Source: an uncultured Tropicimonas sp.
Lineage (GTDB): Bacteria; Pseudomonadota; Alphaproteobacteria; Rhodobacterales; Rhodobacteraceae
Direction: 5' to 3'
Length of the DNA: 64,000 nt
NCBI GenBank assembly: GCA_947495685.1
Contig: CANLZY010000028.1
Span: 1-64,000, forward strand
The notes beneath the pieces are model-generated. The model worked only from the letters and a program-made list of their open reading frames with translations, was not told the DNA's origin and did no database searches. Shown here in pieces: positions 1-64,000 of the stretch. The position numbers and the translations under genes are program-made. Within the stretch, counting starts at the first letter, position 1. Every line of letters begins with the position of its first letter.

Positions 1-831
1 GCGCCTTCGATGAGAGGGAGATAGGGTCCCGCTCACCGAACAGAAACCGCTGCAAATACCCAGTTCATGTGCGCAGGTGCACATCACAGAATGCGGAGCA
101 GGGGTTGGCAAAAAACGCGACCTTGCAGGCGGAGAGGGGTTTGTGAATCCGATTGAACGACAGTTGGGGCACACTTGCTGTCGGGAAATCCGCATGTTCG
201 CGGCGAGGCCCAGCCATTCACCTGAACTGTGCCTCCAGTAGAACTTAGCCGGAACACGATCCAGAAACCTGTTATCAGCCGGGCGCTAGCGCCTTGCCCG
301 TTCTGATTTCTGTAGGCAAGATATTTTGGGCAGCATGGGATGGCTCGGAAAACCGGGAACAGAACATAGAGAGATGCCGGCGGCGACCTTTGTTTGCCGC
401 CACCTCACAGGGATCTTCAAATCAACTCCTGCAAGAATCCTGCCTGCCCGAACTTTGGCGTCGAAGCGCTGACGAAGGTCGACCGCGGCCGGCCAACGAA
501 AGATAGATCAAGCGTTCAATATGAATAAAGGGCAAACGGCAACGACGGGGGCACGGTCGACCATAAACTGCCTTGCAAGACCTGCGGGAAGTCCAGTCCA
601 ATCATGAGCAAATGGGCGGTTGCGGAAGAGCTTGCAAGGATTTCTCTGTTTTGGTCCCGCAGCCTGAACCAGCATCCCCCACACCGGGGTGCTCGAATGC
701 GGATATCGGTGTGTTCTCGAACTCTGGGTCCAATGTCTGCAAGGCCAAGGGCAATATCTCGCGGCGCCTCCTGTAGGGTGTTGTTGCGGAACTCACGGTT
801 GAGGCGTGGCTGCCCCTTTCCCCACTGACAT
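1..831. other. No supported gene; decayed sequence
   Basis: Only short overlapping frames on both strands are seen, with no recognisable domain and no ribosome binding site in front of a credible start. The stretch directly precedes transposon debris, so it is probably decayed flank. Nothing else is visible. Confidence 0.5.
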
Positions 832-880
832 CATGCCACGCGAACGATCTCGGCGGTGCCGAGGGCGTTCGCGTGGCATG
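832..880. repeat. Near-perfect 49-bp inverted repeat
   Basis: The arms 832-846 and 866-880 are perfect 15-bp reverse complements. Inside them a second 6-bp stem (849-854 with 858-863) closes on a 3-base loop. There is no T run after it, so it is not a standard terminator. It lies just upstream of an IS3-type remnant and may be a transposon end structure or a cruciform site. Confidence 0.6.
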
Positions 881-1011
881 AGAGCGGTGCGGATGTGGAT
901 TTCGGCGGTTTGGCGGTCAGGGTCTCTCGTTGCGATACGTTCTCCGACTGGACCTGTCGCGGTTTGATGCCGCTCCTTTGACAGCATTTACTGCAACAAA
1001 GGAGACGGACC

Positions 1012-1230
1012 ATGGGACATGGCAGGACGGACGAGTTCCGAAAGGATGCGGTGCGCAAAGCACTGACCCGCGGGCTGACGCGCAAGCAGGTGGCCGATGA
1101 TCTGGGTGTCGGAATGTCGACGCTGAACAAATGGATCACAGCACACCGAGACACAGATGTGGTGTCGAACCAGGATTTGAGCCGCTCCCAGGGGAATGAC
1201 CGGCTGCATCGGGAGAACCAACGATTTGTC
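1012..1230 (+). pseudogene. IS3-family OrfA remnant
   Basis: The first about 72 codons encode a transposase helix-turn-helix of the IS3 OrfA type: a start MGHGRTDEF, the helix pair around RKQVADDLGVGMSTLNKW, then the beginning of the leucine-rich helix. A ribosome binding site (AAAGGAG) precedes the ATG. Near 1230 the frame runs into antisense sequence of another transposase and all similarity stops, so the 3' part of orfA and all of orfB are missing. A close relative lies at 23967, also truncated. Probably inactive, although the DNA-binding half could in principle still be made. Confidence 0.75.
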
Positions 1231-1489
1231 AGGTCTAGCGCCCCCTGCTCACACAAACGCCGTGTTGATCGGACGGCTAGGCAATATCCCAACAACGGCA
1301 TCCCGATCAGCAGTTCAGGACCGACCGACGGCGACCCGTGTGGCCTTGGAGATCCGTCAGACGCCCGCGGACGTCGCTCAGGTCGACGAAACGATCATTC
1401 GATCGAAGCAAATGGTCCCGCACGACATGGCTTTCCGGTGAGACCTCATGGAACAGAGCGCCTGGCACTTCCTTCTTCGGCCCCATCAT
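1215..1489 (-). pseudogene. IS1182-family transposase N-terminal remnant
   Basis: Read on the minus strand from about 1489 this matches the N-terminus of the complete transposase at 6319-7704: MMGPKKEVPGALF against MMGPRQEGQPALF, then DHLLRSNDRFVDL, up to HTGR. A frame change follows, and the next part (LGYCLAVRSTRRLCEQ against VGYCFGIRSERRLCEE) lies in another frame down to about 1215. There it abuts the IS3 remnant that reads the other way. It is a frameshifted, truncated copy of the element that is complete 5 kb away. Confidence 0.8.
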
Positions 1490-1756
1490 CGCCAAACCTC
1501 CCGCTCACTGCGGGAATGAATCAGCGACCTACTGTCCGTTCCAATGGGCATTGTTCAACACAATCCGCCCTTGTTGACTGATACCGCAGTGGCGATCAGC
1601 GGAGAAATTGTGCTCGGAAGAACAATCGACAACGACCCGGGGCCGACCTGCGTGATAGAAACGACGGACGGCAGGAGCATCCCTCTTTGGCCACTATCTG
1701 CTACAGCTCAAGTGTTTGGGGTCGCCGCTGTCGGCCGTGGGACACCGCCAGAGGCG

Positions 1757-2767
1757 CTACCGATCTGCCGCGCTCTCAACTGCGGCAAAACACACCTCTT
1801 CTCCATTCAACGGAATGGAACCAGTCCTGTCACGAATGCCAGCCAGCATGAGCGTGGCGATGTCGACCTCGTCGCCCGATACGGTCACCAAGGTTACATG
1901 GTCTTCGGACATCCCGAGATCCGGAAATTGCTCGCCACTCGTTGTGGCGAGTTGGATGTAGTCCCGCCCGTGTCTTTGTCGATAATCGTACACATGCTCA
2001 TGGCCGTTGAAGACGGTGTAAGGCCGGTCCGACAGAGCGACTTCGATGGAAGAGAAAGCCTCATCTCCGTCTCGATTCCAGGCCGGTTTGTGAACGAACA
2101 GGAAGGTCCATCGGACATCTGGATTGTCTGCGATGGCCACACGAAAATACTCGGCCTGTTCGGTGCTGATCGTTCCAGATGCGCGTTCCGGCATCTGGTT
2201 GTATTCGGTCGCCGCGAAAGCTTCGCGCCCTTCGGTCTTGTAGATCTCGACCGCCTTGGCGCGGGCGGCCGCGATCTCGTCTATCCGGGCCGGGGTGTTG
2301 TCCTCCGTGTCGAGTACCAGGAACAGGACGTCCTTGTAGCGGAAGTGGTAGTAGCTGGGTCCGAGCCGTTCCTGCCAGATTTCCTGCGACAGCAGTGTCG
2401 AAAGGTCGTGATTGCCGCCCACGTAGAATATCGGTGCTTTCAGCGTCTCCACCCTGCGGTCGTATTCCTCCCATTCACGGAGGAGCTGGTCTCGGTCCAC
2501 GTCACCGCCTTCGATCAGGTCGCCGACGCTGATCACGAACTCGGGACGCAGCAGATTCAACTGCGCCATGGCGATTTCGAATACGTGAGGTCGCTCGCCG
2601 CCTGTCAGGTCGGAGTGGATTGCAAACATGAACCGGTCTTCTCCAACGTCAAAGGCCGTGTCGGTCCATGGGGTGCGGCCATCCGTAATGCCGTGTGAAA
2701 ACGGCTGGGCGAGAGCGGAGGAGGCTGAAAAGAGGATGGCGGCTGTTGCGGCGATGAAGGGGTTCAT
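1757..2767 (-). CDS. Exported calcineurin-like metallophosphoesterase
   Basis: 336 aa with an N-terminal signal peptide (hydrophobic AATAAILFSASSALA, probable cleavage near residue 20), so periplasmic. Metallophosphoesterase motifs appear in order: SDLTGG (motif I; the usual D-x-H has T in place of H), GDLIEGG, GGNHD, VHKP and NGHEHVY. The motif I variant resembles a subgroup I remember with DRTGG there, so I do not read it as loss of function. The substrate is unknown; phosphate esters or phosphodiesters are likely. The start follows the porin stop by 10 bp on the same strand, so the two are probably co-transcribed, which would fit periplasmic breakdown of something the porin admits. Confidence 0.85.
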   Translation of the reverse strand: MNPFIAATAAILFSASSALAQPFSHGITDGRTPWTDTAFDVGEDRFMFAIHSDLTGGERPHVFEIAMAQLNLLRPEFVISVGDLIEGGDVDRDQLLREWEEYDRRVETLKAPIFYVGGNHDLSTLLSQEIWQERLGPSYYHFRYKDVLFLVLDTEDNTPARIDEIAAARAKAVEIYKTEGREAFAATEYNQMPERASGTISTEQAEYFRVAIADNPDVRWTFLFVHKPAWNRDGDEAFSSIEVALSDRPYTVFNGHEHVYDYRQRHGRDYIQLATTSGEQFPDLGMSEDHVTLVTVSGDEVDIATLMLAGIRDRTGSIPLNGEEVCFAAVESAADR

Positions 2768-2777
2768 AGGGGGGGCC

Positions 2778-3971
2778 TCAAAACACGATCCGGGCCCGCA
2801 GGCCGAGGATGGTCAGGTCGTCCTGGCCGGGGTTGAGCAGCGGGTCGCGGATATACTGGATCGAGGGAGTGATCTGGAAATCAGGCGAAATGTTGAAGCG
2901 GTAGAAGGCTTCGGTGGTGAACTGGGTGTCATCGAACCCCTTCGCCTCGGCCCAGTTGAGGCCGATCCCGGCAAGGTCGGTGTTCCGCCGGTACCAGCCC
3001 AGGCCCGTGGAGAGGGAGCGTTCGTAGAGCGCGGCCGTGCCCTCCGCCACACCCGCCCGCAGGAACGGCATCCATGTATTGTCGATGAACCAGGCGGCGG
3101 AGAAGGCCGCGCCCTTGTCCTCGGCCCGGCTTCCATCCTCGGCGGCGTCCGATTGCCAGACGGTCAGGTGGATATTGTCGAAATAGATCCTGTCCGAGCC
3201 GCTGGTGTAGCCGATCTCGATGGATTTGAACGTCTCACCGGTTTCGAACACATCAAAACTTGGCTCGGTCGGGTCCCCGTTCGCGTCCGCCACGGCACCG
3301 ACAACATAGAAATTCTCACCCAGCTTCGCACCGCCCGCGATCCCGAGGCCGGGATTGGGCGCGTTGATCGTCGGATTGGTGTTGAAGGCGAGATTCTGGA
3401 ACGACGTCCACGGGCTGACAAGGCCATAGACGTCCACGAAATCCGTCAGGTCAAGCTGGCCGATCTGGATCGTCCAGCGGCCCTCCGGATCACGCTGCGT
3501 CCAGAACAGGTTTGTCAGCATCGTGCCGTTGTCGTTGAAGGCGGTGCCGGTGATCGACAACGCGCCGGAATCGAAGCCGAAAAACTGGGGCGCGACTGCG
3601 CCGTAGGCCTGCCGGTTCTCGACCTTGAAGGTCAGGGAGCCGTTCTCGGTGGCCTGCCAGCTGCCATAAAAGCGCAGGACGCCTCCGCCCGCCTCTCCTT
3701 CACCCAGATCGCTGCTGCTCGACTGACCAAGCGCAAGGTAATCGAGATTGAATCGGAAACCGGTCTCGGCCAGCCCATCCTTCCAGCCGAAATAACCGGG
3801 CATGACATTGCGCGGAAAGTCTGTGCGCGGCTGCGGGTCGGTCAACCCGTCGCCGGGCGCCAGATCGGCCGCGACCGAAGACGGGCCAGCGAGCCCCTGC
3901 TGGGCATGAGCCAAGGAGGGAAGCACCGCCAGTGTTGCTGCAACCAGTGTGCCGATCGAAGTCTTCAGCAT
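2778..3971 (-). CDS. OprB-like carbohydrate porin
   Basis: 397 aa outer-membrane beta-barrel protein. Start chosen at the ATG with a signal peptide (MLKTSIGTLVAATLAVLP, cleavage after AHA) preceded by an AGGA ribosome binding site; the frame upstream is open but non-coding in character. The body has the OprB pattern: alternating beta strands with repeated short turns, segments such as WTIQIGQLDLTDFVD and FNTNPTINAPNPGLGIAGG, and a C-terminal aromatic residue (ARIVF) typical of outer-membrane insertion. The substrate cannot be read from sequence; OprB porins usually pass sugars. It sits between the amidohydrolase upstream and the phosphoesterase downstream. Confidence 0.8.
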   Translation of the reverse strand: MLKTSIGTLVAATLAVLPSLAHAQQGLAGPSSVAADLAPGDGLTDPQPRTDFPRNVMPGYFGWKDGLAETGFRFNLDYLALGQSSSSDLGEGEAGGGVLRFYGSWQATENGSLTFKVENRQAYGAVAPQFFGFDSGALSITGTAFNDNGTMLTNLFWTQRDPEGRWTIQIGQLDLTDFVDVYGLVSPWTSFQNLAFNTNPTINAPNPGLGIAGGAKLGENFYVVGAVADANGDPTEPSFDVFETGETFKSIEIGYTSGSDRIYFDNIHLTVWQSDAAEDGSRAEDKGAAFSAAWFIDNTWMPFLRAGVAEGTAALYERSLSTGLGWYRRNTDLAGIGLNWAEAKGFDDTQFTTEAFYRFNISPDFQITPSIQYIRDPLLNPGQDDLTILGLRARIVF

Positions 3972-4117
3972 TTTCCATCCTGTCGGATTGTCGAAAGGCG
4001 CGCCGTGCGGGTGGCAGGGGGCGTCGGGGGATTGGGCGGGAATCCGCAATGCGCAGCCGAGATCAGGCCGATGGGTTGTTGTCGTGTCATCGAAAATTCC
4101 CTTGGGTCGTTGAACAG

Positions 4118-4151
4118 GGCCTCGCCGCATCCGTTCCGGTGCGGCGAGGCC
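4118..4151 (-). terminator. 12-bp stem hairpin between porin and amidohydrolase
   Basis: Perfect 12-bp arms (4118-4129 and 4140-4151) around a 10-base loop, lying downstream of the amidohydrolase gene and upstream of the porin on the minus strand. No T tract follows on the minus strand, so it may be a weak terminator or an mRNA-stabilising hairpin. Confidence 0.45.
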
Positions 4152-4262
4152 ACGTCTTTGTGATCACCGGCGGACCCTGGGTCCGGAAACCGTGAGTTGG
4201 CCCCTTACAGGATCACTCTTGGCCAACGGATTGTCGTAGGTCCGACGATCCTTGATCTAGAG

Positions 4263-5666
4263 TCACAGGTTCCCGAAGTAAGCGTCCCGACTCGGACGCG
4301 CGGGTTTGAACGCGGGGGCGTTTTCACCGGGCAGCCAGTTCTTGTAGACGTCCCCATCCTTCATAACGAAGTCCACGGTGTCGCGTTTGATCGCGTTGAT
4401 GTCCTCCAACGGATTGCCGTCGACCAGAATGATGTCGGCATATCCCCCTTCGACAATTGTGCCCAGGCTACCCTCCTTGTAAGGGTTCATGCCGCCCGTC
4501 CAGGTCAGCACTTCGGCGGCATTGCTCGTCGCGGTTTTCAGGGACAGATGCGGGTTGTTGGCAACCTTGTCGTTGAACCAGATGATATTGTCGGCCTGGC
4601 GCACCACATCGGGTCCGAACATGTCACCACCGGTGACCATCAACAGGTCATGCTTGACCGCCCATTCCATCATCTGCTGCGCACCCGAATTTACCTGGGC
4701 TGCCTTGGCTTTCTGGTCGGCGTTGAAGAAGGTGATGCTCTCGGGGTCGCCAAAGGCTTCCAGCGACATGACCGCCTGAACAGACAGGGCGACGCCCTCT
4801 TCCTTCATGCGGATGATGGTTTCCTCGGAGACGAGGAAGTTGTGGTCGATCACGCGGACACCGGCGTCAATCGCCCGATTGACCGAACGGTCGTGATAGG
4901 CATGAACCAGCACGTAGGTGCCGTAGTCTTCGGCCACGCCCACAATCGCCTCGAGTTCTTCCATTGAGTACTGAGTTGTGTGCAGTGGATCAAATTCACT
5001 GGCAACGCCGCCGCCAGCCATAACCTTGATCTGGGTGGCACCAGCCCGAAGGTTGTGACGCGCCGCGCGAATGACTTCGGGAACCCCATCGGCGATAAAG
5101 CCGAACATGTGGGCCTCGAGATCATCCACGTCGCCCGGAACATCGTTGAACGATCCAGTATCCGCATGGCCGCCGGTCTGGCTCAGGAACGCGCCGCTGG
5201 GGTAGAGGCGCGGTCCGGGAATGATGTCGTTGTTCACCGCCTTCGCAATACCAAGGATGTTGCAGCCCGCGTCGCGCGCGGTGGTGAAGCCCTGATCGAG
5301 ATAGTCCTGTAGAACCAGTGCAACATAGGCGCCGTTGGCCATCTGGTCATAGTTGTCGCGAAACTCCAGCATGCCGTTCCGGATACACATGTGCGAATGC
5401 ATGTCGATCAGGCCGGGCATCAACGTGCGGCCTTCGCCATCCACCATGACGGCATCAGGTGCGTCGATTGCCTCAGCGGACACGGTCTTGATCAGGTTGC
5501 CTTCGACCAGAACAGATCCGTTCTCGACCAGAGTCTCCGAAACCCCGTCGAATATGTTGACGTTGGTGAACAGCACTTGACGTGGCGCGTCGTCCTGCGC
5601 GGTGGCCGTCGTCGCCATACCGGCCACCAGCGCAAGGCCCGCGACCGAAGCAAGAAAATCCTTCAT
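4263..5666 (-). CDS. Exported amidohydrolase (imidazolonepropionase-like)
   Basis: 467 aa member of the metal-dependent amidohydrolase superfamily. Start chosen at the second of two close ATGs because GGGAG lies about 6 bases upstream of it; it gives a signal peptide (MKDFLASVAGLALVAGMATTATA). Metal-site motifs in order: HSH in GLIDMHSHMC, the bridging Lys in ATQIKVMAGGG, His in YVLVHAYHD, His in RVIDHNFL, and Asp in VTGGD. The closing segment GGYADIILVDGNPLEDI is typical of the family. Secreted members often act as Xaa-Pro dipeptidases or on cyclic amides; the substrate here is unknown. Followed downstream by the porin and phosphoesterase genes on the same strand. Confidence 0.88.
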   Translation of the reverse strand: MKDFLASVAGLALVAGMATTATAQDDAPRQVLFTNVNIFDGVSETLVENGSVLVEGNLIKTVSAEAIDAPDAVMVDGEGRTLMPGLIDMHSHMCIRNGMLEFRDNYDQMANGAYVALVLQDYLDQGFTTARDAGCNILGIAKAVNNDIIPGPRLYPSGAFLSQTGGHADTGSFNDVPGDVDDLEAHMFGFIADGVPEVIRAARHNLRAGATQIKVMAGGGVASEFDPLHTTQYSMEELEAIVGVAEDYGTYVLVHAYHDRSVNRAIDAGVRVIDHNFLVSEETIIRMKEEGVALSVQAVMSLEAFGDPESITFFNADQKAKAAQVNSGAQQMMEWAVKHDLLMVTGGDMFGPDVVRQADNIIWFNDKVANNPHLSLKTATSNAAEVLTWTGGMNPYKEGSLGTIVEGGYADIILVDGNPLEDINAIKRDTVDFVMKDGDVYKNWLPGENAPAFKPARPSRDAYFGNL

Positions 5667-5864
5667 ATCCATCTCCCGTTGGATCAGCCCCTTTTCGGGG
5701 CGTTTGACTGGGAGGTAGGATAGCGCACAAAAAAGAAAAACCTGTCCGTGGGGGTCGTCGGGACCAGTTTTTTTACCCATCCAGACTGTTCCCGAGAGTT
5801 TTTCCTATTCCCGGTGCCGTCGGCCCCTAAGCTGCGTGCAGGTGCAAGCGCGGATATCGAATCA

Positions 5865-6257
5865 ATGACCCACAGGCTGCCACTCGTCAAACTGAGCGTT
5901 CTTCGACCGTTTGTGAGCGAATTCCGCAACCGTGGCATTGACCCGGAACCGGTCTTCGAAAGCGTCGGGCTGACCGAAGACGCAACCCTTGACCCGGACC
6001 TCTCGGTTCATGTCATGGTCATCACCCAGTTTGTCGAGAACGCGGCAGGTGCTGCCGACGACAGGTTTCTGGGCGCTCGCGTTGGAAGCAAGCTTGACCT
6101 TGGCGGTTGGCCGGTTCTGGCGGACGCGGAGGCTCGGGCGGCCACCGTCGGAGATTACCTGTCGATCTTCATCGCGCGGGCCAACGAGATCGCAAGTTCC
6201 GCCAACGAGTACCTCAACATCACCGGCCAAATGGCGGTCTTCGGCGGATTTTGTTGA
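5865..6257 (+). pseudogene. AraC-type regulator, N-terminal part, cut by an IS
   Basis: From the ATG at 5865 about 128 codons encode the effector-binding domain of an AraC-family regulator (Arabinose_bd-like): LRPFVSEFRNRGIDPEPVF, then DDRFLGARVGSKLDLGGW. This matches the usual first half of such 330-aa proteins. At 6248 the reading frame enters the inverted repeat of the IS1182 element and stops soon after. No helix-turn-helix half was found beyond the right end of the IS, so the insertion came with a deletion. It is divergent to the amidohydrolase, whose regulator it may have been. Confidence 0.8.
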
Positions 6258-7780
6258 AAAACACCCGTTCGCAACTGCCGAAATATGAGGCTTTGGCAAG
6301 GCGCGAACGCCTTTGCTGTCAGGCTTTTCGCGTTTGCTGCGGTGCAGGAAAGATCTTCGCCAGTTTCCGGAGGTTCTGGGCGGTTGCGGCGAGGAGGAAT
6401 TCGTCATTTGCGCCGCATGGTCCGCGCAACCGGAGCCTTCCGAGGCCGAGAATGCGTTTGAGGTGGGCGAAAAGCATCTCGACCTTTTTTCGGAGCTTCA
6501 TCGAGATGTCGTATTGGCGGGTTTTGGCGATGTCACGGGCAACCTGACGGGCATCTTCATGTTCCTCGCGGGTGATCTTGCGGGCGTCGGCGTTTGGGCA
6601 ACACTTGGCTTTGGACGGGCACGCCTGGCAGACTTCCTTCAATGCTCGATAGCGGGCCGTTCCCTTGCCTGTCGGACCCCGGTTCGGATCGGAATAATTC
6701 CGGCGGAACTGCTTCAGTTCGTGACCCTCCGGGCAGATATATTGGTCGTTCTCGGCGTCCCACTCGAAGTCCGCCCGCGTCCAGGTGCCGTCGTTGCGCC
6801 CGGACTTGTCGAACACCGGGATGTGCGGCGCGATCTTGCGATCAACCAGCCAGCCCAGCATCGGTCCGGTGCCATAGGCCGTATCCGCAATCAGGCGTTC
6901 TGGATGCAGCTCGAACTTGGCCTTCACCCTATCCAGCATGGTCTTGGTCGATCCGACCTCGGCCTGCCGGATCGACCTTGTCGCCTCGACATCAACGATC
7001 ACGCCGTGATCCGTGTCGATCAGGTAGTTGTCGGAATAGCTGAAGAATGCGGGGCCTTTTCGTGCAGCCGTCCATTGGCTGGCCGGGTCGGAATGTGATG
7101 TGAACTTGGGCTGGACCTCGCTGGCGGCCCCGAAGGCGGCCTCATCCAGCGTGTCGAGATACTCGCGAACCGCACGGGGCGCATCGGCCGGGTCGATCCG
7201 CGCCGCGTCCCAGTCCTCCTTCGGTGTCGAATTCTGCTTGTTCGCGTCTGCTTCAATGAGACTGGCATCGACCGCCAGGCGCTGGCCACTGACCAGACCT
7301 TCGGCGATGCAGCGCACAACCGTCGTCTCGAACAGGTGCCGCAGCAACTCGCTGTCGCGGAACCGGCCATGACGGTTCTTGGAGAAGGTGGAGTGATCCG
7401 GGACCCGGTCACTCAGGTCAAGGCGGCAGAACCAGCGATATGCCAGATTCAGATGCACCTCTTCGCACAGCCGCCGCTCCGACCGGATTCCGAAGCAATA
7501 GCCGACCAGCAGCATCCGGATCAGCAATTCGGGATCGACGGAGGGACGGCCGGTATGGCTGTAGAAATCTGCAAGATGGGCACGGATGCTTCTCAGGTCG
7601 ACGAACCGATCGATGGATCGAAGCATGTGGTCTTGCGGGACGTGATCCTCAAGCGAGAACTCGTAGAAGAGCGCTGGTTGCCCCTCCTGCCGTGGTCCCA
7701 TCATCGCCAATCCTCCCGCCCATTGGCAGAATTGAATCAGCACACCACGCTTCAATCAAGCACGAGTTTTTCAACAAAAT
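6248..7780 (-). mobile_element. Complete IS1182-family insertion sequence
   Basis: About 1.53 kb, bounded by 15-bp perfect inverted repeats (6248-6262 and 7766-7780) and holding one transposase gene on the minus strand. No clear target-site duplication is seen. A second, decayed copy of its transposase start lies at 1215-1489. Confidence 0.85.
6319..7704 (-). CDS. IS1182-family transposase
   Basis: 461 aa DDE transposase that moves the surrounding element. Start at MMGPRQEG, with GGAGG 8 bases upstream. N-terminal DUF772-type domain (HMLRSIDRFVDL, then VGYCFGIRSERRLCEEV and LSDRVPDHSTFSKNRHGRF), then the DDE core with the first Asp in RLAVDASLIEADANK, the second in LIADTAYGTGP, and a C-terminal DDE_Tnp_1_6 zinc-like cluster (QACPSKAKCCPNADAR) followed by ERKVEMLFAHLKRILGL-like sequence carrying the Glu. 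It looks full length and intact. Confidence 0.92.
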   Translation of the reverse strand: MMGPRQEGQPALFYEFSLEDHVPQDHMLRSIDRFVDLRSIRAHLADFYSHTGRPSVDPELLIRMLLVGYCFGIRSERRLCEEVHLNLAYRWFCRLDLSDRVPDHSTFSKNRHGRFRDSELLRHLFETTVVRCIAEGLVSGQRLAVDASLIEADANKQNSTPKEDWDAARIDPADAPRAVREYLDTLDEAAFGAASEVQPKFTSHSDPASQWTAARKGPAFFSYSDNYLIDTDHGVIVDVEATRSIRQAEVGSTKTMLDRVKAKFELHPERLIADTAYGTGPMLGWLVDRKIAPHIPVFDKSGRNDGTWTRADFEWDAENDQYICPEGHELKQFRRNYSDPNRGPTGKGTARYRALKEVCQACPSKAKCCPNADARKITREEHEDARQVARDIAKTRQYDISMKLRKKVEMLFAHLKRILGLGRLRLRGPCGANDEFLLAATAQNLRKLAKIFPAPQQTRKA

Positions 7781-8187
7781 AGGCCCAAAGCTGCCTTGCG
7801 GCGGCGCAGCGGCGCGAGCTTGGCCCGAGCACTGGAAGCAGTCTTTCCCGACTCACAGAAGCTTCAACGCTTTCAGCAATGTAGCCCGAAACCTGGACAT
7901 TCAGCGGTCTGAATCGACCGGCCTGCGGGACAAGTTTTGACGACGACACCGAGCCCAAATAACCCGCTCGCCGCTGCCACGACCTTCGACAGCCATACAG
8001 ACCTTGCGGTTCTCTGAGACATCGTTCCCGGGGCGGCCGAGCAGAGTGCGGTCCGCGCTCAAATCTCAGCGGGCCTCTCTCCAACGAGAATCGTTTTTGT
8101 TGTGAGCCTGTGCGTTCCTCAATAGCATCGCGGGAATGCCATGAACCACTCAGATGCATTGGTGGCACGGATCGGGGTTATAGACAC
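7781..8187. other. No supported gene
   Basis: Between the IS right end and the DUF4188 gene only low-quality overlapping frames exist. The missing C-terminal half of the AraC-type gene was looked for here on both strands and not seen. Confidence 0.5.
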
Positions 8188-8661
8188 ATGACGGACATCA
8201 AAGCCGAAAGACTTGCCGCTCACATAGAAGGCGATTTCGTCGTGTTTCTGATTGGCGCTCGGATAAACAAATGGTGGCGAGTCCGGGATATCCTATGGTT
8301 CTCGAAGACCATGCCAAAGATGCTCAAGGAACTCTCGAACATGCCGAGCGAGGAGACCGGTTTTTTGGGATATCAAACCCTTAGCGCATTAATCAATATC
8401 CAATACTGGCGGAGTTTCGAGCATCTGGAAGCATACGCCCGCTCCAAGGACCGGGAGCACTTCCCCGAGTGGGTCGAGTTCAACCGCCGCTACAAGAAAC
8501 GGCGGGGCGATGTCGGGATATGGCATGAAACCTATCTGGTGAAAGAGGGGGCCTACGAAGCGATCTACTCCGGAATGCCAGCCTTCGGGCTCGGGAAAGT
8601 CACGGAACTCGTACCCGCAACTGGCAATCGTGATGCTGCCAAACAACGCCTCGGGCGCTGA
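8188..8661 (+). CDS. DUF4188 protein (monooxygenase af470-like)
   Basis: 157 aa, soluble, no signal peptide. It resembles the DUF4188 / monooxygenase af470-like family: GDFVVFLIGARINKWWRVRD near the start, FLGYQTLSALINIQYWRSFEHLEAYAR in the middle and WHETYLVKEGAYEAIYSGMPAFGL near the end. The fold is a dimeric alpha-beta barrel as in small heme- or cofactor-free oxygenases; no member's reaction is assigned here. Start at the ATG before TDIKAERLAAH; the ribosome binding site is weak. It stands alone, with no neighbour on the same strand, so its pathway is unknown. Confidence 0.8.
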   Translation: MTDIKAERLAAHIEGDFVVFLIGARINKWWRVRDILWFSKTMPKMLKELSNMPSEETGFLGYQTLSALINIQYWRSFEHLEAYARSKDREHFPEWVEFNRRYKKRRGDVGIWHETYLVKEGAYEAIYSGMPAFGLGKVTELVPATGNRDAAKQRLGR

Positions 8662-9227
8662 CCCCGCACGGATTTTCCATCATCCACCACGTCTCAGTCT
8701 CCCACACAGCTTTGCTGGCTCGGACCAAAAGAAGCGACGTTCTTGGGAGTGCAGAGGGTTCAATGTCAGTTTTGACTCGCTCTGCTGCCTACGTCGAACT
8801 ATGCCGAGCGGCAGCTTTGCGCAGGAAGGGAACACTGTCTCTACAGCTGCGAACTGGGTTTTTGTCCAAGTGTGAGACATGAGACTGTGGCGCAGCGAAC
8901 GACCGGTTCCGATTTGGATCGATTTGACGGTGCTCAACGACCGCTTTCGGGAAGTTTTTCGTATCGCAGCGAGGGGCCCAGAAAACCCGTCGCACTGACG
9001 TCTCAACTTTCGCTGCAATGGCATTTGGCGGGTTTGTCCGCATCCTTCCAGTTCGTTGACAGCGCGGCGAGCTTCGCTTCCCGTCTCCAGGGTGGGGAAG
9101 TGGCCACCGGAAGTAGAAAATTCCGTGTCTGGAAGGGCTTACATATGACGACAACTTTACGGGTCTGTGTTCCACTGTTGTGTCACACCCGGCATTATCG
9201 AAGTTAAGTCGTTGATTTAGAATCAAA
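8662..9227. other. No gene; decayed intergenic sequence at the island edge
   Basis: Frames on both strands lack domain signals and start sites. The character (short CGAAC/GGCCGG-rich segments) matches other gene-free stretches in this window around 29.9-30.2, 33.5-33.8, 35.6-35.9 and 39.0-39.2 kb. It ends at the first tRNA-Cys fragment. Confidence 0.5.
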
Positions 9228-9275
9228 TGGAGGCGAGTACCGGAATCGAACCGGTGTACACGGATTTGCAATCCG
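9228..9275 (-). repeat. att site 1: tRNA-Cys 3' fragment (48 bp)
   Basis: Identical over 48 bases to 41718-41765, the 3' part (anticodon stem to CCA) of the intact tRNA-Cys. The 5' half of a tRNA is absent, so this is an attachment-site remnant, marking the outer end of the tandem islands. Confidence 0.9.
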
Positions 9276-9305
9276 AGGATGTGCTCTGAAACTATTGAAT
9301 ACTTC

Positions 9306-9365
9306 TGTAAACCGGAACTTCAGGTGATTGTTTGGTTTCAAACGGTTAGCCGGTTCTGTGTAAAC
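9306..9365. repeat. TGTAAAC repeats next to att site 1
   Basis: TGTAAAC occurs at 9306-9312 and 9359-9365. The same heptamer is found beside att sites 2 and 3, so these are candidate arm-type binding sites for the island integrase. Confidence 0.5.
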
Positions 9366-9656
9366 CGCCTTGCGCGCTGAGTACGCCCCTCTCCGTGACT
9401 CGACAAATGGGACGCTCGTATACCCTACCAGGCGGCATCAATGGCTTCCACCAGATCCAAATCCTGCTCGATTGTTGGCCGACAGCCGAAAGCACCGGAA
9501 AGCAATGTCGTCTTCGGGAAGTTTCCCCCACTGATTGGAACCAGATCCTCCACATTTCGTCCGCTTTTCCGGTTGACGCCCCCATCAAGCAGTCAGTTGA
9601 CTGGCGCCGCAGGCAGAAGATTGAAACAACAACAATAGATTGCGAGAGGGAAGTGG

Positions 9657-9968
9657 ATTGGACTTCTGAAGTGGATTGTCCGGAATGAGTCGGCTTTCGA
9701 GATCGTTTTCTGGAAAAGACTTGCAGTATTTTTCGCCTGGTGTGGCGTTGGGGCTTCCTTTGGGGCGGGACCCGCGTTGGCGGCCTCTGAGGTTCAAGAA
9801 TGGTTCACCTCTCCAAAAAGCTTCATCGCATCGACTGAAGGTGTTTGCGACCAAAAAAATTGTCTCAGCTTTGGCTGGACAGGTCCTGACTTCGCGTTCG
9901 AGTTCGATACCCTTCTGTCAACTGCGGCCTTCGACGTTCCGGATTTCTTGTCCATTCTCACTCCATGA
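9657..9968 (+). other. Open frame with signal-peptide-like segment, no standard start
   Basis: The frame reads through a hydrophobic stretch (RLAVFFAWCGVGASFGAGP then ALAA) followed by about 60 polar residues with a Cys pair (CDQKNC) and a stop at 9968. It looks like a small exported protein, but no ATG, GTG or TTG lies upstream of the hydrophobic part; only an ATT at 9657 would serve. It may be the decayed end of a gene. The rest of 9366-10039 shows nothing. Confidence 0.25.
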
Positions 9969-10039
9969 AGCCTACGATGAACCAAAAATCCTCCGTTGCT
10001 CAATTCCTCCAATCTGTCCCAAAGGTGCTGACGTCAGAC

Positions 10040-10183
10040 ACCAGTCTGGATGTCGGACTCGCCGCCTCCGCCTTCAGGGCGGCCGCGGGCATCTGGCGCG
10101 CCCCTTTCGCGGACAATCTCCGTCAGCGGATCGAGGATGGTTCCGGGCTGGCAGAGCGGGGTGATCGTGGTTTCTTCGGTCAT
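10040..10183 (-). pseudogene. Probable IS256-family transposase N-terminal fragment
   Basis: From an ATG at 10183 (minus strand) the peptide MTEETTITPLCQPG, then DPLTEIVRE resembles the first residues of IS256-type Mutator transposases of this order. A frame change follows almost at once (the +1 frame would continue GARxMLAAALKAEA-like), and the rest of the gene is missing. Assigned by resemblance only. Confidence 0.45.
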
Positions 10184-10329
10184 AGGCGTATCGTTCGGTT
10201 TGGAAGGTCTCGCAGGCTCCAGCACCCGCCACGATACACCGCTCTCTCAACCCGCATCACCCAGTGTCCGACATAGCTCAACGTCATGTTCTGGCTATGA
10301 AACGAAAACGAGCCGTGACCCAAATATGG

Positions 10330-11907
10330 CTACTTGCATGAGTACACAGAATTCCCAAAGACCTTCCTGCACATCCGGCCCTTGTACCAGAAGTACCCAG
10401 GGGGAAGCTTCCTGACGACCCGGGACGTCTTCTTGACAGGCTTCTTCGGCACAACCGACGCCTTGTCCAGGATCCTGCGGTTCTTGTCGATCTGTTTCCA
10501 GGCGAGGAATTCGGCCTCCGACTGCGCCTTGAGCGCGTCATGCTGCGTCCGATCCAGGTAGCCGGTTGCAGGCATTCCATGACCTTGTTGCCAGGTCGCC
10601 AACGCAGCACGTGTCCCCTTTCCGGACACGCCGTCGATGCCGTTCGGATCGATTCCCAGGGCCGTCAGGCGCGCCTGGATCTCGGCGACGTCCTTTCGGG
10701 CAAGATCGAGCGATTTCTGCGTCTCGGCGCTTGCGGGCAGCCATATCTCTGGTCGGTCTGCCGCCATGCCCACCGTCGTTCCTGCCCCCAGCAGCGACCC
10801 AAGCGATGCGGCTGGCGCCGGAGGCGGTGTCTCGGCGCTGCGTGTTTCAATCAGGCGCATTCCCCCGCGAGAGACGGACAGACGATGCAATCCGGCGGCG
10901 GCCGGCCCATAGGGTGCGCATGTGTCCAGGGCCGTGATCGCATCGACGAACAGCATGCGCTGCGATGACGTCGGGGATGGCGGGTCGATCACTTCCGGCA
11001 GGGCCGCGACCTTGCCCTCCTGATCTATCTTGACTTCGACGATGATCGCGTCACCCTCTTGCTTTCCGGCATTGGTGACATAGCAGGTCCCGACCTTTCG
11101 AATTCCGGCAGGCAGGTCTGGCGCCTGTGGCGCCGGGCCGGGCGGCGCAAGATTTTCCGAAGCTTGGGGTGCAGGCGCGGCCGGAGCTTGCGGGCTTGTA
11201 GCGGGGCCAGCCTCCAGCGAGGCGAGATCGGAATCCAGGCGGGCAATGTCCAGACCGTCGATTTCCTGTTTGACCAGAACACGAACCGCGAGATCCGATG
11301 TCGGGAAATCCGAAACAATCCGATCCAGAATCTGGCGGGCCTCTCTCAGTTTCTCGATCTCCGAAGAATCGTATGGTGCACCGGTTTCCTCCACCAGCAC
11401 TTGCGCTTGCTTCAAGAGGCCCTCGGCCGATGGAGCATTGGCCGCAGTCTTGGCCTGTAGCGGTGGCGCGGCAACAACTGGTTCTTCCGGGGGTTCCTCG
11501 ACCGGGACGGGTTCGACCGGGGCGGGCTCCACTGGGGCAGGCTCGGCCGGCAGCCCTGCGACAATGGCGTCAAGCTCGGCCACGTCCATGCCATCGATCT
11601 GGTCCTGGATCAGGATTCGGACCGCAAGATCCGACGCCGGAAACTCTGTCACGATCCGATCCAGATGCGCTCGGGCCTCCTTCAGGGCGCTGGCTTCCAC
11701 CGCGTCATAGGGGGCGTCCGTCTCGGCCATCAGCGTTCGAGCCGCGCTCAGAAGCTCTTCCGGCGTATTCGGGGCCGACTGGGCAAAGGCCCCTTCAGAC
11801 AGGCCAAACGCCAGCAATGCCAAGGCCGGGAGATACCGGCACCTGCCCGGCTTCGATCCGAACATCCCCAATGCCGCCGTCGTCTTGCCATCCATGATGT
11901 GCCTCAT
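10330..11907 (-). CDS. Exported protein: two helical repeats plus peptidoglycan-binding domain
   Basis: About 525 aa, last gene of a six-gene minus-strand block. Start uncertain between ATGs at 11907 (AGGAG 10 bases upstream) and 11895 (GAGG 6 bases upstream); a hydrophobic segment LPALALLAFGLSEGAFAQ follows. Two copies of a roughly 70-residue helical repeat come next (EARAHLDRIVTEFPASDLAV and EARQILDRIVSDFPTSDLAV), separated by a Pro/Glu/Val linker. Near the C-terminus is a PG_binding_1 domain (IQARLTALGIDPNGIDGVSG then GTRAALATWQ), and the protein ends in a short basic, Cys-containing tail. Likely periplasmic or surface, bound to the cell wall; function unknown. Confidence 0.7.
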   Translation of the reverse strand: MRHIMDGKTTAALGMFGSKPGRCRYLPALALLAFGLSEGAFAQSAPNTPEELLSAARTLMAETDAPYDAVEASALKEARAHLDRIVTEFPASDLAVRILIQDQIDGMDVAELDAIVAGLPAEPAPVEPAPVEPVPVEEPPEEPVVAAPPLQAKTAANAPSAEGLLKQAQVLVEETGAPYDSSEIEKLREARQILDRIVSDFPTSDLAVRVLVKQEIDGLDIARLDSDLASLEAGPATSPQAPAAPAPQASENLAPPGPAPQAPDLPAGIRKVGTCYVTNAGKQEGDAIIVEVKIDQEGKVAALPEVIDPPSPTSSQRMLFVDAITALDTCAPYGPAAAGLHRLSVSRGGMRLIETRSAETPPPAPAASLGSLLGAGTTVGMAADRPEIWLPASAETQKSLDLARKDVAEIQARLTALGIDPNGIDGVSGKGTRAALATWQQGHGMPATGYLDRTQHDALKAQSEAEFLAWKQIDKNRRILDKASVVPKKPVKKTSRVVRKLPPGYFWYKGRMCRKVFGNSVYSCK

Positions 11908-12074
11908 CTCGAGTCTACTCCTGAAACACCTATACCATCGCTTCAGCCGTTCACGGCCCTGCCGATTGTCCGACGCGCCACGACTGAACCGCGGCGCGGC
12001 CGATAGATCCGGAACACCGGAAGGCATGATCCGCCGAGGGGCCTGAACGTCTTGTCCGGGATGCACCATGATCT

Positions 12075-13760
12075 TCACCCCGCGCTGCAATCCATGACCA
12101 ACCGGTCGCCATCATAAGAGATAAGCCGGCCCCGCACCGTCACCCAGTTACTGTCGGGAAACCGTTGGGCCGCGCTGTCGCTGATACGGCAGGTCACCCG
12201 TACAGGAGATATGGATTGCTTGGTGGAAATCTCCTGTCGAATGGTGGACCACAGGTTTCCGCGCGGTTTGCGGGCAAGGTAATTTTCCAGCGGGTTGTCC
12301 ACGGCGACCCGCCAGGTCACCTGGAAGGTCCCGTGTTCAAAGGTCGGGTGTTGCCAGGGCATTCGGAACGTCCGGCCCTTTGTCAGCGCCACAAGCGTGG
12401 GAACCTTGAAGGTGTAGATGGCATTCGACAAGCTCGAGATCATCCCGTTGCTTCGGATTTGCGCGCGAAGGTCGCGTTCGTAATCCCGCCGTGTGGTGTC
12501 GACGATATAACGACGGAATTCGCGCGCAGCTTCCTGGCGAAACGCCATGTCCCGGCGGCGTTCGCGCTCGACCAGGTCTCCGGCGAAGGCCGCCGGTTCC
12601 TGGGGGACACCCCTATGCAGCTTCAGCTTCAATGGCTTGGGGGCATCCTTGCCATGGGATTGCAACTCCACCTGCACCTTTGGCGATACGCCGGGAACAC
12701 CACAGATCCTTTCGACATAGGGCAACAGGTCCTTGATGATCTTCTCGTGGATTGCAGGTTCGCCAGCGGCAACCATGGGCGAATGCGCGACCGTGATGTG
12801 AACATCCGAGACGTCATTCGCCGATTTGGGAATGCCGTGAGTGGAATCTTCGCAGACCATCCGCACGTCCATCGGTGTGGTTGGGAACTCCCAGACGATC
12901 ATTCCATCCTTGAGCGACAATCCACTATAGGCCTTGAAGTCGACGTGCCCCAGCACACCGTCTTTGTCCATGTGAACGATGGTGCCCGGCGCTTTGGCCA
13001 GGCCACCCTTGCAGCCGCTGCCGGTCCAGAAGAACATGTCGGCCGTGTCTATCTCAGGCAGACCGTTGCCGACGCGGCAATCGTTTCGTGTGCCTCTGGC
13101 CGACAGGATCTGGCTGGAAAGCGGCTCGCTGTCGTCTATCTTCAGCTCGAACCTGCCACCGGCAAACCGGATCCAGTCCTCTTCCTCTGTGCCAATGGCG
13201 GTGTTCTGCGGTGCGCGCCCGTCGCGGTGTATGCGGGCGATGGGATTGCCCTGTTCGGAAATGAGCACGTAGTCGGCCTCGTCCGACAGGCAGGTCAGGG
13301 GAAGCGCGCAATCCAGTGCCTTTTCGCCTTCAAGCTCCAGGCACAGCCTGCGCCCCTCGAACCTGAGCGTGTGCGCCGACCGGGAACCATCAGCCATGTA
13401 CCGGTGAGAGCGTGGTCGGTAATCGGCATGGTTTCCAATCACTTCCGAGAAAATCGCCTTTCCGCCCACCAGCCTTTCGACCGACCCACCGGTGAAATCG
13501 GTGACCGCTCTGCGGGTCACAGGCTTGCCCAGTTTCGCACAGAACAGCTCCATGGGGTCGGCGGGGGATTCGGGCATCGCGCCACCATCGCCTCCCGAGG
13601 GGGAGTCCTCACCAGAGTTGGTCACGATCTCGACCGTGGTTGCTCTGCCGGACGCAGATGACGCATCCGAAGGCGCGCCCTGGGCATGGCTGTGTTGGGG
13701 CAAGAGGCAGGCGAACGCCACAGCGAACATCCCTCCAAGAGAAACGAGATCACGCGTCAT
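12075..13760 (-). CDS. Exported protein of unknown function
   Basis: 561 aa. Start at the ATG preceded by GGAGG at 5 bases, giving a signal peptide (SLGGMFAVAFACLLPQHSHAQ). The start overlaps the end of the upstream gene by 11 bases, so translation is probably coupled. No domain was recognised. The mature part is rich in beta-type segments, has several Cys residues (ELFCAKLG, RRLCLELEG, ALDCALPLTCLS, RNDCRVG, SGCKGG), and a charged helical stretch (DLVERERRRDMAFRQEAARE) near residue 400. It lacks the N-terminal helical repeat of its neighbours. Only its position ties it to the cell-wall group. Confidence 0.7.
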   Translation of the reverse strand: MTRDLVSLGGMFAVAFACLLPQHSHAQGAPSDASSASGRATTVEIVTNSGEDSPSGGDGGAMPESPADPMELFCAKLGKPVTRRAVTDFTGGSVERLVGGKAIFSEVIGNHADYRPRSHRYMADGSRSAHTLRFEGRRLCLELEGEKALDCALPLTCLSDEADYVLISEQGNPIARIHRDGRAPQNTAIGTEEEDWIRFAGGRFELKIDDSEPLSSQILSARGTRNDCRVGNGLPEIDTADMFFWTGSGCKGGLAKAPGTIVHMDKDGVLGHVDFKAYSGLSLKDGMIVWEFPTTPMDVRMVCEDSTHGIPKSANDVSDVHITVAHSPMVAAGEPAIHEKIIKDLLPYVERICGVPGVSPKVQVELQSHGKDAPKPLKLKLHRGVPQEPAAFAGDLVERERRRDMAFRQEAAREFRRYIVDTTRRDYERDLRAQIRSNGMISSLSNAIYTFKVPTLVALTKGRTFRMPWQHPTFEHGTFQVTWRVAVDNPLENYLARKPRGNLWSTIRQEISTKQSISPVRVTCRISDSAAQRFPDSNWVTVRGRLISYDGDRLVMDCSAG

Positions 13761-15903
13761 GGCATCCTCCCCAAAGTTCCGACTTCTGCCACAGCGCCTC
13801 GGCGCTCTGCTGATCCAGCCCGACGACCGGATCGATACAATGTTCATGTTGAAATTCCCGCAAGGCACGTTTGGTCTGCGCACCGATCACACCGTCTATC
13901 GCGCCGTGAAGGTACCCGGCACTGCTCAAGAGCCCCTGAAGGGTTTTCGGCCTGTTGCTGAGGAACGGGAGCAATGCGCTCAATTCCGGCCCCGGCTCGC
14001 TCCATTCGCCTGGCTCCAGGGTGCTCCATTGAACCGCGTAGCTGCTCGAACGCCCGTCCGAGATCGTGGTCTTCACCGCAACCAGGCCGACAGGCTCGCA
14101 GGCCCGGCATCCGTTCAGGATGGTAAAGGTCTCGTAGACGACCGGCGTGCCGCCTTTCAGTCGGAAATAGCTGACATGTCCGCGCCCGGTATCGATGAAC
14201 GCCTTGGGATAGGCGCGTCTGATAGCGAGGGCATCATGGGTCCGCCCCTGTTCCAACGCCACCTCGACGCCCGAGTAATCGAATTCTACCAGCTTGTCGT
14301 TCAGGAACAGGTATTGCTGGTCATTGGAATTCGCGAAGGTCGGATGGAAGATATCGACCAGTTGTGCATCCCCGAAATTGCGGACAGCGTTGACGATGAC
14401 CTTGTCATCCATGATCTGGCCAAGCTGCGCATAGCGCCGCGCAATGTCAGCCGGCAATCCTTGCTCCACAAGGCAATCGGCGGTGAACAGCCCGGAGGGG
14501 GCATTCCGGACGCAGGGCTGGAAATGCGTGTAATCCCAGGACGCCATCTCTTCGGTAATCAGCCGCCCCGAGGCCGGCCGAACCTCGCGCGCCATCTCGC
14601 TGCCGCTAAGTTCGACAGACGACAGCATCGCGCTGAAGGCGCCGGCTTCGCTTTCAAGGATATAGCGCGCGCCGAATTCGCTCGGGCAGGCCCTTACGCG
14701 ATCGCAGGCGTCGCTGGCCGATCGGTCCTGGCGCAGACAGATCATGTCTGCCTTCACCGTGATCTCGCCAAAGACATCCGGCAATCCCGGTTCGTCGAAG
14801 ACGATAAGACCGCGCGCAGTGTCCGGCCCCTGTCGGGTCAGGTAGTATCGCCCGCCCACCCGTCCGGCGAGTTCGAGAATCGCACGCGCGCCAAGGAGAT
14901 CCCTGGCGATCTCGTCGCCACTGAGCAAGTCACCGGGGGACGCGCAATAGCGCGCCTTGAAAGCCGGGCTGTCGGAGCGGGTCTCTTCGGCGGTGAGAAC
15001 CTGATGTGCCCAGGCGGGTGCCCGGTCGATGATCTCGTCGTCGCCGCCAAATTCATCAAGCCCCCTGAAGGTCTCGTGGTCACGCCTGATCCAACCTTCC
15101 TGACCCGCGGCGTTGCGCAACCGGTGCCACTCCTCGCCGCGATTGTCGCACCCGGGGGCAAGCTGGATCTCGTCACCGAAGGACTGGCTCAGGGTCCTGC
15201 CATCCAGCAGGATGCGGTACGTTCCCTCTCCGGCATAGCTCAGCTGGTGGACAGGCGTCCCTGGCGCAAATCCATCGACGGATTTCCTGATCGTGCCGCG
15301 ACAGGGCACCGAAAAGATGCGGCTTTCCAGGCTGACCAGGTATTCGTCGGCGGCCATCCGGAAGGCCGTGTCGCGCCCACCGGGCACTGTCACGGCTTCG
15401 CCCCCGCGTCTGGTCAGGACGACCCCCGACTTGCGGCACCCCTCGCCGCTGCAGGCCATCCGCTCCACGTAGGGACAGGGCAAGGTCGTACCAGCACGTG
15501 CCGTTGCCGCGCATTCCGTCGCGAAGCGCTCTTTCATGAAGTCGTGAAAAGCGGATTCGGACGTGGGCGCGGGCGCCGCTTGCAACGGGGCTGGCTCGGA
15601 TTGCGACAGCTCGAAGGCGATGTCGACGGGATCGATCGGGCCGAGGCGCTCGCCCGAGCGGAGACGCTGGCCGGGGACAGAGTCCGGATAGCTCTGCTGG
15701 ATCGTCGACAGGATGGCCTGCACCTCGCGCAGGCCGTCCAGCCGTTCAGCCCCCTCGGCGGCCTGGGCGGCGCGGTGAACCTCCAGGGCTTCCCCGAAGA
15801 GGATGTTGGCCTCCTCGCTGGCTTGGACCGTTCCTGCCAGAAGCGCTGCGCCAACCAACAGGATCGCGGCCGACATGTGTCTGGCGCGATCAATCGAGAT
15901 CAA
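13750..15903 (-). CDS. Exported protein: helical repeat, CxxC module, peptidoglycan-binding domain
   Basis: 717 aa. Start is a TTG at 15903 with GGAG 9 bases upstream; the first ATG (15876) has no ribosome binding site. Signal peptide (MSAAILLVGAALLAGTVQA). Then a helical repeat like that of its neighbours (NILFGEALEVHRAAQ, later QQSYPDSVPGQRLRSGERLG). A C-terminal module contains NGCRACEPVG and is followed by a PG_binding_1 domain (LSSAGYLHGAIDGVIGAQTK, then REFQHEHC). The same CxxC-plus-binding-domain order occurs in the 18298-21960 product. Overlaps the upstream gene by 14 bases. Role unknown, probably a wall-bound part of one complex. Confidence 0.72.
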   Translation of the reverse strand: MISIDRARHMSAAILLVGAALLAGTVQASEEANILFGEALEVHRAAQAAEGAERLDGLREVQAILSTIQQSYPDSVPGQRLRSGERLGPIDPVDIAFELSQSEPAPLQAAPAPTSESAFHDFMKERFATECAATARAGTTLPCPYVERMACSGEGCRKSGVVLTRRGGEAVTVPGGRDTAFRMAADEYLVSLESRIFSVPCRGTIRKSVDGFAPGTPVHQLSYAGEGTYRILLDGRTLSQSFGDEIQLAPGCDNRGEEWHRLRNAAGQEGWIRRDHETFRGLDEFGGDDEIIDRAPAWAHQVLTAEETRSDSPAFKARYCASPGDLLSGDEIARDLLGARAILELAGRVGGRYYLTRQGPDTARGLIVFDEPGLPDVFGEITVKADMICLRQDRSASDACDRVRACPSEFGARYILESEAGAFSAMLSSVELSGSEMAREVRPASGRLITEEMASWDYTHFQPCVRNAPSGLFTADCLVEQGLPADIARRYAQLGQIMDDKVIVNAVRNFGDAQLVDIFHPTFANSNDQQYLFLNDKLVEFDYSGVEVALEQGRTHDALAIRRAYPKAFIDTGRGHVSYFRLKGGTPVVYETFTILNGCRACEPVGLVAVKTTISDGRSSSYAVQWSTLEPGEWSEPGPELSALLPFLSNRPKTLQGLLSSAGYLHGAIDGVIGAQTKRALREFQHEHCIDPVVGLDQQSAEALWQKSELWGGCHDA

Positions 15904-18181
15904 TCTTCAGCACTCCTTTCTTGAAGCCGGGTGCCAGGCTCAATTCGACGTCGCGCCAATCCAGGTATTCCTGGCGCCGCAGGTCGAACCCCTCGGGAGC
16001 GCAGGCCAGAACCCTGCCCCGCACAATCGTCAGGGTCTCGTTGGACAGCTCGGACACCGGGGCAAACGAACTGGGGATTGGTTTCCCGTCCACTCCGATC
16101 AGGAACCGCAGGGAGACAGCCTCGGGAAGCTCGGGAAGCTCCGCCAGGCAATCGCTCAACGCGGTTTTCATATCGCTCCGCCAGCCGCTGCTGACCGCCC
16201 TTTTGGCGCCCACGTGCCATGGCGTCGACAGGTCAAGCATATCCGAGAAGTTGAAAATCGTTTTCCAGCCGCCGACGATCGTGACACCGATCTTGTCCGC
16301 TTCTTGCAGCATCTCGTTGCTGACAACAAAATGCACCGGCTCTGGCAGACGCGACAGGCGGCCATTTTCGAAGTTCATTCCAGAGGGAACCCGCATCGTC
16401 TGGATTGGTTCGCAATCGTCACAATCCTTCTGGGAAAAGACGAAGAACTCCGTGGTGAAACTGTCGTTCTCCCCGATTGGATTGATCGTGGCATCCTGCA
16501 TGAATGCGGCAACAAAGCTGTGGACGGTCACATGCAAGCCGTCGGGTTCCCAATGGGCCGAAAGCTTCATGCGCATGTTGAGCCCCTGGTTCGGGTCCCC
16601 CCGAAGGGCGAAACTGCGCGGCTTTGCGTAATACCCGAGCTTCTGGGCGAATTCCAAACCGCCCGCCTCGGCCATGGCGCGTTCGAAGGCTCGCGCCTTC
16701 CCCCACTCCTCGGGCGCGGTCCATCCTGTCAGAAACACGCTGTCGTCCCGCCAGTCGCCATATGCATTCATCTGGTTCCATTCGGGATGCAGCACGCCGA
16801 GCCGACCGGCAAAGTTCCGGACCTCGAAGTCCAGATGGCAGCCCGGGGCATGGCGGCTCTTGCCGATCTGCCCGATGACTGCGCCGGCGGCAATTGCGCC
16901 TCCTTCAACCGTAGGGGCCTGCGCGAGGTTGGCATAGAATGTCCAGGTGTCGATGTCCTCGACCTTGCCATGATCGATCAGCACCGCGTTGCCGGTGATT
17001 GCGAACTCGGGGTTTTCGGCCTTGATGATCCGTGTGACGGTGCCCGGATAGGGCACGACCACGTCAAGACCGCACTCTCCGACGATATCGACACCGGCAT
17101 GCGTGCGTTGCCCGATCGACGGAAAATCGCCGTGGCCAAAGCCCGTGCCAACGAACCCTTCGGGCACGATGGAACGATACCATTCGCGCGGAGCCGGGTG
17201 TGCCGCCGCAATCGGTGCAGGCGCCGCATCTGCCGGTTCGGACGGGACCCACGGGAGCGTCTGGTCATAATGCCCGTGCGATATCTCTTCTACCTTGAGT
17301 GCAGGCGGCTCCTGTGGGCTTGCAGGGTCGGTTTTCGCAACCGCCTCGGCCCCTGCCCCGTCAGGCGCCTGTCCCGACGATGGCGGCTGATCCGGGGTCG
17401 GCCTGACCAGGGTCTTGGCTGTGCGGTCGGGAACGAGTTCCACAGGGTCCCCTGTCGGCCGCGACAGGACAACCCGCGTCAGTAGCCCCGCGTCACTCCA
17501 ATCGATGTCCTGAACCGAGAGAACGCCATCCCCGGGTTTCAGGGATTGCGATGGCATCCCGGCGAGCTTCATCCGAGCTTGCGTGTCGAACAGGGCAAGA
17601 TCCAGGGCACCCCGATCCGGGAGCCACTGGACAAGCAGCGCTTCGCTTCCGATCGGAGCAAGATAGGCCCGGGCGGAAACCGCCTCGCCTCGTTCAGAGG
17701 GCATCTCCATCAGGACGATCTGCTGATGGCGTATCGCCCCGTTGCCAGCGACAGTGACCCCATCCCGGGGCAAAGCGCCCGCTGCCAGCATCCAATCAGG
17801 TTCCGGCGGCAGTGTGGCCTTGTCAGCCGTTTTTTCGCCCGCGCCAACTTCCTGGCGGATCGCGGCAATATCGATTGAACCAAGCGCCTGGCCGGCTCTT
17901 ATTCGTTGCCCGGGAATGGAATCCGGATAGTTTTCGGCGATCGTGTTCAATCGGTTCAAGACGTCGCCCAAAGCCTGTTTTCGGGGGGCGCCATCCAGTT
18001 CCTGCGCCGAGGCATGCAACTTCAGGGTTTCTGCGAAAAGCAGATTGGCTTTCGCGCTGCTGTCCTGCGCCAAACTCGGATCTGCGACAGACAGGCCGAT
18101 TACAAGAAATGCGCCAAGGAAACGAGGAGCATTCCATCGTGACGAGAAAAGCAACGAGGTTTTTCTCAATATCTTCAACAT
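15890..18181 (-). CDS. Exported LytM/M23-domain protein, probably non-catalytic
   Basis: 763 aa. Start at the ATG at 18181 with GGTGG 5 bases before; N-terminal hydrophobic segment FLGAFLVIGLSVADPSLAQ. The shared helical repeat follows (ANLLFAETLKLHASAQ, ENYPDSIPGQRIRAGQALG), then a Pro-rich linker and a LytM/M23 domain at about residues 340-455. There HAGVD (361-365) keeps the first His and Asp metal ligands, but the usual HLHFE reads HLDFE (449-453) and the usual YGHL reads YANL (about 416-419), so a zinc ligand and a catalytic His seem lost. That pattern is known from amidase activators such as EnvC and NlpD. A further C-terminal region of about 300 aa is unassigned. Confidence 0.78.
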   Translation of the reverse strand: MLKILRKTSLLFSSRWNAPRFLGAFLVIGLSVADPSLAQDSSAKANLLFAETLKLHASAQELDGAPRKQALGDVLNRLNTIAENYPDSIPGQRIRAGQALGSIDIAAIRQEVGAGEKTADKATLPPEPDWMLAAGALPRDGVTVAGNGAIRHQQIVLMEMPSERGEAVSARAYLAPIGSEALLVQWLPDRGALDLALFDTQARMKLAGMPSQSLKPGDGVLSVQDIDWSDAGLLTRVVLSRPTGDPVELVPDRTAKTLVRPTPDQPPSSGQAPDGAGAEAVAKTDPASPQEPPALKVEEISHGHYDQTLPWVPSEPADAAPAPIAAAHPAPREWYRSIVPEGFVGTGFGHGDFPSIGQRTHAGVDIVGECGLDVVVPYPGTVTRIIKAENPEFAITGNAVLIDHGKVEDIDTWTFYANLAQAPTVEGGAIAAGAVIGQIGKSRHAPGCHLDFEVRNFAGRLGVLHPEWNQMNAYGDWRDDSVFLTGWTAPEEWGKARAFERAMAEAGGLEFAQKLGYYAKPRSFALRGDPNQGLNMRMKLSAHWEPDGLHVTVHSFVAAFMQDATINPIGENDSFTTEFFVFSQKDCDDCEPIQTMRVPSGMNFENGRLSRLPEPVHFVVSNEMLQEADKIGVTIVGGWKTIFNFSDMLDLSTPWHVGAKRAVSSGWRSDMKTALSDCLAELPELPEAVSLRFLIGVDGKPIPSSFAPVSELSNETLTIVRGRVLACAPEGFDLRRQEYLDWRDVELSLAPGFKKGVLKIDLD

Positions 18182-18297
18182 GGCGCCACCAATTTTTCCA
18201 ATCCAGAGACCTGTCTTTTTAGGCTTTGACCACTCCAGGATTTGCCGCGCGTCAGTAGGCCGCAAAGGAATTTCTGAGCGTTTTGCAGGACGGCTGC

Positions 18298-21200
18298 CTA
18301 TTGGAACCATGTCGCCCATTGTTTTGCCTGATAGCTATCATCCGGGCATCTGACATAACGCTGTCCATTCGGGCTTTTCCGAACGCCATTGACTTCAACA
18401 AAATCATAGGGCGACCGCTTTTCGACGAATTCCTCATTGGACAGCACGTCCAGTGACCACCTGAGGTCAAAGGGCTCCGGCCCTTCCGCGCATTCGCCGC
18501 TCCATTGCGTGACCCCGTCCCGGATGTCTGTGCGACCTGTCGTGCAGTGGAGGTGATAGCCAAAGGTTGTCACAAGCCCGCGTATGATGCGCATGGACCA
18601 ATCCGCATCCTTGCCAAGCTCTCCCCTGTCGCAGGAATGGGTCGCATTCACGTAGATGCCGCTGTGCAAGGGCGTGTTTGCGGAAATGCCGTTCGGCATT
18701 GGCAGGCCCGCACAGCCCCCCCCCTTGCGCGTGGCACTGGCCAGCGCGTTGCGCGTGGCCGGGTCCGGTTGAGCTGTCGGTGTCAGGCAATGGCTGCGCT
18801 GGAACCGCATCAGGGCTTCGCGGGTCTGGGGCCCCGGATAGCCATCCGCCGGCCCGGCATCAAACCCCAGGGCGCTCAACCGGGACTGGAGCGCTTTGGC
18901 ATCGGTCGAATAGGTCGCCGGATCCGCGGGTGGAAGCGGAGCAATATCGCAAGGTTGGAAATACGAGGTGAAATCCTGGTCGGGATGATAGATCCCAAGA
19001 ATTCCGTTGGGCTCCTTGCTGAAGCGAAATGCCGTGCGCCAATTGCTGCCCTCGCCGGTACAGGTCGCATCGGTCTCATGCTCCGCGGCCCCGTCCGAAA
19101 TGGGCCGGTCGAGGGCACATTGGCTTTCGTAGAAAACCACGCGATCCGGTTCGACAATCAAGGGCGATTGCGCGCAATTGATCTCTGTCGGCTGTTGAAC
19201 CAGTTCGAATTTTCCCAGAAGCCCCGGACCTGCCGAAGTTTCCGGGCAACCAGTTTCCGAAAACGCCGGTTGGGGGCCCCTGGCTGTGCGCAAGGCTGCC
19301 AAGGTGGCCGTGTCGACCGTCCCGCTGCGGGGCAGACACCATTCGGTCTGGAAGGATTTCAGCGCCTGTACTGTCTTCTGCCCCGGAACACCATCCATGG
19401 GACCGGCATCGTAGCCCATCAGGTTCAACCGGTATTGAAGTGTCTTGGGGTACCGGTCGAACTGGGCAAACTCCCAACCGGTGCCGCCCTGGCCAGCCGC
19501 TTGCCCATCGAACTGGAAATCGACACCCGGATCGACGAGGCCGACATAAGTCTTGTCGACGAGCTTGCCGTCGTTGAAATCCCAGTACCAGACCGCAGTG
19601 CCGACCGATGGGCACACTCGGCACCCATCGACAAGGTCAGAAGCAAAAATGAACCGTTGTCCACCCCAAGGGGTTTTTCTGTGAAACACGCCGAAGATAT
19701 ACCCATAGGCTTTCGGATGCGCCCTCAGAAAGCGTCGGCTTGCTGAATCCCGGAACTTCGATGCCAGGTCCAATCCCATGCCTTCAAACTCGACGATATC
19801 CGGCGTTCCGTTGACAAAAACCGGAGGCCGGAAACGATCGGAAGTATAGGCGATATGTCCGGGGTCCATTCGCACCAGATCGACTTGACCAAGTTCTTCG
19901 AACGCGCTTGGCAGCACTTCTCCCGGTTCGCGCGCATCATGTGCAACCGCGAACCTTATTGCCGCCTCCGGGACTCCATGTCGGCGCAATTCTGCAACTG
20001 GATCGCTCAGGGTCTCCTCGTCATACACAGGATCGCTTTGCCAAACCGAATTGTCGCTTGGAACTACGATTTCTGGTCCCCAGGGACTTTCCCGGTCTCG
20101 GCTCGGAGCGACGGACTTGCCGTCAAGGCGGAACTCGATCCGCCGGCGACCTTGTTTCTCGGGATCGCATGTATTGGCCGCTCGACATGCCCAGATCGAA
20201 AAATCAACGCCGTGAGTATTCTCCGAAACGACCTCAAGCGTTTCAAGCTCCGCAGATTCCCATTGGGTACCGGGCAGACCATCGACACGGACAATCTGCA
20301 AGCCACCTGTCTTGATATCGATCACGGCAAGTTCAGCTTCCCACTCGGCCGGGCTGTATAGGAGCGCCGCGTGCTGACCGTCTGGCGACCACACCACCGG
20401 GTGGCCGACCTGCCTCACATCCTTTGGGCGCCCAAGGCCACGAACCTGGTGTTCTTCGATCAGGGAGCCGGTCACGATCCTTCGAGCAGCCGTGTTCACG
20501 ATACCCAGTCTCAGGCCCCCATAGTCAAGGTCTGCCTGGATCACGAGAAGCGTCACCCCATCCGGTGCAATGAACACGTGCAGCTCCGAATCCCCGGGCG
20601 CGGTCGGCGCTGCAAACAGGCGTTGGCCCGCATACCAGGCCGTGCCGTCCGACTTCATGACAACGCCCTTCTTCCTCTCTCCCAGCCGGATGGTGAAATC
20701 GGGATGTTCCACAAGCCGCCAACCAGCCGGTTCACGCGCCGTTGCCGTCAATGGCACCGGTTGCTCTGGCAGGGCGTTCGTGCTGTTGGCATGTTCCAGT
20801 CCAGATGCGTGACCCGGATTGACGAACCGCCTTGCGGCTTCGAGGACGAAACCGAGGTCTTCGAGGATCCCGGCCTCAGGGCTTTCCAGCCACCATGTCT
20901 GAAGGTCGTAGTATTCCTCCAGCGTGTCCCGCAGGACCGCTTCCAGATCCGGCAACAGCGGGTCTCCAAGGCGGCCGCTGGTATCGAACATCGATCCTGT
21001 CAACTGACCGGAGCGCAGCGTCTGGTGGATGGATTCGATGTCAGCGGCGAGCTTTGCAAGCTGGCGATCCCGTGTCGCACCGGACTCGACAGCCGCCTGC
21101 TGTTGCGCCCCCAGCTCCACGAAGGCCACGAAGTTCTTCGCCCAGATCAACACCGCGCCCGGCGCCGTGCCAGAAGCCGTCGCCTGGCCAGCGCCGGTTG

Positions 21201-21960
21201 TAAGAAGCGTGATATCGACAACGGGCGCCATCCAGCGGCGCGTCTGCTCGGCCGCCGTGTCTTGCCCGCTGGCCTCGTAATGCCTGGCCAGGAGCTCTGT
21301 CACGACAGAGGTCACAAGGCTGTAGCCGAAATCCGCAACGGCTTCGGGCGCGATGTCCTTCAACCTGTCTTGGCTTGTCAGCGCTCCGCTCAAGGCCCGC
21401 GTATCGAACTCGGCGGCAAACTCCGGATCCTGGTACATCTGCTCGAACAGTTCCACGCGTTCCAGCGGGCTGTTGAGCTTGCCGGGGTTCGAGAACAGAA
21501 TCCTGCGCTTTTCGGCGTGGACCGCGCGCTCCATGCCCGAAAAGAGGACATCGCCGATTACCGTTTCGAGCGCCGCGGCGATGTCTTCCGCGCACGCTGC
21601 GGTGACGGCCTGGCAGGCATGGTCGGCAACCGTAGCAATGGCGTTGCGGGTCGCCTGGGGAATTTCGGTCGGGGCCACGTCCGCGGCCGCGCGAACGGTT
21701 CCAAGATCCATCCCGCCCAGCGAGCCACCTTCGCGGATCAGCCGCGCCGGGGTCGTCTCGGGAAATTCCGCTTCGATCCGATCGAGGATTGCGCCAACTT
21801 CCTGCAACATGCCGATACGGGCCGCTCCGGAGGCCTCGATTGCCATTTCGTATCTCTGATGCGCTTCCACAAACAGCGAATTGGGATCACTGCCGGACCC
21901 TTGCGCATGGCTGGCCAATGGCACGAACAAAAAACACAGAAGCGAAAAAATGAAATGCAT
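18298..21960 (-). CDS. Large exported protein with two peptidoglycan-binding domains
   Basis: About 1220 aa. ATG at 21960 chosen because it starts a classic signal peptide (MHFIFSLLCFLFVPLASHAQ); an in-frame GTG at 21984 is also possible. Order of parts: shared helical repeat (NSLFVEAHQRYEMAIEASGA, EFPETTPARLIREGGSLG); a helical region to about residue 380; a beta-rich section with propeller-like strands (GHPVVWSPDGQHAALLYSP); a CxxC module (DGCRVCPSVG); PG_binding_1 at about 837-890; a beta domain with Cys; a second PG_binding_1 at about 1020-1075; a Cys-containing tail. The largest member of the block and the likeliest scaffold. Function unknown. Confidence 0.72.
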   Translation of the reverse strand: MHFIFSLLCFLFVPLASHAQGSGSDPNSLFVEAHQRYEMAIEASGAARIGMLQEVGAILDRIEAEFPETTPARLIREGGSLGGMDLGTVRAAADVAPTEIPQATRNAIATVADHACQAVTAACAEDIAAALETVIGDVLFSGMERAVHAEKRRILFSNPGKLNSPLERVELFEQMYQDPEFAAEFDTRALSGALTSQDRLKDIAPEAVADFGYSLVTSVVTELLARHYEASGQDTAAEQTRRWMAPVVDITLLTTGAGQATASGTAPGAVLIWAKNFVAFVELGAQQQAAVESGATRDRQLAKLAADIESIHQTLRSGQLTGSMFDTSGRLGDPLLPDLEAVLRDTLEEYYDLQTWWLESPEAGILEDLGFVLEAARRFVNPGHASGLEHANSTNALPEQPVPLTATAREPAGWRLVEHPDFTIRLGERKKGVVMKSDGTAWYAGQRLFAAPTAPGDSELHVFIAPDGVTLLVIQADLDYGGLRLGIVNTAARRIVTGSLIEEHQVRGLGRPKDVRQVGHPVVWSPDGQHAALLYSPAEWEAELAVIDIKTGGLQIVRVDGLPGTQWESAELETLEVVSENTHGVDFSIWACRAANTCDPEKQGRRRIEFRLDGKSVAPSRDRESPWGPEIVVPSDNSVWQSDPVYDEETLSDPVAELRRHGVPEAAIRFAVAHDAREPGEVLPSAFEELGQVDLVRMDPGHIAYTSDRFRPPVFVNGTPDIVEFEGMGLDLASKFRDSASRRFLRAHPKAYGYIFGVFHRKTPWGGQRFIFASDLVDGCRVCPSVGTAVWYWDFNDGKLVDKTYVGLVDPGVDFQFDGQAAGQGGTGWEFAQFDRYPKTLQYRLNLMGYDAGPMDGVPGQKTVQALKSFQTEWCLPRSGTVDTATLAALRTARGPQPAFSETGCPETSAGPGLLGKFELVQQPTEINCAQSPLIVEPDRVVFYESQCALDRPISDGAAEHETDATCTGEGSNWRTAFRFSKEPNGILGIYHPDQDFTSYFQPCDIAPLPPADPATYSTDAKALQSRLSALGFDAGPADGYPGPQTREALMRFQRSHCLTPTAQPDPATRNALASATRKGGGCAGLPMPNGISANTPLHSGIYVNATHSCDRGELGKDADWSMRIIRGLVTTFGYHLHCTTGRTDIRDGVTQWSGECAEGPEPFDLRWSLDVLSNEEFVEKRSPYDFVEVNGVRKSPNGQRYVRCPDDSYQAKQWATWFQ

Positions 21961-22031
21961 GGTTTTACTCGAATGTGCGTTCACAGCTCCCCACTACCAA
22001 GCCCATCGTCCAGCCCATATCGGCTTGCCCC

Positions 22032-23651
22032 TCAGCGGCGCGTAACCTGCACCATACAATCGTCCAGCCCTGCGACTTCACCAGAGAATGTACCTCCCGC
22101 CTGCCATTCAACCCTCAACCCGAAATACTCGTCCAGATTGTGATTCCCCTGATTGTTATCTCCTTCGATAGCAAGCTTGCGGTTTTCTCCAACACCACTC
22201 AGAAGACTCATGACAGCGGGTAAGGGACGGCCAACCTTCCAGTTTGCGAGCAATGTCTCCGCATTAACTGTCAGATTCCCCGCTAAATCCCCTGTTCCTG
22301 TGGGTTTGAAGCTGGCAGTGAATGTATACCAACGGGACGAATTCCTTTTCTCGCATTCGACCCTGCCGCTCCAGTTGCCGGCAAGGCTGGCGACAATCCC
22401 CTGACGCTTCTCTGTGGTCTGTGCAATCTCCGCTTGCAGTTTCCTGTCTCGCTCCCGCACAGCCCGTTCCTTTTCGATCATGCTCTGCTTGGCAGCAATC
22501 TCCTCGTCGGATTTCGCAAGCTCGGCTTGCGTCGCGGCGATGCGTTGCTCCGATGCTTTTTTCGCCTTGGCAAGGCCGACTTTCGTGGAGGAAGCAACGC
22601 TTTGCAGGGCTTTTGCGGTACTCTCCCGGAGTTGTTTGCGCTGTTCCTCGTATTCACGCTCGATCTTCGCGAGGCGGGTTTGTTGTGCCGCCTTCAGTTG
22701 GTACAGCTCAGCTTCATGTTTGCTTGCGAGTTCCCGGCGTTCAGATTCCAGCCTTTCCTTCTCGGCCTCAATTGAGGGCTCATACGTCTCAAGTGCTTTC
22801 GCCAAGCGTGCCTGCAAAGATGCCTCGGCATCCGCGACTTCTTGTGCGTGCCGCGCCTTCAGAGACGAAATCTCGCCCCTCATTTCGGCGATCTTGTCGT
22901 CACGCGTCGCATTCATTTGAGCAATGCGCTCTTCATGTTTCACCGTCTGGGTCCGAAGCTTCTTTTCCTGCGTTTCTGACAATGCGTCAATTTCCGCCTC
23001 TTGTGCCTTGCGCAACGCTTCCAACTCTTTCTTCAGCTTGTCCTTCTGAGCCCCGATAGACGGTTCGTAAGTCTCGAGCGCCTTCGTCAGACTTGCCTGC
23101 AATGCGGCCTCGGCATTCGCGATTTCTTGTGCGTGCCGTGCCTCCAAGGACAAGATTTCGGCCTTCATCTGAGAGACCTTGTCGTCACGAAGAGTTACAA
23201 GGAGTTCATTTTCCTCTTTCGAGCCCTGCACCAACGTCGGCATGATAAACATGTCCAGTGGTTGTCCCAAACCCACCACAGGGTTTTCAACTTTTGATGT
23301 CCCGGACCAGTTCCCGGCCCTGTAGAAAAGCTCCATGGTCCCATAGAGCCGCCTTTTCGCACCGGCTGCGTATGTGCGCAGCGTCACGGAAAACGGACCG
23401 ATGGTTCTGCCCGTTGCCGTGAACAGATCCACGTCCGGTGCCACGTCCAACTCATAGCGAATGAGCGCCGTGGGTTTGATCGGATCCCCGCCCTTTGCCC
23501 TTGCGACTAATTCGAAAGCCTTTGGTTTCCAGAAGGAAGGGAGTTCCTGTATCGCCAACTCGCGAAGCTGCTTGGGATCCGGAAGCTCTTGGCCAAACGC
23601 AGAGATTGCGGTGCAACTCAACAGGGCCGCTGTGATCGAAACCTTGAGCAT
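22032..23651 (-). CDS. Exported coiled-coil protein with internal repeats
   Basis: 539 aa, first gene of the block. Signal peptide (MLKVSITAALLSCTAISAFG). An N-terminal globular part of about 150 aa is followed by a long coiled coil (about residues 155-420) rich in Glu, Lys, Ala and Gln. The coil includes a near-duplicate unit: ARHAQEIANAEAALQASLTK and later ARHAQEVADAEASLQARLAK, each followed by ALETYEPSI. The C-terminal 120 aa form a beta-type domain (NWSGRVECEKR, then GLRVEWQAGGTFSGEV). It could be a periplasm-spanning strut for the proteins encoded downstream. The gap to the next gene is about 70 bp. Confidence 0.72.
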   Translation of the reverse strand: MLKVSITAALLSCTAISAFGQELPDPKQLRELAIQELPSFWKPKAFELVARAKGGDPIKPTALIRYELDVAPDVDLFTATGRTIGPFSVTLRTYAAGAKRRLYGTMELFYRAGNWSGTSKVENPVVGLGQPLDMFIMPTLVQGSKEENELLVTLRDDKVSQMKAEILSLEARHAQEIANAEAALQASLTKALETYEPSIGAQKDKLKKELEALRKAQEAEIDALSETQEKKLRTQTVKHEERIAQMNATRDDKIAEMRGEISSLKARHAQEVADAEASLQARLAKALETYEPSIEAEKERLESERRELASKHEAELYQLKAAQQTRLAKIEREYEEQRKQLRESTAKALQSVASSTKVGLAKAKKASEQRIAATQAELAKSDEEIAAKQSMIEKERAVRERDRKLQAEIAQTTEKRQGIVASLAGNWSGRVECEKRNSSRWYTFTASFKPTGTGDLAGNLTVNAETLLANWKVGRPLPAVMSLLSGVGENRKLAIEGDNNQGNHNLDEYFGLRVEWQAGGTFSGEVAGLDDCMVQVTRR

Positions 23652-23966
23652 GTTCGATTGCCTTCACGTCAGCTTGGAGAAAACGTGAGGCGAGGCTGTG
23701 CTTCCTGCCTTCACACGTCAAGATGCTCAAACCGCGCAGCGAATGCCGAGACAGGCTTCAATCTGGTCTTCGACGATCTGATGCTCATCGGCTGAGTGGT
23801 CGGCCTGGGGACTTCCCGGTGAGCGTCTCCTCATATACTGGAAAGAAAGCAGCGTGAATTGATGCGGTGAATGCCCCAACCAAGGCGTTGGCGATGGGTG
23901 GGTTGGACCTGTCACGGAATTGTGCCGCTCCTTTGACCACGTATCGTGTCGCAAAGGAGAACACAG
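23652..23966. other. Gene-free stretch with probable promoter of the exported block
   Basis: No coding signal. It holds the upstream region of the exported block (minus strand) and the left end of an IS3-type element (plus strand), whose GCTCCTTTGAC segment resembles the one at about 970 in front of the other IS3 remnant. Confidence 0.4.
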
Positions 23967-24233
23967 ATGGGATCACGACGGACGGAGGAATACCGTGCTG
24001 AAGCAGTGCGCGTAGCACTGACCAGCGGGTTGCCGAGAAAGCAGGTAGCTGCGGATTTTGGGGTTGGGTTTTCAACGCTGAGCCGCTGGATCCAGAAAGA
24101 TCGACGCAGTCCTGTGAAATCCACGACCCAATCAGATCTTGAACGTGAGATCGTCGAGCTGCGGAAAGAGAACCGTCAGCTTCGGGAGGAGAGGGACGTG
24201 CTAAAAAAAGCCACGGTGTTCTTCGCGGAGAGA
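23967..24233 (+). pseudogene. IS3-family OrfA, interrupted by an IS5 element
   Basis: The ATG is preceded by AAAGGAG. About 89 codons encode the OrfA helix-turn-helix (RKQVAADFGVGFSTLSRWIQ) and the leucine-zipper helix (LEREIVELRKENRQLREERD, then VLKKATVFFAE). At 24234 the frame enters the left inverted repeat of an IS5-family element. OrfB, the catalytic partner, is absent on the far side, so the IS3 element cannot move. It resembles the remnant at 1012. Confidence 0.82.
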
Positions 24234-25283
24234 GGCTTTGTTGCACAAATCGGTTGAGGGATTCACTGCGTGAATCCAGCGTGATAGCTGGCAGGCATGA
24301 GCAGTTGGGCCCCCACGAAATACAAGACCACGAACTGGTCGTCCTACAATGACAGCTTGAGGCAGCGAGGATCGCTATCGATCTGGTTTGACCCGGCTAT
24401 GGTTTGGGTGCCGCCGCCAAGTGGCAAGCGCGGGCGGCAACAACGTTTCAGTGATGCCGCGATCCAGACCTGTCTGACTTTGAAGGTCCTTTTCGGCATG
24501 CCACTCCGGCAGACGACGGGTTTCGTCGAAAGCTTGCTGCGGTTGGTCGGGCTGAACTGGGCGGTGCCGGATTTCAGCACCTTGTGCCGCCGCCAGAAGA
24601 CGCTGAACGTGAGCCTGCCCTACCGGGGCGGCACCGGCCCGCTGAACCTTCTGATCGACAGCACCGGCATCAAGGCCGAGGGTGAAGGCGAATGGAACGC
24701 GCGCAAGCATGGCGGCCCAAAGCGCCGCATTTGGCGCAAGATACATATCGGGATCGACGAGGAAACGCTGGAGATTCGGGCGGTTGAGGTCACCACCAGC
24801 AATGTCGGAGACGCGCCCATGCTGCCCGAACTGCTTGATCAAATCCCGCCCGATCAGGACATCGGATCAGTGACCGCTGATGGGGCATACGACACGCGCA
24901 AATGTCACGATGCGATTGCCGCACGCAATGCCCACGCCGTCATACCGCCGCGAAAGAACGCCAAGCGATGGAAGCCCACGAGCGCAGGGGCCATCGCCCG
25001 AAACGAAGCGGTCAACGCATCGCGATTCCTGGGCCGCGCGATCTGGCGACGATGGAGCGGATACCACCGAAGGAGCCGGGTCGAAACGAAGATGCACTGC
25101 GTGAAATTGCTTGGCCAACGCCTCATGGCAAAAGACTTCGACCGCCAAGTTGCCGAGATCCAGGTCCGTATTGCCGTTCTCAACGGCTACACGGCGCTCG
25201 GCATACCCGTCACGGAAGCTGTGGGATAAGTCCGTCCGGGGAAAGGGGCATTCCGAACATCAGCCGATTTGTGCAACAGAGCC
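24234..25283 (+). mobile_element. IS5-family insertion sequence (IS903-like group)
   Basis: 1050 bp with 20-bp inverted repeats (24234-24253 and 25264-25283, one mismatch). One transposase gene inside. The 9 bases on each side differ, so no target duplication is visible; a deletion or recombination next to the IS is likely, in line with the lost orfB of the IS3 element. Confidence 0.88.
24297..25229 (+). CDS. IS5-family DDE transposase
   Basis: 310 aa, full length. DDE residues: Asp in LNLLIDSTGIKAEGEGEW, Asp in SVTADGAYDTRKCHD, and Glu in SRVETKMHCVKLLG. The segment ARKHGGPKRRIWRKIHIGID is typical of the IS903-type subgroup. Intact, so this copy may still be active and could act on related ends. 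Confidence 0.92.
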   Translation: MSSWAPTKYKTTNWSSYNDSLRQRGSLSIWFDPAMVWVPPPSGKRGRQQRFSDAAIQTCLTLKVLFGMPLRQTTGFVESLLRLVGLNWAVPDFSTLCRRQKTLNVSLPYRGGTGPLNLLIDSTGIKAEGEGEWNARKHGGPKRRIWRKIHIGIDEETLEIRAVEVTTSNVGDAPMLPELLDQIPPDQDIGSVTADGAYDTRKCHDAIAARNAHAVIPPRKNAKRWKPTSAGAIARNEAVNASRFLGRAIWRRWSGYHRRSRVETKMHCVKLLGQRLMAKDFDRQVAEIQVRIAVLNGYTALGIPVTEAVG

Positions 25284-25382
25284 ACGCAAACCCAGTAGAA
25301 GTAGCACCTCCCGGGAGCCGAACAGGGAATGCCGCAAAGGCGTTGTTCGCCGTCCGGAACCTCAACCGAATGGAGACATACC

Positions 25383-25610
25383 ATGTCTGAACCGAAGGAC
25401 CCTCAAACGCCCGATGATGGCGAACTCGATCGCTTCCTGAGGCTGGCCGAGGTCGAAGCCCTGATCGGGCTCGCCCGCAGCACGATCTATCAAATGATCT
25501 CGGACGGGGAGTTTCCATCTTCCTACAGGCTCAGCCAGCGGGCGGTGGGATGGAAGCAGCGCGACATCGCTCGCTGGATCGAATCCCGACAGCCCACGAA
25601 ACGGCATTGA
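25383..25610 (+). CDS. AlpA-family DNA-binding regulator
   Basis: 75 aa. The AlpA / MerR-like helix-turn-helix is clear: RLAEVEALIGLARSTIYQMI, then GEFPSSYRLSQRAVGWKQRD and IARWIESR. Such small proteins control excision or integrase expression of prophages and islands. The ATG follows GGAG. No integrase gene remains near it in island A, so it may be an orphan. Confidence 0.88.
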   Translation: MSEPKDPQTPDDGELDRFLRLAEVEALIGLARSTIYQMISDGEFPSSYRLSQRAVGWKQRDIARWIESRQPTKRH

Positions 25611-25734
25611 AGCACGGTGCCGATCCGGATTTCCCGGTTCGGCAGAGGAAACCAATCTACCTTTCGACCGCCGGCAAGGCGGTTTGACAAACCCGGTTTG
25701 GCAAACAGTCTGCGAAACCCTGCAGGAGACAAAC

Positions 25735-26367
25735 ATGACCAACAAGAACAAAGGCGGCCGGCCCAAATCCTATAGCGATGCGCAGGTCGATTATGCCATC
25801 GAGCAGGCGGAGAAACAGGATCTGCCCGTCGGAGTCGAGACGGTGAAACCCATCCTGTGCACTGAATTCGGCATTTCCAGCGGCATCAATGGCCAGAGCC
25901 TCGAAAAGGCGATCTTGGAGCGCGTCGAGGTTCGGGCTGACCAGAACGCACGGGACTTGCTCGAAAAGCTCCCGACGGAGGCGATGGATGCCGCCGGCGA
26001 GATTTCGGAGCAATTTCGCCACTCGCTCGTCGGCTTCCTCGCGCAGACCTTCGAGGGCTTGCGCACGGAGGCTGGGGCAAAGGAGGCCGCGAAGGAGGAA
26101 GATCTGCGGAACACCCGCGCAAGGGTTCGAGACCTGGAGGCCGAGCTTGCAACCAGGGATCAGGCAATCGCCGCGCTGGAGGTCAATGCAGAGGGGCTGC
26201 AAGAGAAACTCGCGGCGAAAACGCAGGAGGTGGCGAACCTTCGGGCGCAGATCGAACAGCAGTCGCGGGACGCTGTACAGACCGACATGGTGATGGAGAT
26301 GGTGAAAGAGGCTGTGGCCGGCGCGATCAACGATACCGACGGGCAGAAGCCAACCAAGCCAAACTGA
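25735..26367 (+). CDS. KfrA-like DNA-binding coiled-coil protein
   Basis: 210 aa. N-terminal DNA-binding part with the KfrA_N pattern (GGRPKSYSDAQVDYAIEQAE, then VGVETVKPILCTEFGIS), followed from about residue 95 by a long coiled coil (ARVRDLEAELATRDQAIAAL, KTQEVANLRAQIEQQ). KfrA proteins are plasmid-borne autoregulators that help partition or stability. The ribosome binding site is AGGAG. It suggests that a plasmid-like element contributed to island A. Confidence 0.8.
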   Translation: MTNKNKGGRPKSYSDAQVDYAIEQAEKQDLPVGVETVKPILCTEFGISSGINGQSLEKAILERVEVRADQNARDLLEKLPTEAMDAAGEISEQFRHSLVGFLAQTFEGLRTEAGAKEAAKEEDLRNTRARVRDLEAELATRDQAIAALEVNAEGLQEKLAAKTQEVANLRAQIEQQSRDAVQTDMVMEMVKEAVAGAINDTDGQKPTKPN

Positions 26368-26403
26368 GCAGGGTACAGCCGGAACTCACGGCATGAATGA
26401 CGA

Positions 26404-26435
26404 CGCCGCCTGATGAGTGACACCATCAGGTGGCG
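26404..26435 (+). terminator. Hairpin after the KfrA-like gene
   Basis: A 12-bp stem with one G-T pair (26404-26415 with 26424-26435) around an 8-base loop, 36 bp after the stop. A T-rich tract is weak. Probably a terminator. Confidence 0.5.
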
Positions 26436-26625
26436 TGCCGTAGACTGCGTTTGTTGAGCTACGCCCTTACCTTGCAGGAGAGGAACATGGGCTCTTCTGA
26501 CGGGCAAGCCACAGCAACACAGGGGGCGGCGAGCAGCCCTGACACGAAATGCTGAATGGCCGACCGATACCAGTATGGCGAAAGGCTTCAGCGAGGATTG
26601 TTTCTCGATGAAATCTTCATGGATC

Positions 26626-26890
26626 TCAGTTTTCCTTCCAGCCGGAGCGTAGCCAATCGGCAAAATCGACTTCGCTGATCGCACCGGTGGCAAGGTCCTC
26701 CATCATCCTGACACCAACGAGAGGATCAGGGCGAAACGCATATCCGTTCAGCCGGAGGAACGTGACAGCCGTCGCGAATGCCGTTCTCTTGTTTCCGTCA
26801 ACAAAGGCATTGGCCTTTAGGAATGCCGAAGGCGTAAGCCGCCGCAATCTCGGCGAAGTCGGCATTCGTGTAGGCAGCAAGGTTCATTGC
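26626..26890 (-). pseudogene. Doc-type toxin remnant, truncated and frameshifted
   Basis: The last 84 codons carry the second half of a Doc/Fic toxin: the core motif as AFVDGNKRTAFATAVTFLRL, then NGYAFRPDPLVGVRMMEDLA. The part before it (NLAAYTNADFAEIAAAYAFG) lies in another frame, joined to the antitoxin, with a 1-base shift near 26820. The first about 60 residues of the normal 125-aa toxin are missing. Unlikely to be functional. Confidence 0.85.
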
Positions 26891-27055
26891 CCGGGCGCAT
26901 CCCATCTCAAGGAGCGCCATGATCTTCAGGCTGCCGTCATCTTCCCTAACTACAAAGAGGGCATCGCCCTCCTTGGCATCAAGCAGCGTCAACATCTCCG
27001 TTGTCAGGGTCATAACGGCCGAGTTGCCGACTTTGCGGATTTTGGATTCAATCAC
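26798..27055 (-). pseudogene. AbrB/MazE-type antitoxin fused to a piece of Doc
   Basis: GTG start at 27055 with AGGGGA 6 bases before. The first about 48 residues are a SpoVT-AbrB swapped-hairpin domain (IESKIRKVGNSAVMTLTTEM, then AKEGDALFVVREDDGSLKI). The normal C-terminal toxin-binding tail is missing; the frame runs directly into the Doc fragment and stops. A deletion of the antitoxin end and the toxin start explains this. The DNA-binding part may still be made. Confidence 0.75.
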
Positions 27056-27385
27056 CGGGTTTCCCCTGTGAATATGGATGCATACACCGCTACGCTCATC
27101 AAACCACAAGGGTTTCGGCATTTGCCGCAAGAGGCATGGGCCTGGTGCGATGCTGTTGCTGCCCCAACCAGCCCACCAATCGGCCGAGGAAGTTATCCGA
27201 AATCGGCCCGAAACACTGCCGTTCGAAACACCCGCGAATCGGGCGCTTCCCACCCCAAATGGCGTCGCCCTGAACGATCCCAAATGAACCCCATCTGGGA
27301 CCGTTTTGTAAACCAGCCTGTAAACTGCGCCTGATGGCGTCCCGAATATCGGGCGCTGAAGCGCAGAATATCCAAGAAAATAAGG
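27056..27385. other. Gene-free stretch with integrase-arm-like DNA
   Basis: No coding signal. TGTAAAC occurs at 27307-27313 and 27319-27325. The last about 50 bp before att site 2 (ATCGGGCGCTGAAG and following) closely resemble the DNA before att site 3, so this is the integrase-side end of an element whose integrase has gone. Confidence 0.6.
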
Positions 27386-27433
27386 TGGAGGCGAGTACCG
27401 GAATCGAACCGGTGTAGACGGATTTGCAATCCG
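27386..27433 (-). repeat. att site 2: tRNA-Cys 3' fragment between the islands
   Basis: A 48-bp copy of the tRNA-Cys 3' segment with one mismatch to the copies at 9228 and 41718. The 5' half of the tRNA is missing. It separates the two islands. Confidence 0.9.
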
Positions 27434-27589
27434 CCTTCATCCACTGATTTCATTGGAAAAAAATGTAACCGATTCCCGCTCGCTCGCTGTCTGTTACCTG
27501 TTCGCCCCTTCATCGGAGTAAACCGCCCATCCAGTACAATTCCCTTTGGCGCTGCCGGCGTTTCCTCTCGCTGAGGCGATAACGGCATA

Positions 27590-27887
27590 ATGAAACAGCG
27601 GGACACGAGACGTTGAGGACGAAGCGGTCACGCTCTTCACACCGTTCTCAGAGAGCCCCGCTTGCCATAGTGCAATGCGGCAGACGGTTCTCAGAGAGGC
27701 GGCAACCCGCAGCTTCGCTCTTGCCGTGCGGGAGATGGAGGCGCGCCTCGGGGATCTGGATCTCGTCGACCAGTCCAACCGCGGTTTGCACTTTCAAGTG
27801 ACGAGAGGGTGTCGCATGTGGTCAAGATCCGCCGCGGGAAATCCGGAATGCGTGGGGCCGCGGGTATCCGATGCCAATCGTTTATGA
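27590..27887 (+). pseudogene. Possible frameshifted small gene
   Basis: An ATG at 27590 begins MKQRDTRR and meets a stop; a +1 shift continues a well-formed frame (EDEAVTLFTPFSESPACHSA, then REAATRSFALAVREMEARLG, DLDLVDQSNRGLHFQ) to 27887. The amino-acid make-up is protein-like, but no family was recognised. The rest of 27434-27972 shows nothing. Confidence 0.3.
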
Positions 27888-27972
27888 CCTGCACACAGAA
27901 AGACGGGGCGCGGAAGGTCCGCGCCCCGTTTGAGCTGCTCGTGATGCCGGGATGCCTGTATGGCGTCGAGGA

Positions 27973-28326
27973 TCAGGCCTCGGCGGGATACATCGGATGT
28001 GAGGCGAGCAATTTGGCCTCGCCGGCGGTCGCGAACGCCTGGAAGGAAGCGAAGATGTGCTGGCGGGTCTCGCGATCCTGCTCCGCAATCCAGGCGTCGA
28101 AAAGTTCGCCCTCCAGGAGGCGCCGCTTGCGGGCAACATCCTCCTGCCGGACAGCCTCGACCGCGAGTTCGCCTTCGTGGCGCTCCCTCAGGCGTTTTGC
28201 GCGCGGGCTGTCGGGATCGAACGCCGCCTTCCGGCGCCGACGCGGTTTCGGCGGCACGGTCGAATTGACCGAACCCGGCTTGGGGACCCCTGTGTCGGGG
28301 GCGGAGGTGTGGGTGATGTCAGCCAT
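27973..28326 (-). CDS. Small charged protein, probable mobilisation accessory
   Basis: 117 aa. ATG with AAGGA upstream. A Pro/Thr-rich start, then a basic stretch (PPKPRRRRKAAFDPDSPRAK) and an acidic helical part (RHEGELAVEAVRQEDVARK, RRLLEGELFDAWIAEQDRET). No family recognised. It lies 97 bp downstream of the relaxase gene on the same strand, so a role in DNA transfer is inferred from place and charge only. Confidence 0.6.
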   Translation of the reverse strand: MADITHTSAPDTGVPKPGSVNSTVPPKPRRRRKAAFDPDSPRAKRLRERHEGELAVEAVRQEDVARKRRLLEGELFDAWIAEQDRETRQHIFASFQAFATAGEAKLLASHPMYPAEA

Positions 28327-28423
28327 GTTGTTTCCTTTTTTTGCATGGTCGAGGCGTCCTCTGCGCCTCTGAAAAGGATCTGGGTCTGCCGTTCCGAACT
28401 CGGAAACGCGAAGACGATCTTTT

Positions 28424-29740
28424 TCAATCTCCCTCGCGATCCGGCTTCGATCGGCCGGTCGAAGCCCCCCAGCTGCCTGTCCTGGTCTCTGCATAACTTT
28501 CTCGGCCAACGTCCTTCCCGGCCCGGTTGAGCGCCTTGTCGGCTGTTTCGCGCATGGCCGTGACAACGGACCGCAAGGGTTTGGGCAGGTGTTGTTCGGC
28601 GAGCCTGATGCTTTCCAGGGCTTTCCGAAGGCCGGCGAAGGCGCCTGCGAAGACCTGCTCGAGCTTCTCCCGCTCCTGCCTTCGGGCGTCTCGTCGCATC
28701 TCCGTGTAGGCCGTGTGGAAGATGTGCAGGGTGCGCTTCGCCGCCTTTCCGGCCACGCTCTCCGGCGGCTGCACGGCTTCGCTCGTACGCAGGTCGTATT
28801 CGGTGTCGGAATCTCCGAGATCGAGGTCACCCTGCGCCACCGCCTCGACCACCGACATCACGGCATCGGCGTGCGCCTCGCGATCGCCGAGCGCGGCCTC
28901 TCGCCGCTCGAGTTCGCCGGCCTTGGTGGCATTTTTCTCTGACGCCTTCACACGCGCCATGTCCTGCTCCTTGCGCCAGGTGCTGCACCGCTTGTGCTGA
29001 ACCTTGGGCTCCGGTGTCTCGCCGACGAGGACGGCCTGCCGCCAGGCTTCCTTCCGACGCTCCCCGCGCACCAACCCGACACTCGAGAACCACGCACCGA
29101 CGTTGGTCTGCGCCATCTCGTAGTCGCGGATCATGGGATGTACCGATGGCTGCAGCATTCTGCGTTCGCCGGTAGTCTTTCCCTTGTGTATGACCGGAAC
29201 CACCGCGCGCGGCATTATGACGGCATGGATGTGGTACGCCGTTTCATCGAGATCAGCGCGGGCGTGGATCACGTCGGCACCGAAATGAAACTTGAGCCAG
29301 GAAATGGCGCAGGCCTGGAATTCATCGACACGCTGGTTGACCGGATCGCCAAGGAAGGCGTCGATATCGCCGTCGAACCACTCCCGGTTGGCTGTGAGGA
29401 TGACCTCCCGCATCGGCCCGTGTTTCGAGGGCCGCCACGGGTCACGCGGTCCCTCGAGAATGCGGGCCTGCAACTCCTTCTTGCGGCGGCGCCTGCGCAA
29501 CCCGTCGAGTTCGCTTTCGAAATTCGCGACCTTCATCTCGTCGATCTCGTCGAGAGCTCTGTTCACCCAACCCACTTCGCCTAGCAGCGGGCGGTTGAGG
29601 TGGCTTCTGGCCGGGTCGACATGGGAAAGTTCGCCACCCTTCCGGAGCCGGTGTGCTTCGTAGCCCGGAAGTTGCTCGGGCCGAAGGTCCTCGAACCGAC
29701 ACACGATTGGGTAGGCTGGTTCGAACGATCCGCCTGACAT
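28424..29740 (-). CDS. MobV-family relaxase (Pre/Mob)
   Basis: 438 aa. N-terminal relaxase domain: motif I region with EAHRLRKGGELSHVDPARS, then HLNRPLLGE; a HVWFD-like middle (LTANREWFDGDIDAFLGDP); and motif III DLDETAYHIHAVIMP, with the paired His that bind metal. The second half is a charged coiled coil (KNATKAGELERREAALGDRE) as in other members. These enzymes nick oriT and start conjugal transfer with a helper plasmid. No coupling protein or mating-pair genes are present. ATG with GGAG upstream; a candidate oriT repeat lies directly before the gene. Confidence 0.88.
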   Translation of the reverse strand: MSGGSFEPAYPIVCRFEDLRPEQLPGYEAHRLRKGGELSHVDPARSHLNRPLLGEVGWVNRALDEIDEMKVANFESELDGLRRRRRKKELQARILEGPRDPWRPSKHGPMREVILTANREWFDGDIDAFLGDPVNQRVDEFQACAISWLKFHFGADVIHARADLDETAYHIHAVIMPRAVVPVIHKGKTTGERRMLQPSVHPMIRDYEMAQTNVGAWFSSVGLVRGERRKEAWRQAVLVGETPEPKVQHKRCSTWRKEQDMARVKASEKNATKAGELERREAALGDREAHADAVMSVVEAVAQGDLDLGDSDTEYDLRTSEAVQPPESVAGKAAKRTLHIFHTAYTEMRRDARRQEREKLEQVFAGAFAGLRKALESIRLAEQHLPKPLRSVVTAMRETADKALNRAGKDVGRESYAETRTGSWGASTGRSKPDREGD

Positions 29741-29742
29741 GT

Positions 29743-29767
29743 CTGCACTCCAGTTGCTGGTGTGCAG
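29743..29767. repeat. Imperfect inverted repeat upstream of the relaxase (candidate oriT or operator)
   Basis: CTGCAC (29743-29748) pairs with GTGCAG (29762-29767), and a further 3 bp pair after a T-T mismatch around a 5-base loop. It lies 2 bp upstream of the relaxase start. MobV oriT sites commonly contain such repeats near mob; the nick site is not known. Confidence 0.4.
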
Positions 29768-30343
29768 GACATGCGTTCGGTCAGATCAGCGCGGAAATCC
29801 TCAAGGAGGCGGGACACGCCATGACTGATGGCCGAAGCCATGGATCCACTCGGAACCAACTCGCATCGTCACGATGCGAAAGAGGGGGCGCGGTGTTCCC
29901 AACGCAACACGCCGGAAGCTCAGCAGACGACGTCGCCACGGGTGCAACAGCCTCCGTCGAGCCGCTTCTGGCGTTTTTTCCGCCGTCCAGAGAGCCTCGC
30001 TTCGCATCGGCCAAGATGGTTTGGAACGAGCGCTTGGCGCCACACCGGACATTCGAGGAGAGCGCGAAGAACGGCGGACCGGAGCCGGACGCTTCGCACC
30101 CCTGTCGAAGACAATCATGCGACAATCGACCCTTACAAACTCCGGGCCAAGGACGTCGTCGACTGTCGTGAACGGCCCAATCCTGCCATTGGTCAAGAGT
30201 TGGCAATGCTGCAGTGCGGCCCGTCAAAGCGGAAGCTAGTGCGTTACAATGCAATTCGACATTCCCGTTACCGGGACGGCATGATAGGTCCTTTGCACGC
30301 GATGATCTGAATGGATTTCGCTCATACCGCCGTAGTTTGTCGG
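29768..30343. other. No supported gene
   Basis: Overlapping low-quality frames on both strands, without starts or domains. The sequence type is the same decayed kind seen at 8.7-9.0 and 35.6-35.9 kb. Confidence 0.5.
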
Positions 30344-30688
30344 CTAAGAAAGAATCTCATCCAAGGCGTCAACGCGCCCGGCTCTCGAAGCTCTGCCCGC
30401 TCGATTTGCTCTCGAAGCCGGCGTCGCAGGGCGAGCTGGGATCGTCCGAACGGCGCGCCGAGCTGGAATCGCCATGCCAGTGCGGCGTAAAATGTAGTTC
30501 TCGTCGACTAGTTCACCCCAAAAACTACCGTCGCGCCTCCACGCTTTCCCGTCCTCGGTCACCCACCCCAAATAATCAGAATGCCGATCGAAAATCCTTC
30601 CGCTACTGATAAACGCACAGTATTTTCCAGACCAAGTATACAGTGGTGTCATTACAAAACCCCTTGCGTAGTAATACTGCTCATTCAA
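30344..30688 (-). CDS. 4-fold beta flower-type protein, third gene of the SIR2-HerA operon
   Basis: 114 aa. TTG start at 30688 overlapping the HerA stop by 8 bases with AAAGG upstream; an ATG 12 codons later is an alternative. The core has four short aromatic beta repeats ending in paired strands: LYTWSGKYCAFISSGRIFD, HSDYLGWVTEDGKAWRRDG, FWGELVDENYILRR. This fits the 4-fold beta flower family as I remember it, including the Pro/Ala/Arg repeat tail (PARPATPASRANRAGRASRA). Function unknown. The overlap suggests that it is translated with HerA; it may be a sensor, inhibitor or adaptor of the system, or a hitch-hiker. Confidence 0.7.
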   Translation of the reverse strand: MNEQYYYARGFVMTPLYTWSGKYCAFISSGRIFDRHSDYLGWVTEDGKAWRRDGSFWGELVDENYILRRTGMAIPARRAVRTIPARPATPASRANRAGRASRAGRVDALDEILS

Positions 30689-32426
30689 CTACCTTTTGGT
30701 TTCGCCAAGCCCTCAAAACAGCGGCAACGTCCAAGTCGCTAGGTTCGTCGCTCCACAGCCTTACAAACGAAGCATCATTGCTGTTTGGCGTTGGGTTGGG
30801 TCGGTCGACCTTAATTCGCGTCGGCATCATCATTGAATCTCCAATCAAGATCGCTTCGCCGCGCCTCAAAGATGAGAACATTGACGTAATCCCCCGCACG
30901 GAGTCTGGCAGCAGATTTCGCACGTAGGCTTGATCGTCGGGGTTGGATATCCTGAGACACAAGAAGCTACCGCACTGCGACAAAATGGTGGAGGACATTT
31001 CACGTGGCCGCTGGCTAATCACTGTTAGGCTAATCCCGTACTTCCGGCCTTCCTTCGCAATCCTTTCTGCGGATTCTCGAGGTGCTTGATCAGCGCTGGA
31101 ATCACTCAGATAGATATGAGCTTCGTCGGCGAAGATCGCGATTGGGAAGCGCTCGCCTTTCACACGGCTATGCCAATAGGAGAAATCGAAAAGGCATCTA
31201 AGAGTTAACGAAATCAACGCCCCTCTGACGTCAAAGGGGACTGGGCTGAGGTCAAGAACGACAATTTTCTTTCGGTTGGAAGTTTTCTCACCTAGTATTC
31301 TTCGGAATAAATCATCCATGGACCCGGAGGTATTGTAGGTCTTCGGTTTAAAGATCAGATCGTAGCGTCGATCGTTCAGACGCGATTCCAAACGCATCAA
31401 CAACCTCGTGAACTGGCCGTGCAATGGACCTTTAATCGGCTTCTTTGACGAACCCATCACCATCTGAGTGTCTAGTTTCCGGAAATTATCAATTATCTCA
31501 TTAAGATCGAAGTAAACCGGGGTGTCGATAGTGATCTTCTCCAACCCAAGCGCAGCGTTCTCCGGATTGCTCTCTTTGGCTGTTTGAAGAAGCTCCTTGA
31601 ATTTTGCGTTTTGGTTAGGAGCGCTCGATTCAGCTCTATCAATCATAAGCCCCAACAGTTCTTCGGCGTTCATCAACCAATATGGCATTTCAATGTCGGT
31701 TGCTGAAATGACTTCTGCGTCGCCATCAAAGGCCTGAGAATACTCACCGTGTAGATCCAACAGCAAAACTGTAGATTGCGGAAAAGCCGCAATTTTTTGC
31801 AGGATGGATGCAACCGTCCATGATTTTCCGCCACCCGTTTGCCCTAGTATGGCGGCATGGCGTCCTAGGAACGCATCCAGGTTCATCTTGGCCTCTTGGT
31901 CGGGAAGTAGCGACAGCTGTCCCAAGGAGAAATCACCCTCAGCGAAGCTCGTATAGACTTGGTTGATCGTTTTGGGAAGAACTGCAAAAACCGGTGCGTT
32001 TACAGTTGGCAGGATATTCGTGCCGCGTTCGAAACTTCCATCCGCACCTAATGTCCCGACTGGGATCGTCACAAGTTGCCGTGTGACTTGATCAATCAAC
32101 AAATCTCCGTCAAGGGCGGCAGCTTTTACTTCCGATGCACCGACTGATGCTTCGCGCATCCGTGTCTCTGTCACTAAGCAAAGCAGGCTACCGTTAGGCA
32201 AAGACAGTTCAACAAACGTGCCAGGTTGACCAATTAAAACGTTCTCTGGACCGTCTGGTGTCGAAACATCAACAGCCATTTCTTCAGGCACGCCAATGTT
32301 GTTTTCGCCATCAAACTCCGAAAGTGAAGCTATGATTTGATCGCCCCTGACCTCAATTACTTTTCCGATTTGGTGCTTCACGACTTGATCCTTCAGAATA
32401 GTTTGGCGAACTCGCCAAATTTCCAT
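30681..32426 (-). CDS. herA: HerA-like ATPase of a SIR2-HerA defence system
   Basis: 581 aa hexameric FtsK/HerA-type ATPase. HAS-barrel region in the first about 150 residues; Walker A GQTGGGKS at 195-202; the strand LLLLDLHGEYS at about 221-230; Walker B IFADEAH at 431-437; then the conserved segment VISQRPREMSSTILSQC (469-485) and RISNPDDQAYV. In known systems HerA assembles with a SIR2 NADase and the complex acts after phage infection. It starts inside the SIR2 gene (34-base overlap), so the two are translationally coupled. A+T-rich compared with the flanks. Confidence 0.9.
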   Translation of the reverse strand: MEIWRVRQTILKDQVVKHQIGKVIEVRGDQIIASLSEFDGENNIGVPEEMAVDVSTPDGPENVLIGQPGTFVELSLPNGSLLCLVTETRMREASVGASEVKAAALDGDLLIDQVTRQLVTIPVGTLGADGSFERGTNILPTVNAPVFAVLPKTINQVYTSFAEGDFSLGQLSLLPDQEAKMNLDAFLGRHAAILGQTGGGKSWTVASILQKIAAFPQSTVLLLDLHGEYSQAFDGDAEVISATDIEMPYWLMNAEELLGLMIDRAESSAPNQNAKFKELLQTAKESNPENAALGLEKITIDTPVYFDLNEIIDNFRKLDTQMVMGSSKKPIKGPLHGQFTRLLMRLESRLNDRRYDLIFKPKTYNTSGSMDDLFRRILGEKTSNRKKIVVLDLSPVPFDVRGALISLTLRCLFDFSYWHSRVKGERFPIAIFADEAHIYLSDSSADQAPRESAERIAKEGRKYGISLTVISQRPREMSSTILSQCGSFLCLRISNPDDQAYVRNLLPDSVRGITSMFSSLRRGEAILIGDSMMMPTRIKVDRPNPTPNSNDASFVRLWSDEPSDLDVAAVLRAWRNQKVVE

Positions 32427-33421
32427 GTGTCATTGGACATCTCAGTCTCGCGTCCGCCATTTACTGTTTTATCTTTGCAGAAGTGCCAAACGTTCGGGCG
32501 CGAGCGCGAGGCGCTAAGCGTAGCTGGCTCATCTTGGCAAAAATTGAACAAGGAAATCGCGCCAGAGTCGATATTGGGAGTGACGAGTGTTTCGTTGATG
32601 TGGCTATCACCAAAACTAAAACCCGAAGAAATTAGATGTTTGCACTTATCTCCCAGAACTGAGCTCGACAGGCGAAAGAGGCGGTCATACGGACTAGAAA
32701 GCGTCTCGAGCACTTTTGTTCGTCTTGGAAGAACCATGCATCGAGCCTCTGCCTCGTTGATCGCACTTGGCGCTGCTTCGAAAACTCGTTCGCCCTTGCG
32801 AAACCAAGAAACAGATCCGTGAAGTTTGACTAAGCGAACCGACAGACCACCCTCTTGCGAAAAACGATTCCCAGTGACCGTTCCGGAAACCAATGAGAAT
32901 TCTCGTTCGGAAAAGCACCGGGTCGTTGCCCCAATGAATCCGTTCACCATCTTCAACCCGACTTCGGCGCAAGCCTCCTCGAATAGGAGGTCGTAGTTGG
33001 TAGTAAACACCCATACATCTGTAGCACGATCGAAAGCTCGGGCCTTTATCCGCTCAAAGAACTCAACCTGATTTGATATGTCAGGGTTCTCCACATCCAA
33101 TATTGCAGCACGAACGAGCTCACGAATTCTTTCTTTCAGCACCCTAAACCGCTCAAGCTGGCTGTTTGTATGGTGCTCAATAACCATATCTGAGATATCT
33201 TCAATATTTGGGTTGCTTGCGGCATCGTCGTAGGACTTGCCAAATGCGTCAAGCACTTCATCCAACGAAGCACGCTCGCTGGATTGCAATGCACTGACAA
33301 CTTCTTTTGTCAACCCGGCGACTAACGGGTATCCGGAATCGAATGAAGTTCCGGCTCCAAAGAGAAAGCCCAAGTTATCTATGCTCGTTCGTGCCTTTGG
33401 GACAAATTCTTCAATCGGCAA
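32393..33421 (-). CDS. SIR2-like NAD hydrolase of a SIR2-HerA defence system
   Basis: 342 aa. Only a TTG at 33421 can serve as start, because an in-frame TGA lies two codons upstream; GGGG is the likely ribosome binding site. SIR2 motifs in order: FLFGAGTSFDSGYP (GAG at 22-24), FTTNYD with Asn 142 and Asp 144, KLHGS with catalytic His 201, and GFSFGDSHIN. SIR2 domains in defence deplete NAD+ and stop growth of infected cells (abortive infection). First gene of the three-gene operon. The single-domain length fits the SIR2-HerA type rather than Thoeris ThsA or DSR proteins. Confidence 0.9.
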   Translation of the reverse strand: MPIEEFVPKARTSIDNLGFLFGAGTSFDSGYPLVAGLTKEVVSALQSSERASLDEVLDAFGKSYDDAASNPNIEDISDMVIEHHTNSQLERFRVLKERIRELVRAAILDVENPDISNQVEFFERIKARAFDRATDVWVFTTNYDLLFEEACAEVGLKMVNGFIGATTRCFSEREFSLVSGTVTGNRFSQEGGLSVRLVKLHGSVSWFRKGERVFEAAPSAINEAEARCMVLPRRTKVLETLSSPYDRLFRLSSSVLGDKCKHLISSGFSFGDSHINETLVTPNIDSGAISLFNFCQDEPATLSASRSRPNVWHFCKDKTVNGGRETEMSNDTWKFGEFAKLF

Positions 33422-34404
33422 GGTTCACCCCGAAAGTTAAATCGAGAGAATCAACAACGCTCACTGTAGCGGCCTTCTGTCGACATTGCGAGATACCACC
33501 TAAACATGCTCTGTTGCCATTCGTGCGTTGGACGAATGTCTGCTATCGATTTTCCCTGTGGCGGCATTGCTTCGGCAACGAACGGCAGTTTTCCGCCCAA
33601 ACTGCCTGCGCTGCCGTGGTGGTCGACCAGCTTGAGTAGAAATTTGCTTGGGTCGCTATCGAACAGTAATCTGATGAGAGGGGCAGCAACAAGGTCCGCA
33701 ATCCCGATCACGATGTGGTCTGCGGCCAACGGCCGGTTCCGGCCCGCGTAACCGAGAGTCTGTTGGTTCTTTCAGCGCATGGCAGCAGACCGGCCGACGG
33801 GGTTCCCGCAAAACAAGCGATCCGTCGAAAAAGAAGCGCACCAGACGGTGACGAAACAGCCATGTGAAGGCGCCGTGGCAGAGCATGGCTGAAGCGAGAG
33901 CCTGTTCACAGTTCGAAACCTGTGTTTTGGGCGACAACCTTACTCACTAAACAGACCGCGCAGTCGGCGCTTCGCGCCTTTGTGCTCGGGCTGCCCGTTC
34001 GCCAGGGGGGACCCCCCCCTGGACCCCGGCGCCGCTGACGCGCCGCGCGGGAGGTGCGCCGCCCTCCCACACCCGCCAGGGGCCGTCCGCCGGACCAGAG
34101 CGCGCGCCGCCCCTCTGGACTCCCAGGGCAGGGATGTTCGCCACGCCCCTGCACCTCAAGGCGTCTCCCGACAGGCTTGGGTCATCGTTCTGCACTCCCC
34201 CAAGACCCCCTGCGCCCGGAGACGCCGTTCCGCACGCTTCTCCGACCCTCTTCCCACTCCCGGGAAGGCCATTCCGCATGCCTTCCCGACCCCATCCCCG
34301 CTCGCCGTCCCGGCGGGGGCGAGAGGGGGCGCCCCTCTCGCCGCTCTCCCCGTGCTGCAGGACCAGACTGGCAGGAGCGTGAGGGAGACCGGGCGGGGCG
34401 CCGA
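33422..34404. other. Gene-free region, GC-rich in its second half
   Basis: 33422-33950 shows only decayed sequence. From about 33950 to 34400 the DNA turns extremely GC-rich, with long C runs (near 34008) and frames open on both strands only because stop codons are rare. No credible start or domain was seen; it could hold plasmid-like replication or transfer sites. Confidence 0.5.
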
Positions 34405-34442
34405 CATCTTCGTGCGCGCGACATGTGTCGCGCACGAAGATG
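34405..34442. repeat. Strong 38-bp inverted repeat
   Basis: A 12-bp outer stem (34405-34416 with 34431-34442), a 2-base bulge and a 5-bp inner stem around a 2-base loop. No T run follows on either side. It stands 70 bp before the PemK-like gene. It may be a transfer origin, a cruciform or a transcript hairpin. Confidence 0.6.
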
Positions 34443-34512
34443 CGGTCCCCGCTGAGAGAAACAGGGGGAGCCGGATCGGGAGGCGCGGCGATTGTCACAG
34501 AAGGAGCCAAGG

Positions 34513-35067
34513 ATGCTCGACAATACTCCATCCCCCGAAACCGGAACCGTCAAATGGCAGGAGGGGCTCAATGTCGGCGATGTCGTTGCCTTCCGTTTCC
34601 CCGTCTCCGAGGAAGACGGCACCGCGACGCCGAAAGTCCGGCCCTGCCTTGTGCTCGACATCGAGACCATTGCGGGCCTGAACTTCGCGCTGCTGGCCTA
34701 TGGAACGACGTCCGCAACCAGCGCCAATTGCGGTTACGAGATCCCTATCCGGGCGTCGAAGGCGCTTTGCTCCGCCGGGTTGCACCGCCCGACGCGGTTC
34801 GTCGGCGCACGCCGGCTGCTCGTCCCGCTCGACGCAACCGGCTTCGTCTTGGGGCGCGTGACCGGATCACCTGTTCTCGGCCAACTCGATGGCCCGCCCC
34901 GCGACCGGATGAACGCGGTGCGTGCCCGTATCCACGCCGAACGGGACATCGCCGCCGATCGCCGCGCGTCCCGGAGGGGCACAAGACGGAGCCCCCGCGT
35001 GCCACGTCCGTTCGTCGTGGAGCAACGCCGCTCTCGCCGGATCCCCCCCAATCAGGAGGCATCGTGA
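34513..35067 (+). CDS. PemK/MazF-like protein
   Basis: 184 aa. ATG at 34513 with AAGGAG 6 bases upstream. The first about 130 residues look like the PemK/MazF beta-barrel: NVGDVVAFRFPVSEEDG, then KVRPCLVLDIETIAGLNFAL and HRPTRFVGARRLLVPLD, with a final helix GQLDGPPRDRMNAVRARIH. The C-terminal 40 residues are basic. Classic PemK toxins cut RNA and sit beside an antitoxin; here the next gene overlaps (stop and start share bases) and encodes an acidic protein, but it does not resemble known antitoxins. Function as a toxin is inferred. Confidence 0.6.
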   Translation: MLDNTPSPETGTVKWQEGLNVGDVVAFRFPVSEEDGTATPKVRPCLVLDIETIAGLNFALLAYGTTSATSANCGYEIPIRASKALCSAGLHRPTRFVGARRLLVPLDATGFVLGRVTGSPVLGQLDGPPRDRMNAVRARIHAERDIAADRRASRRGTRRSPRVPRPFVVEQRRSRRIPPNQEAS

Positions 35068-35453
35068 TGTCGGAGATGTCGCCCAGAAGAGGGATCATGG
35101 CAGCGAAACCCGGATTGTTCAAAACCGATGTCGAGGCAACGGCAGGGGCCATTCTGCGTGTGGCCGACTTTCTGTCAGAGGAGCGAGAGGCCTTGCGAAA
35201 CCTCCTGGAACTCTTTGGGGAGTTCGAGGCAATTGATGCGATCGCCGATCTCGGAGAGCTGTGCGACGAGGATTGCCCGGACCTGGCGCGCATCACGGCC
35301 GCACTCGGCGTTGTTTGCGCAGCGTTCGAACAGCTGTCATTCAGCCTGATCGGGACAGTTGCCTGGTATGGTGAGGGACCACGAGACCTGCACGCCGCCA
35401 TCCGGTGGTATGGCGCGAAAACGGAGGATCTCATCAAGCGCTTCCAGACCTGA
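35067..35453 (+). CDS. Acidic helical protein of unknown function (paralogue 1)
   Basis: 128 aa. ATG overlaps the upstream TGA by one base; AGGAGG precedes it. Mostly helical and acidic (VADFLSEEREALRNLLELFG, FEAIDAIADLGELCDEDCPD). It is clearly paralogous to the product at 39526-39894: shared PGLFKTDVEATA / PGLFETEFEATA, EFEAIDAIADL / ELEAVDLIADL, GDLH and IRWYGAKTEDLIKRF / IGWYRATVDVLRKRF. Its place after a PemK-like gene would fit an antitoxin, but this is untested. Confidence 0.65.
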   Translation: MSEMSPRRGIMAAKPGLFKTDVEATAGAILRVADFLSEEREALRNLLELFGEFEAIDAIADLGELCDEDCPDLARITAALGVVCAAFEQLSFSLIGTVAWYGEGPRDLHAAIRWYGAKTEDLIKRFQT

Positions 35454-36052
35454 CCACCCGGCGGCGCTTTCGGGCGCCGTCCCTTGAAGGGCAGAACGCC
35501 CCTCCGTCGGGCCTGGATCTCCCGACGAACGGCGCGCCGGCGAACAAACCCTCCGCTTCTGCTGCTCAGATGCCGGCGCGCCCACCCGACCCTTGATCCG
35601 CATAGTCCAGCACGCGAGAGCGGTCAGATGACAACGACGATTACCCGAAAAGCGCTCCGGGCGGTGATTGGCGGCAGCCCGCGCATTCATTCCGTTGGGC
35701 CATTCGTGCTACTTCGCAGATGCAGCATCACCCCTCAAACTGGAAGCTGCCATTCGTGGTCGGCGCGGCGAAGGACCGAGAAGAGCCCTTGTTGACCGAT
35801 GCTGCACGCTGCTCGAACGGGTAGTATGCCGACCCTACGGACCTTCGCTGCGAACGCAAAATTCAACCATACCCTGCCGCGGAACCGGGGAAGACGGGCA
35901 GTTTGCGGACTCTCGGTGCGAGTGCGAGGTTCCACATGTCTGAGAAGTAAGCGGGCATTCCTTGTCGGGTCTTCCTTGTGCTCCAATCGAAGCAGTTTTT
36001 CTTCGAGCCGTATCTTCCATGCAAAATCACGACATGCTAAACGACTCGTATA
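35454..36052. other. No supported gene
   Basis: Decayed sequence up to the retron RNA. The promoter of the retron must lie at the right end of this stretch; TATAG at 36048-36052 is a possible -10 part, without a convincing -35. Confidence 0.45.
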
Positions 36053-36182
36053 GCTTGCGGGTAGATTTTATCGTCGTGCTGTTCATGACGTTTGCACCCA
36101 TTGTTAGGTGTGATGCTCTCTTCGAGTTCCCTTTAGTTTTCCTCATGTAAACCCTTGGTTTGCCTTAGGAGTACCCGCAAGC
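36053..36182 (+). ncRNA. Retron ncRNA (msr-msd), predicted
   Basis: An 11-bp inverted pair frames the element: a1 at 36053-36063 and a2 at 36172-36182. A G follows a1 directly (36064), where the branching guanosine is expected. Inside are hairpin 1 (36072-36078 with 36084-36090, 5-base loop), hairpin 2 (36094-36098 with 36107-36111, 8-base loop) and a longer hairpin (36147-36153 with 36157-36163, 3-base loop, extended by 36140-36143 with 36167-36170) that fits msd. It ends 20 bp before the reverse transcriptase start. The order a1, msr hairpins, msd hairpin, a2, RT gene is the standard retron layout. Exact ends are not known. Confidence 0.78.
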
Positions 36183-36202
36183 GCAACTACCTGGAGGTAG
36201 GT

Positions 36203-37930
36203 TTGAGCAAACTATCATCTCTCAAATCCATCAGCACGCGCGGCGAACTCGCTGACCTTCTAAATTACCCACGATCAGCGCTCGCCTACGCCGTATACAA
36301 GGTTCCTAGCGAGCGGAAATACTCAGAGTTTAAAATTTCGAAAAAAAGTGGAGGCGAAAGGGTAATTCACGCCCCTTGTCCGGAATTGAAGGGCCTGCAG
36401 AAACGTCTTTCAAATTATCTCTATGATTGTCACCGAGAAATTCTCCCGCCGCTTGATTTTCCGCGCCGCTCGTATTCACATGGCTTCCAGAAAGACCGAG
36501 GTCTTTCGATCTTCTCAAATGCATGGAAGCATAAGAATAAGCGGTTTGTTCTCAACGTTGATTTGAAAGACTATTTTCCAAGCTTCAATTTTGGACGTGT
36601 CCGAGGGTACTTCCTTAAAAACCGTTCCTTTGAGCTAAATCAGGACATTGCTACTCTGATCGCGCAAATCGTTTGTTACGATAACTCGCTTCCTCAAGGC
36701 GCTCCGACCTCTCCAATCGTGTCAGAATTGATAGCAAGTATTCTGGATCAACGTCTGGGACGATTGGCGAGAACGCATCACTGCACCTACTCCAGATACG
36801 CTGACGACATCACATTCTCAACGAACCAAGCAAGCTTTCCTGAGCCAATCGCGGATTTTTCTTCAGAGACCGATGGTGCGTGGAAGGCTGGTAAAGGTCT
36901 TGTCAACATCGTCGCGCGATCAGGTTTCGAGATAAACACGAACAAGACACGTATGCAGCTTTCAGCGTCGCGCCAAAGTGCAACAGGTCTAATAGTCAAC
37001 CGCAAAGTCAACGTATCAAAGCAGTACTACGATGCAGTTCGTGCAATGAGCAACTCGTTGTTCAAGACAGGTGTCTGTCATCATCCGGACACCAAGAAGC
37101 GCGCGAGCCTTTCCGTCCTAAAGGGAAAGCTGGAGTTTACCCTTGCAGCCAAAATCTACCCGAGGGAGTTGGAGAGTTTCAGCGATCTCGAGACAGCTTC
37201 GAAGGTTCCGGGCGGAACGCCTGTCCCTTCTCACTACAAGCTCTACCGCAGTTTTTTGGCATACGAAAAATTTCACACAAATGCCCGCCCTCTCATCGTC
37301 TGCGAAGGCAAAACAGACAATACATATATTCGGTGTGCGATTGCCTCTCTGAGTGCCAAGTTCCCACTCTTGAAGCCGACAACTAATGCTGATGGGTCTG
37401 TTTGTCAGGTGCTAAGTTTTTTCAAGCATAGCGAAAAGCACGCAAAACTCTTGTCAATTTCCGGAGGAACGGGTGAGCTACACAAGTTCGTCGGGAAGTA
37501 TGGTTCTCTTCTAAATAAGTTTCACAGCGGCGGCCAACTGCAGCCTGTAATTGTGATCGTAGACAACGACGCTGCTGCTAAACCGATGTGGTCGGTAATA
37601 AAGGAGCAGATGGGTTCTAAAGGTGCGGTGGACGGCTCTGCTAGTTATTACCATGTAAAGCGCAACCTGTTTGTCGTTCCAATTCCGATCCCGACTGGGA
37701 AGTCCGCTAGTATCGAAGACCTTTTTGATAAAGCAACGCTTGCGACTGTGAACAGAGGAAAAAAGTTCAACCCGCAGCTAAAATCCCATCAGACCGCCAC
37801 CCAATATGGTAAGGAGATCTTTGCAAAATGGGTGATCGAGGCGAACGCCACGAGTATTGAATTTTCCGGATTCGAGCCACTTCTAGGACGGTTGGAAGAG
37901 GTGCTCAAAGTCACGCTGCCGGGTTCTTGA
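36203..37930 (+). CDS. Retron reverse transcriptase fused to a TOPRIM domain (Ec67-like)
   Basis: 575 aa. TTG start at 36203 with GGAGG 5 bases upstream; the earlier TTG at 36155 lies inside the predicted ncRNA. RT motifs: retron region X as NAWKH (106-110), VDLKDYFPS (119-127), QGAPTSP (165-171), catalytic YADD (199-202) and region Y as SATGLIVN (259-266, usually VTG). The second half (from about 360) is a TOPRIM nuclease: VCEGKTD (366-372) with the first acidic residue and VIVIVDNDA (449-457) with the DxD. Fusion of effector and RT matches retron Ec67. The RT makes msDNA from the upstream RNA; the TOPRIM part is the presumed effector in phage defence. A+T-rich. Confidence 0.92.
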   Translation: MSKLSSLKSISTRGELADLLNYPRSALAYAVYKVPSERKYSEFKISKKSGGERVIHAPCPELKGLQKRLSNYLYDCHREILPPLDFPRRSYSHGFQKDRGLSIFSNAWKHKNKRFVLNVDLKDYFPSFNFGRVRGYFLKNRSFELNQDIATLIAQIVCYDNSLPQGAPTSPIVSELIASILDQRLGRLARTHHCTYSRYADDITFSTNQASFPEPIADFSSETDGAWKAGKGLVNIVARSGFEINTNKTRMQLSASRQSATGLIVNRKVNVSKQYYDAVRAMSNSLFKTGVCHHPDTKKRASLSVLKGKLEFTLAAKIYPRELESFSDLETASKVPGGTPVPSHYKLYRSFLAYEKFHTNARPLIVCEGKTDNTYIRCAIASLSAKFPLLKPTTNADGSVCQVLSFFKHSEKHAKLLSISGGTGELHKFVGKYGSLLNKFHSGGQLQPVIVIVDNDAAAKPMWSVIKEQMGSKGAVDGSASYYHVKRNLFVVPIPIPTGKSASIEDLFDKATLATVNRGKKFNPQLKSHQTATQYGKEIFAKWVIEANATSIEFSGFEPLLGRLEEVLKVTLPGS

Positions 37931-38052
37931 GCCGCGAGCGGCTTGGTATATCAAGCCCAACTCAAGCGATGAGGACGGGTCGAATTGTTTTGCGATGGAG
38001 AACCGATTGCTTCAACTGAGATTGCTATTTTTGTTTTTTTGGATTGCCTAGC

Positions 38053-38067
38053 GTTCCAAATTGGAAC
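38053..38067. promoter_or_regulatory. 15-bp palindrome upstream of the HEPN-motif gene
   Basis: GTTCCAA and TTGGAAC flank a central A, 90 bp before the GTG start of the next gene. A candidate operator; no regulator is identified. Confidence 0.3.
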
Positions 38068-38156
38068 AAGAAACGGTGCCATGGTTCCTGACAACTTAAC
38101 GGCCAGTTCTGCGTGCCGCGCCGCATTGTAGAAAACGACGCAAAGAAGGAAGCAAG

Positions 38157-38960
38157 GTGAACGAGATAGCTAGAACCCCGATTGTCGCGCCGTTTCGGAA
38201 AAAATTGGATATGATCAATGATCAACTTTGCTTTGGCGCGTTTTATGCGTTTGAAGCATCGCTGCAACTTCACGACCAATCCGTCGCTTCGTTCACAACG
38301 GATGCCTTTCCACATAACCCGTATGCAAGCCGAATCCATAGACGTGTCAAAGAATTGGCGGAGTTCGAGGAGATCTACCTGAATCAATCTGCGCTCATGG
38401 CTATGCAAGCGGGCGTCGAAACAGTTCAAGCATACTTCTGCGCCGTGAGGAAGCATACCGCGGCCCTGCATAAAATTGATATGAGTTCGGGAGAATCCGC
38501 CGACGACGAAGCACTTCATGAACAAATTATATCAATAAACTGTCGCACCACAACGGAACTGTTTGAGACGGCCGTATACCTACGGAGACGAAGAAACCAT
38601 CTCATCCACCAGTTGTCAGAACCGAGTTCCGAAATGAAAAAGTTTTGGAAGGCCGGAGGCGCTCAGCGCCTTGACGAGTTTTGGCTCAAACGTCCCGCTG
38701 AACTATTTGGTTTTGATTTTTCAAACCGAGCGCTGGATGCATTTCGGATTGAGGATGGCTTTGCAATTATGAATCTCTTACGGATATGCATGCTGGAGAT
38801 CGATAGAGATGTGGCCCAAAGCCTTCCTCGAGACGCCCTTCTGGAAGAAATTGAAAAGTCCGTGCTTTCTGAGAAACCGCATCTGAAGGGAGACAATAAT
38901 CGGCTGAGGAATAAAGTGCTTAGCAGGCTACAGCGAGATTACGGGATCATTTTATCATGA
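38157..38960 (+). CDS. HEPN-motif protein of unknown function
   Basis: 267 aa, soluble, mostly helical. GTG start with AAGGA upstream. Around residues 140-150 the sequence AVYLRRRRNHLIHQLSEP contains RNHLIH, which fits the HEPN ribonuclease signature R-x4-H with a polar residue after Arg. The long helices before it (FEEIYLNQSALMAMQAGVE, TVQAYFCAVRKHTAAL) also fit. HEPN proteins in defence islands are often RNases that act when a partner senses phage. No MNT antitoxin gene is adjacent. It lies 226 bp after the retron on the same strand; a link to it is possible but not shown. Confidence 0.6.
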   Translation: MNEIARTPIVAPFRKKLDMINDQLCFGAFYAFEASLQLHDQSVASFTTDAFPHNPYASRIHRRVKELAEFEEIYLNQSALMAMQAGVETVQAYFCAVRKHTAALHKIDMSSGESADDEALHEQIISINCRTTTELFETAVYLRRRRNHLIHQLSEPSSEMKKFWKAGGAQRLDEFWLKRPAELFGFDFSNRALDAFRIEDGFAIMNLLRICMLEIDRDVAQSLPRDALLEEIEKSVLSEKPHLKGDNNRLRNKVLSRLQRDYGIILS

Positions 38961-39525
38961 TGGGTGAAGGGTCGCTTCAGGGAAGCCGCATCGCGGCATA
39001 AATCATCATGACCGACGGCAGCTTTGGGCCGGTCACGACGGTCTGGAATCGTGCTGCACCCGCAAAGTGTTTTGCTCGGGCAACGTCCGCTCTGCGCAGT
39101 TAGCGGTTGCTCGTGGTGATCGATCGAAGGTCGGCAAGGTCCGCTGAACTGACCTTGGGCTTTCTCTTGCCGAACGTCCGGTCCTCTTCGAAAAAGACGG
39201 CTGATGGATGACGGTAGCCGGAAATGCTGCGCTGCCGAGGATGACCGCGATGTCGGCATTACCGTGGGTCGTTTCGCACTTCATTGAGACAGTTGAGGGC
39301 CACGCATGCGCTGGACCGCCCGGTTGATCCGGCTCCTCCTGCTGAGAGCCGGATCAACCAGCCGCCCGCAGAGCAAACTGAAGATCGGACAAGGGATCGA
39401 TCCTCCATCCGCGTCGGGCGCCCGGGTAAGCAGTTACTTCGGTTCGGTTCTACGCCGCCAGACCATTCCTGGCGGTGCTTGAAGACGCAGTGAAGAACCA
39501 TGGCTGTCGCCGTGGGCTGTCGTCG
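38961..39525. other. No supported gene
   Basis: Decayed sequence. One inverted repeat (GGATCAACC near 39351 against GGTTGATCC near 39323) is seen. It precedes paralogue 2, just as decayed sequence precedes the retron. Confidence 0.4.
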
Positions 39526-39894
39526 ATGAGAGAGATTATGGGTGTGAGACCCGGACTCTTTGAGACCGAATTCGAGGCAACGGCATTCGCGACCATGTGT
39601 GTCGCCGACTTCCTGCTGTGGGAGGGCGACACCCTTCGAATCCTCCTGGAGGTATTCAGTGAGCTCGAAGCGGTCGACTTGATCGCGGATCTCGTGGACC
39701 TGTGCCGAGAGGATTTTCCGAACGTGCGGGGCATCCGGCTTGCGCTCGACGTCGTTCTGGAAGCGCTGGAGCAGCTGTCACTCGGCGTCGTCGAGGACGT
39801 CATCGGGAGCGGCGAGGACGCCGGAGACCTGCATGATGTGATTGGGTGGTACCGCGCGACAGTCGACGTATTGCGCAAGCGCTTCGAGACCTGA
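39526..39894 (+). CDS. Acidic helical protein of unknown function (paralogue 2)
   Basis: 122 aa. ATG chosen by comparison with the paralogue at 35067. Same layout: VRPGLFETEFEATAFATMCV, then ELEAVDLIADLVDLCREDFP, DAGDLHDVIGWYRATVDVLR. Strongly acidic, no domain recognised. It lies 213 bp upstream of the accessory gene before the integrase. With its paralogue it brackets the retron and the HEPN-motif gene. Confidence 0.65.
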   Translation: MREIMGVRPGLFETEFEATAFATMCVADFLLWEGDTLRILLEVFSELEAVDLIADLVDLCREDFPNVRGIRLALDVVLEALEQLSLGVVEDVIGSGEDAGDLHDVIGWYRATVDVLRKRFET

Positions 39895-40107
39895 ATGTTT
39901 GGCCAGTCCCGCGGGGCCGGCCTGCGGAACCGCTTGCCGATCCCTGCCATGTTCCATCGAGACACGGCGTCTCGATCAACCACCGCCCCCGCGGAGGGCG
40001 GTGATTCAGGTCGGGCGATAAAGATTACGCAAGGTAATCTTTGGAATCCGTTTCCGCCCTTTTCCGGTCAACCCGATCTCCCGCGTGAAGAGGACGGGAA
40101 GGGTCGA

Positions 40108-40437
40108 ATGACGACCGAGAGCAATCAAGCGAATGACTTCCAGGCGGCGCTCAATGCGGCCCGGGCTCAGGTCGTCTCGCAGGAATGCACCCTCGTTACG
40201 ACTGAAGAACTGGCGGCGATCGCGCGCTACGCAGGCGTGACAGACGCGTTCCGTCAATGGCTCAAGAAGATCGGTCTGGAACACCTTCCGGGGCGGCCCG
40301 GGATCTTCGACCTGAAGCACTTCCGTCTCTGTCTCGACCGCCTCCAGGGACTGGAGCCCACCCAAGGGTCGGCGGCCGAGGCGATTTCACTGACAGAGCA
40401 GAGGAGACTGCGCCGTGAGCAAGACAGCGCTGCCTAA
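40108..40437 (+). CDS. Small protein coupled to the integrase, possible excision factor
   Basis: 109 aa. ATG with GGAAGGG upstream. The middle contains a helical stretch LVTTEELAAIARYAGVTDAF followed by RQWLKKIGLEHLPGRPGIFD and LKHFRLCLDRLQGL, like a winged-helix or excisionase-type DNA-binding fold. It overlaps the integrase start by 23 bases, so they are co-translated. The role in excision or attachment-site binding is inferred. Confidence 0.6.
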   Translation: MTTESNQANDFQAALNAARAQVVSQECTLVTTEELAAIARYAGVTDAFRQWLKKIGLEHLPGRPGIFDLKHFRLCLDRLQGLEPTQGSAAEAISLTEQRRLRREQDSAA

Positions 40438-41536
40438 AGGCATCCATCGCGTCAAGAAGCCAAACGCCGCGGGTGTGGTCAGGTATCATTACGTCTGTCG
40501 AGGTGGGCCGAAGTTCTGGGATTCGAACTCGCAGGTCGTGGAAGGATCGCTGGCCTATCTCGCTGCCTATCGACAGGCGAACACGAGTGCGGCCGAAGCC
40601 GCGCGCACGCATCGCGCGAATGAAATGCTCACGCCCGATGCGATGGATGAGTACCGCCGCAGCATTCACTATCGAAAGCTCAACGCGCGGACGAAAGCTG
40701 ACTATGAGAAGTACATGACGAACTTCGAGGCCGAGTTCGCCGACGACCCGATCAAGCTGTTCGAGGAGGAGGAGTCCCTGGCCGAGATCATCGCCTGGCA
40801 GAACCAGTGGGCGCACTCGCCGCGCATGCACGACTACTCGACCCAGGTCATCCGCCGGTTCCTGAACCGGATGCGGCAATCCGGGGTGATCAAACGGCAC
40901 TTCTTCCGCGACATCGAGGCGGTCTACAGCGTCAACCGGGCCCACCTCTTCTGGAAGCCGGAAGAGATTGCAGCGGTCCTCGAGGTCGCGAGACCGGCGG
41001 AACGGCGGATCGTCGTCGCGATGTCCGAGGGTGGCCTGGCGCCCGCCGATGTCGGGCGGCTGAACAGGGGGCATATCGAGAAAACCCCGAAGGCACGGCG
41101 CCTTCTGCTCGACCGCGGGAAGACCGGTCAACCAACCGCCATCGCGGCCACGCCGGCGATCGAGGATCTCATCGACACCATGGATGATGACCAGTGGCTC
41201 ATCGTGCCGGCGCTGTCCGGCGGGCGCCTGACGCCCGAACGCGCCGCGCAGATCGTTCGCGACCTGATCGGTCGCGCGAATGCCGACGGCGTTGTCCGCG
41301 TTCGGCCCGAGCTTCGGCCCTACGACATGCGGGGCACCGCCGCGACGGCGCTGCTGCGCGCCGGGTGCGGGCTGAACGAGATCGCCGTGGCGATGGGGTG
41401 GAGCATCCGCCACGCATCGACAATGATCGAGCGCTACGCGCGGCTCATACCCGAAGTGACCGACGAGATTCTCGGGAAACTCGAACGCGCGAAGGCCTCG
41501 GCCAACGTCTTCGACGGCGACGACACGAACGGCTGA
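40415..41536 (+). CDS. int: Tyrosine recombinase / island integrase
   Basis: 373 aa integrase. N-terminal arm- and core-binding parts (HRVKKPNAAGVVRYHYVCRG; TKADYEKYMTNFEAEFADDP), then the catalytic domain: GGLAPADVGRL where the first Arg box is expected, RGKTGQPTAI with the beta-hairpin Lys, LRPYDMRGTAATALL with the second Arg, MGWSIRHASTMIERYARL with the Tyr nucleophile. The first Arg is not visible at its usual place and the H-x-x-R box begins with Tyr, so it is a divergent member. It lies beside the tRNA-Cys end and reads towards it, as usual for integrases that use a tRNA 3' end. Confidence 0.88.
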   Translation: MSKTALPKGIHRVKKPNAAGVVRYHYVCRGGPKFWDSNSQVVEGSLAYLAAYRQANTSAAEAARTHRANEMLTPDAMDEYRRSIHYRKLNARTKADYEKYMTNFEAEFADDPIKLFEEEESLAEIIAWQNQWAHSPRMHDYSTQVIRRFLNRMRQSGVIKRHFFRDIEAVYSVNRAHLFWKPEEIAAVLEVARPAERRIVVAMSEGGLAPADVGRLNRGHIEKTPKARRLLLDRGKTGQPTAIAATPAIEDLIDTMDDDQWLIVPALSGGRLTPERAAQIVRDLIGRANADGVVRVRPELRPYDMRGTAATALLRAGCGLNEIAVAMGWSIRHASTMIERYARLIPEVTDEILGKLERAKASANVFDGDDTNG

Positions 41537-41563
41537 GCCAGCCAAGCCAATCTGTACGACGTG

Positions 41564-41589
41564 GGCCCGGTGCGCTGCATCGGGCCTTT
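41564..41589 (+). terminator. Terminator-like hairpin after the integrase
   Basis: A 6-bp GC stem (41564-41569 with 41581-41586) around an 11-base loop, followed by TTT. It lies 28 bp after the integrase stop. Confidence 0.5.
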
Positions 41590-41627
41590 CTGCGACTCCG
41601 GGTGGATTTGAGGTGAAGATTCGCGCC

Positions 41628-41657
41628 TGTAAACCGGGGTGTAAACTGCCTGTAAAC
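41628..41657. repeat. Three TGTAAAC repeats next to att site 3
   Basis: TGTAAAC at 41628, 41640 and 41651, spaced 12 and 11 bp, about one helical turn. Two copies with the same 12-bp spacing stand before att site 2. Candidate arm-type integrase binding sites. Confidence 0.6.
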
Positions 41658-41717
41658 TGGCCACTTCAGGGCCCCGATAATCGGGCGCTGAAGTCCGGAA
41701 TGTCCAGGAAAAGAAGG

Positions 41718-41791
41718 TGGAGGCGAGTACCGGAATCGAACCGGTGTACACGGATTTGCAATCCGCTGCGTAACCACTCCGCCAACTCGCC
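41718..41791 (-). tRNA. tRNA-Cys (GCA)
   Basis: 74 nt, minus strand. Acceptor stem GGCGAGT with ACTCGCC, discriminator U and encoded CCA (41718-41720), anticodon loop with GCA, T arm GGTTCGATTCC. The 3' 48 nt (41718-41765) double as att site 3. The only complete one of three related copies in the window, so it is the functional gene and was restored at each integration. Confidence 0.95.
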
Positions 41792-42298
41792 CAAGTGGTG
41801 AGGCTTGGTAGGTTTTTCGGGGCGCGGCGTCAACACCGGATTGTCGTGGAAAGGGCAGCTCCGCGCTGTCCGACGTCAGTGCGACAGCGCAGGCTGCTGC
41901 GACCGACCCGTCCGCCATTCGCTGACAATGGAAATTCGAATGTACGGTGAGGCGGTGGATCATCCCCATGAATCCACCGCCCAATGCGTGACTGGCACGC
42001 ATTCCGCTGCACGTGAGTGGTGCAATGTTGGATGCCGCCTTCGTCCGAAGGCCGCACCCGAACCCGGGTCGAAACGAAAAAACTCCCGGGACGTCGACGT
42101 TGCAGGAGTTGGTCCGTAGGGCCGGCGAAGTGGGTTCGGGCGCGCGGCAATTCTGTCCGCTTGCTGTCCGTCACCACCAGCGTACCGGGACCCCGGTCTC
42201 TCGTTGCGTTGGTCGACATCGATGAGGGAGATATAGGGGTGCGCGGGTTGTCGGGTCAGTCACGCAGTTCCGTGACGGAGGGCTGGCCGGTGCAACCC
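41792..42298. other. No supported gene; probable tRNA-Cys promoter region
   Basis: No coding signal on either strand. The tRNA-Cys promoter must lie here on the minus strand, but no clear box pair was picked out. Confidence 0.4.
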
Positions 42299-43027
42299 TC
42301 AGGCGGCAACCTGCACAAGACCGGCGCCCAGGCCCTTGACGGCCGCAGTCGTCCGGTCGTTGACGTCGAGCTTGCGGAAAATCCGCCGAACATGTGTATC
42401 TACCGTGTGCGCCGAGATCCCGAGAATGTCCGCGATCACCGAGTTGGACTTGCCCTTGGCGATCCAGTCCAGGACTTCGACTTCCCGCGCGGTCATGCCG
42501 TGCGGGCTTTGCTGCAACTCGGGTGTCAGCCGGATATAGGCCAGGTGGCTCAATTGCGCGGACAGCTGCATTTCCTTGATCGCACGCGCGTCGAGGTCCG
42601 GGCGGCCACCGCCGAATCCCACGTTGAGCAACCCGTTTCGGTTGAGTGGGCCAAAGACCTGAATGGACAGGCCATCGCCAAGTTGAGGCAGGATCAGGTC
42701 ATTCAGAAAGGCGCTTTCACTGTCCAGCAGGCGGGTCATGCCCGCGATATCAGACCAGAAGAACGGATCGGTTGTGCGGCTGGCGAGGTCCGGTACTGGG
42801 TTGACCAACTGCATATGCTCGTTCAACAGCGTGTCCAGAATGCGGTCCGGCACGCCGTGGGTGATCAGCATAGGCATTTCTTCAGGCTCGGCCTTTCCGA
42901 AAAAATGCCTGTAGGACAACATCTTGGCGCCTCTATCGAGGAAGAAATCCCGCGTGATGTGCCACAGGTCCTGCGGGTTCTCGATTGTCTTAACCGCACT
43001 GATCTGTTGCTGCAGGCTCTGGGTCAT
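42299..43027 (-). CDS. LuxR-family transcriptional regulator
   Basis: 242 aa. N-terminal autoinducer-binding-like domain with a Trp in DPFFWSDIAG but Asn in place of the usual Asp before Pro (LVNPVP), and a C-terminal GerE helix-turn-helix (MTAREVEVLDWIAKGKSNSV, IADILGISAHTVDTHVRRI). No luxI-type synthase lies near, so it is an orphan or solo regulator; its ligand may differ from acyl-homoserine lactones. It stands immediately beside the tRNA-Cys / island site on the core side. Confidence 0.88.
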   Translation of the reverse strand: MTQSLQQQISAVKTIENPQDLWHITRDFFLDRGAKMLSYRHFFGKAEPEEMPMLITHGVPDRILDTLLNEHMQLVNPVPDLASRTTDPFFWSDIAGMTRLLDSESAFLNDLILPQLGDGLSIQVFGPLNRNGLLNVGFGGGRPDLDARAIKEMQLSAQLSHLAYIRLTPELQQSPHGMTAREVEVLDWIAKGKSNSVIADILGISAHTVDTHVRRIFRKLDVNDRTTAAVKGLGAGLVQVAA

Positions 43028-43091
43028 TCTGGGCTCCGGTGGGGGCTACACCGGCACGATACCATGTTTGGGCGGCGTCGTCAGATTCCGA

Positions 43092-43652
43092 TTACCTGTC
43101 GTCCAGCACTGTCTGATTTCCGTCCTCGATCCGATACACGATGCCTTGCCTGTCTGGGAGCATGCCCATGGCTTCGGGGTCCAGCCCCATAAGGCAACCC
43201 CTGATCAGTTGCGAGGTAACCCCATGGGTGACGATGATCGCGGGGCCGCGCAGGTCGGACAGGATGGTCCGGACCCGGTCGATCATCCCGTCGAACGTTT
43301 CGCCACCGGGTGCCTCGAATTTCCATAGAAATGGATGCGGGTCGGCAAGGAGGCCGGGCGCGGTCTCGGCTATCTCGTCCATGGTGCGGCCCTGCCAGGC
43401 GCCCATTGCAACCTCTCGCAGCCGTGGATCTTGCAGAACGGGTTTCCCGGGCAGGGCGATCCGGGCGGTTTCAAGGGCGCGGCCCTGTGGGCTGGAGTGA
43501 ACTGGCAGCGACGTGACGCCGGCCTGCCGCAGCAGGTCACCCTGGCGCAGGGCCTGTCGTCGACCGCGGTCGGTCAACGGGGAATCGAGCCCGCCCTGCA
43601 TCCGCCCCTCGACATTCCACTGGGTTTCGCCGTGACGAAGAATGAAAAACAT
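43092..43652 (-). CDS. Histidine phosphatase family protein
   Basis: 186 aa phosphoglycerate-mutase-like phosphatase. Start at MFFILRHGETQW, which places the catalytic RHG motif (residues 6-8) at the very N-terminus as usual. Further signature residues: SSPQGRALETA, REVAMGAWQGRTMDE and the second catalytic His in AIIVTHGVTSQLIRG. The substrate is unknown. It ends 64 bp after the start of the LuxR gene on the same strand and is divergent from the acetyltransferase gene. Confidence 0.9.
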   Translation of the reverse strand: MFFILRHGETQWNVEGRMQGGLDSPLTDRGRRQALRQGDLLRQAGVTSLPVHSSPQGRALETARIALPGKPVLQDPRLREVAMGAWQGRTMDEIAETAPGLLADPHPFLWKFEAPGGETFDGMIDRVRTILSDLRGPAIIVTHGVTSQLIRGCLMGLDPEAMGMLPDRQGIVYRIEDGNQTVLDDR

Positions 43653-43803
43653 GTGTCGATGTCCACGCGTGACCGGGTATGGGATGCCGCCCCGTGTGGC
43701 GCGCCGCCACGCGGCTGTCAACGTCAGGTCGGGAGGGGGGCAGGGGAGGCTTGCCATTGGTGGGCTCCGGCGGCATGCCTGTGATCGAAATGGAGGACTT
43801 CCG

Positions 43804-44349
43804 ATGATCATTCGCGCGGCGTTGGACGTGGATCTTGACGCAATTCGCGTGCTGCAGATCGCCAGTTGGCGCCGGAGTTATCCCGGACTTGTGCCGGAAG
43901 GCTACCTCGACGGCCAGGTCGAGCACGACCTTGCGAAGGTCTGGCGCGCCCGGCCGGATGCGCCAGACAATGTGCTGGTCGCGTCCGAGGGCGACCGAAT
44001 CGTCGGGTTCCTGACGCTGCGATTTCCGCTGGCCGACCATCCGCTGGTGGATAACTTGCATGTTGCGCCCTTGGCGAAACGCCGTGGCATCGGGCGGAGC
44101 CTGATGGTCGCAGCGGCGCGCGATCTCGGCGAGCAGGGGCAGGTGGGGCTATGGTTGACCGTGCTGGAGGGAAACACTGCCGCGCGCGCCTTTTATCAGT
44201 CCTTGGGCGGGCAGGAGGGGCCGGTCTTCGATGATCGAATGCTCGGGCAGCCGGTGCGCTCGGTACGTGTTGATTGGTCGGATCTTGCAGCCCTCGCGGC
44301 CATGGCCGCAGAGCCGTCGGCGACTCATGGTCCTGCACTGCGAACGTGA
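43804..44349 (+). CDS. GNAT-family N-acetyltransferase
   Basis: 181 aa. ATG with GGAGG 7 bases upstream. GNAT pattern: MIIRAALDVDLDAIRVLQIA at the start, DNLHVAPLAKRRGIGRSLMV carrying the acetyl-CoA loop (RRGIGR), and LTVLEGNTAARAFYQSLG. The N-terminal segment SWRRSYPGLVPEGYL is common in members acting on amino groups of small molecules or proteins; the substrate is unknown. Confidence 0.88.
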   Translation: MIIRAALDVDLDAIRVLQIASWRRSYPGLVPEGYLDGQVEHDLAKVWRARPDAPDNVLVASEGDRIVGFLTLRFPLADHPLVDNLHVAPLAKRRGIGRSLMVAAARDLGEQGQVGLWLTVLEGNTAARAFYQSLGGQEGPVFDDRMLGQPVRSVRVDWSDLAALAAMAAEPSATHGPALRT

Positions 44350-44385
44350 AAGTGCGCTTTGGGCGAAAAAGGCTGCAAAAGGTCG

Positions 44386-44414
44386 TTGACGCCGGTCGCG
44401 CCCCGGCCTAGAAC
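44386..44414 (+). promoter_or_regulatory. Promoter of the tRNA-Asp pair
   Basis: TTGACG (44386-44391), 17-bp spacer, TAGAAC (44409-44414), 45 bp before the first tRNA-Asp. Good match to the housekeeping consensus of this group. Confidence 0.65.
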
Positions 44415-44458
44415 GCCGCTCACGCCGAGCAATGCGATGCATTGCAGGCGGGCAGTGG

Positions 44459-44535
44459 GCGGTTGTAGCTCAGATGGTTAGAGTGCCGGCCTGTCACGCC
44501 GGAGGTCGCGGGTTCGAGCCCCGTCAACCGCGCCA
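44459..44535 (+). tRNA. tRNA-Asp (GTC), copy 1
   Basis: 77 nt. Acceptor stem GCGGTTG with CAACCGC, discriminator G, encoded CCA, anticodon GTC in CCTGTCACG, T arm GGTTCGAGCCC. Differs from copy 2 by one base in the D loop (A instead of C at 44474). Confidence 0.96.
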
Positions 44536-44609
44536 CCGCTGCAAAGCTCGGCCCGAGAACAGGGCATTCCGCGTTTCGCGGTAGGAAATACGACCCGAGA
44601 GGGTCCTGC

Positions 44610-44686
44610 GCGGTTGTAGCTCAGCTGGTTAGAGTGCCGGCCTGTCACGCCGGAGGTCGCGGGTTCGAGCCCCGTCAACCGCGCCA
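44610..44686 (+). tRNA. tRNA-Asp (GTC), copy 2
   Basis: 77 nt, the same structure as copy 1 and 74 bp after it, so probably one transcript. Encoded CCA. Confidence 0.96.
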
Positions 44687-44855
44687 CTTTCCCCTTCTTC
44701 GAACTCAAGGCAAAGTGAGCCTTTCCGACTGCGGCGGTCTCATGGTCCGTAGATGGTCCGTTGCGCGTCCTCAGGGTGGGCAAGTCGTCTGCGCCATTCT
44801 GGCGACCCGATCCCGAAACTGATATCGAGGCCGGAACCGGCATGGAGATTTCCAG

Positions 44856-45077
44856 ATGAAATTCCTGGACAGGATTCCGCTTTCGACCCTGGTTGTCGCT
44901 GCACTGCTCTTGGGGTTGGCGCCGTTCGTGCCAGAGCCCCACGTCTGGGAAAAGCTCAAGATGCTGGGGGCCGGCGAATTGACCCGACCGATTGATGTGT
45001 TCGACCTCGTCCTGCATGGGGCGCCGTGGGTCTTGCTCCTGTTGAAGATTGTTCGTGTCGCGCGCAGTGCGCGTTGA
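44856..45077 (+). CDS. Small membrane protein
   Basis: 73 aa. One hydrophobic segment at the start (LSTLVVAALLLGLAPFVP) and one near the end (LHGAPWVLLLLKIVRVA), so a two-helix inner-membrane protein. ATG with GGAG upstream. I know this type as a small conserved protein of the order, sometimes labelled RND transporter without evidence. Function unknown. Confidence 0.65.
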   Translation: MKFLDRIPLSTLVVAALLLGLAPFVPEPHVWEKLKMLGAGELTRPIDVFDLVLHGAPWVLLLLKIVRVARSAR

Positions 45078-45098
45078 GCCGCCCCTCCCTGTGGCGAG

Positions 45099-45527
45099 TC
45101 ACGGGTCGCTGTGCAGATCGCCGTATGTATGGCCCTCGCCGAAGAAGCCGATCCAGAGATATTGCTTGCGATGCTTCAACTGCTCGATCACCATCCGCAA
45201 ATAGGCGCGATCGACCCATAGGTGGATGATCTTGCTGGCTTCGTCGAAATACGGCATCCGAAGGTCGTCGGACCCGACGAACCGGATCACGCCGCCGGTC
45301 ACATCCGAACTGGGGGTCGGCGTTCCCTGAAAGACGATATAGGCCTGCGACGTCGCGCCGGCCCCCCGATCCGGCAGGTATCCGGATGTGTGATACCGTG
45401 CGTTTCTGATCTCCAGGATCTGGCGACCGTGTTGGTCGCCGCCGCGGGATTCGTCCAGGTTCATGACATCCCGGACATGATTGATCTGTCGGTCGATCTC
45501 TTCTTCGACAGCGATGGGTCGGTGCAT
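45099..45527 (-). CDS. Conserved-looking protein of unknown function
   Basis: 142 aa, soluble, no signal peptide. Alpha-beta composition with segments ILEIRNARYHTSGYLPDRG and ASKIIHLWVDRAYLRMVIEQ, and an aromatic end (YLWIGFFGEGHTYGD). No family recognised. Convergent to the small membrane protein gene. Confidence 0.6.
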   Translation of the reverse strand: MHRPIAVEEEIDRQINHVRDVMNLDESRGGDQHGRQILEIRNARYHTSGYLPDRGAGATSQAYIVFQGTPTPSSDVTGGVIRFVGSDDLRMPYFDEASKIIHLWVDRAYLRMVIEQLKHRKQYLWIGFFGEGHTYGDLHSDP

Positions 45528-45676
45528 GGAAGGGCCTCAGCGGATTCAAACTGCGCACCTGGTGGGCGCATGCCCGAACACTGCGACAAAATAGTTGCAG
45601 ACTTGTTTCCGAGAGCATTCAGGATTTCGCCGGGGGCGGCCTTGGGATCCGGCAGTTCGGGATGGATAAATGCAAA

Positions 45677-45700
45677 GAAACGCCCCGGGGGGGGCGTTTC
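45677..45700 (-). terminator. Rho-independent terminator of the dipeptidase gene
   Basis: A perfect 10-bp stem (45677-45686 with 45691-45700), loop GGGG, followed on the minus strand by TTTGCATTT. It lies 50 bp after the dipeptidase stop. Confidence 0.75.
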
Positions 45701-45750
45701 AAGGGGACTGGTCATAGCCAAATCAAGAGCGCCCGGGGAGGGCGCGCGCG

Positions 45751-47139
45751 TTAGGTCGACAGTGCGGCGAGAATGCGGGCCCAACTGCGGATGCCCTTGT
45801 GGAAGCTCTCAACGTCGTATTTCTCGTTCGGTGAGTGGATGGCGTCGTCATCGTTGGCAAAGCCGATGAGCATCGCATCCATGTTCAGGATCTCCTTGAA
45901 GAACCCGGCGATCGGGATCGATCCTCCCATGCCGACAAACACGGCCTCGCGGTTCCATTCGTCGGTCAGCGCCTGCCGGGCGGCCTCGAACTCGGGGCGG
46001 GCGGTGTTCATGACCGCCGCCGGAGAGCCGTCGAGGTTGCCGTCCCAGATGACCTGTGCATCCGGGGAAAGCTGTGCTTCGACATGCGCGCGAAGTTTGC
46101 GGCGCAAGACGTCGGGATCCATGTCGCCCACGAGCCGGCAGGTAATCTTGCAATGCGCCTTGGAAGGGATCACCGTCTTGGTGCCAGCGCCCTGGTAGCC
46201 CCCCCATAGTCCGTTTACTTCCAGCGTCGGGCGCGCCCATTGTTGTTCCAGCGTCGAATACCCCTGTTCTCCGTGCGGACGGGTGTAGCCAACGCTTTCA
46301 AGGTAGTCCTTCTCGTCGAACCCGCTGGTGGCCCACTGGCGCTTCAGATCCTCGGGCACCTCGTGGACGCCTTCATAGAACCCATCGACGGCAACCCGAC
46401 CGGTTTCGTCGTGGAACGAGGCGACGATCCGCGAGATCTCCTTTAGCGGGTTCAGGCCGGGGCCGCCGTAATGCCCCGAATGCAGGTCGACTCGCGGGCC
46501 GACGATGGTGAACTCGTCCTTCAGCATGCCGCGCAATTGCGATGCGATGGAGGGAACCCCGGGGGCAACCATGGACGTGTCGCAGATCATCACGAGATCG
46601 GTCGTCAGCTCTTCGGCGTTGTCCTTCATGAACGGAATCAACGAGGGCGAACCGCTTTCTTCCTCGCCTTCGAAGAAGAACGAAATCTTGGTGGGCAGCG
46701 ACCCGTGCACGGCCTTCCAGGCGCGGCATGCTTCGACAAAAGTCATCAGCTGGCCCTTGTCGTCGGACGATCCGCGCCCCCGGATGACCTTGCCACGGGC
46801 GGTATCCTGGATTTCGGGCTCGAAGGGCGGGGTATTCCACTGGTCCAGCGGGTCAACCGGCTGCACATCGTAGTGGCCATAGAACGACAAGTGCGGGCCG
46901 TCGCCGCTGCCGCCATGGGCGACGACCATCGGATGGCCGGGGGTCTTGCGCTTGGAGGCGTCGAACCCGATGCCCTTCAGGTCATCCACCAGCCAGTCTG
47001 CCGCGGCATTGCACTCGGACGTGTAGGCCGGGTCGGTCGAGATCGACTGGATGCGCAACAACGTCATCAGACGCTCGATCGAGGCCGGAATGTCGGCATC
47101 GATCCGGTCGAGGACGGGCGAAAGACGGGGTTCTGTCAT
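45751..47139 (-). CDS. M20-family dipeptidase
   Basis: 462 aa metallopeptidase of the M20/M25/M40 (CNDP-like) group. Start at MTEPRLSPVLDR with a GGAG-type site. Metal and catalytic residues: His-x-Asp in SFYGHYDVQPVDP, Asp in GRGSSDDKGQ, the Glu pair in FFFEGEEESGSPS, Asp in MICDTSM, and the last His in DDDAIHSPNEKYD. A dimerisation domain lies between (VDLHSGHYGGPGLNPL). Hydrolyses dipeptides or acylated amino acids in the cytoplasm. Single gene with its own terminator. Confidence 0.93.
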   Translation of the reverse strand: MTEPRLSPVLDRIDADIPASIERLMTLLRIQSISTDPAYTSECNAAADWLVDDLKGIGFDASKRKTPGHPMVVAHGGSGDGPHLSFYGHYDVQPVDPLDQWNTPPFEPEIQDTARGKVIRGRGSSDDKGQLMTFVEACRAWKAVHGSLPTKISFFFEGEEESGSPSLIPFMKDNAEELTTDLVMICDTSMVAPGVPSIASQLRGMLKDEFTIVGPRVDLHSGHYGGPGLNPLKEISRIVASFHDETGRVAVDGFYEGVHEVPEDLKRQWATSGFDEKDYLESVGYTRPHGEQGYSTLEQQWARPTLEVNGLWGGYQGAGTKTVIPSKAHCKITCRLVGDMDPDVLRRKLRAHVEAQLSPDAQVIWDGNLDGSPAAVMNTARPEFEAARQALTDEWNREAVFVGMGGSIPIAGFFKEILNMDAMLIGFANDDDAIHSPNEKYDVESFHKGIRSWARILAALST

Positions 47140-47258
47140 GGAGGGCTCCTGGCTGGAATTTGCGGCGACCCTATCACCGGGCGGTCCACTGTCCAGAGGG
47201 ACTGGCGGGTCAGACAATCGCAGGTTAGATTGCCGCAACGCGAAGGGAGACACTATAT

Positions 47259-47831
47259 ATGCGTATCATCGGACTCGCTCTGGCCATGGCACTGACGGCC
47301 CCTCTGGCATTGGCCAACCCTGTCGACAGCTCGACCGCAAAGAAGATGCTGTTCAGCACCAGGGGTGGCGAGGCGATCATGGGTAAGGCGGACTTCATCG
47401 ACGCGGGCGTTGCCAAGGCGTTGAAACAGGCCGCGTCGCAAATCCCGTATTACGGGGCGATTGCCGTGTCTCCGGGGGAACCGACCTCGTCCAACCTGAT
47501 GTCTACGATGGCGAACTTCCATTCGGCCGAAGCGGCCGCGTCCGCTGCGCTGGCCAATTGCAATTCGCGGCGCACCTCCGGCAAACCCTGTGTCGTGATC
47601 ACGACCATCGTGCCGAAAAAATACAAGCAGCAACCGCTGACCCTGTCGGCCGGGGCCACGACCCTGTTCAACAAGGAGTACCGCAAGCTCAAGGCGCCCA
47701 AGGCGTTGGCCATTTCGCCCACGACAGGAAACTTTGGGTCCGATAGGGGCGACGGGGGCCGTGCAATCTCGAAATGTGCTGCGGCCAGCAACGGAGCGTC
47801 GGATTGCCGGGTTGTTATTTTCGACAACTGA
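47259..47831 (+). CDS. Exported small protein next to hemA, function unknown
   Basis: 190 aa with a signal peptide (MRIIGLALAMALTAPLALA). The mature part has segments YYGAIAVSPGEP, MANFHSAEAAASAALANC and DRGDGGRAISKCAAASNG, which resemble DUF4189-type repeats with paired Cys (NCNSRRTSGKPC; KCAAASNGASDC). In databases such genes are sometimes called 5-aminolevulinic acid synthase, probably through their neighbour; nothing in the sequence supports that. Probably periplasmic. Confidence 0.75.
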   Translation: MRIIGLALAMALTAPLALANPVDSSTAKKMLFSTRGGEAIMGKADFIDAGVAKALKQAASQIPYYGAIAVSPGEPTSSNLMSTMANFHSAEAAASAALANCNSRRTSGKPCVVITTIVPKKYKQQPLTLSAGATTLFNKEYRKLKAPKALAISPTTGNFGSDRGDGGRAISKCAAASNGASDCRVVIFDN

Positions 47832-47955
47832 GTGCACATAGTACATTCACAAAGTTGCAAGTGAGCGTCAATTTGCGCCATGTCAAAGCGCATGCTCACC
47901 ATTAATGTGATTCAGATGTGTGAAACGCGCCAATAAAAAGCCGAGGTTGACCAAG

Positions 47956-49191
47956 GTGACGAACAAAACCCGCTACTCGACCGCAGTCGAAACTGCCATC
48001 GACAAGCTGCACGAAGAGGGACGGTATCGGACCTTTATCGACATCGAACGGCGGCGGGGAAACTTTCCGCACGCCATTTGGCGCAGGCCCGATGGCTCCG
48101 AACAGGAAATTACCGTCTGGTGCGGCAACGACTATCTGGGCATGGGGCAGCACCCGGCGGTGCTCGAGGCGATGCACGAGGCGCTGGAGGCGACCGGAGC
48201 AGGATCGGGCGGTACACGGAACATTTCCGGCACGACGGTCTATCACAAGCGCCTCGAAGCGGAACTCGCGGACCTGCACCGCAAGGAGGCCGCCCTGGTC
48301 TTCACCTCGGCCTACATCGCGAATGACGCTACGTTGTCGACCCTGCCGAAACTGCTGCCGGGGCTGATCATCTATTCGGATGCGTTGAACCATGCGTCGA
48401 TGATCGAAGGTGTGCGGCGCAATGGTGGTGCAAAGCGGATCTTCCGGCACAACGATGTCGAGCATCTGCGCGAGTTGCTGGCAGCCGACGATCCCGCAGC
48501 GCCCAAGCTGATCGCCTTTGAATCGATCTATTCGATGGACGGCGATTTTGGCCCGATCGAAGCGATCTGCGACCTGGCGGACGAATTCGACGCACTCACC
48601 TATATAGACGAGGTCCACGCCGTTGGCATGTACGGCCCGCGCGGTGCAGGCGTTGCCGAACGCGACGGGTTGATGGGGCGGCTCGACATCATCAACGGCA
48701 CGCTGGCCAAGGCATACGGCGTCATGGGCGGCTACATCGCTGCAAGCGCCAAAATGTGCGATGCAATAAGATCTTATGCGCCGGGCTTTATCTTCACCAC
48801 CTCGCTACCGCCAGCAATTGCCGCGGGCGCTGCGGCCTCGGTCCGGCACCTGAAGACCGATCAGGAACGGCGCGACAAGCAACAGTTGCACGCCAGGATC
48901 CTGAAGATGCGGCTGATGGCAATGGGCCTGCCGATCATCGACCACGGAAGCCATATCGTGCCGGTCATCGTCGGTGACCCGGTCCACACCAAGCAACTGT
49001 CCGACATGCTGTTGGAAGATTTCGGGATCTATGTGCAGCCGATCAACTTCCCCACGGTGCCGCGCGGCACGGAGCGGTTGCGGTTCACGCCGTCGCCGGT
49101 CCACAGCCCCGAGATGCTGGACGGGTTGGTGCGCGCCATGGATCGCCTCTGGGCCCAATGCGCGTTGAACCGCGCAGAGTTAACCGGCTGA
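47956..49191 (+). CDS. hemA: 5-aminolevulinate synthase
   Basis: 411 aa. PLP enzyme of the C4 pathway: glycine plus succinyl-CoA gives 5-aminolevulinate, the first step to heme and, in phototrophs, bacteriochlorophyll. Start GTG at 47956 gives the usual family length; an in-frame GTG at 47920 without ribosome binding site is an alternative. Signatures: [64 protein letters not shown] and the PLP lysine in [15 protein letters not shown]. Use of this enzyme supports an alphaproteobacterial origin. Confidence 0.95.
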
Positions 49192-49306
49192 ACTTTCTGC
49201 GTGTGCAACAATTCCTTGGCTGTGTTACGTTAGTGGTAAGGGTTGGTGAGTCGTCGAATCGCCATTCCGACGGGGACAAAGAATTGACGCAGACGAGGAC
49301 GGGCAG

Positions 49307-50605
49307 ATGATTGGGCGTCGAGTGCCGCCCAAGGTGGAAGAAGAGCAGGCTCCACAGAAGAGTTTTGACGACTTCGATCTTCGCCTTGGTGATGTTATGC
49401 GCGGTGAACGCGCGACGATGGGCAAATCCTTGCTCGACGTTCAGCGTGAGCTGAAGATCAAGGCTTCCTTCATTGCTGCGATAGAGAATGCGGATGCCTC
49501 GGCCTTCGAAACCCCCGGGTTCGTTGCTGGCTACGTGCGGTCCTATTCCCGATATCTGGGATTGGATCCCGAATGGGCGTTTGAAACCTTTTGTCGCGAG
49601 GCTGACTTCGTGTCGGCGTCGACCGCAGACAAACTGACAGCCCCTCTCATCCCGAACAAACCCGTCTTTCGTAAACCTCCTGCTGCCAAGGCCGGGGGCT
49701 ATGACCCATTTTCCGACCCCCGCGTGTCCTTTGCCCCGAAGAGCACGAGCCCACTGGCAAATCTGGAGCCTCGTGCAATTGGCTCCACGTTGGTCCTGCT
49801 GACGCTGATCGGCGCCGTAGGCTACGGCGGCTGGTCGGTTCTGCAGGAAATTCAGCGCGTTCAGGTCACGCCTGTAGATCGCGCCCCGGCGGCGATCGCG
49901 GCCGTCGACCCGCTGACGGATGTGCAGCAACCCTCGACCGACGAAACGGTGGATCTGGCTGGAGCCGACGTGGTGCGCCCGGATTCGCTGGATCGCCTGT
50001 ACCGCCCCCAGGCACTGGAGGTGCCGGTCATGGTCGCACGCGATGGACCGATCGCGGCGCTTGATCCTCGTACCGTTGGTGCGTTGTCCGGGGCCGTTCC
50101 GCCACTGCCGCTGGAACCACGGTCCTATGCCTCCGCGGAGGGATATGACGGTCCTTATGGCGGCGTGATTGATGTTGCCGTCAACGAGGCGCTGGACGGG
50201 ATCGGGGAATCGCCCCGCGTCACGGAAGAGGTGCCCGAGGTCCTGTTGGTCGCAGTTCGGCCGGCTTGGGTGAGGGTGAGGGCTGGCGACGGTTCGATCC
50301 TTCTCGAAAAGATCCTCAACCCTGGCGACACCTATGTCGTGCCACAAACAGAAGAGCCGCCGACCTTGCGGACTGGCGCAGCGGGTGCTGTCTATTTCGC
50401 CGTGAATGGCCAGACCTACGGCCCGGCCGGCGCAAACGGCGCGGTTGTGGACAAGATCGCCCTGAATTCTTCCGCCCTGACAACGAGCTATACGGTGGCT
50501 GATGCCACGGCCGGCGGTGATGCCGAAAAGGCCGTTGCCATGGCTCAGGCCACATTGTTCCCGGAACCGGATGTCGGAAACTCGGGAGTTCCCGCACAGG
50601 AATGA
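49307..50605 (+). CDS. RodZ-like protein (HTH, membrane segment, DUF4115)
   Basis: 432 aa. Cytoplasmic N-terminal helix-turn-helix of the HTH_25 type (RLGDVMRGERATMGKSLLDV, KASFIAAIENADASAF, YVRSYSRYLGLDP), one membrane helix at about 160-185 (STLVLLTLIGAVGYGGWSV), and a periplasmic part ending in a DUF4115-like domain (RPAWVRVRAGDGSILLEKIL, TLRTGAAGAVYFAVNGQTYG). RodZ links MreB to the rod-shape synthesis machinery. The position just before ispG is usual in alphaproteobacteria. Confidence 0.82.
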   Translation: MIGRRVPPKVEEEQAPQKSFDDFDLRLGDVMRGERATMGKSLLDVQRELKIKASFIAAIENADASAFETPGFVAGYVRSYSRYLGLDPEWAFETFCREADFVSASTADKLTAPLIPNKPVFRKPPAAKAGGYDPFSDPRVSFAPKSTSPLANLEPRAIGSTLVLLTLIGAVGYGGWSVLQEIQRVQVTPVDRAPAAIAAVDPLTDVQQPSTDETVDLAGADVVRPDSLDRLYRPQALEVPVMVARDGPIAALDPRTVGALSGAVPPLPLEPRSYASAEGYDGPYGGVIDVAVNEALDGIGESPRVTEEVPEVLLVAVRPAWVRVRAGDGSILLEKILNPGDTYVVPQTEEPPTLRTGAAGAVYFAVNGQTYGPAGANGAVVDKIALNSSALTTSYTVADATAGGDAEKAVAMAQATLFPEPDVGNSGVPAQE

Positions 50606-50718
50606 CCCTTTCGCGGTCACAATGACGGTGCGACGCCAATCGCAGTACCGTGGGGCGTTGCCCCCGGAACGATGGCTGTCTAGATAGTCCCCGAGCATCA
50701 GCATTTGGAGCATCAACG

Positions 50719-51846
50719 ATGTCGATCAACCACGTGCGCCCCTGGCGGAACATCTATCGCCGGGAAAGCCGCCAGATCTCGGTCGGATCGGTAAAGGTGG
50801 GAGGCGATGCGCCGATTTCGGTGCAGACGATGACCAACACCATCACGACCGATGTGGCTGCGACTGTCGCACAGGTGCAGGCTGCCGCCGACGCCGGAGC
50901 AGACATCGTGCGGGTTTCGGCCCCCGATCAGGCCAGTGCCCGCGCCCTCAAGGAGATCGTGGCCGAAAGCCCGGTACCAATCGTCGCCGACATCCATTTT
51001 CACTACAAACGCGCCATCGAGGCTGCCGAAAGCGGTGCGGCCTGCCTGCGGATCAATCCCGGCAACATCGGCGACGCAAGCCGGGTGCGCGAAGTGATCG
51101 CGGCGGCACGGGACCACGGTTGCTCGATCCGGATCGGCGTCAACGCCGGCAGCCTTGAAAAGCACCTGCTGGACAAATACGGCGAGCCTTGCCCCGACGC
51201 GATGGTCGAAAGCGGCATGGATCACATCCGCATCCTGCAGGACCACGACTTTCACGAATTCAAGATCTCGGTGAAGGCGTCCGATGTCTTCATGGCCGCA
51301 GCCGCTTATCAGCAACTGGCCGAGCAGACGGATGCGCCGATCCACCTTGGCATCACCGAGGCCGGCGGATTGATGTCCGGCACCGTCAAGTCCGCCATTG
51401 GTATGGGCAACCTGTTGTGGATGGGCATTGGCGACACATTGCGCGTCAGCCTGTCGGCCGATCCGGTCGAAGAGGTCAAGATGGGGTTCGAGATCCTGAA
51501 GTCGCTCGGCCTGCGCCACCGTGGCGTGAATATCATCTCATGCCCGTCCTGCGCACGGCAGGGCTTCGATGTGATCAAGACGGTCGAGGCGCTGGAAAAA
51601 CGCCTGGAACACGTGAAGACGCCGATGAGCCTGTCGATCATCGGATGTGTCGTCAACGGACCCGGCGAGGCGTTGATGACCGACGTCGGCTTCACCGGTG
51701 GCGGTGCCGGCAGCGGCATGGTCTATCTGGCGGGCAAGCAGAGCCACAAGCTGTCGAATGACCAGATGGTCGATCACATCGTTGAGCAGGTCGAACAGAA
51801 GGCCGCCGAAATCGAGGCAAAGAACCAGCTCGACGCCGCCGAATAG
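50719..51846 (+). CDS. ispG: 4-hydroxy-3-methylbut-2-en-1-yl diphosphate synthase (IspG/GcpE)
   Basis: 375 aa iron-sulfur enzyme of the MEP isoprenoid pathway, converting methylerythritol cyclodiphosphate to HMBPP. Start at MSINHVRPW with TTGGAG upstream. TIM-barrel signatures: [37 protein letters not shown], and the [4Fe-4S] ligands in [11 protein letters not shown] and [13 protein letters not shown]. Single-stranded operon with the RodZ-like gene 113 bp upstream, and its own terminator behind. Confidence 0.96.
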
Positions 51847-51886
51847 CCGGATCTGTCCGGCGCCCCAGAGATCTGATCTGACATCA

Positions 51887-51914
51887 GCCCGACGCAGTGT
51901 GCGCCGGGCCTTTT
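51887..51914 (+). terminator. Rho-independent terminator after ispG
   Basis: Stem GCCCG-A-CGCA (51887-51896) pairs with TGCG-C-CGGGC (51900-51909), loop GTG, followed by CTTTT. It also separates ispG from the convergent HlyD-type gene. Confidence 0.85.
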
Positions 51915-51919
51915 CTTGA

Positions 51920-53155
51920 TCAGTGCCCTGACAGAACCAGCGTCTGGACCGGCAGGAGCAGAGCCTGGATTCGCAGGATCAGGGCGTGCAGCAGGCCCAC
52001 CGTGTCGACCATGTGCAGGAACAACCAGCGCCCGGTGGACAGCTCCTCGTCGCCATGAAGGATGTCATGGTTGTTGGTGTAGAGGTTGGAGATGCATTTT
52101 GATCCGGGCGGAATTGCCTGCGTCCCGTTCTCGAACAGCGGCGCCATCCGCACTGTGACCGTGCCGGGGCGGGCGCGGTCCTGAATGTCCAGCAGCTGAT
52201 CTGAGGGGCGGAACTGGCCGGCGGCCACGTAGGGCGCGACATAGGTGACCTTCATCGGCACGATCTTCAGCGGCTGTGAAGCGCAGAGAATCTCGGCCAC
52301 CATCCCGATCTTGAGAACCGGCAAATTGACCTGCTTGAAGCCCGCCTCGAACTCTCCCTCCAGGAACTCCGTCGCCACGAGGATGCCGGCCGGTCGAATA
52401 AACGGGTTGACGATTTCGCCGGGCTGCAAGGCAAATTGCTGCAATTCGCCGGTGATCGCCGCATAGACAATTGTCTTGTCCAGCTCGGTCTGGGCCTGCG
52501 CCAAGGCCGCTTCTGCGCTGTCTCTCTGGGCGGGCAGCTGGGTGCTTATCTTGGCTTCGACGGCGACTTTCTGCGCTTCCGCGGCCTCCAGGGCCGCCTG
52601 GCGTTCATCGACGACGTTCAGGAGCTTTTCGACTTCGCGCGGGCTGGTGGCGGGGCTGTCCTCGGCAAGCAGCGTCGCGCGGACGTCATATTCTTCCTGG
52701 GCCTGGGTCAGCGCCGCTGTTGCCTGCTTGATCACGCTTTCGGCGGCCAAGTACTCGGCATCGGCCAGCACGAAGGCGGCATCGACCTCGGCCACGTTCT
52801 TCTCGGCGGTTTTGACGGCCGCCTGTTCGGAGCTGTCGTCCAGCGTGAAAAGAACATCGCCCGCATTGACGGTCTGGCCGTTCGTGACCGGTACATCCTT
52901 GATACGCCCCGACTTCTCCGGAAGGATCGAGACGGTGCGGAAGAAGCTGGTCGAGTCCGTGGTGGACGGATGGTAGTAAAACACCACCGTGATCAACGCG
53001 ATTGTCAGCATCAGGCAGGCCGTTATTCCGAAACGTAGCTCGTACCAGACGGAGAACAATGTGATCTCGCGGCCAAAACGCTTCCCCTGCGCGAAGCGAC
53101 GGAAGAGAAAGTCTGGCAGGACGGTAAACATCCCGCAGAAGAGCAGTTCAAGCAT
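51920..53155 (-). CDS. HlyD-family membrane fusion protein
   Basis: 411 aa. One N-terminal membrane helix (FGITACLMLTIALITVVFYY), then the lipoyl/barrel half (FRTVSILPEKSGRIKDVPVT, NGQTVNAGDVLFTLDD), a long coiled coil (AEVDAAFVLADAEYLAAESV; ERQAALEAAEAQKVAVEAK), and the return strand (IVYAAITGELQQFALQPGE). No transporter or outer-membrane partner is adjacent. With the upstream small membrane protein it resembles the YiaV/YiaW pair of E. coli. Substrate unknown. Confidence 0.85.
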   Translation of the reverse strand: MLELLFCGMFTVLPDFLFRRFAQGKRFGREITLFSVWYELRFGITACLMLTIALITVVFYYHPSTTDSTSFFRTVSILPEKSGRIKDVPVTNGQTVNAGDVLFTLDDSSEQAAVKTAEKNVAEVDAAFVLADAEYLAAESVIKQATAALTQAQEEYDVRATLLAEDSPATSPREVEKLLNVVDERQAALEAAEAQKVAVEAKISTQLPAQRDSAEAALAQAQTELDKTIVYAAITGELQQFALQPGEIVNPFIRPAGILVATEFLEGEFEAGFKQVNLPVLKIGMVAEILCASQPLKIVPMKVTYVAPYVAAGQFRPSDQLLDIQDRARPGTVTVRMAPLFENGTQAIPPGSKCISNLYTNNHDILHGDEELSTGRWLFLHMVDTVGLLHALILRIQALLLPVQTLVLSGH

Positions 53156-53594
53156 CTTTCTTGCCCTCCCACTCGTCCAGATCGAGAAAATCGTCGGCGG
53201 ATGCCCGCGTGTCGCGGGTTACATCGGCGGTTTCTCGTGGTGGTGGCATGTCGGACCCGGAGAGTTGCTGCAGCGACATCGCGATCGACCGCAGTGGCGT
53301 GATGAAGTCGGGAAGTGAGATTGCCGCAAGCAGGAGCGCCGCGATCCAGTAGTAATTATTGTGTGTTATCAGTCCTATAAGTGCCAATATCGCGACGAAC
53401 TGGTATTGCGCCGGATGTTTGGAATGCGCCATTTGCTCAGGCAGCGCATGCAGCCGGAAATAGAAGGCGCCAATCACGAAGATCAGCACCAGCATGAACA
53501 CAACCACAACATAGAAAAGAATATCTGGAGAGCCCGGCTCAGTAATGAAGGTGGGATAGTGCACGGCTTCGCCGCCGCCGGTGTCGCTTGCCAT
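53148..53594 (-). CDS. Inner-membrane protein, DUF3302-like (YiaW type)
   Basis: 148 aa. Start at MASDTGGG (53594). Two to three hydrophobic segments: ILFYVVVVFMLVLIFVIGAF, then QFVAILALIGLITHNNYYWI and AALLLAAISLPDF. Between them HALPEQMAHSKHP resembles the loop of DUF3302 proteins (HDIPYEIAKARNHP in YiaW, from memory). The C-terminal 35 residues are acidic. It overlaps the HlyD-type gene by 8 bases, so the two are coupled. Confidence 0.65.
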   Translation of the reverse strand: MASDTGGGEAVHYPTFITEPGSPDILFYVVVVFMLVLIFVIGAFYFRLHALPEQMAHSKHPAQYQFVAILALIGLITHNNYYWIAALLLAAISLPDFITPLRSIAMSLQQLSGSDMPPPRETADVTRDTRASADDFLDLDEWEGKKDA

Positions 53595-53705
53595 TGTGGT
53601 TGTCCTGACGCGGAGTGGAGAGAGTTTGGTATTCCGTGTCGGTACCCTACCCGGCAAACGGAGCAGCGCAAAGACCCATAGATTGCGCGGCTCCGCCGAT
53701 GGGGG

Positions 53706-54455
53706 TCAGCTGTCGTCGCGTTCTTCGTCCACGACTTTCTTCATGCCGGCATAGGGTAGGTAGCCGCGCAGCAATTGCGATCCGACGACGAATGTCGGCG
53801 TCCCGGAGATCTGCATCCGTTGCCCCAATGCACGGTTTTCCGCAATGATCGCGTCCACTTCCGGCGCGTTCATCATCGCCGCGATCTTCTCTCCGTCGAG
53901 GCCCAGATCAGATGCCAGCGCACGGACCGAGACGTCGTTGACCTCTCCGCGGAACGAGATCAGGGAATCGTGCACCTGCTCATAGGCCTCGTCGCCAAAG
54001 ACCAACCGGGTGGCCAGCGCCATGCGCGAGGATGCCACGGATTGTTCGCCCAGGATGGGGAATTCCTTCATGATCAGGCGGATGTTTCCATCGGTTTCGA
54101 CCAGTTTACTCACTTCGGGATAGGCCTTGCGGCAATAGCTGCACCGGTAGTCGACGAATTCGACAATGGTCACGTCGCCGTCCGGATTTCCGCCAACCCA
54201 GCTCGTTTCGCTCTCGAACAGGTCCGTCGCGTTGGTCTGTACCAAGGTGATGTCCGTCGCGGATTGCTCATCGGCGTTTCGCTGCTCAAGTACGGCGATG
54301 GCCTCCATCAGCACCTCGGGATTGTCCATCAGATAGGCTCGGACTTCGGCTCGGAAGGCCGCGCGATCGGCCCCGGACAGGTCGGTCAGATCCGACGCCA
54401 CTGCGGGCATGGCAAGGCCCAGGCACAGGGCGCCGGCAAGGGTAAGGGCTTTCAT
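53706..54455 (-). CDS. Periplasmic DsbA-family thiol oxidoreductase (ScsC-like)
   Basis: 249 aa. Signal peptide (MKALTLAGALCLGLAMPAVA). N-terminal helical segment (FRAEVRAYLMDNPEVLMEAI, AVLEQRNADEQ), as in trimeric ScsC-type proteins, then a thioredoxin fold with CSYC (YRCSYCRKAYPEV) and the cis-Pro loop SGTPTFVVG. It acts on disulfides of exported proteins. The start codon overlaps the stop of the M48 gene (ATGA), so they form an operon. Confidence 0.9.
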   Translation of the reverse strand: MKALTLAGALCLGLAMPAVASDLTDLSGADRAAFRAEVRAYLMDNPEVLMEAIAVLEQRNADEQSATDITLVQTNATDLFESETSWVGGNPDGDVTIVEFVDYRCSYCRKAYPEVSKLVETDGNIRLIMKEFPILGEQSVASSRMALATRLVFGDEAYEQVHDSLISFRGEVNDVSVRALASDLGLDGEKIAAMMNAPEVDAIIAENRALGQRMQISGTPTFVVGSQLLRGYLPYAGMKKVVDEERDDS

Positions 54456-55474
54456 CAGCGGAATTTCCTCTTTGCTTGGGTTTCAGCGACGTCGACAATG
54501 TCCTGTGCGCGTCGCCACCCGTTGGAGCCGCGGGGCAAAGGCCCCAAGGCGCGTTTCGCATGAATACCGGTGTCCTTCAACCGGCCGATCATGGCATATC
54601 GTTTGGCGGTCACGACCGGGGCCATGCCGTTCTGTCCGGCCTGCGAATAGGCAATGCCCAGATCGCGTACCATGTCGGGGCTGAACGGTTCGCGTGGTCG
54701 GGAGGCACCCAACACCTTGAGCGCCTTGACCCGGCGCTGCGTCCAGCCGGGGTTGCGCGGATAGGTTGACAGCTTGACCCGCGAGCCGGCGTACCAGTCG
54801 GTGGAGGCGGCGTCCGTGCCATCGATCCCCTTGCAATAGGCAGTGGCGTCGCCAGGCATGGCGCGCACCTGGTCGCACGACAGCGGATGGCTCAGAACAC
54901 ACGGATCCTGGCGGGAGATATCGAGCGATTCCTGTCCGTGAAAGATGTCCAGCACATCGACCATTCCATTGGGGTCAATCTCGGCCCGCCCCATATCGCG
55001 AGGGGCGGAATGGTCGGCCTCTGCCTCTTCAGCGCGGGTGTGTCCAGCGAATACCTGCCGGGCCAAGCTCTGGCTGCCTATGGCGATCCCGGCCGGGGCA
55101 CTCGGATTGGACTGTGCCATGATGGCCGGCAACACGACGCCGGCCAGTGCGGTGTTGCGGGCATTGCGCAGGTTTTCAAAACAACGGGTCAGGTGATCAT
55201 TGGCGATATGGGCAATCTCGTGGGCGATCACGCCTTGCAGCACATCGGGCGTTTCGGCCTTCAGGATCAGGCCCGAGCGGATCATGATCGTGCGTGTCTC
55301 CAGCACAAAGGCGTTCAGGTTGCTGTCCTGCAACACCAGGATAGGCAAGCTGCCCGTCGACTGTCCGACGGCACCCCGCAGGTTCACCTTCGCTTGGGCT
55401 GGAAGGATGGCAGCCAGCAACAGGCAGGGGGCCAAAACGAGATTGATCGCGCGTCGACTGTTTCCTCCCGCCAT
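54455..55474 (-). CDS. Exported M48-family metalloprotease
   Basis: 339 aa. Start at MAGGNSRRAINL; signal peptide (LVLAPCLLLAAILPAQA). Zinc motif HEIAHIAND with the third ligand region EEAEADHSAP. The part after the protease domain contains a region with Cys (QDPCVLSHPLSCDQVRAMPG) and a C-terminal helical repeat part (LGIAYSQAGQNG). BepA-like proteases of this type watch over outer-membrane proteins. Operon with the DsbA-type gene suggests joint envelope quality control. Confidence 0.85.
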   Translation of the reverse strand: MAGGNSRRAINLVLAPCLLLAAILPAQAKVNLRGAVGQSTGSLPILVLQDSNLNAFVLETRTIMIRSGLILKAETPDVLQGVIAHEIAHIANDHLTRCFENLRNARNTALAGVVLPAIMAQSNPSAPAGIAIGSQSLARQVFAGHTRAEEAEADHSAPRDMGRAEIDPNGMVDVLDIFHGQESLDISRQDPCVLSHPLSCDQVRAMPGDATAYCKGIDGTDAASTDWYAGSRVKLSTYPRNPGWTQRRVKALKVLGASRPREPFSPDMVRDLGIAYSQAGQNGMAPVVTAKRYAMIGRLKDTGIHAKRALGPLPRGSNGWRRAQDIVDVAETQAKRKFR

Positions 55475-55530
55475 TGACTGCCCCTGTCCCGGTTGAGATA
55501 CCCCGTTCCGGGCAGAGTAAGGAGAAAGCG

Positions 55531-56670
55531 ATGCGGGCATCAAGACGAAGTGATGTCGATCCCTTCATCGTGATGGATGTGATGGAGGCCGCGCGGCAGG
55601 CCGAGGCCGCCGGGCGCCACATCATCCACATGGAGGTCGGCCAACCGGGAACACCGGCGCCGCTGGGCGCGCGCGAGGCTTTGACCCGCGCGATGACACA
55701 GGACTCTCTGGGGTACACCGTCGCCCTTGGCGTGCCTGAATTGCGCGCCAGGATCGCGCGACTCTATCGCGACTGGTACGGGCTGGACCTGAACCCGGAT
55801 CGCGTGATCGTGACGCCCGGGTCCTCCGGCGCCTTCCTTCTGGCGTTCACGGCACTGTTCGATGCCGGCGACAGGGTGGGGCTGGGCGAGCCGGGCTATC
55901 CGTCCTACCGGCAGATCCTCAAGGCATTGAGCCTTTATCCGGTCGGGTTGCGCACACGGCTGGAAAACCGGCTGCAACCGGTGCCCGACGAGGTGCCCGC
56001 CAACCTGCACGGCCTGATCGTTGCCTCGCCGGCCAACCCGTCGGGCACCATGCTGTCGCGGGAGGCGCTGGCCGGGTTGATCGAGCGCAGTGCCGAGATC
56101 GGGGCCTCCTTCATCTCGGACGAGATCTATCACGGCATCCAGTATGAGGGCCGGGCCATCAGCGCGCTGGAGATCAGCGACGATGTCTGTGTGATCAACT
56201 CCTTTTCGAAATACTTCTCGATGACCGGCTGGCGGGTCGGCTGGATGGTCGTGCCAGAGACGGACGTGCGCATGTACGAGCGTCTGGCCCAGAACATGTT
56301 CATCTGCGCGCCCCATGCCAGCCAGGTCGCCGCGTTGGCGGCGATGGAATGTGACGCCGAGTTGCAGGCGAACATGGCCGCCTACACCAAAAACCGCCGC
56401 CTGATGCTGGAGGGGCTGCCAAAGGCCGGGTTTGACCGGATCGCACCACCCGACGGGGCGTTCTATGTCTATGCGGACGTGTCCGATATCACGGGCGACA
56501 GTCTCGGCTTTTGCCGGGAAATCCTTGAGCAGGTCGGTGTCTCCGTAACGCCGGGGCTGGATTTCGATCCACACCGCGGGCACGGCACGATCCGGTTTTC
56601 CTATGCGCGGGCGACAACGGACATCGCAGAAGGGCTGGAGCGGCTCAAGACCTTCATGGGCCGCCGCTGA
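55531..56670 (+). CDS. Class I/II aminotransferase (PLP)
   Basis: 379 aa fold-type I enzyme. Start with AAGGAG upstream. Signatures: HMEVGQPGTPAP, YTVALGVPELRARIA, GSSGAFLLAF, ASPANPSGTML, the Asp in FISDEIYHGIQY, the PLP Lys in NSFSKYFSMTGWRVGW, and the substrate Arg in TIRFSYA. Closest to aspartate/aromatic-type aminotransferases; the exact substrate pair cannot be set from sequence. Divergent from the M48 gene. Confidence 0.9.
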   Translation: MRASRRSDVDPFIVMDVMEAARQAEAAGRHIIHMEVGQPGTPAPLGAREALTRAMTQDSLGYTVALGVPELRARIARLYRDWYGLDLNPDRVIVTPGSSGAFLLAFTALFDAGDRVGLGEPGYPSYRQILKALSLYPVGLRTRLENRLQPVPDEVPANLHGLIVASPANPSGTMLSREALAGLIERSAEIGASFISDEIYHGIQYEGRAISALEISDDVCVINSFSKYFSMTGWRVGWMVVPETDVRMYERLAQNMFICAPHASQVAALAAMECDAELQANMAAYTKNRRLMLEGLPKAGFDRIAPPDGAFYVYADVSDITGDSLGFCREILEQVGVSVTPGLDFDPHRGHGTIRFSYARATTDIAEGLERLKTFMGRR

Positions 56671-56768
56671 CAGGACCGACAAGCGACAGGTCGGGCCGGA
56701 AATGCCTTCCGGCCGCGGCGGTCATGCGGTAGGTTGCCGGAAACGGCATCAGACCGGGCAGGCGTTTC

Positions 56769-57983
56769 ATGATCCTTCGCATATTGGCCATGCTGGCCGT
56801 CATCGGCCTTGGCCCCGGAATCCTTCCAGCCGGGGCGCAGGATCTGTTCGCCCTGGCGCGACTTGACCCCGAGCGGTCCGAAATCCTCGATCGAACCGAC
56901 GGGTTTGACCTGATCCTGACGATCAGCCAGCCGGTGCCGTACCGGGTGACCTTGCTGGATGAGCCGCCACGGCTGGTCCTGGATTTTCGCGAAGTGGATT
57001 TCGAACGGCTGCGCGTTGGCGGGTTGGGCTTCAGCGAGGCCGTGCACGCCGTGCGTCACGGGGCCATTCAGGCGGGTTGGTCGCGGCTGGTGATCGATCT
57101 TGCTGGCCCCTACGCGGTGGAGACCGCCGCGATGGACACAAGCGCCGAGGACGGAAGTGCCCGAATCGATGTGGCGGTGCGCCTGACCGATCAGGCCACA
57201 TTTGCGTCGCGGGCAATGACGGTGGTGCCGGACATTCAGGATCCTGCCGAAAGCGTCAGCACCGCGCCCTCGGATGATGGCGTGCTGACGGTGGTGCTGG
57301 ATCCCGGGCACGGCGGTGTCGATCCGGGCGCGATCCACGAAGACATTCACGAAGCCGACCTGGTGCTGACCTTTGCGCGTGAATTGCGCGAGGCTCTTGT
57401 CAGGGCGGGCGGCTTTGAGGTGGTCATGACCCGCGACGCAGACGAATTCGTCTCGTTGGAGGCCCGCATCGACGTTGCACGCCGCGCGTCGGCCGACGTG
57501 TTCCTGTCAATTCACGCCGACGCGGTGTCCGAGGGGATAGCACGGGGGGCTCAGGTCTATACGCTGTCGGCAGAGGCATCCTCGGCGGCGTCGGCCAAGC
57601 TGGCCGAGCGTCACAACCGGGCGGACCTGCTGGCCGGGATCGATCTGACCGGGCAGGATGACGAGGTCGCCCGGGTGCTGATGTCGCTGGCCCGTACCGA
57701 GACCACGCCGCGCACCGATGCACTGGCCGACGCCCTGCTGGACGGCTTCCGGCAGGCCGGTGTCAAACTGCACAAGCGCCCTCGTGAATACGCCGGGTTT
57801 TCGGTGCTCAAGGCCCCGGACATTCCGTCCGTTCTGGTCGAAATCGGTTTCATGTCGAGCCCCAGCGAATTGAAAAAGCTTCAAAACCCGGATTGGCGGC
57901 ATGCCGCCGCGACAGCCGTCGTCGATGCATTGCAGGCCTGGGCCGAAGACGACCGTGCGCAGGCCCCCCTCAGGCGGCAGTAG
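56769..57983 (+). CDS. N-acetylmuramoyl-L-alanine amidase (AmiC type)
   Basis: 404 aa. Signal peptide (MILRILAMLAVIGLGPGILP). An N-terminal AMIN domain (residues 25-135) for septal or wall targeting, then Amidase_3 from about 175: zinc His in VLDPGHGGVDPGA, Glu in HEADLVL, His in FLSIHADAVSEG, and catalytic Glu in SVLVEIGFMSSPSE. It cuts the amide between MurNAc and the stem peptide at cell separation. Such amidases need LytM-type activators such as EnvC or NlpD. Confidence 0.93.
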   Translation: MILRILAMLAVIGLGPGILPAGAQDLFALARLDPERSEILDRTDGFDLILTISQPVPYRVTLLDEPPRLVLDFREVDFERLRVGGLGFSEAVHAVRHGAIQAGWSRLVIDLAGPYAVETAAMDTSAEDGSARIDVAVRLTDQATFASRAMTVVPDIQDPAESVSTAPSDDGVLTVVLDPGHGGVDPGAIHEDIHEADLVLTFARELREALVRAGGFEVVMTRDADEFVSLEARIDVARRASADVFLSIHADAVSEGIARGAQVYTLSAEASSAASAKLAERHNRADLLAGIDLTGQDDEVARVLMSLARTETTPRTDALADALLDGFRQAGVKLHKRPREYAGFSVLKAPDIPSVLVEIGFMSSPSELKKLQNPDWRHAAATAVVDALQAWAEDDRAQAPLRRQ

Positions 57984-58593
57984 GCCCGTCGTAGCGGGCC
58001 ATCCAGATGGTGTGGCCCCGGCACTCGGGATCTTCGGGCGCAAAAGCCAATTCGGAAAACCCATGGGTCGCGAACAGGCGGCGGTAGTCGTCCGGGGCAA
58101 GGCTCGCGTGATAGACCGGCGCATCCACCACGCGCCCGATGCGCTCGCTGGCGCTTGGGCCGGTGGTCAGCATCACGATGGCGCGCGGCGCGGCATGGGC
58201 GGCAAAGACCGCAAACATGCGACGCTGATCGGCCGGGCACAGGTGGAAAAAGCTGTTCCACCCCAGGATCGCATCGAACCGTCTGCCCAGTGACAGGTGG
58301 CGCATGTCGGCCTGATGAGAGGGCCGGTGCGGCAGCGAGGTCCGGAACCCGGCGATCATGCTGGCCGCGCCATCGACGCCGGTCACCTCGGCCCCTTGGG
58401 CGTCAAGCCAGGTCGCGATTGGCGTTCCCGTCCCGCACCCCAGATCGAGCACGCGAGGGCCGGGGGCCGCCGCCAACATCCGTTCCAGCCAGGGGCGTTC
58501 GAACAACGTGCGTGACCGTTCGGCGGCCCATGCCGGACCAACCCGCTCATAGGTGGGCAAGATATCTTCGGGGCCGGTCTCGGAATCGGTCAT
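57970..58593 (-). CDS. Class I SAM-dependent methyltransferase
   Basis: 207 aa. Rossmann-type motif I VLDLGCGTGTPIATWL, motif II VTGVDGAASMIAGFR and post-motif DAILGWNSFFHL, followed by a C-terminal part with the usual strand order. The substrate is unknown; small molecules are likely. Convergent with the amidase gene, overlapping its end by 14 bp. Confidence 0.88.
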   Translation of the reverse strand: MTDSETGPEDILPTYERVGPAWAAERSRTLFERPWLERMLAAAPGPRVLDLGCGTGTPIATWLDAQGAEVTGVDGAASMIAGFRTSLPHRPSHQADMRHLSLGRRFDAILGWNSFFHLCPADQRRMFAVFAAHAAPRAIVMLTTGPSASERIGRVVDAPVYHASLAPDDYRRLFATHGFSELAFAPEDPECRGHTIWMARYDGPTAA

Positions 58594-58746
58594 CCCGCCA
58601 GACGACGCGAAAATCGCGGGTTATTCCAGCCGTTGCGGTGATTTTTGCCAAGGATCGTGCGGTGATCGGCGTCTTACGTCGGGACAGGCCACGGGATCGT
58701 GAGCAAAAAACCGGCGCCCTGTCGCCTATTTGCGGGACGGATCGTT

Positions 58747-58775
58747 TTGACCGCCCCGCGTGGCTTGCGTATAAG
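58747..58775 (+). promoter_or_regulatory. Promoter of the PBP1A gene
   Basis: TTGACC (58747-58752), 17-bp spacer, TATAAG (58770-58775), 26 bp before the start codon. A good housekeeping-type match with a short leader. Confidence 0.65.
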
Positions 58776-58801
58776 CGCGGACAACCAAGACAGGACACTG
58801 C

Positions 58802-61330
58802 ATGCTTCGTGCCATCCTCAGCTTCTTCGGCGGCATCTTCACCCTGATCGTGACCGGCATGCTGTTTGTGGCCTTGCTGGCCGGCGGCGTCATCTGGATG
58901 TACAGCAGCGATCTGCCGGATCACGAGGAACTTGCGCAGTACACGCCCAAGACGATCAGCCGGGTGTATTCGGGCGAGGGCAACATCATCGACGAATTCG
59001 CCGTCGAACGGCGCCTGTTCGTGCCCGCTGCGGATATTCCGGACCTTGTGAAGCAGGCGTTCATCTCGGCCGAGGACAAGAATTTCTACGAGCACAAGGG
59101 CTACGACCTCATGGGCATCGCCTCGGCGGTCGTCGATGCGGCGCAGGGGGCGCGGCTGCGCGGGGCCTCGACCATTACCCAGCAGGTTATGAAGAACTTC
59201 CTGCTGTCCTCGGACCGCTCCGTCGAGCGCAAGCTCAAGGAGATCCTTCTGGCGGCGCGGGTCGAGCAGGCGCTGGACAAGGAAAAGATTCTCGAGCTGT
59301 ACATGAACGAGATCTTCTTGGGCGCCAACTCCTATGGTGTGGCGGCCGCTGCTCAAAGTTATTTCAACAAGAACCTCACTGAACTGGAACCGCACGAGGC
59401 GGCCTATCTGGCGGTGCTTCCCAAGGCGCCGTCGAACTATCATCCGGTCCGCGAACGCGACGAGGCGATCGGTCGCCGCAACTTTGTGCTCAAGGAGATG
59501 TACGAAAACGGCTATCTGGACGAGGCGACCTATCGCAGCGAGCGCGAAATGCCGTTGCGTTCGGTCCAGAACGGCGATTTTCCAAGCTTCCGGCGCAACC
59601 TGCCGCCGCGCGACTATTTCACCGACGAAATCCGCCGCCAGCTGTCCAGCGAATTCGGCCAGGACGAGTTTTTTGGGGGTGGCTTGGCGATCCGCGCCAC
59701 CGTCGACCCCGAACTGCAGGTCGACGCGGCACAATCGCTGCGCACGGCGCTGGAATCATACGACCGCAGCCAGGGGATCTGGCACAAGAGCAAGTTGAAC
59801 GTGCCCGTCGAGACGCTGGATGATGAGGCGAGCTGGCGGGCGGCGCTGGCCGATGTCAAGATTGCGCGTGACATCGATCAGTCCGGCCTCTGGTATCCGG
59901 CGGTTGTCCTGTCCATTGCGGATCAGAGCATGACGCTTGGCGTCGAGGAGACCGAGGGCACGGTTCAGGTGCCCCGCGAAGACATCAAGTGGATGAAGGG
60001 AAGCTTCCAGGACAATTTTGCCCGTGGCAACGTCGTACACGTGCGCAAGATGACGGCCGACAGCGACGGCAGTTTTATCCGCTGGACCTTGCGGCAGGTG
60101 CCCAAGGTTCAGGGCGCCTTCGTGGCCATGGACGTGAAGACCGGTCGGGTGCTGGCCATGCAGGGCGGGTTCTCGTACCAGTCCTCGGTCTACAATCGCG
60201 CAACGCAGGCCGCTCGTCAGCCGGGCTCGGCGTTCAAGCCCTTTGTTTATGCCGCCGCGCTGGATTCGGGGTACACGCCGGCGACGATCGTGGTGGATGC
60301 GCCCATCGAGATCGACACGCCACAGGGTGTGTGGCGCCCCAAGAACGCTTCGGAAAAATTCTATGGGCCGACCCCGCTGCGTACCGGGATCGAGCGGTCG
60401 CGGAACCTGATGACCATCCGTCTGGCGCAGGAAGTCGGCATGGAAACGGTCGCCCGCTACGCCGAGGACTTCGGCGTCTATGACAATCTCGGGCCGTTCC
60501 TCGCCAACGCCCTCGGATCTCAGGAAACGACTCTCTACAAGATGGTGGCCGCCTACTCGATGTTCGCCAATGGCGGCGAACGCGTCGAACCGACGCTGGT
60601 TGACCGGGTGCAGGACCGCTGGGGCAGTACGGTCTATCGGCACGATCAACGCCGGTGCCCCGATTGCGAGGTCGTTTCGTTGCAACCCGGCGTGTCACCG
60701 CGGATCATCTCTGATCGGGAGCAGGCGATCGACGCGATCACCGCCTATCAGTTGACCTCGATGATGCGTGGCGTGGTCGAGCGTGGGACGGCGTCTCGTA
60801 CCGTCGGCAAGGCCGGGTTGGGCGTGCCGGTGGCTGGCAAGACGGGCACCACCAACGACGCCAAGGATGTCTGGTTCGTCGGCTTTACCTCGAATATCGC
60901 TGCTGGATGCTACATCGGGTATGACCAGCCCAAGGCACTGGGGCGGGGCGCCTCGGGCGGCGGCATGTGCGGCCCGGTGTTCGTTCGCTTCATGCGCGAG
61001 GCCATCGCAAAACACGGCGGCGGCGAGTTCGACCTGCCGCCCGGTGGCTACTTCGTGAAGATCGACCGATACAGCGGTGCACGCTTGTCCAATGACGCTT
61101 CCGGCGACAACGTGGTGGCCGAGTATTTCCGCGAAGGCGAGGATCCGGTGTTCGGCATTGCGGCGGCGGCGATCGATGGCGGCTTTGTGATGGGGGCAAA
61201 CGTTCCGATGTTCTCGCGCGGCGAGGACGAGACGTTTTCTCCCAGAACGGTCACGACGTCGACCGGAAAGAAGGTTCAGATCGCACCAAAGGCCAGTTTC
61301 GGCTCTTTGAGTTCGGGCGGTCTCTATTAG
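58802..61330 (+). CDS. mrcA: Penicillin-binding protein 1A, bifunctional
   Basis: 842 aa class A PBP. N-terminal membrane helix (FGGIFTLIVTGMLFVALLAG); GT51 glycosyltransferase with EDKNFYEHKGYD, STITQQVMKNFLLSSDR and ILELYMNEIFLGANSYG; a linker OB-like domain (about 320-420); transpeptidase with the Ser motif in GSAFKPF, SRN in ERSRNLMT and KTGTT. It polymerises and cross-links peptidoglycan. Own promoter directly upstream. Confidence 0.95.
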   Translation: MLRAILSFFGGIFTLIVTGMLFVALLAGGVIWMYSSDLPDHEELAQYTPKTISRVYSGEGNIIDEFAVERRLFVPAADIPDLVKQAFISAEDKNFYEHKGYDLMGIASAVVDAAQGARLRGASTITQQVMKNFLLSSDRSVERKLKEILLAARVEQALDKEKILELYMNEIFLGANSYGVAAAAQSYFNKNLTELEPHEAAYLAVLPKAPSNYHPVRERDEAIGRRNFVLKEMYENGYLDEATYRSEREMPLRSVQNGDFPSFRRNLPPRDYFTDEIRRQLSSEFGQDEFFGGGLAIRATVDPELQVDAAQSLRTALESYDRSQGIWHKSKLNVPVETLDDEASWRAALADVKIARDIDQSGLWYPAVVLSIADQSMTLGVEETEGTVQVPREDIKWMKGSFQDNFARGNVVHVRKMTADSDGSFIRWTLRQVPKVQGAFVAMDVKTGRVLAMQGGFSYQSSVYNRATQAARQPGSAFKPFVYAAALDSGYTPATIVVDAPIEIDTPQGVWRPKNASEKFYGPTPLRTGIERSRNLMTIRLAQEVGMETVARYAEDFGVYDNLGPFLANALGSQETTLYKMVAAYSMFANGGERVEPTLVDRVQDRWGSTVYRHDQRRCPDCEVVSLQPGVSPRIISDREQAIDAITAYQLTSMMRGVVERGTASRTVGKAGLGVPVAGKTGTTNDAKDVWFVGFTSNIAAGCYIGYDQPKALGRGASGGGMCGPVFVRFMREAIAKHGGGEFDLPPGGYFVKIDRYSGARLSNDASGDNVVAEYFREGEDPVFGIAAAAIDGGFVMGANVPMFSRGEDETFSPRTVTTSTGKKVQIAPKASFGSLSSGGLY

Positions 61331-61427
61331 GTTAAAATCCCGGCCAATTTCTGAAAAATTGCCTGCATTGTCGCCAATGCGTGCAAAATTATCTTTTGTT
61401 TGCAGCATGTTGTCGACTTGACGAGCG

Positions 61428-61455
61428 AATGTCCGAGGTTACGATTCAAGGTTGA
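61428..61455 (+). promoter_or_regulatory. Possible promoter of the RTX gene
   Basis: TTGACG (61428-61433), 16-bp spacer, TACGAT (61450-61455), about 80 bp before the start. Moderate match only. Confidence 0.4.
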
Positions 61456-61536
61456 CGGGAATCGGTGCAGCTGGGGTGGCGAGCGCTTCACATCAAATGG
61501 TTTTTGATGACCAAGGCGACGTAAGGGGATTGGGAA

Positions 61537-63621
61537 ATGAACACGATTGGTGAATTCGAGCTTCGGTCTTCCGTGAAGGATTCCGACGCGGCTCCAGAGT
61601 TGTTCGGGGCGACGCATCTTGCGACGCAGGTGATCGGCGGAACGACTTATGTCTACGTCGCGGCCGCGGATGACGACGGAATTCAGATCCTGACGCTGTC
61701 GGACACCGGAAAGCTGAAGGCGGTCGGGTTTGTTGACGACAACGATGCCGAGTTGGGGCTGGACGGGATCGCCCGGATATCGACGGTGACGATCGGGGAG
61801 ACGTCGTTCCTGTATGCGAGTTCGGTCGTGGACAGCGCGGTCACGGTCTTCCGGATCGAGGACGGTTCCGAGGCCGAGGCGGGCAGCCTGACCCATGTCG
61901 AGACCTATTTCAACACGCCCATCGGAGGGCAATCCGCCGAAGGCAAGATCGTGCTGGAATGGAACAGTTACAACCGGGTCCAGACGGTTGGCGACTCTGC
62001 CTACCTGCTGACAACGGCGCTGACATCGGATGCACTGGGTGTCTTCAAGATCGCAGCGGACGGCACGTTGAAACGCACTGATGCTGCGTTCAACGCAGAC
62101 AGTCAGGACCTCCGGCTTGACGGTGCCTACGGGCTGACCAGTCACCAGATCGGACAAAAGACCTTTGTCTTTGTTGGATCGGCTGACGACTTTGGCATCA
62201 GCGTGTTCGAGTTGAGTGCGGCGGGCAAGCTCAACAACGTCTTCAACGTCAAGATCGGCGAAAACAAGGTCGGTGATATCCGCGAGATCGTCGTGATGGA
62301 TGTTGGTGAAGCGACCTATGCCTTTGTGCTGGACGAGGATTACGACACCGTCCGCACCTACGAGGTTTCCAACGGCGGCGCGCTCACATTGCTGGACCAG
62401 ACGCCGCTTGAACTGGGGGAGGGCTTTTCCGTTCTGTCTGGAATGACCTCACTGGAGATCGAGGGCACTCCGTTCTTGCTGCTTTCGGCGGCCCGGCAGG
62501 ACGGAATCGTCGCCATGGCCGTGCAATCGGACGGCAGCCTGGAGGTGGTCGAGTCGATCATTGATTCCTCAACCCTGGATGGATCCAACGACCTGATCGT
62601 CGAGCAGATGGGGGACAGGACCTTTGTCCTGACCACGGCCAAGAACGACGGACGGATCACGGTGCACGAGATCGGCGCCGGTGACGACGCGCTTGCCGGG
62701 AGCATGGGCGATGACCGGATGGCCGGGCAGGCCGGCGATGACGACCTTGTCGGACGCGCAGGCGACGATTGGTTGTCGGGCGGGACCGGCGACGATGTGC
62801 TATCGGGTCACAAGGGGGCCGACATCCTGCTGGGTGGCGCAGGAAAAGACATCCTGCTGGGCGGCGATGGTGATGACCTTCTGAACGGCGGGAGCAATGG
62901 CGACCTGTTGATCGGGGGGGGCGGCAAGGACACGGCCGACTATTCCAGCTCTGGCGGGGCGGTCAAGGTCAACCTAGCCGCCGGAACCGGGATTGGTGGG
63001 CACGCGTCCGGCGATAGTTTCCTGGAGATCGAGAGCCTGATCGGGTCGAGGTTCAAGGACGATCTTCGCGGGGATGGCGCCGGAAACAAGCTGACCGGCT
63101 TGGCCGGGAACGATGTGATGTACGGCGGTGCCGGGGCGGACAAGATGTTTGGCAACAACGGGGCCGACAAGCTGTTTGGCGACGGCGGGAAAGACAAGCT
63201 TGACGGGGGCGGCGGTAGCGACACCCTCAAGGGTGGTGCTGGCAACGACAAGATCATCGGGGGCAAGGGCAACGACCGGCTGTTCGGCGACGCTGGAAAC
63301 GACAAGATGTTGGCAGGTGGCGGCAACGACCGACTGGTGGCGGATGCCGGGGCCGACACGCTGACCGGTGGTGCGGGTAGCGACACTTTCATCTTCGCGG
63401 ATGGGCTTGGCCGTGCCTTTGTCACCGACTTTGCCACGGGCAAAGACGTGATTGACCTGTCCGGTATGACAGGTCTCGACACCTTTGCCGACGTCATGGC
63501 AGCTGCTGATACCCGGAACGGCAACACGATTATCCAGTTCGGTGATACAGGCGACGACACGATCACCCTCAAGGGGGTGATGGATAGCGCGCTTGGAGCG
63601 TCGGACTTCGATTTCGGCTGA
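61537..63621 (+). CDS. RTX calcium-binding protein with beta-propeller N-terminus
   Basis: 694 aa, no signal peptide, as expected for a type I secretion substrate. Residues 20-390 form repeated propeller-like blades (AADDDGIQILTLSDTGKLKA; VGSADDFGISVFELSAAGKL). From about 390 the RTX nonapeptides begin (GDDALAGSMGDDRMAGQAGD, GGAGKDILLGGDGDDLLNGG) and continue to about 610. The end (VIDLSGMTGLDTFADVM, then SALGASDFDFG) is the usual C-terminal secretion-signal region. Role unknown: surface adhesion, enzyme or lactonase-like. No transporter genes are adjacent. AGGGGA precedes the ATG. Confidence 0.88.
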   Translation: MNTIGEFELRSSVKDSDAAPELFGATHLATQVIGGTTYVYVAAADDDGIQILTLSDTGKLKAVGFVDDNDAELGLDGIARISTVTIGETSFLYASSVVDSAVTVFRIEDGSEAEAGSLTHVETYFNTPIGGQSAEGKIVLEWNSYNRVQTVGDSAYLLTTALTSDALGVFKIAADGTLKRTDAAFNADSQDLRLDGAYGLTSHQIGQKTFVFVGSADDFGISVFELSAAGKLNNVFNVKIGENKVGDIREIVVMDVGEATYAFVLDEDYDTVRTYEVSNGGALTLLDQTPLELGEGFSVLSGMTSLEIEGTPFLLLSAARQDGIVAMAVQSDGSLEVVESIIDSSTLDGSNDLIVEQMGDRTFVLTTAKNDGRITVHEIGAGDDALAGSMGDDRMAGQAGDDDLVGRAGDDWLSGGTGDDVLSGHKGADILLGGAGKDILLGGDGDDLLNGGSNGDLLIGGGGKDTADYSSSGGAVKVNLAAGTGIGGHASGDSFLEIESLIGSRFKDDLRGDGAGNKLTGLAGNDVMYGGAGADKMFGNNGADKLFGDGGKDKLDGGGGSDTLKGGAGNDKIIGGKGNDRLFGDAGNDKMLAGGGNDRLVADAGADTLTGGAGSDTFIFADGLGRAFVTDFATGKDVIDLSGMTGLDTFADVMAAADTRNGNTIIQFGDTGDDTITLKGVMDSALGASDFDFG

Positions 63622-63668
63622 TCGGGGTCGCTTGACTTGCGGTGACTTGCGCCGCGGATTATACCAAG

Positions 63669-63702
63669 GGGCCGAGCGGCACTGCTGCTGCACGGCCCTT
63701 TT
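63669..63702 (+). terminator. Terminator after the RTX gene
   Basis: GGGCCG (63669-63674) pairs with CGGCCC (63693-63698), 18-base loop with further pairing, followed by TTTT. It separates the RTX gene from prfB. Confidence 0.75.
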
Positions 63703-63716
63703 CGTACAGGAATGTC

Positions 63717-64000
63717 ATGCGCGCCGAAGCTCAGAACTCCGTTGAAGCCATCCGCAAATCCCTGTCCCTTCTGGGACAACGGCTTGACCTGGAGACGGTG
63801 GATCACCGGTTGGAGGAATTCAACGCCCGGGTCGAGGACCCGACGCTGTGGGACGATCCGGCCGCGGCCCAGACGCTGATGCGTGCGCGCCAGGTGCTGG
63901 TGGATTCGATCGCGACCTACAAGGGCATCGAACAGGATCTGAACGACAACATCGAGCTGATAGAACTGGGCGAGATGGAAGACGATGCCGAGGTGGTCGC
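63717..64000 (+). CDS. prfB: Peptide chain release factor 2 (partial, runs off the window)
   Basis: The first about 94 codons are present. MRAEAQNSVEAIRKSLSLLG, then DLETVDHRLEEFNARVEDPT and LWDDPAAAQTLMRARQVL match the N-terminal helical domain of RF2, which ends translation at UGA and UAA. The frame is open through the place where E. coli carries its programmed +1 shift, so that autoregulation is absent here. An overlapping ATG at 63712 lies in another frame. Confidence 0.92.
   Translation, partial: MRAEAQNSVEAIRKSLSLLGQRLDLETVDHRLEEFNARVEDPTLWDDPAAAQTLMRARQVLVDSIATYKGIEQDLNDNIELIELGEMEDDAEVV

Follow-up and report, generated by a model that had tools for sequence, protein, structure and literature searches.

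Retron Eco2 (Ec67) of E. coli, a type I-C system in which a reverse transcriptase (RT) is fused to a TOPRIM domain, is the closest known system to the locus described here and has been solved structurally (PDB 9lm3 and 9i2f). The family is already known, being named in NCBIfam and in PADLOC, whose web server also searches msr-msd covariance models (PMC9252829). According to the published account of Eco2 (PMC12405507), the branching guanosine of its RNA is rG15, the DNA is 67 nt long, with dT1 as its first nucleotide and dC67, on rG52, as its last, and the metal-binding residues are E374, D378, D460, D462, S513 and E515. The same account reports that the isolated TOPRIM domain has RNase activity, and that the involvement of the phage nuclease DenB was deduced from escaper mutants because the toxicity of DenB prevented a direct assay.

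A retron cassette was found at positions 36053-37930 of a 64-kb stretch of DNA (the window), which lies on contig 28 of a 5.64-Mb genome. As the initial annotation had proposed, an RT-TOPRIM gene and a readable msr-msd RNA occupy this interval, and curated family models, the sequence match to Eco2 and a covariance model of the RNA all agree on it. Taken together, the data make it very probable that the locus is a complete-looking type I-C (Ec67/Eco2-family) retron, to which a role in anti-phage defence can be attributed by analogy with Eco2. The features of the cassette are listed in Table 1. The retron is not named in the titles and abstracts covered by our literature queries, which did not include the name Nioella; a Sulfitobacter paper that mentions retrons (PMC10221251) was covered at the level of title and abstract.

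Table 1. Features of the retron cassette, with positions in the window and the basis of each assignment.
Feature	Position	Strand	Basis
Retron msr-msd noncoding RNA, a1 to a2, 130 nt	36053-36182	+	Covariance-model match 36051-36184; fold; Nioella similarity
a1 inverted repeat, 11 nt	36053-36063	+	11/11 bases paired with a2
Predicted branching guanosine, 2'-5' priming site	36064	+	G in 37/37 distinct model matches; aligns with Eco2 rG15
msr stem-loop, 7 bp (RSL of Eco2)	36072-36090	+	Covariation
Second hairpin, 7 bp, unproven, across predicted msDNA 3' end	36092-36113	+	Single-sequence fold
Predicted msd template, 68 nt	36103-36170	+	Eco2 alignment and published Eco2 ends
a2 inverted repeat, GAG just before	36172-36182	+	Fold; complete GAG in 36/37 distinct model matches
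RT-TOPRIM fusion protein, 575 aa	36203-37930	+	NF038237, PDLC02966, Eco2 fold match; TTG start

The single gene of the cassette, which we read as starting at the TTG at 36203 with a GGAGG in front, encodes the RT-TOPRIM fusion that characterizes type I-C, and it is recognized as such by curated models. The NCBIfam family NF038237 (retron Ec67 family RNA-directed DNA polymerase/endonuclease) matched with a score of 664 bits (cut-off 450), and PADLOC RT-Toprim_I-C (PDLC02966) matched residues 1-569 with an E-value of 2.5e-206. In a sequence search, the solved Eco2 chains were the best solved relatives (E 6e-117), with the fusion aligned over residues 2-565. The protein is 38% identical to Eco2. 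All five motifs singled out in the initial annotation were found in the 575-aa frame, where they read NAWKH, YADD, ATGLIVN, EGKTD and DNDA. In terms of the RT, NAWKH (106-110) falls in region X, YADD occupies residues 199-202 and aligns with residues 199-202 of Eco2, and the ATG of region Y (260-262) has an A at the position where V is nearly invariant. Pfam recognizes the RT part alone, this domain being its sole match in the protein, and the TOPRIM domain was therefore examined separately. By alignment, E368, D372, D454, D456, S503 and E505 correspond to the six metal-binding residues of Eco2 in the order given above, all of them kept. The catalytic lysine that the Eco2 paper names K562 could not be placed by this mapping, residue 562 of the S10 protein being D in our numbering.

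A predicted structure of the protein (AlphaFold, alignment of 35 proteins) had a mean pLDDT of 88.9. When the model was compared with the PDB, Eco2 cryo-EM chains took ranks 1-5, with a best E-value of 4.6e-53, TM-scores of 0.76-0.77 and rmsd values of 5.3-5.6, and the overall Eco2 fold thus appears to be present in the modelled protein. The identity of the TOPRIM domain is settled by the PADLOC model, the sequence match to Eco2, the alignment of the residues, NF038237 and the predicted fold, which bears out the comparison with Ec67 made from the sequence at the outset. At two residues of Eco2 the alignment shows a difference: N284 takes the place of H281, a residue reported to stack on the msr loop and variable among relatives, and R332 of the trimer loop aligns to a gap, in a loop where the alignment is uncertain and at a residue that also varies among relatives.

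The RNA upstream of the gene follows the Eco2 order of a1, G, ATTT, one msr stem-loop, msd, GAG and a2, while the msd sequence itself differs from that of Eco2. The 11-bp a1/a2 pair with a G immediately 3' of a1, as originally described, proved exact (Table 1). The fold of 36040-36202 had a z-score of -3.46, and one of 200 shuffles was equally or more stable. None of the retron families of Rfam matched at threshold in the window, where three tRNA matches were obtained, and the two Rfam matches near the locus were at chance level. These results speak neither for nor against a retron RNA, and we therefore built our own covariance model.

To assemble relatives, 12 of the 18 plasmid records that covered at least 80% of the protein were compared, together with one clone from a phage collection and E. 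coli S10. A search for inverted repeats was made at 26 loci, namely the window copy and 25 relatives, and in 22 of them the RT was preceded by an 11-14 bp inverted repeat whose a1 arm was followed immediately by G and whose a2 arm was preceded immediately by GAG. A complete RT frame was lacking in this search at three loci (L038, L060 and L061), of which L060 and L061 were later matched by the covariance model. At L062, where genome G685 has an RT-TOPRIM-like frame of 739 aa, no acceptable a1/a2 was found and the model also gave no match; a divergent RNA at this locus is possible. The genes at L047 and L053 are interrupted. After removal of the identical RNAs of L053 and L057, 20 RNAs were aligned, the second-ranked repeat being taken for L046.

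Both helices of this alignment show compensatory change. In the a1/a2 helix, 13 of 14 pairs were changed on both sides; in the msr stem, the figure was 6 of 7, with 97.1% of cells paired. For the two helices together, 19 of 21 pairs were changed on both sides, and of 391 cells 99.0% were paired. None of 500 shuffles reached the covariation score, and sliding by 1-3 columns reduced pairing to 29-43%. The complete pairing (100%) of the a1/a2 helix is partly by construction because a1 and a2 were picked for pairing, so the msr stem, which like the G and the GAG played no part in the selection, is the fairer evidence. The initial annotation had asked whether the a1/a2 pairing is conserved in homologues, and it is: the pairing covaries, as does the msr hairpin.

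The covariance search that had also been proposed was performed with a model (R1) built from 18 relatives, the window copy and its closest relative, from Nioella, being left out. Model R1 matched 36051-36184 with 61.3 bits (E 8.5e-15), and this was the single match in the window up to an E-value of 10. It was also the single match in the 5.64-Mb genome (E 7.4e-13), in which scoring covered 150 of the 368 first-look candidates. At 33 other loci, matches with E-values of at most 1 were obtained for the Nioella locus (L002), L060 and L061, and the other 30, including L038 and L062, were missed. No relative emerged from a first scan of viral contigs, in which the query was the protein alone. A second scan used an alignment as the query, and the best 80 of 177 relatives were kept. 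Among these best 80 of 177, grouped by match length, model R1 was found upstream of the gene in 48 of 50 loci whose protein match extended past residue 420, and in none of the 30 whose match ended at or before residue 379. At L102 and L104, which were missed, the protein match is preceded by 15 and 0 bases, respectively. The 48 viral-contig RNAs comprise 37 distinct ones, in which 18 of 20 pairs were changed on both sides and the G and GAG are kept as given in Table 1; this alignment leans towards model R1 because it was fitted to it.

These findings bear on whether the inverted repeat and hairpins could be a chance or terminator-like structure rather than an msr-msd RNA. A terminator scan of the + strand did give one site, at 36044-36062, which overlaps a1; shuffled sequences gave more sites, 3.5 on average. 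Set against the blind model match, the covariation and the RNA upstream of 48 of 50 viral-contig relatives (from the best 80 of 177), a chance or terminator-like origin is hardly credible. The standard msr-msd layout upstream of the RT, as first read from the letters, is upheld by the covariation and the blind search. Of the two msr-like hairpins that had been noted, the first (36072-36090) is supported by covariation, whereas the second (36092-36113) comes from a single-sequence fold and spans the predicted end of the msDNA.

In terms of size, the RNA had been noted as only about 130 nt long, with a short msd hairpin that would give a small msDNA. The length of 130 nt from a1 to a2 is correct but is no peculiarity, because Eco2 of E. 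coli S10 is of the same size (131 nt); between the arms there are 108 nt in the window copy and 105 nt in Eco2. The spans of model R1 in the 37 distinct relatives were 124-145 nt with a median of 132, compared with 134 for the match in the window. Since the 67-nt DNA of Eco2 ends as dC67 on rG52, its dT1 lies on the A of GAG. The equivalent points in the window copy are A36170 and G36103, which gives 68 nt, or 69 nt if the last G, which is not copied in Eco2, is counted. The predicted msDNA of about 68 nt is thus close to the 67 nt of Eco2, and a small msDNA is the norm of the family. By analogy with Eco2, the product would begin with T and end with C, and its start would be TCCTAAGG.

The second hairpin has 7 bp, compared with 3 bp at the same place in the Eco2 fold, and is identical in Nioella. 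The point at which reverse transcription is predicted to stop lies in its loop, and it is conceivable that in the lineage of this retron and its Nioella relative the hairpin serves as a lineage-specific terminator or as a second protein-binding element, giving an assembly unlike the Eco2 trimer. The apparent lack of the trimer-loop arginine of Eco2 also bears on such an assembly. We regard this proposal as doubtful.

The closest relative is an RT-TOPRIM retron of Nioella sediminis, with 85% protein identity, 81% DNA identity and the same noncoding RNA, in which the substitutions leave the predicted fold unchanged. When 13.7 kb of Nioella DNA was compared, similarity (81%) was confined to 36050-37911, so the RNA and the gene form one shared unit in this pair. 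The similarity starts 3 bases upstream of a1, beyond which the two sequences are dissimilar. The Nioella neighbourhood is different as well and contains a tRNA-Ser and an ORF that, from its translation, we read as integrase-like. The comparison thus presents the RNA and gene as a closed cassette in two different neighbourhoods. Retrons in plasmid records of Sinorhizobium, Rhizobium, Caballeronia, Proteus and Enterococcus, named as retron Ec67 family wherever the gene is listed, have the same a1/G and GAG/a2 layout, with 36-44% protein identity and RNAs of 121-147 nt. The Caballeronia plasmid retron (42.7% identity) has an interrupted frame. A DNA search of plasmids gave no match.

In terms of distribution, the type I-C profile at an E-value of 1e-110 was matched in 6 of the 385 genomes searched in the class, one of them the retron's own, and in 6 of 398 genomes of a phylum sample; at 1e-60 it was matched in 13 of 398 genomes of a second phylum sample, again with its own genome included. 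A protein search of 194 genomes gave matches in 23, also counting its own, and besides that genome only G160 had a match of near full length. The two phylum samples share some of their genomes.

At the level of sequence, the identity of the locus and the architecture of its RNA are known and the mapped catalytic residues are in place, and a mode of action can be proposed in which expression, msDNA synthesis, assembly, trigger, RNase activity and defence are all modelled on Eco2. One transcript starting at about 36053 would be both the source of the msr-msd RNA and the message for the RT-TOPRIM protein. With the 2'-OH of G36064, next to the a1/a2 duplex, as its priming site, the RT would start copying the template at A36170 and stop at about G36103, and the resulting branched msDNA of about 68 nt would stay with the protein. 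As in Eco2, the assembly of msDNA and protein may keep the TOPRIM domain inactive. Damage to the msDNA by a phage factor (for Eco2, a DenB-like nuclease) would then free the TOPRIM, which would cut RNA and stop the infection. We consider an RNase activity with a DenB-like trigger to be the probable form of this last step.

A type I-C retron may also act on a different target, for example on tRNAs as AriB of PARIS does or on DNA as Gabija does, or may respond to a trigger that is not DenB-like. This alternative departs from the preferred explanation in the last step only. TOPRIM effectors vary in substrate, AriB being one that cuts tRNA (PMC12409363), and the Eco2 paper gives dsDNA as the target of Gabija and tRNA as that of PARIS (PMC12405507); moreover, the protein is just 38% identical to Eco2. 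However, the homology is near full length, the predicted fold is that of Eco2, and the isolated TOPRIM of Eco2 is an RNase (PMC12405507), so a different target or trigger is possible but distinctly less likely than RNA cleavage under a DenB-like trigger. The retron opens no new question and is a convincing but ordinary member of a solved family. What it adds is a divergent, intact-looking Eco2 homologue whose msr-msd boundary can be predicted to the base, and such a homologue could be used for asking which parts of the Eco2 model (the trimer loop, the trigger and the RNase) are general.

The neighbours of Eco2 in S10 are phage genes (portal, terminase), whereas the window copy is located between two copies of a tRNA-Cys 3' end, at 27368-27434 and 41700-41766, and a further copy is present at 9228-9275. 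These are direct copies, that at 27368-27434 agreeing over 94% of 67 bases and that at 9228-9275 over 48 of 48 bases, and the arrangement suggests that two integrative elements, of about 18 and 14 kb, lie next to each other. The tRNA-Cys is adjoined by a tyrosine recombinase gene at 40415-41536, which Pfam scores at 30.1 bits against a cut-off of 27.1. The GC content of the retron is 0.484, compared with 0.57-0.62 in the surrounding stretches, and this difference suggests a foreign origin. It would also suit a retron that is silent or decaying and travels as cargo of an island, as would the result of a sigma-70 scan in front of the locus, which found no promoter-like site on the + strand and is weak and uninformative. 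The open frame is of full length, however, with its mapped catalytic residues kept, all 11 a1/a2 bases are paired, and the substitutions relative to Nioella preserve the predicted fold, which makes a silent or decaying retron very unlikely.

Several other genes and repeats were observed nearby. The gene directly downstream (38157-38960, 267 aa) was considered as a retron component and set aside, as it lies outside the region shared with Nioella and was found in one of 100 genomes, its own; none of four libraries gave a family match for it, and the 99 other genomes searched yielded no relative. On the minus strand, PADLOC reported a SIR2-HerA-like defence pair, formed by an overlapping HerA-type ATPase (30681-32426) and SIR2 gene (32393-33421). 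A MobV-like relaxase at 28424-29740, also on the minus strand and, like the defence pair, between the two tRNA-Cys copies that enclose the retron, scored 51 bits, which is under the curated cut-off of 100, and hints that the element is mobilisable. An odd tRNA call at 27386-27484 overlaps a copy of the tRNA-Cys 3' end. Two stretches on the same strand, 35077-35453 and 39518-39894, are 68% alike in DNA and flank the retron and the next gene. Finally, three of eight genus mates (G002, G004 and G007) have the first 48-49 bases of the tRNA-Cys end in an additional copy, and this tRNA-Cys may be a habitual integration site.
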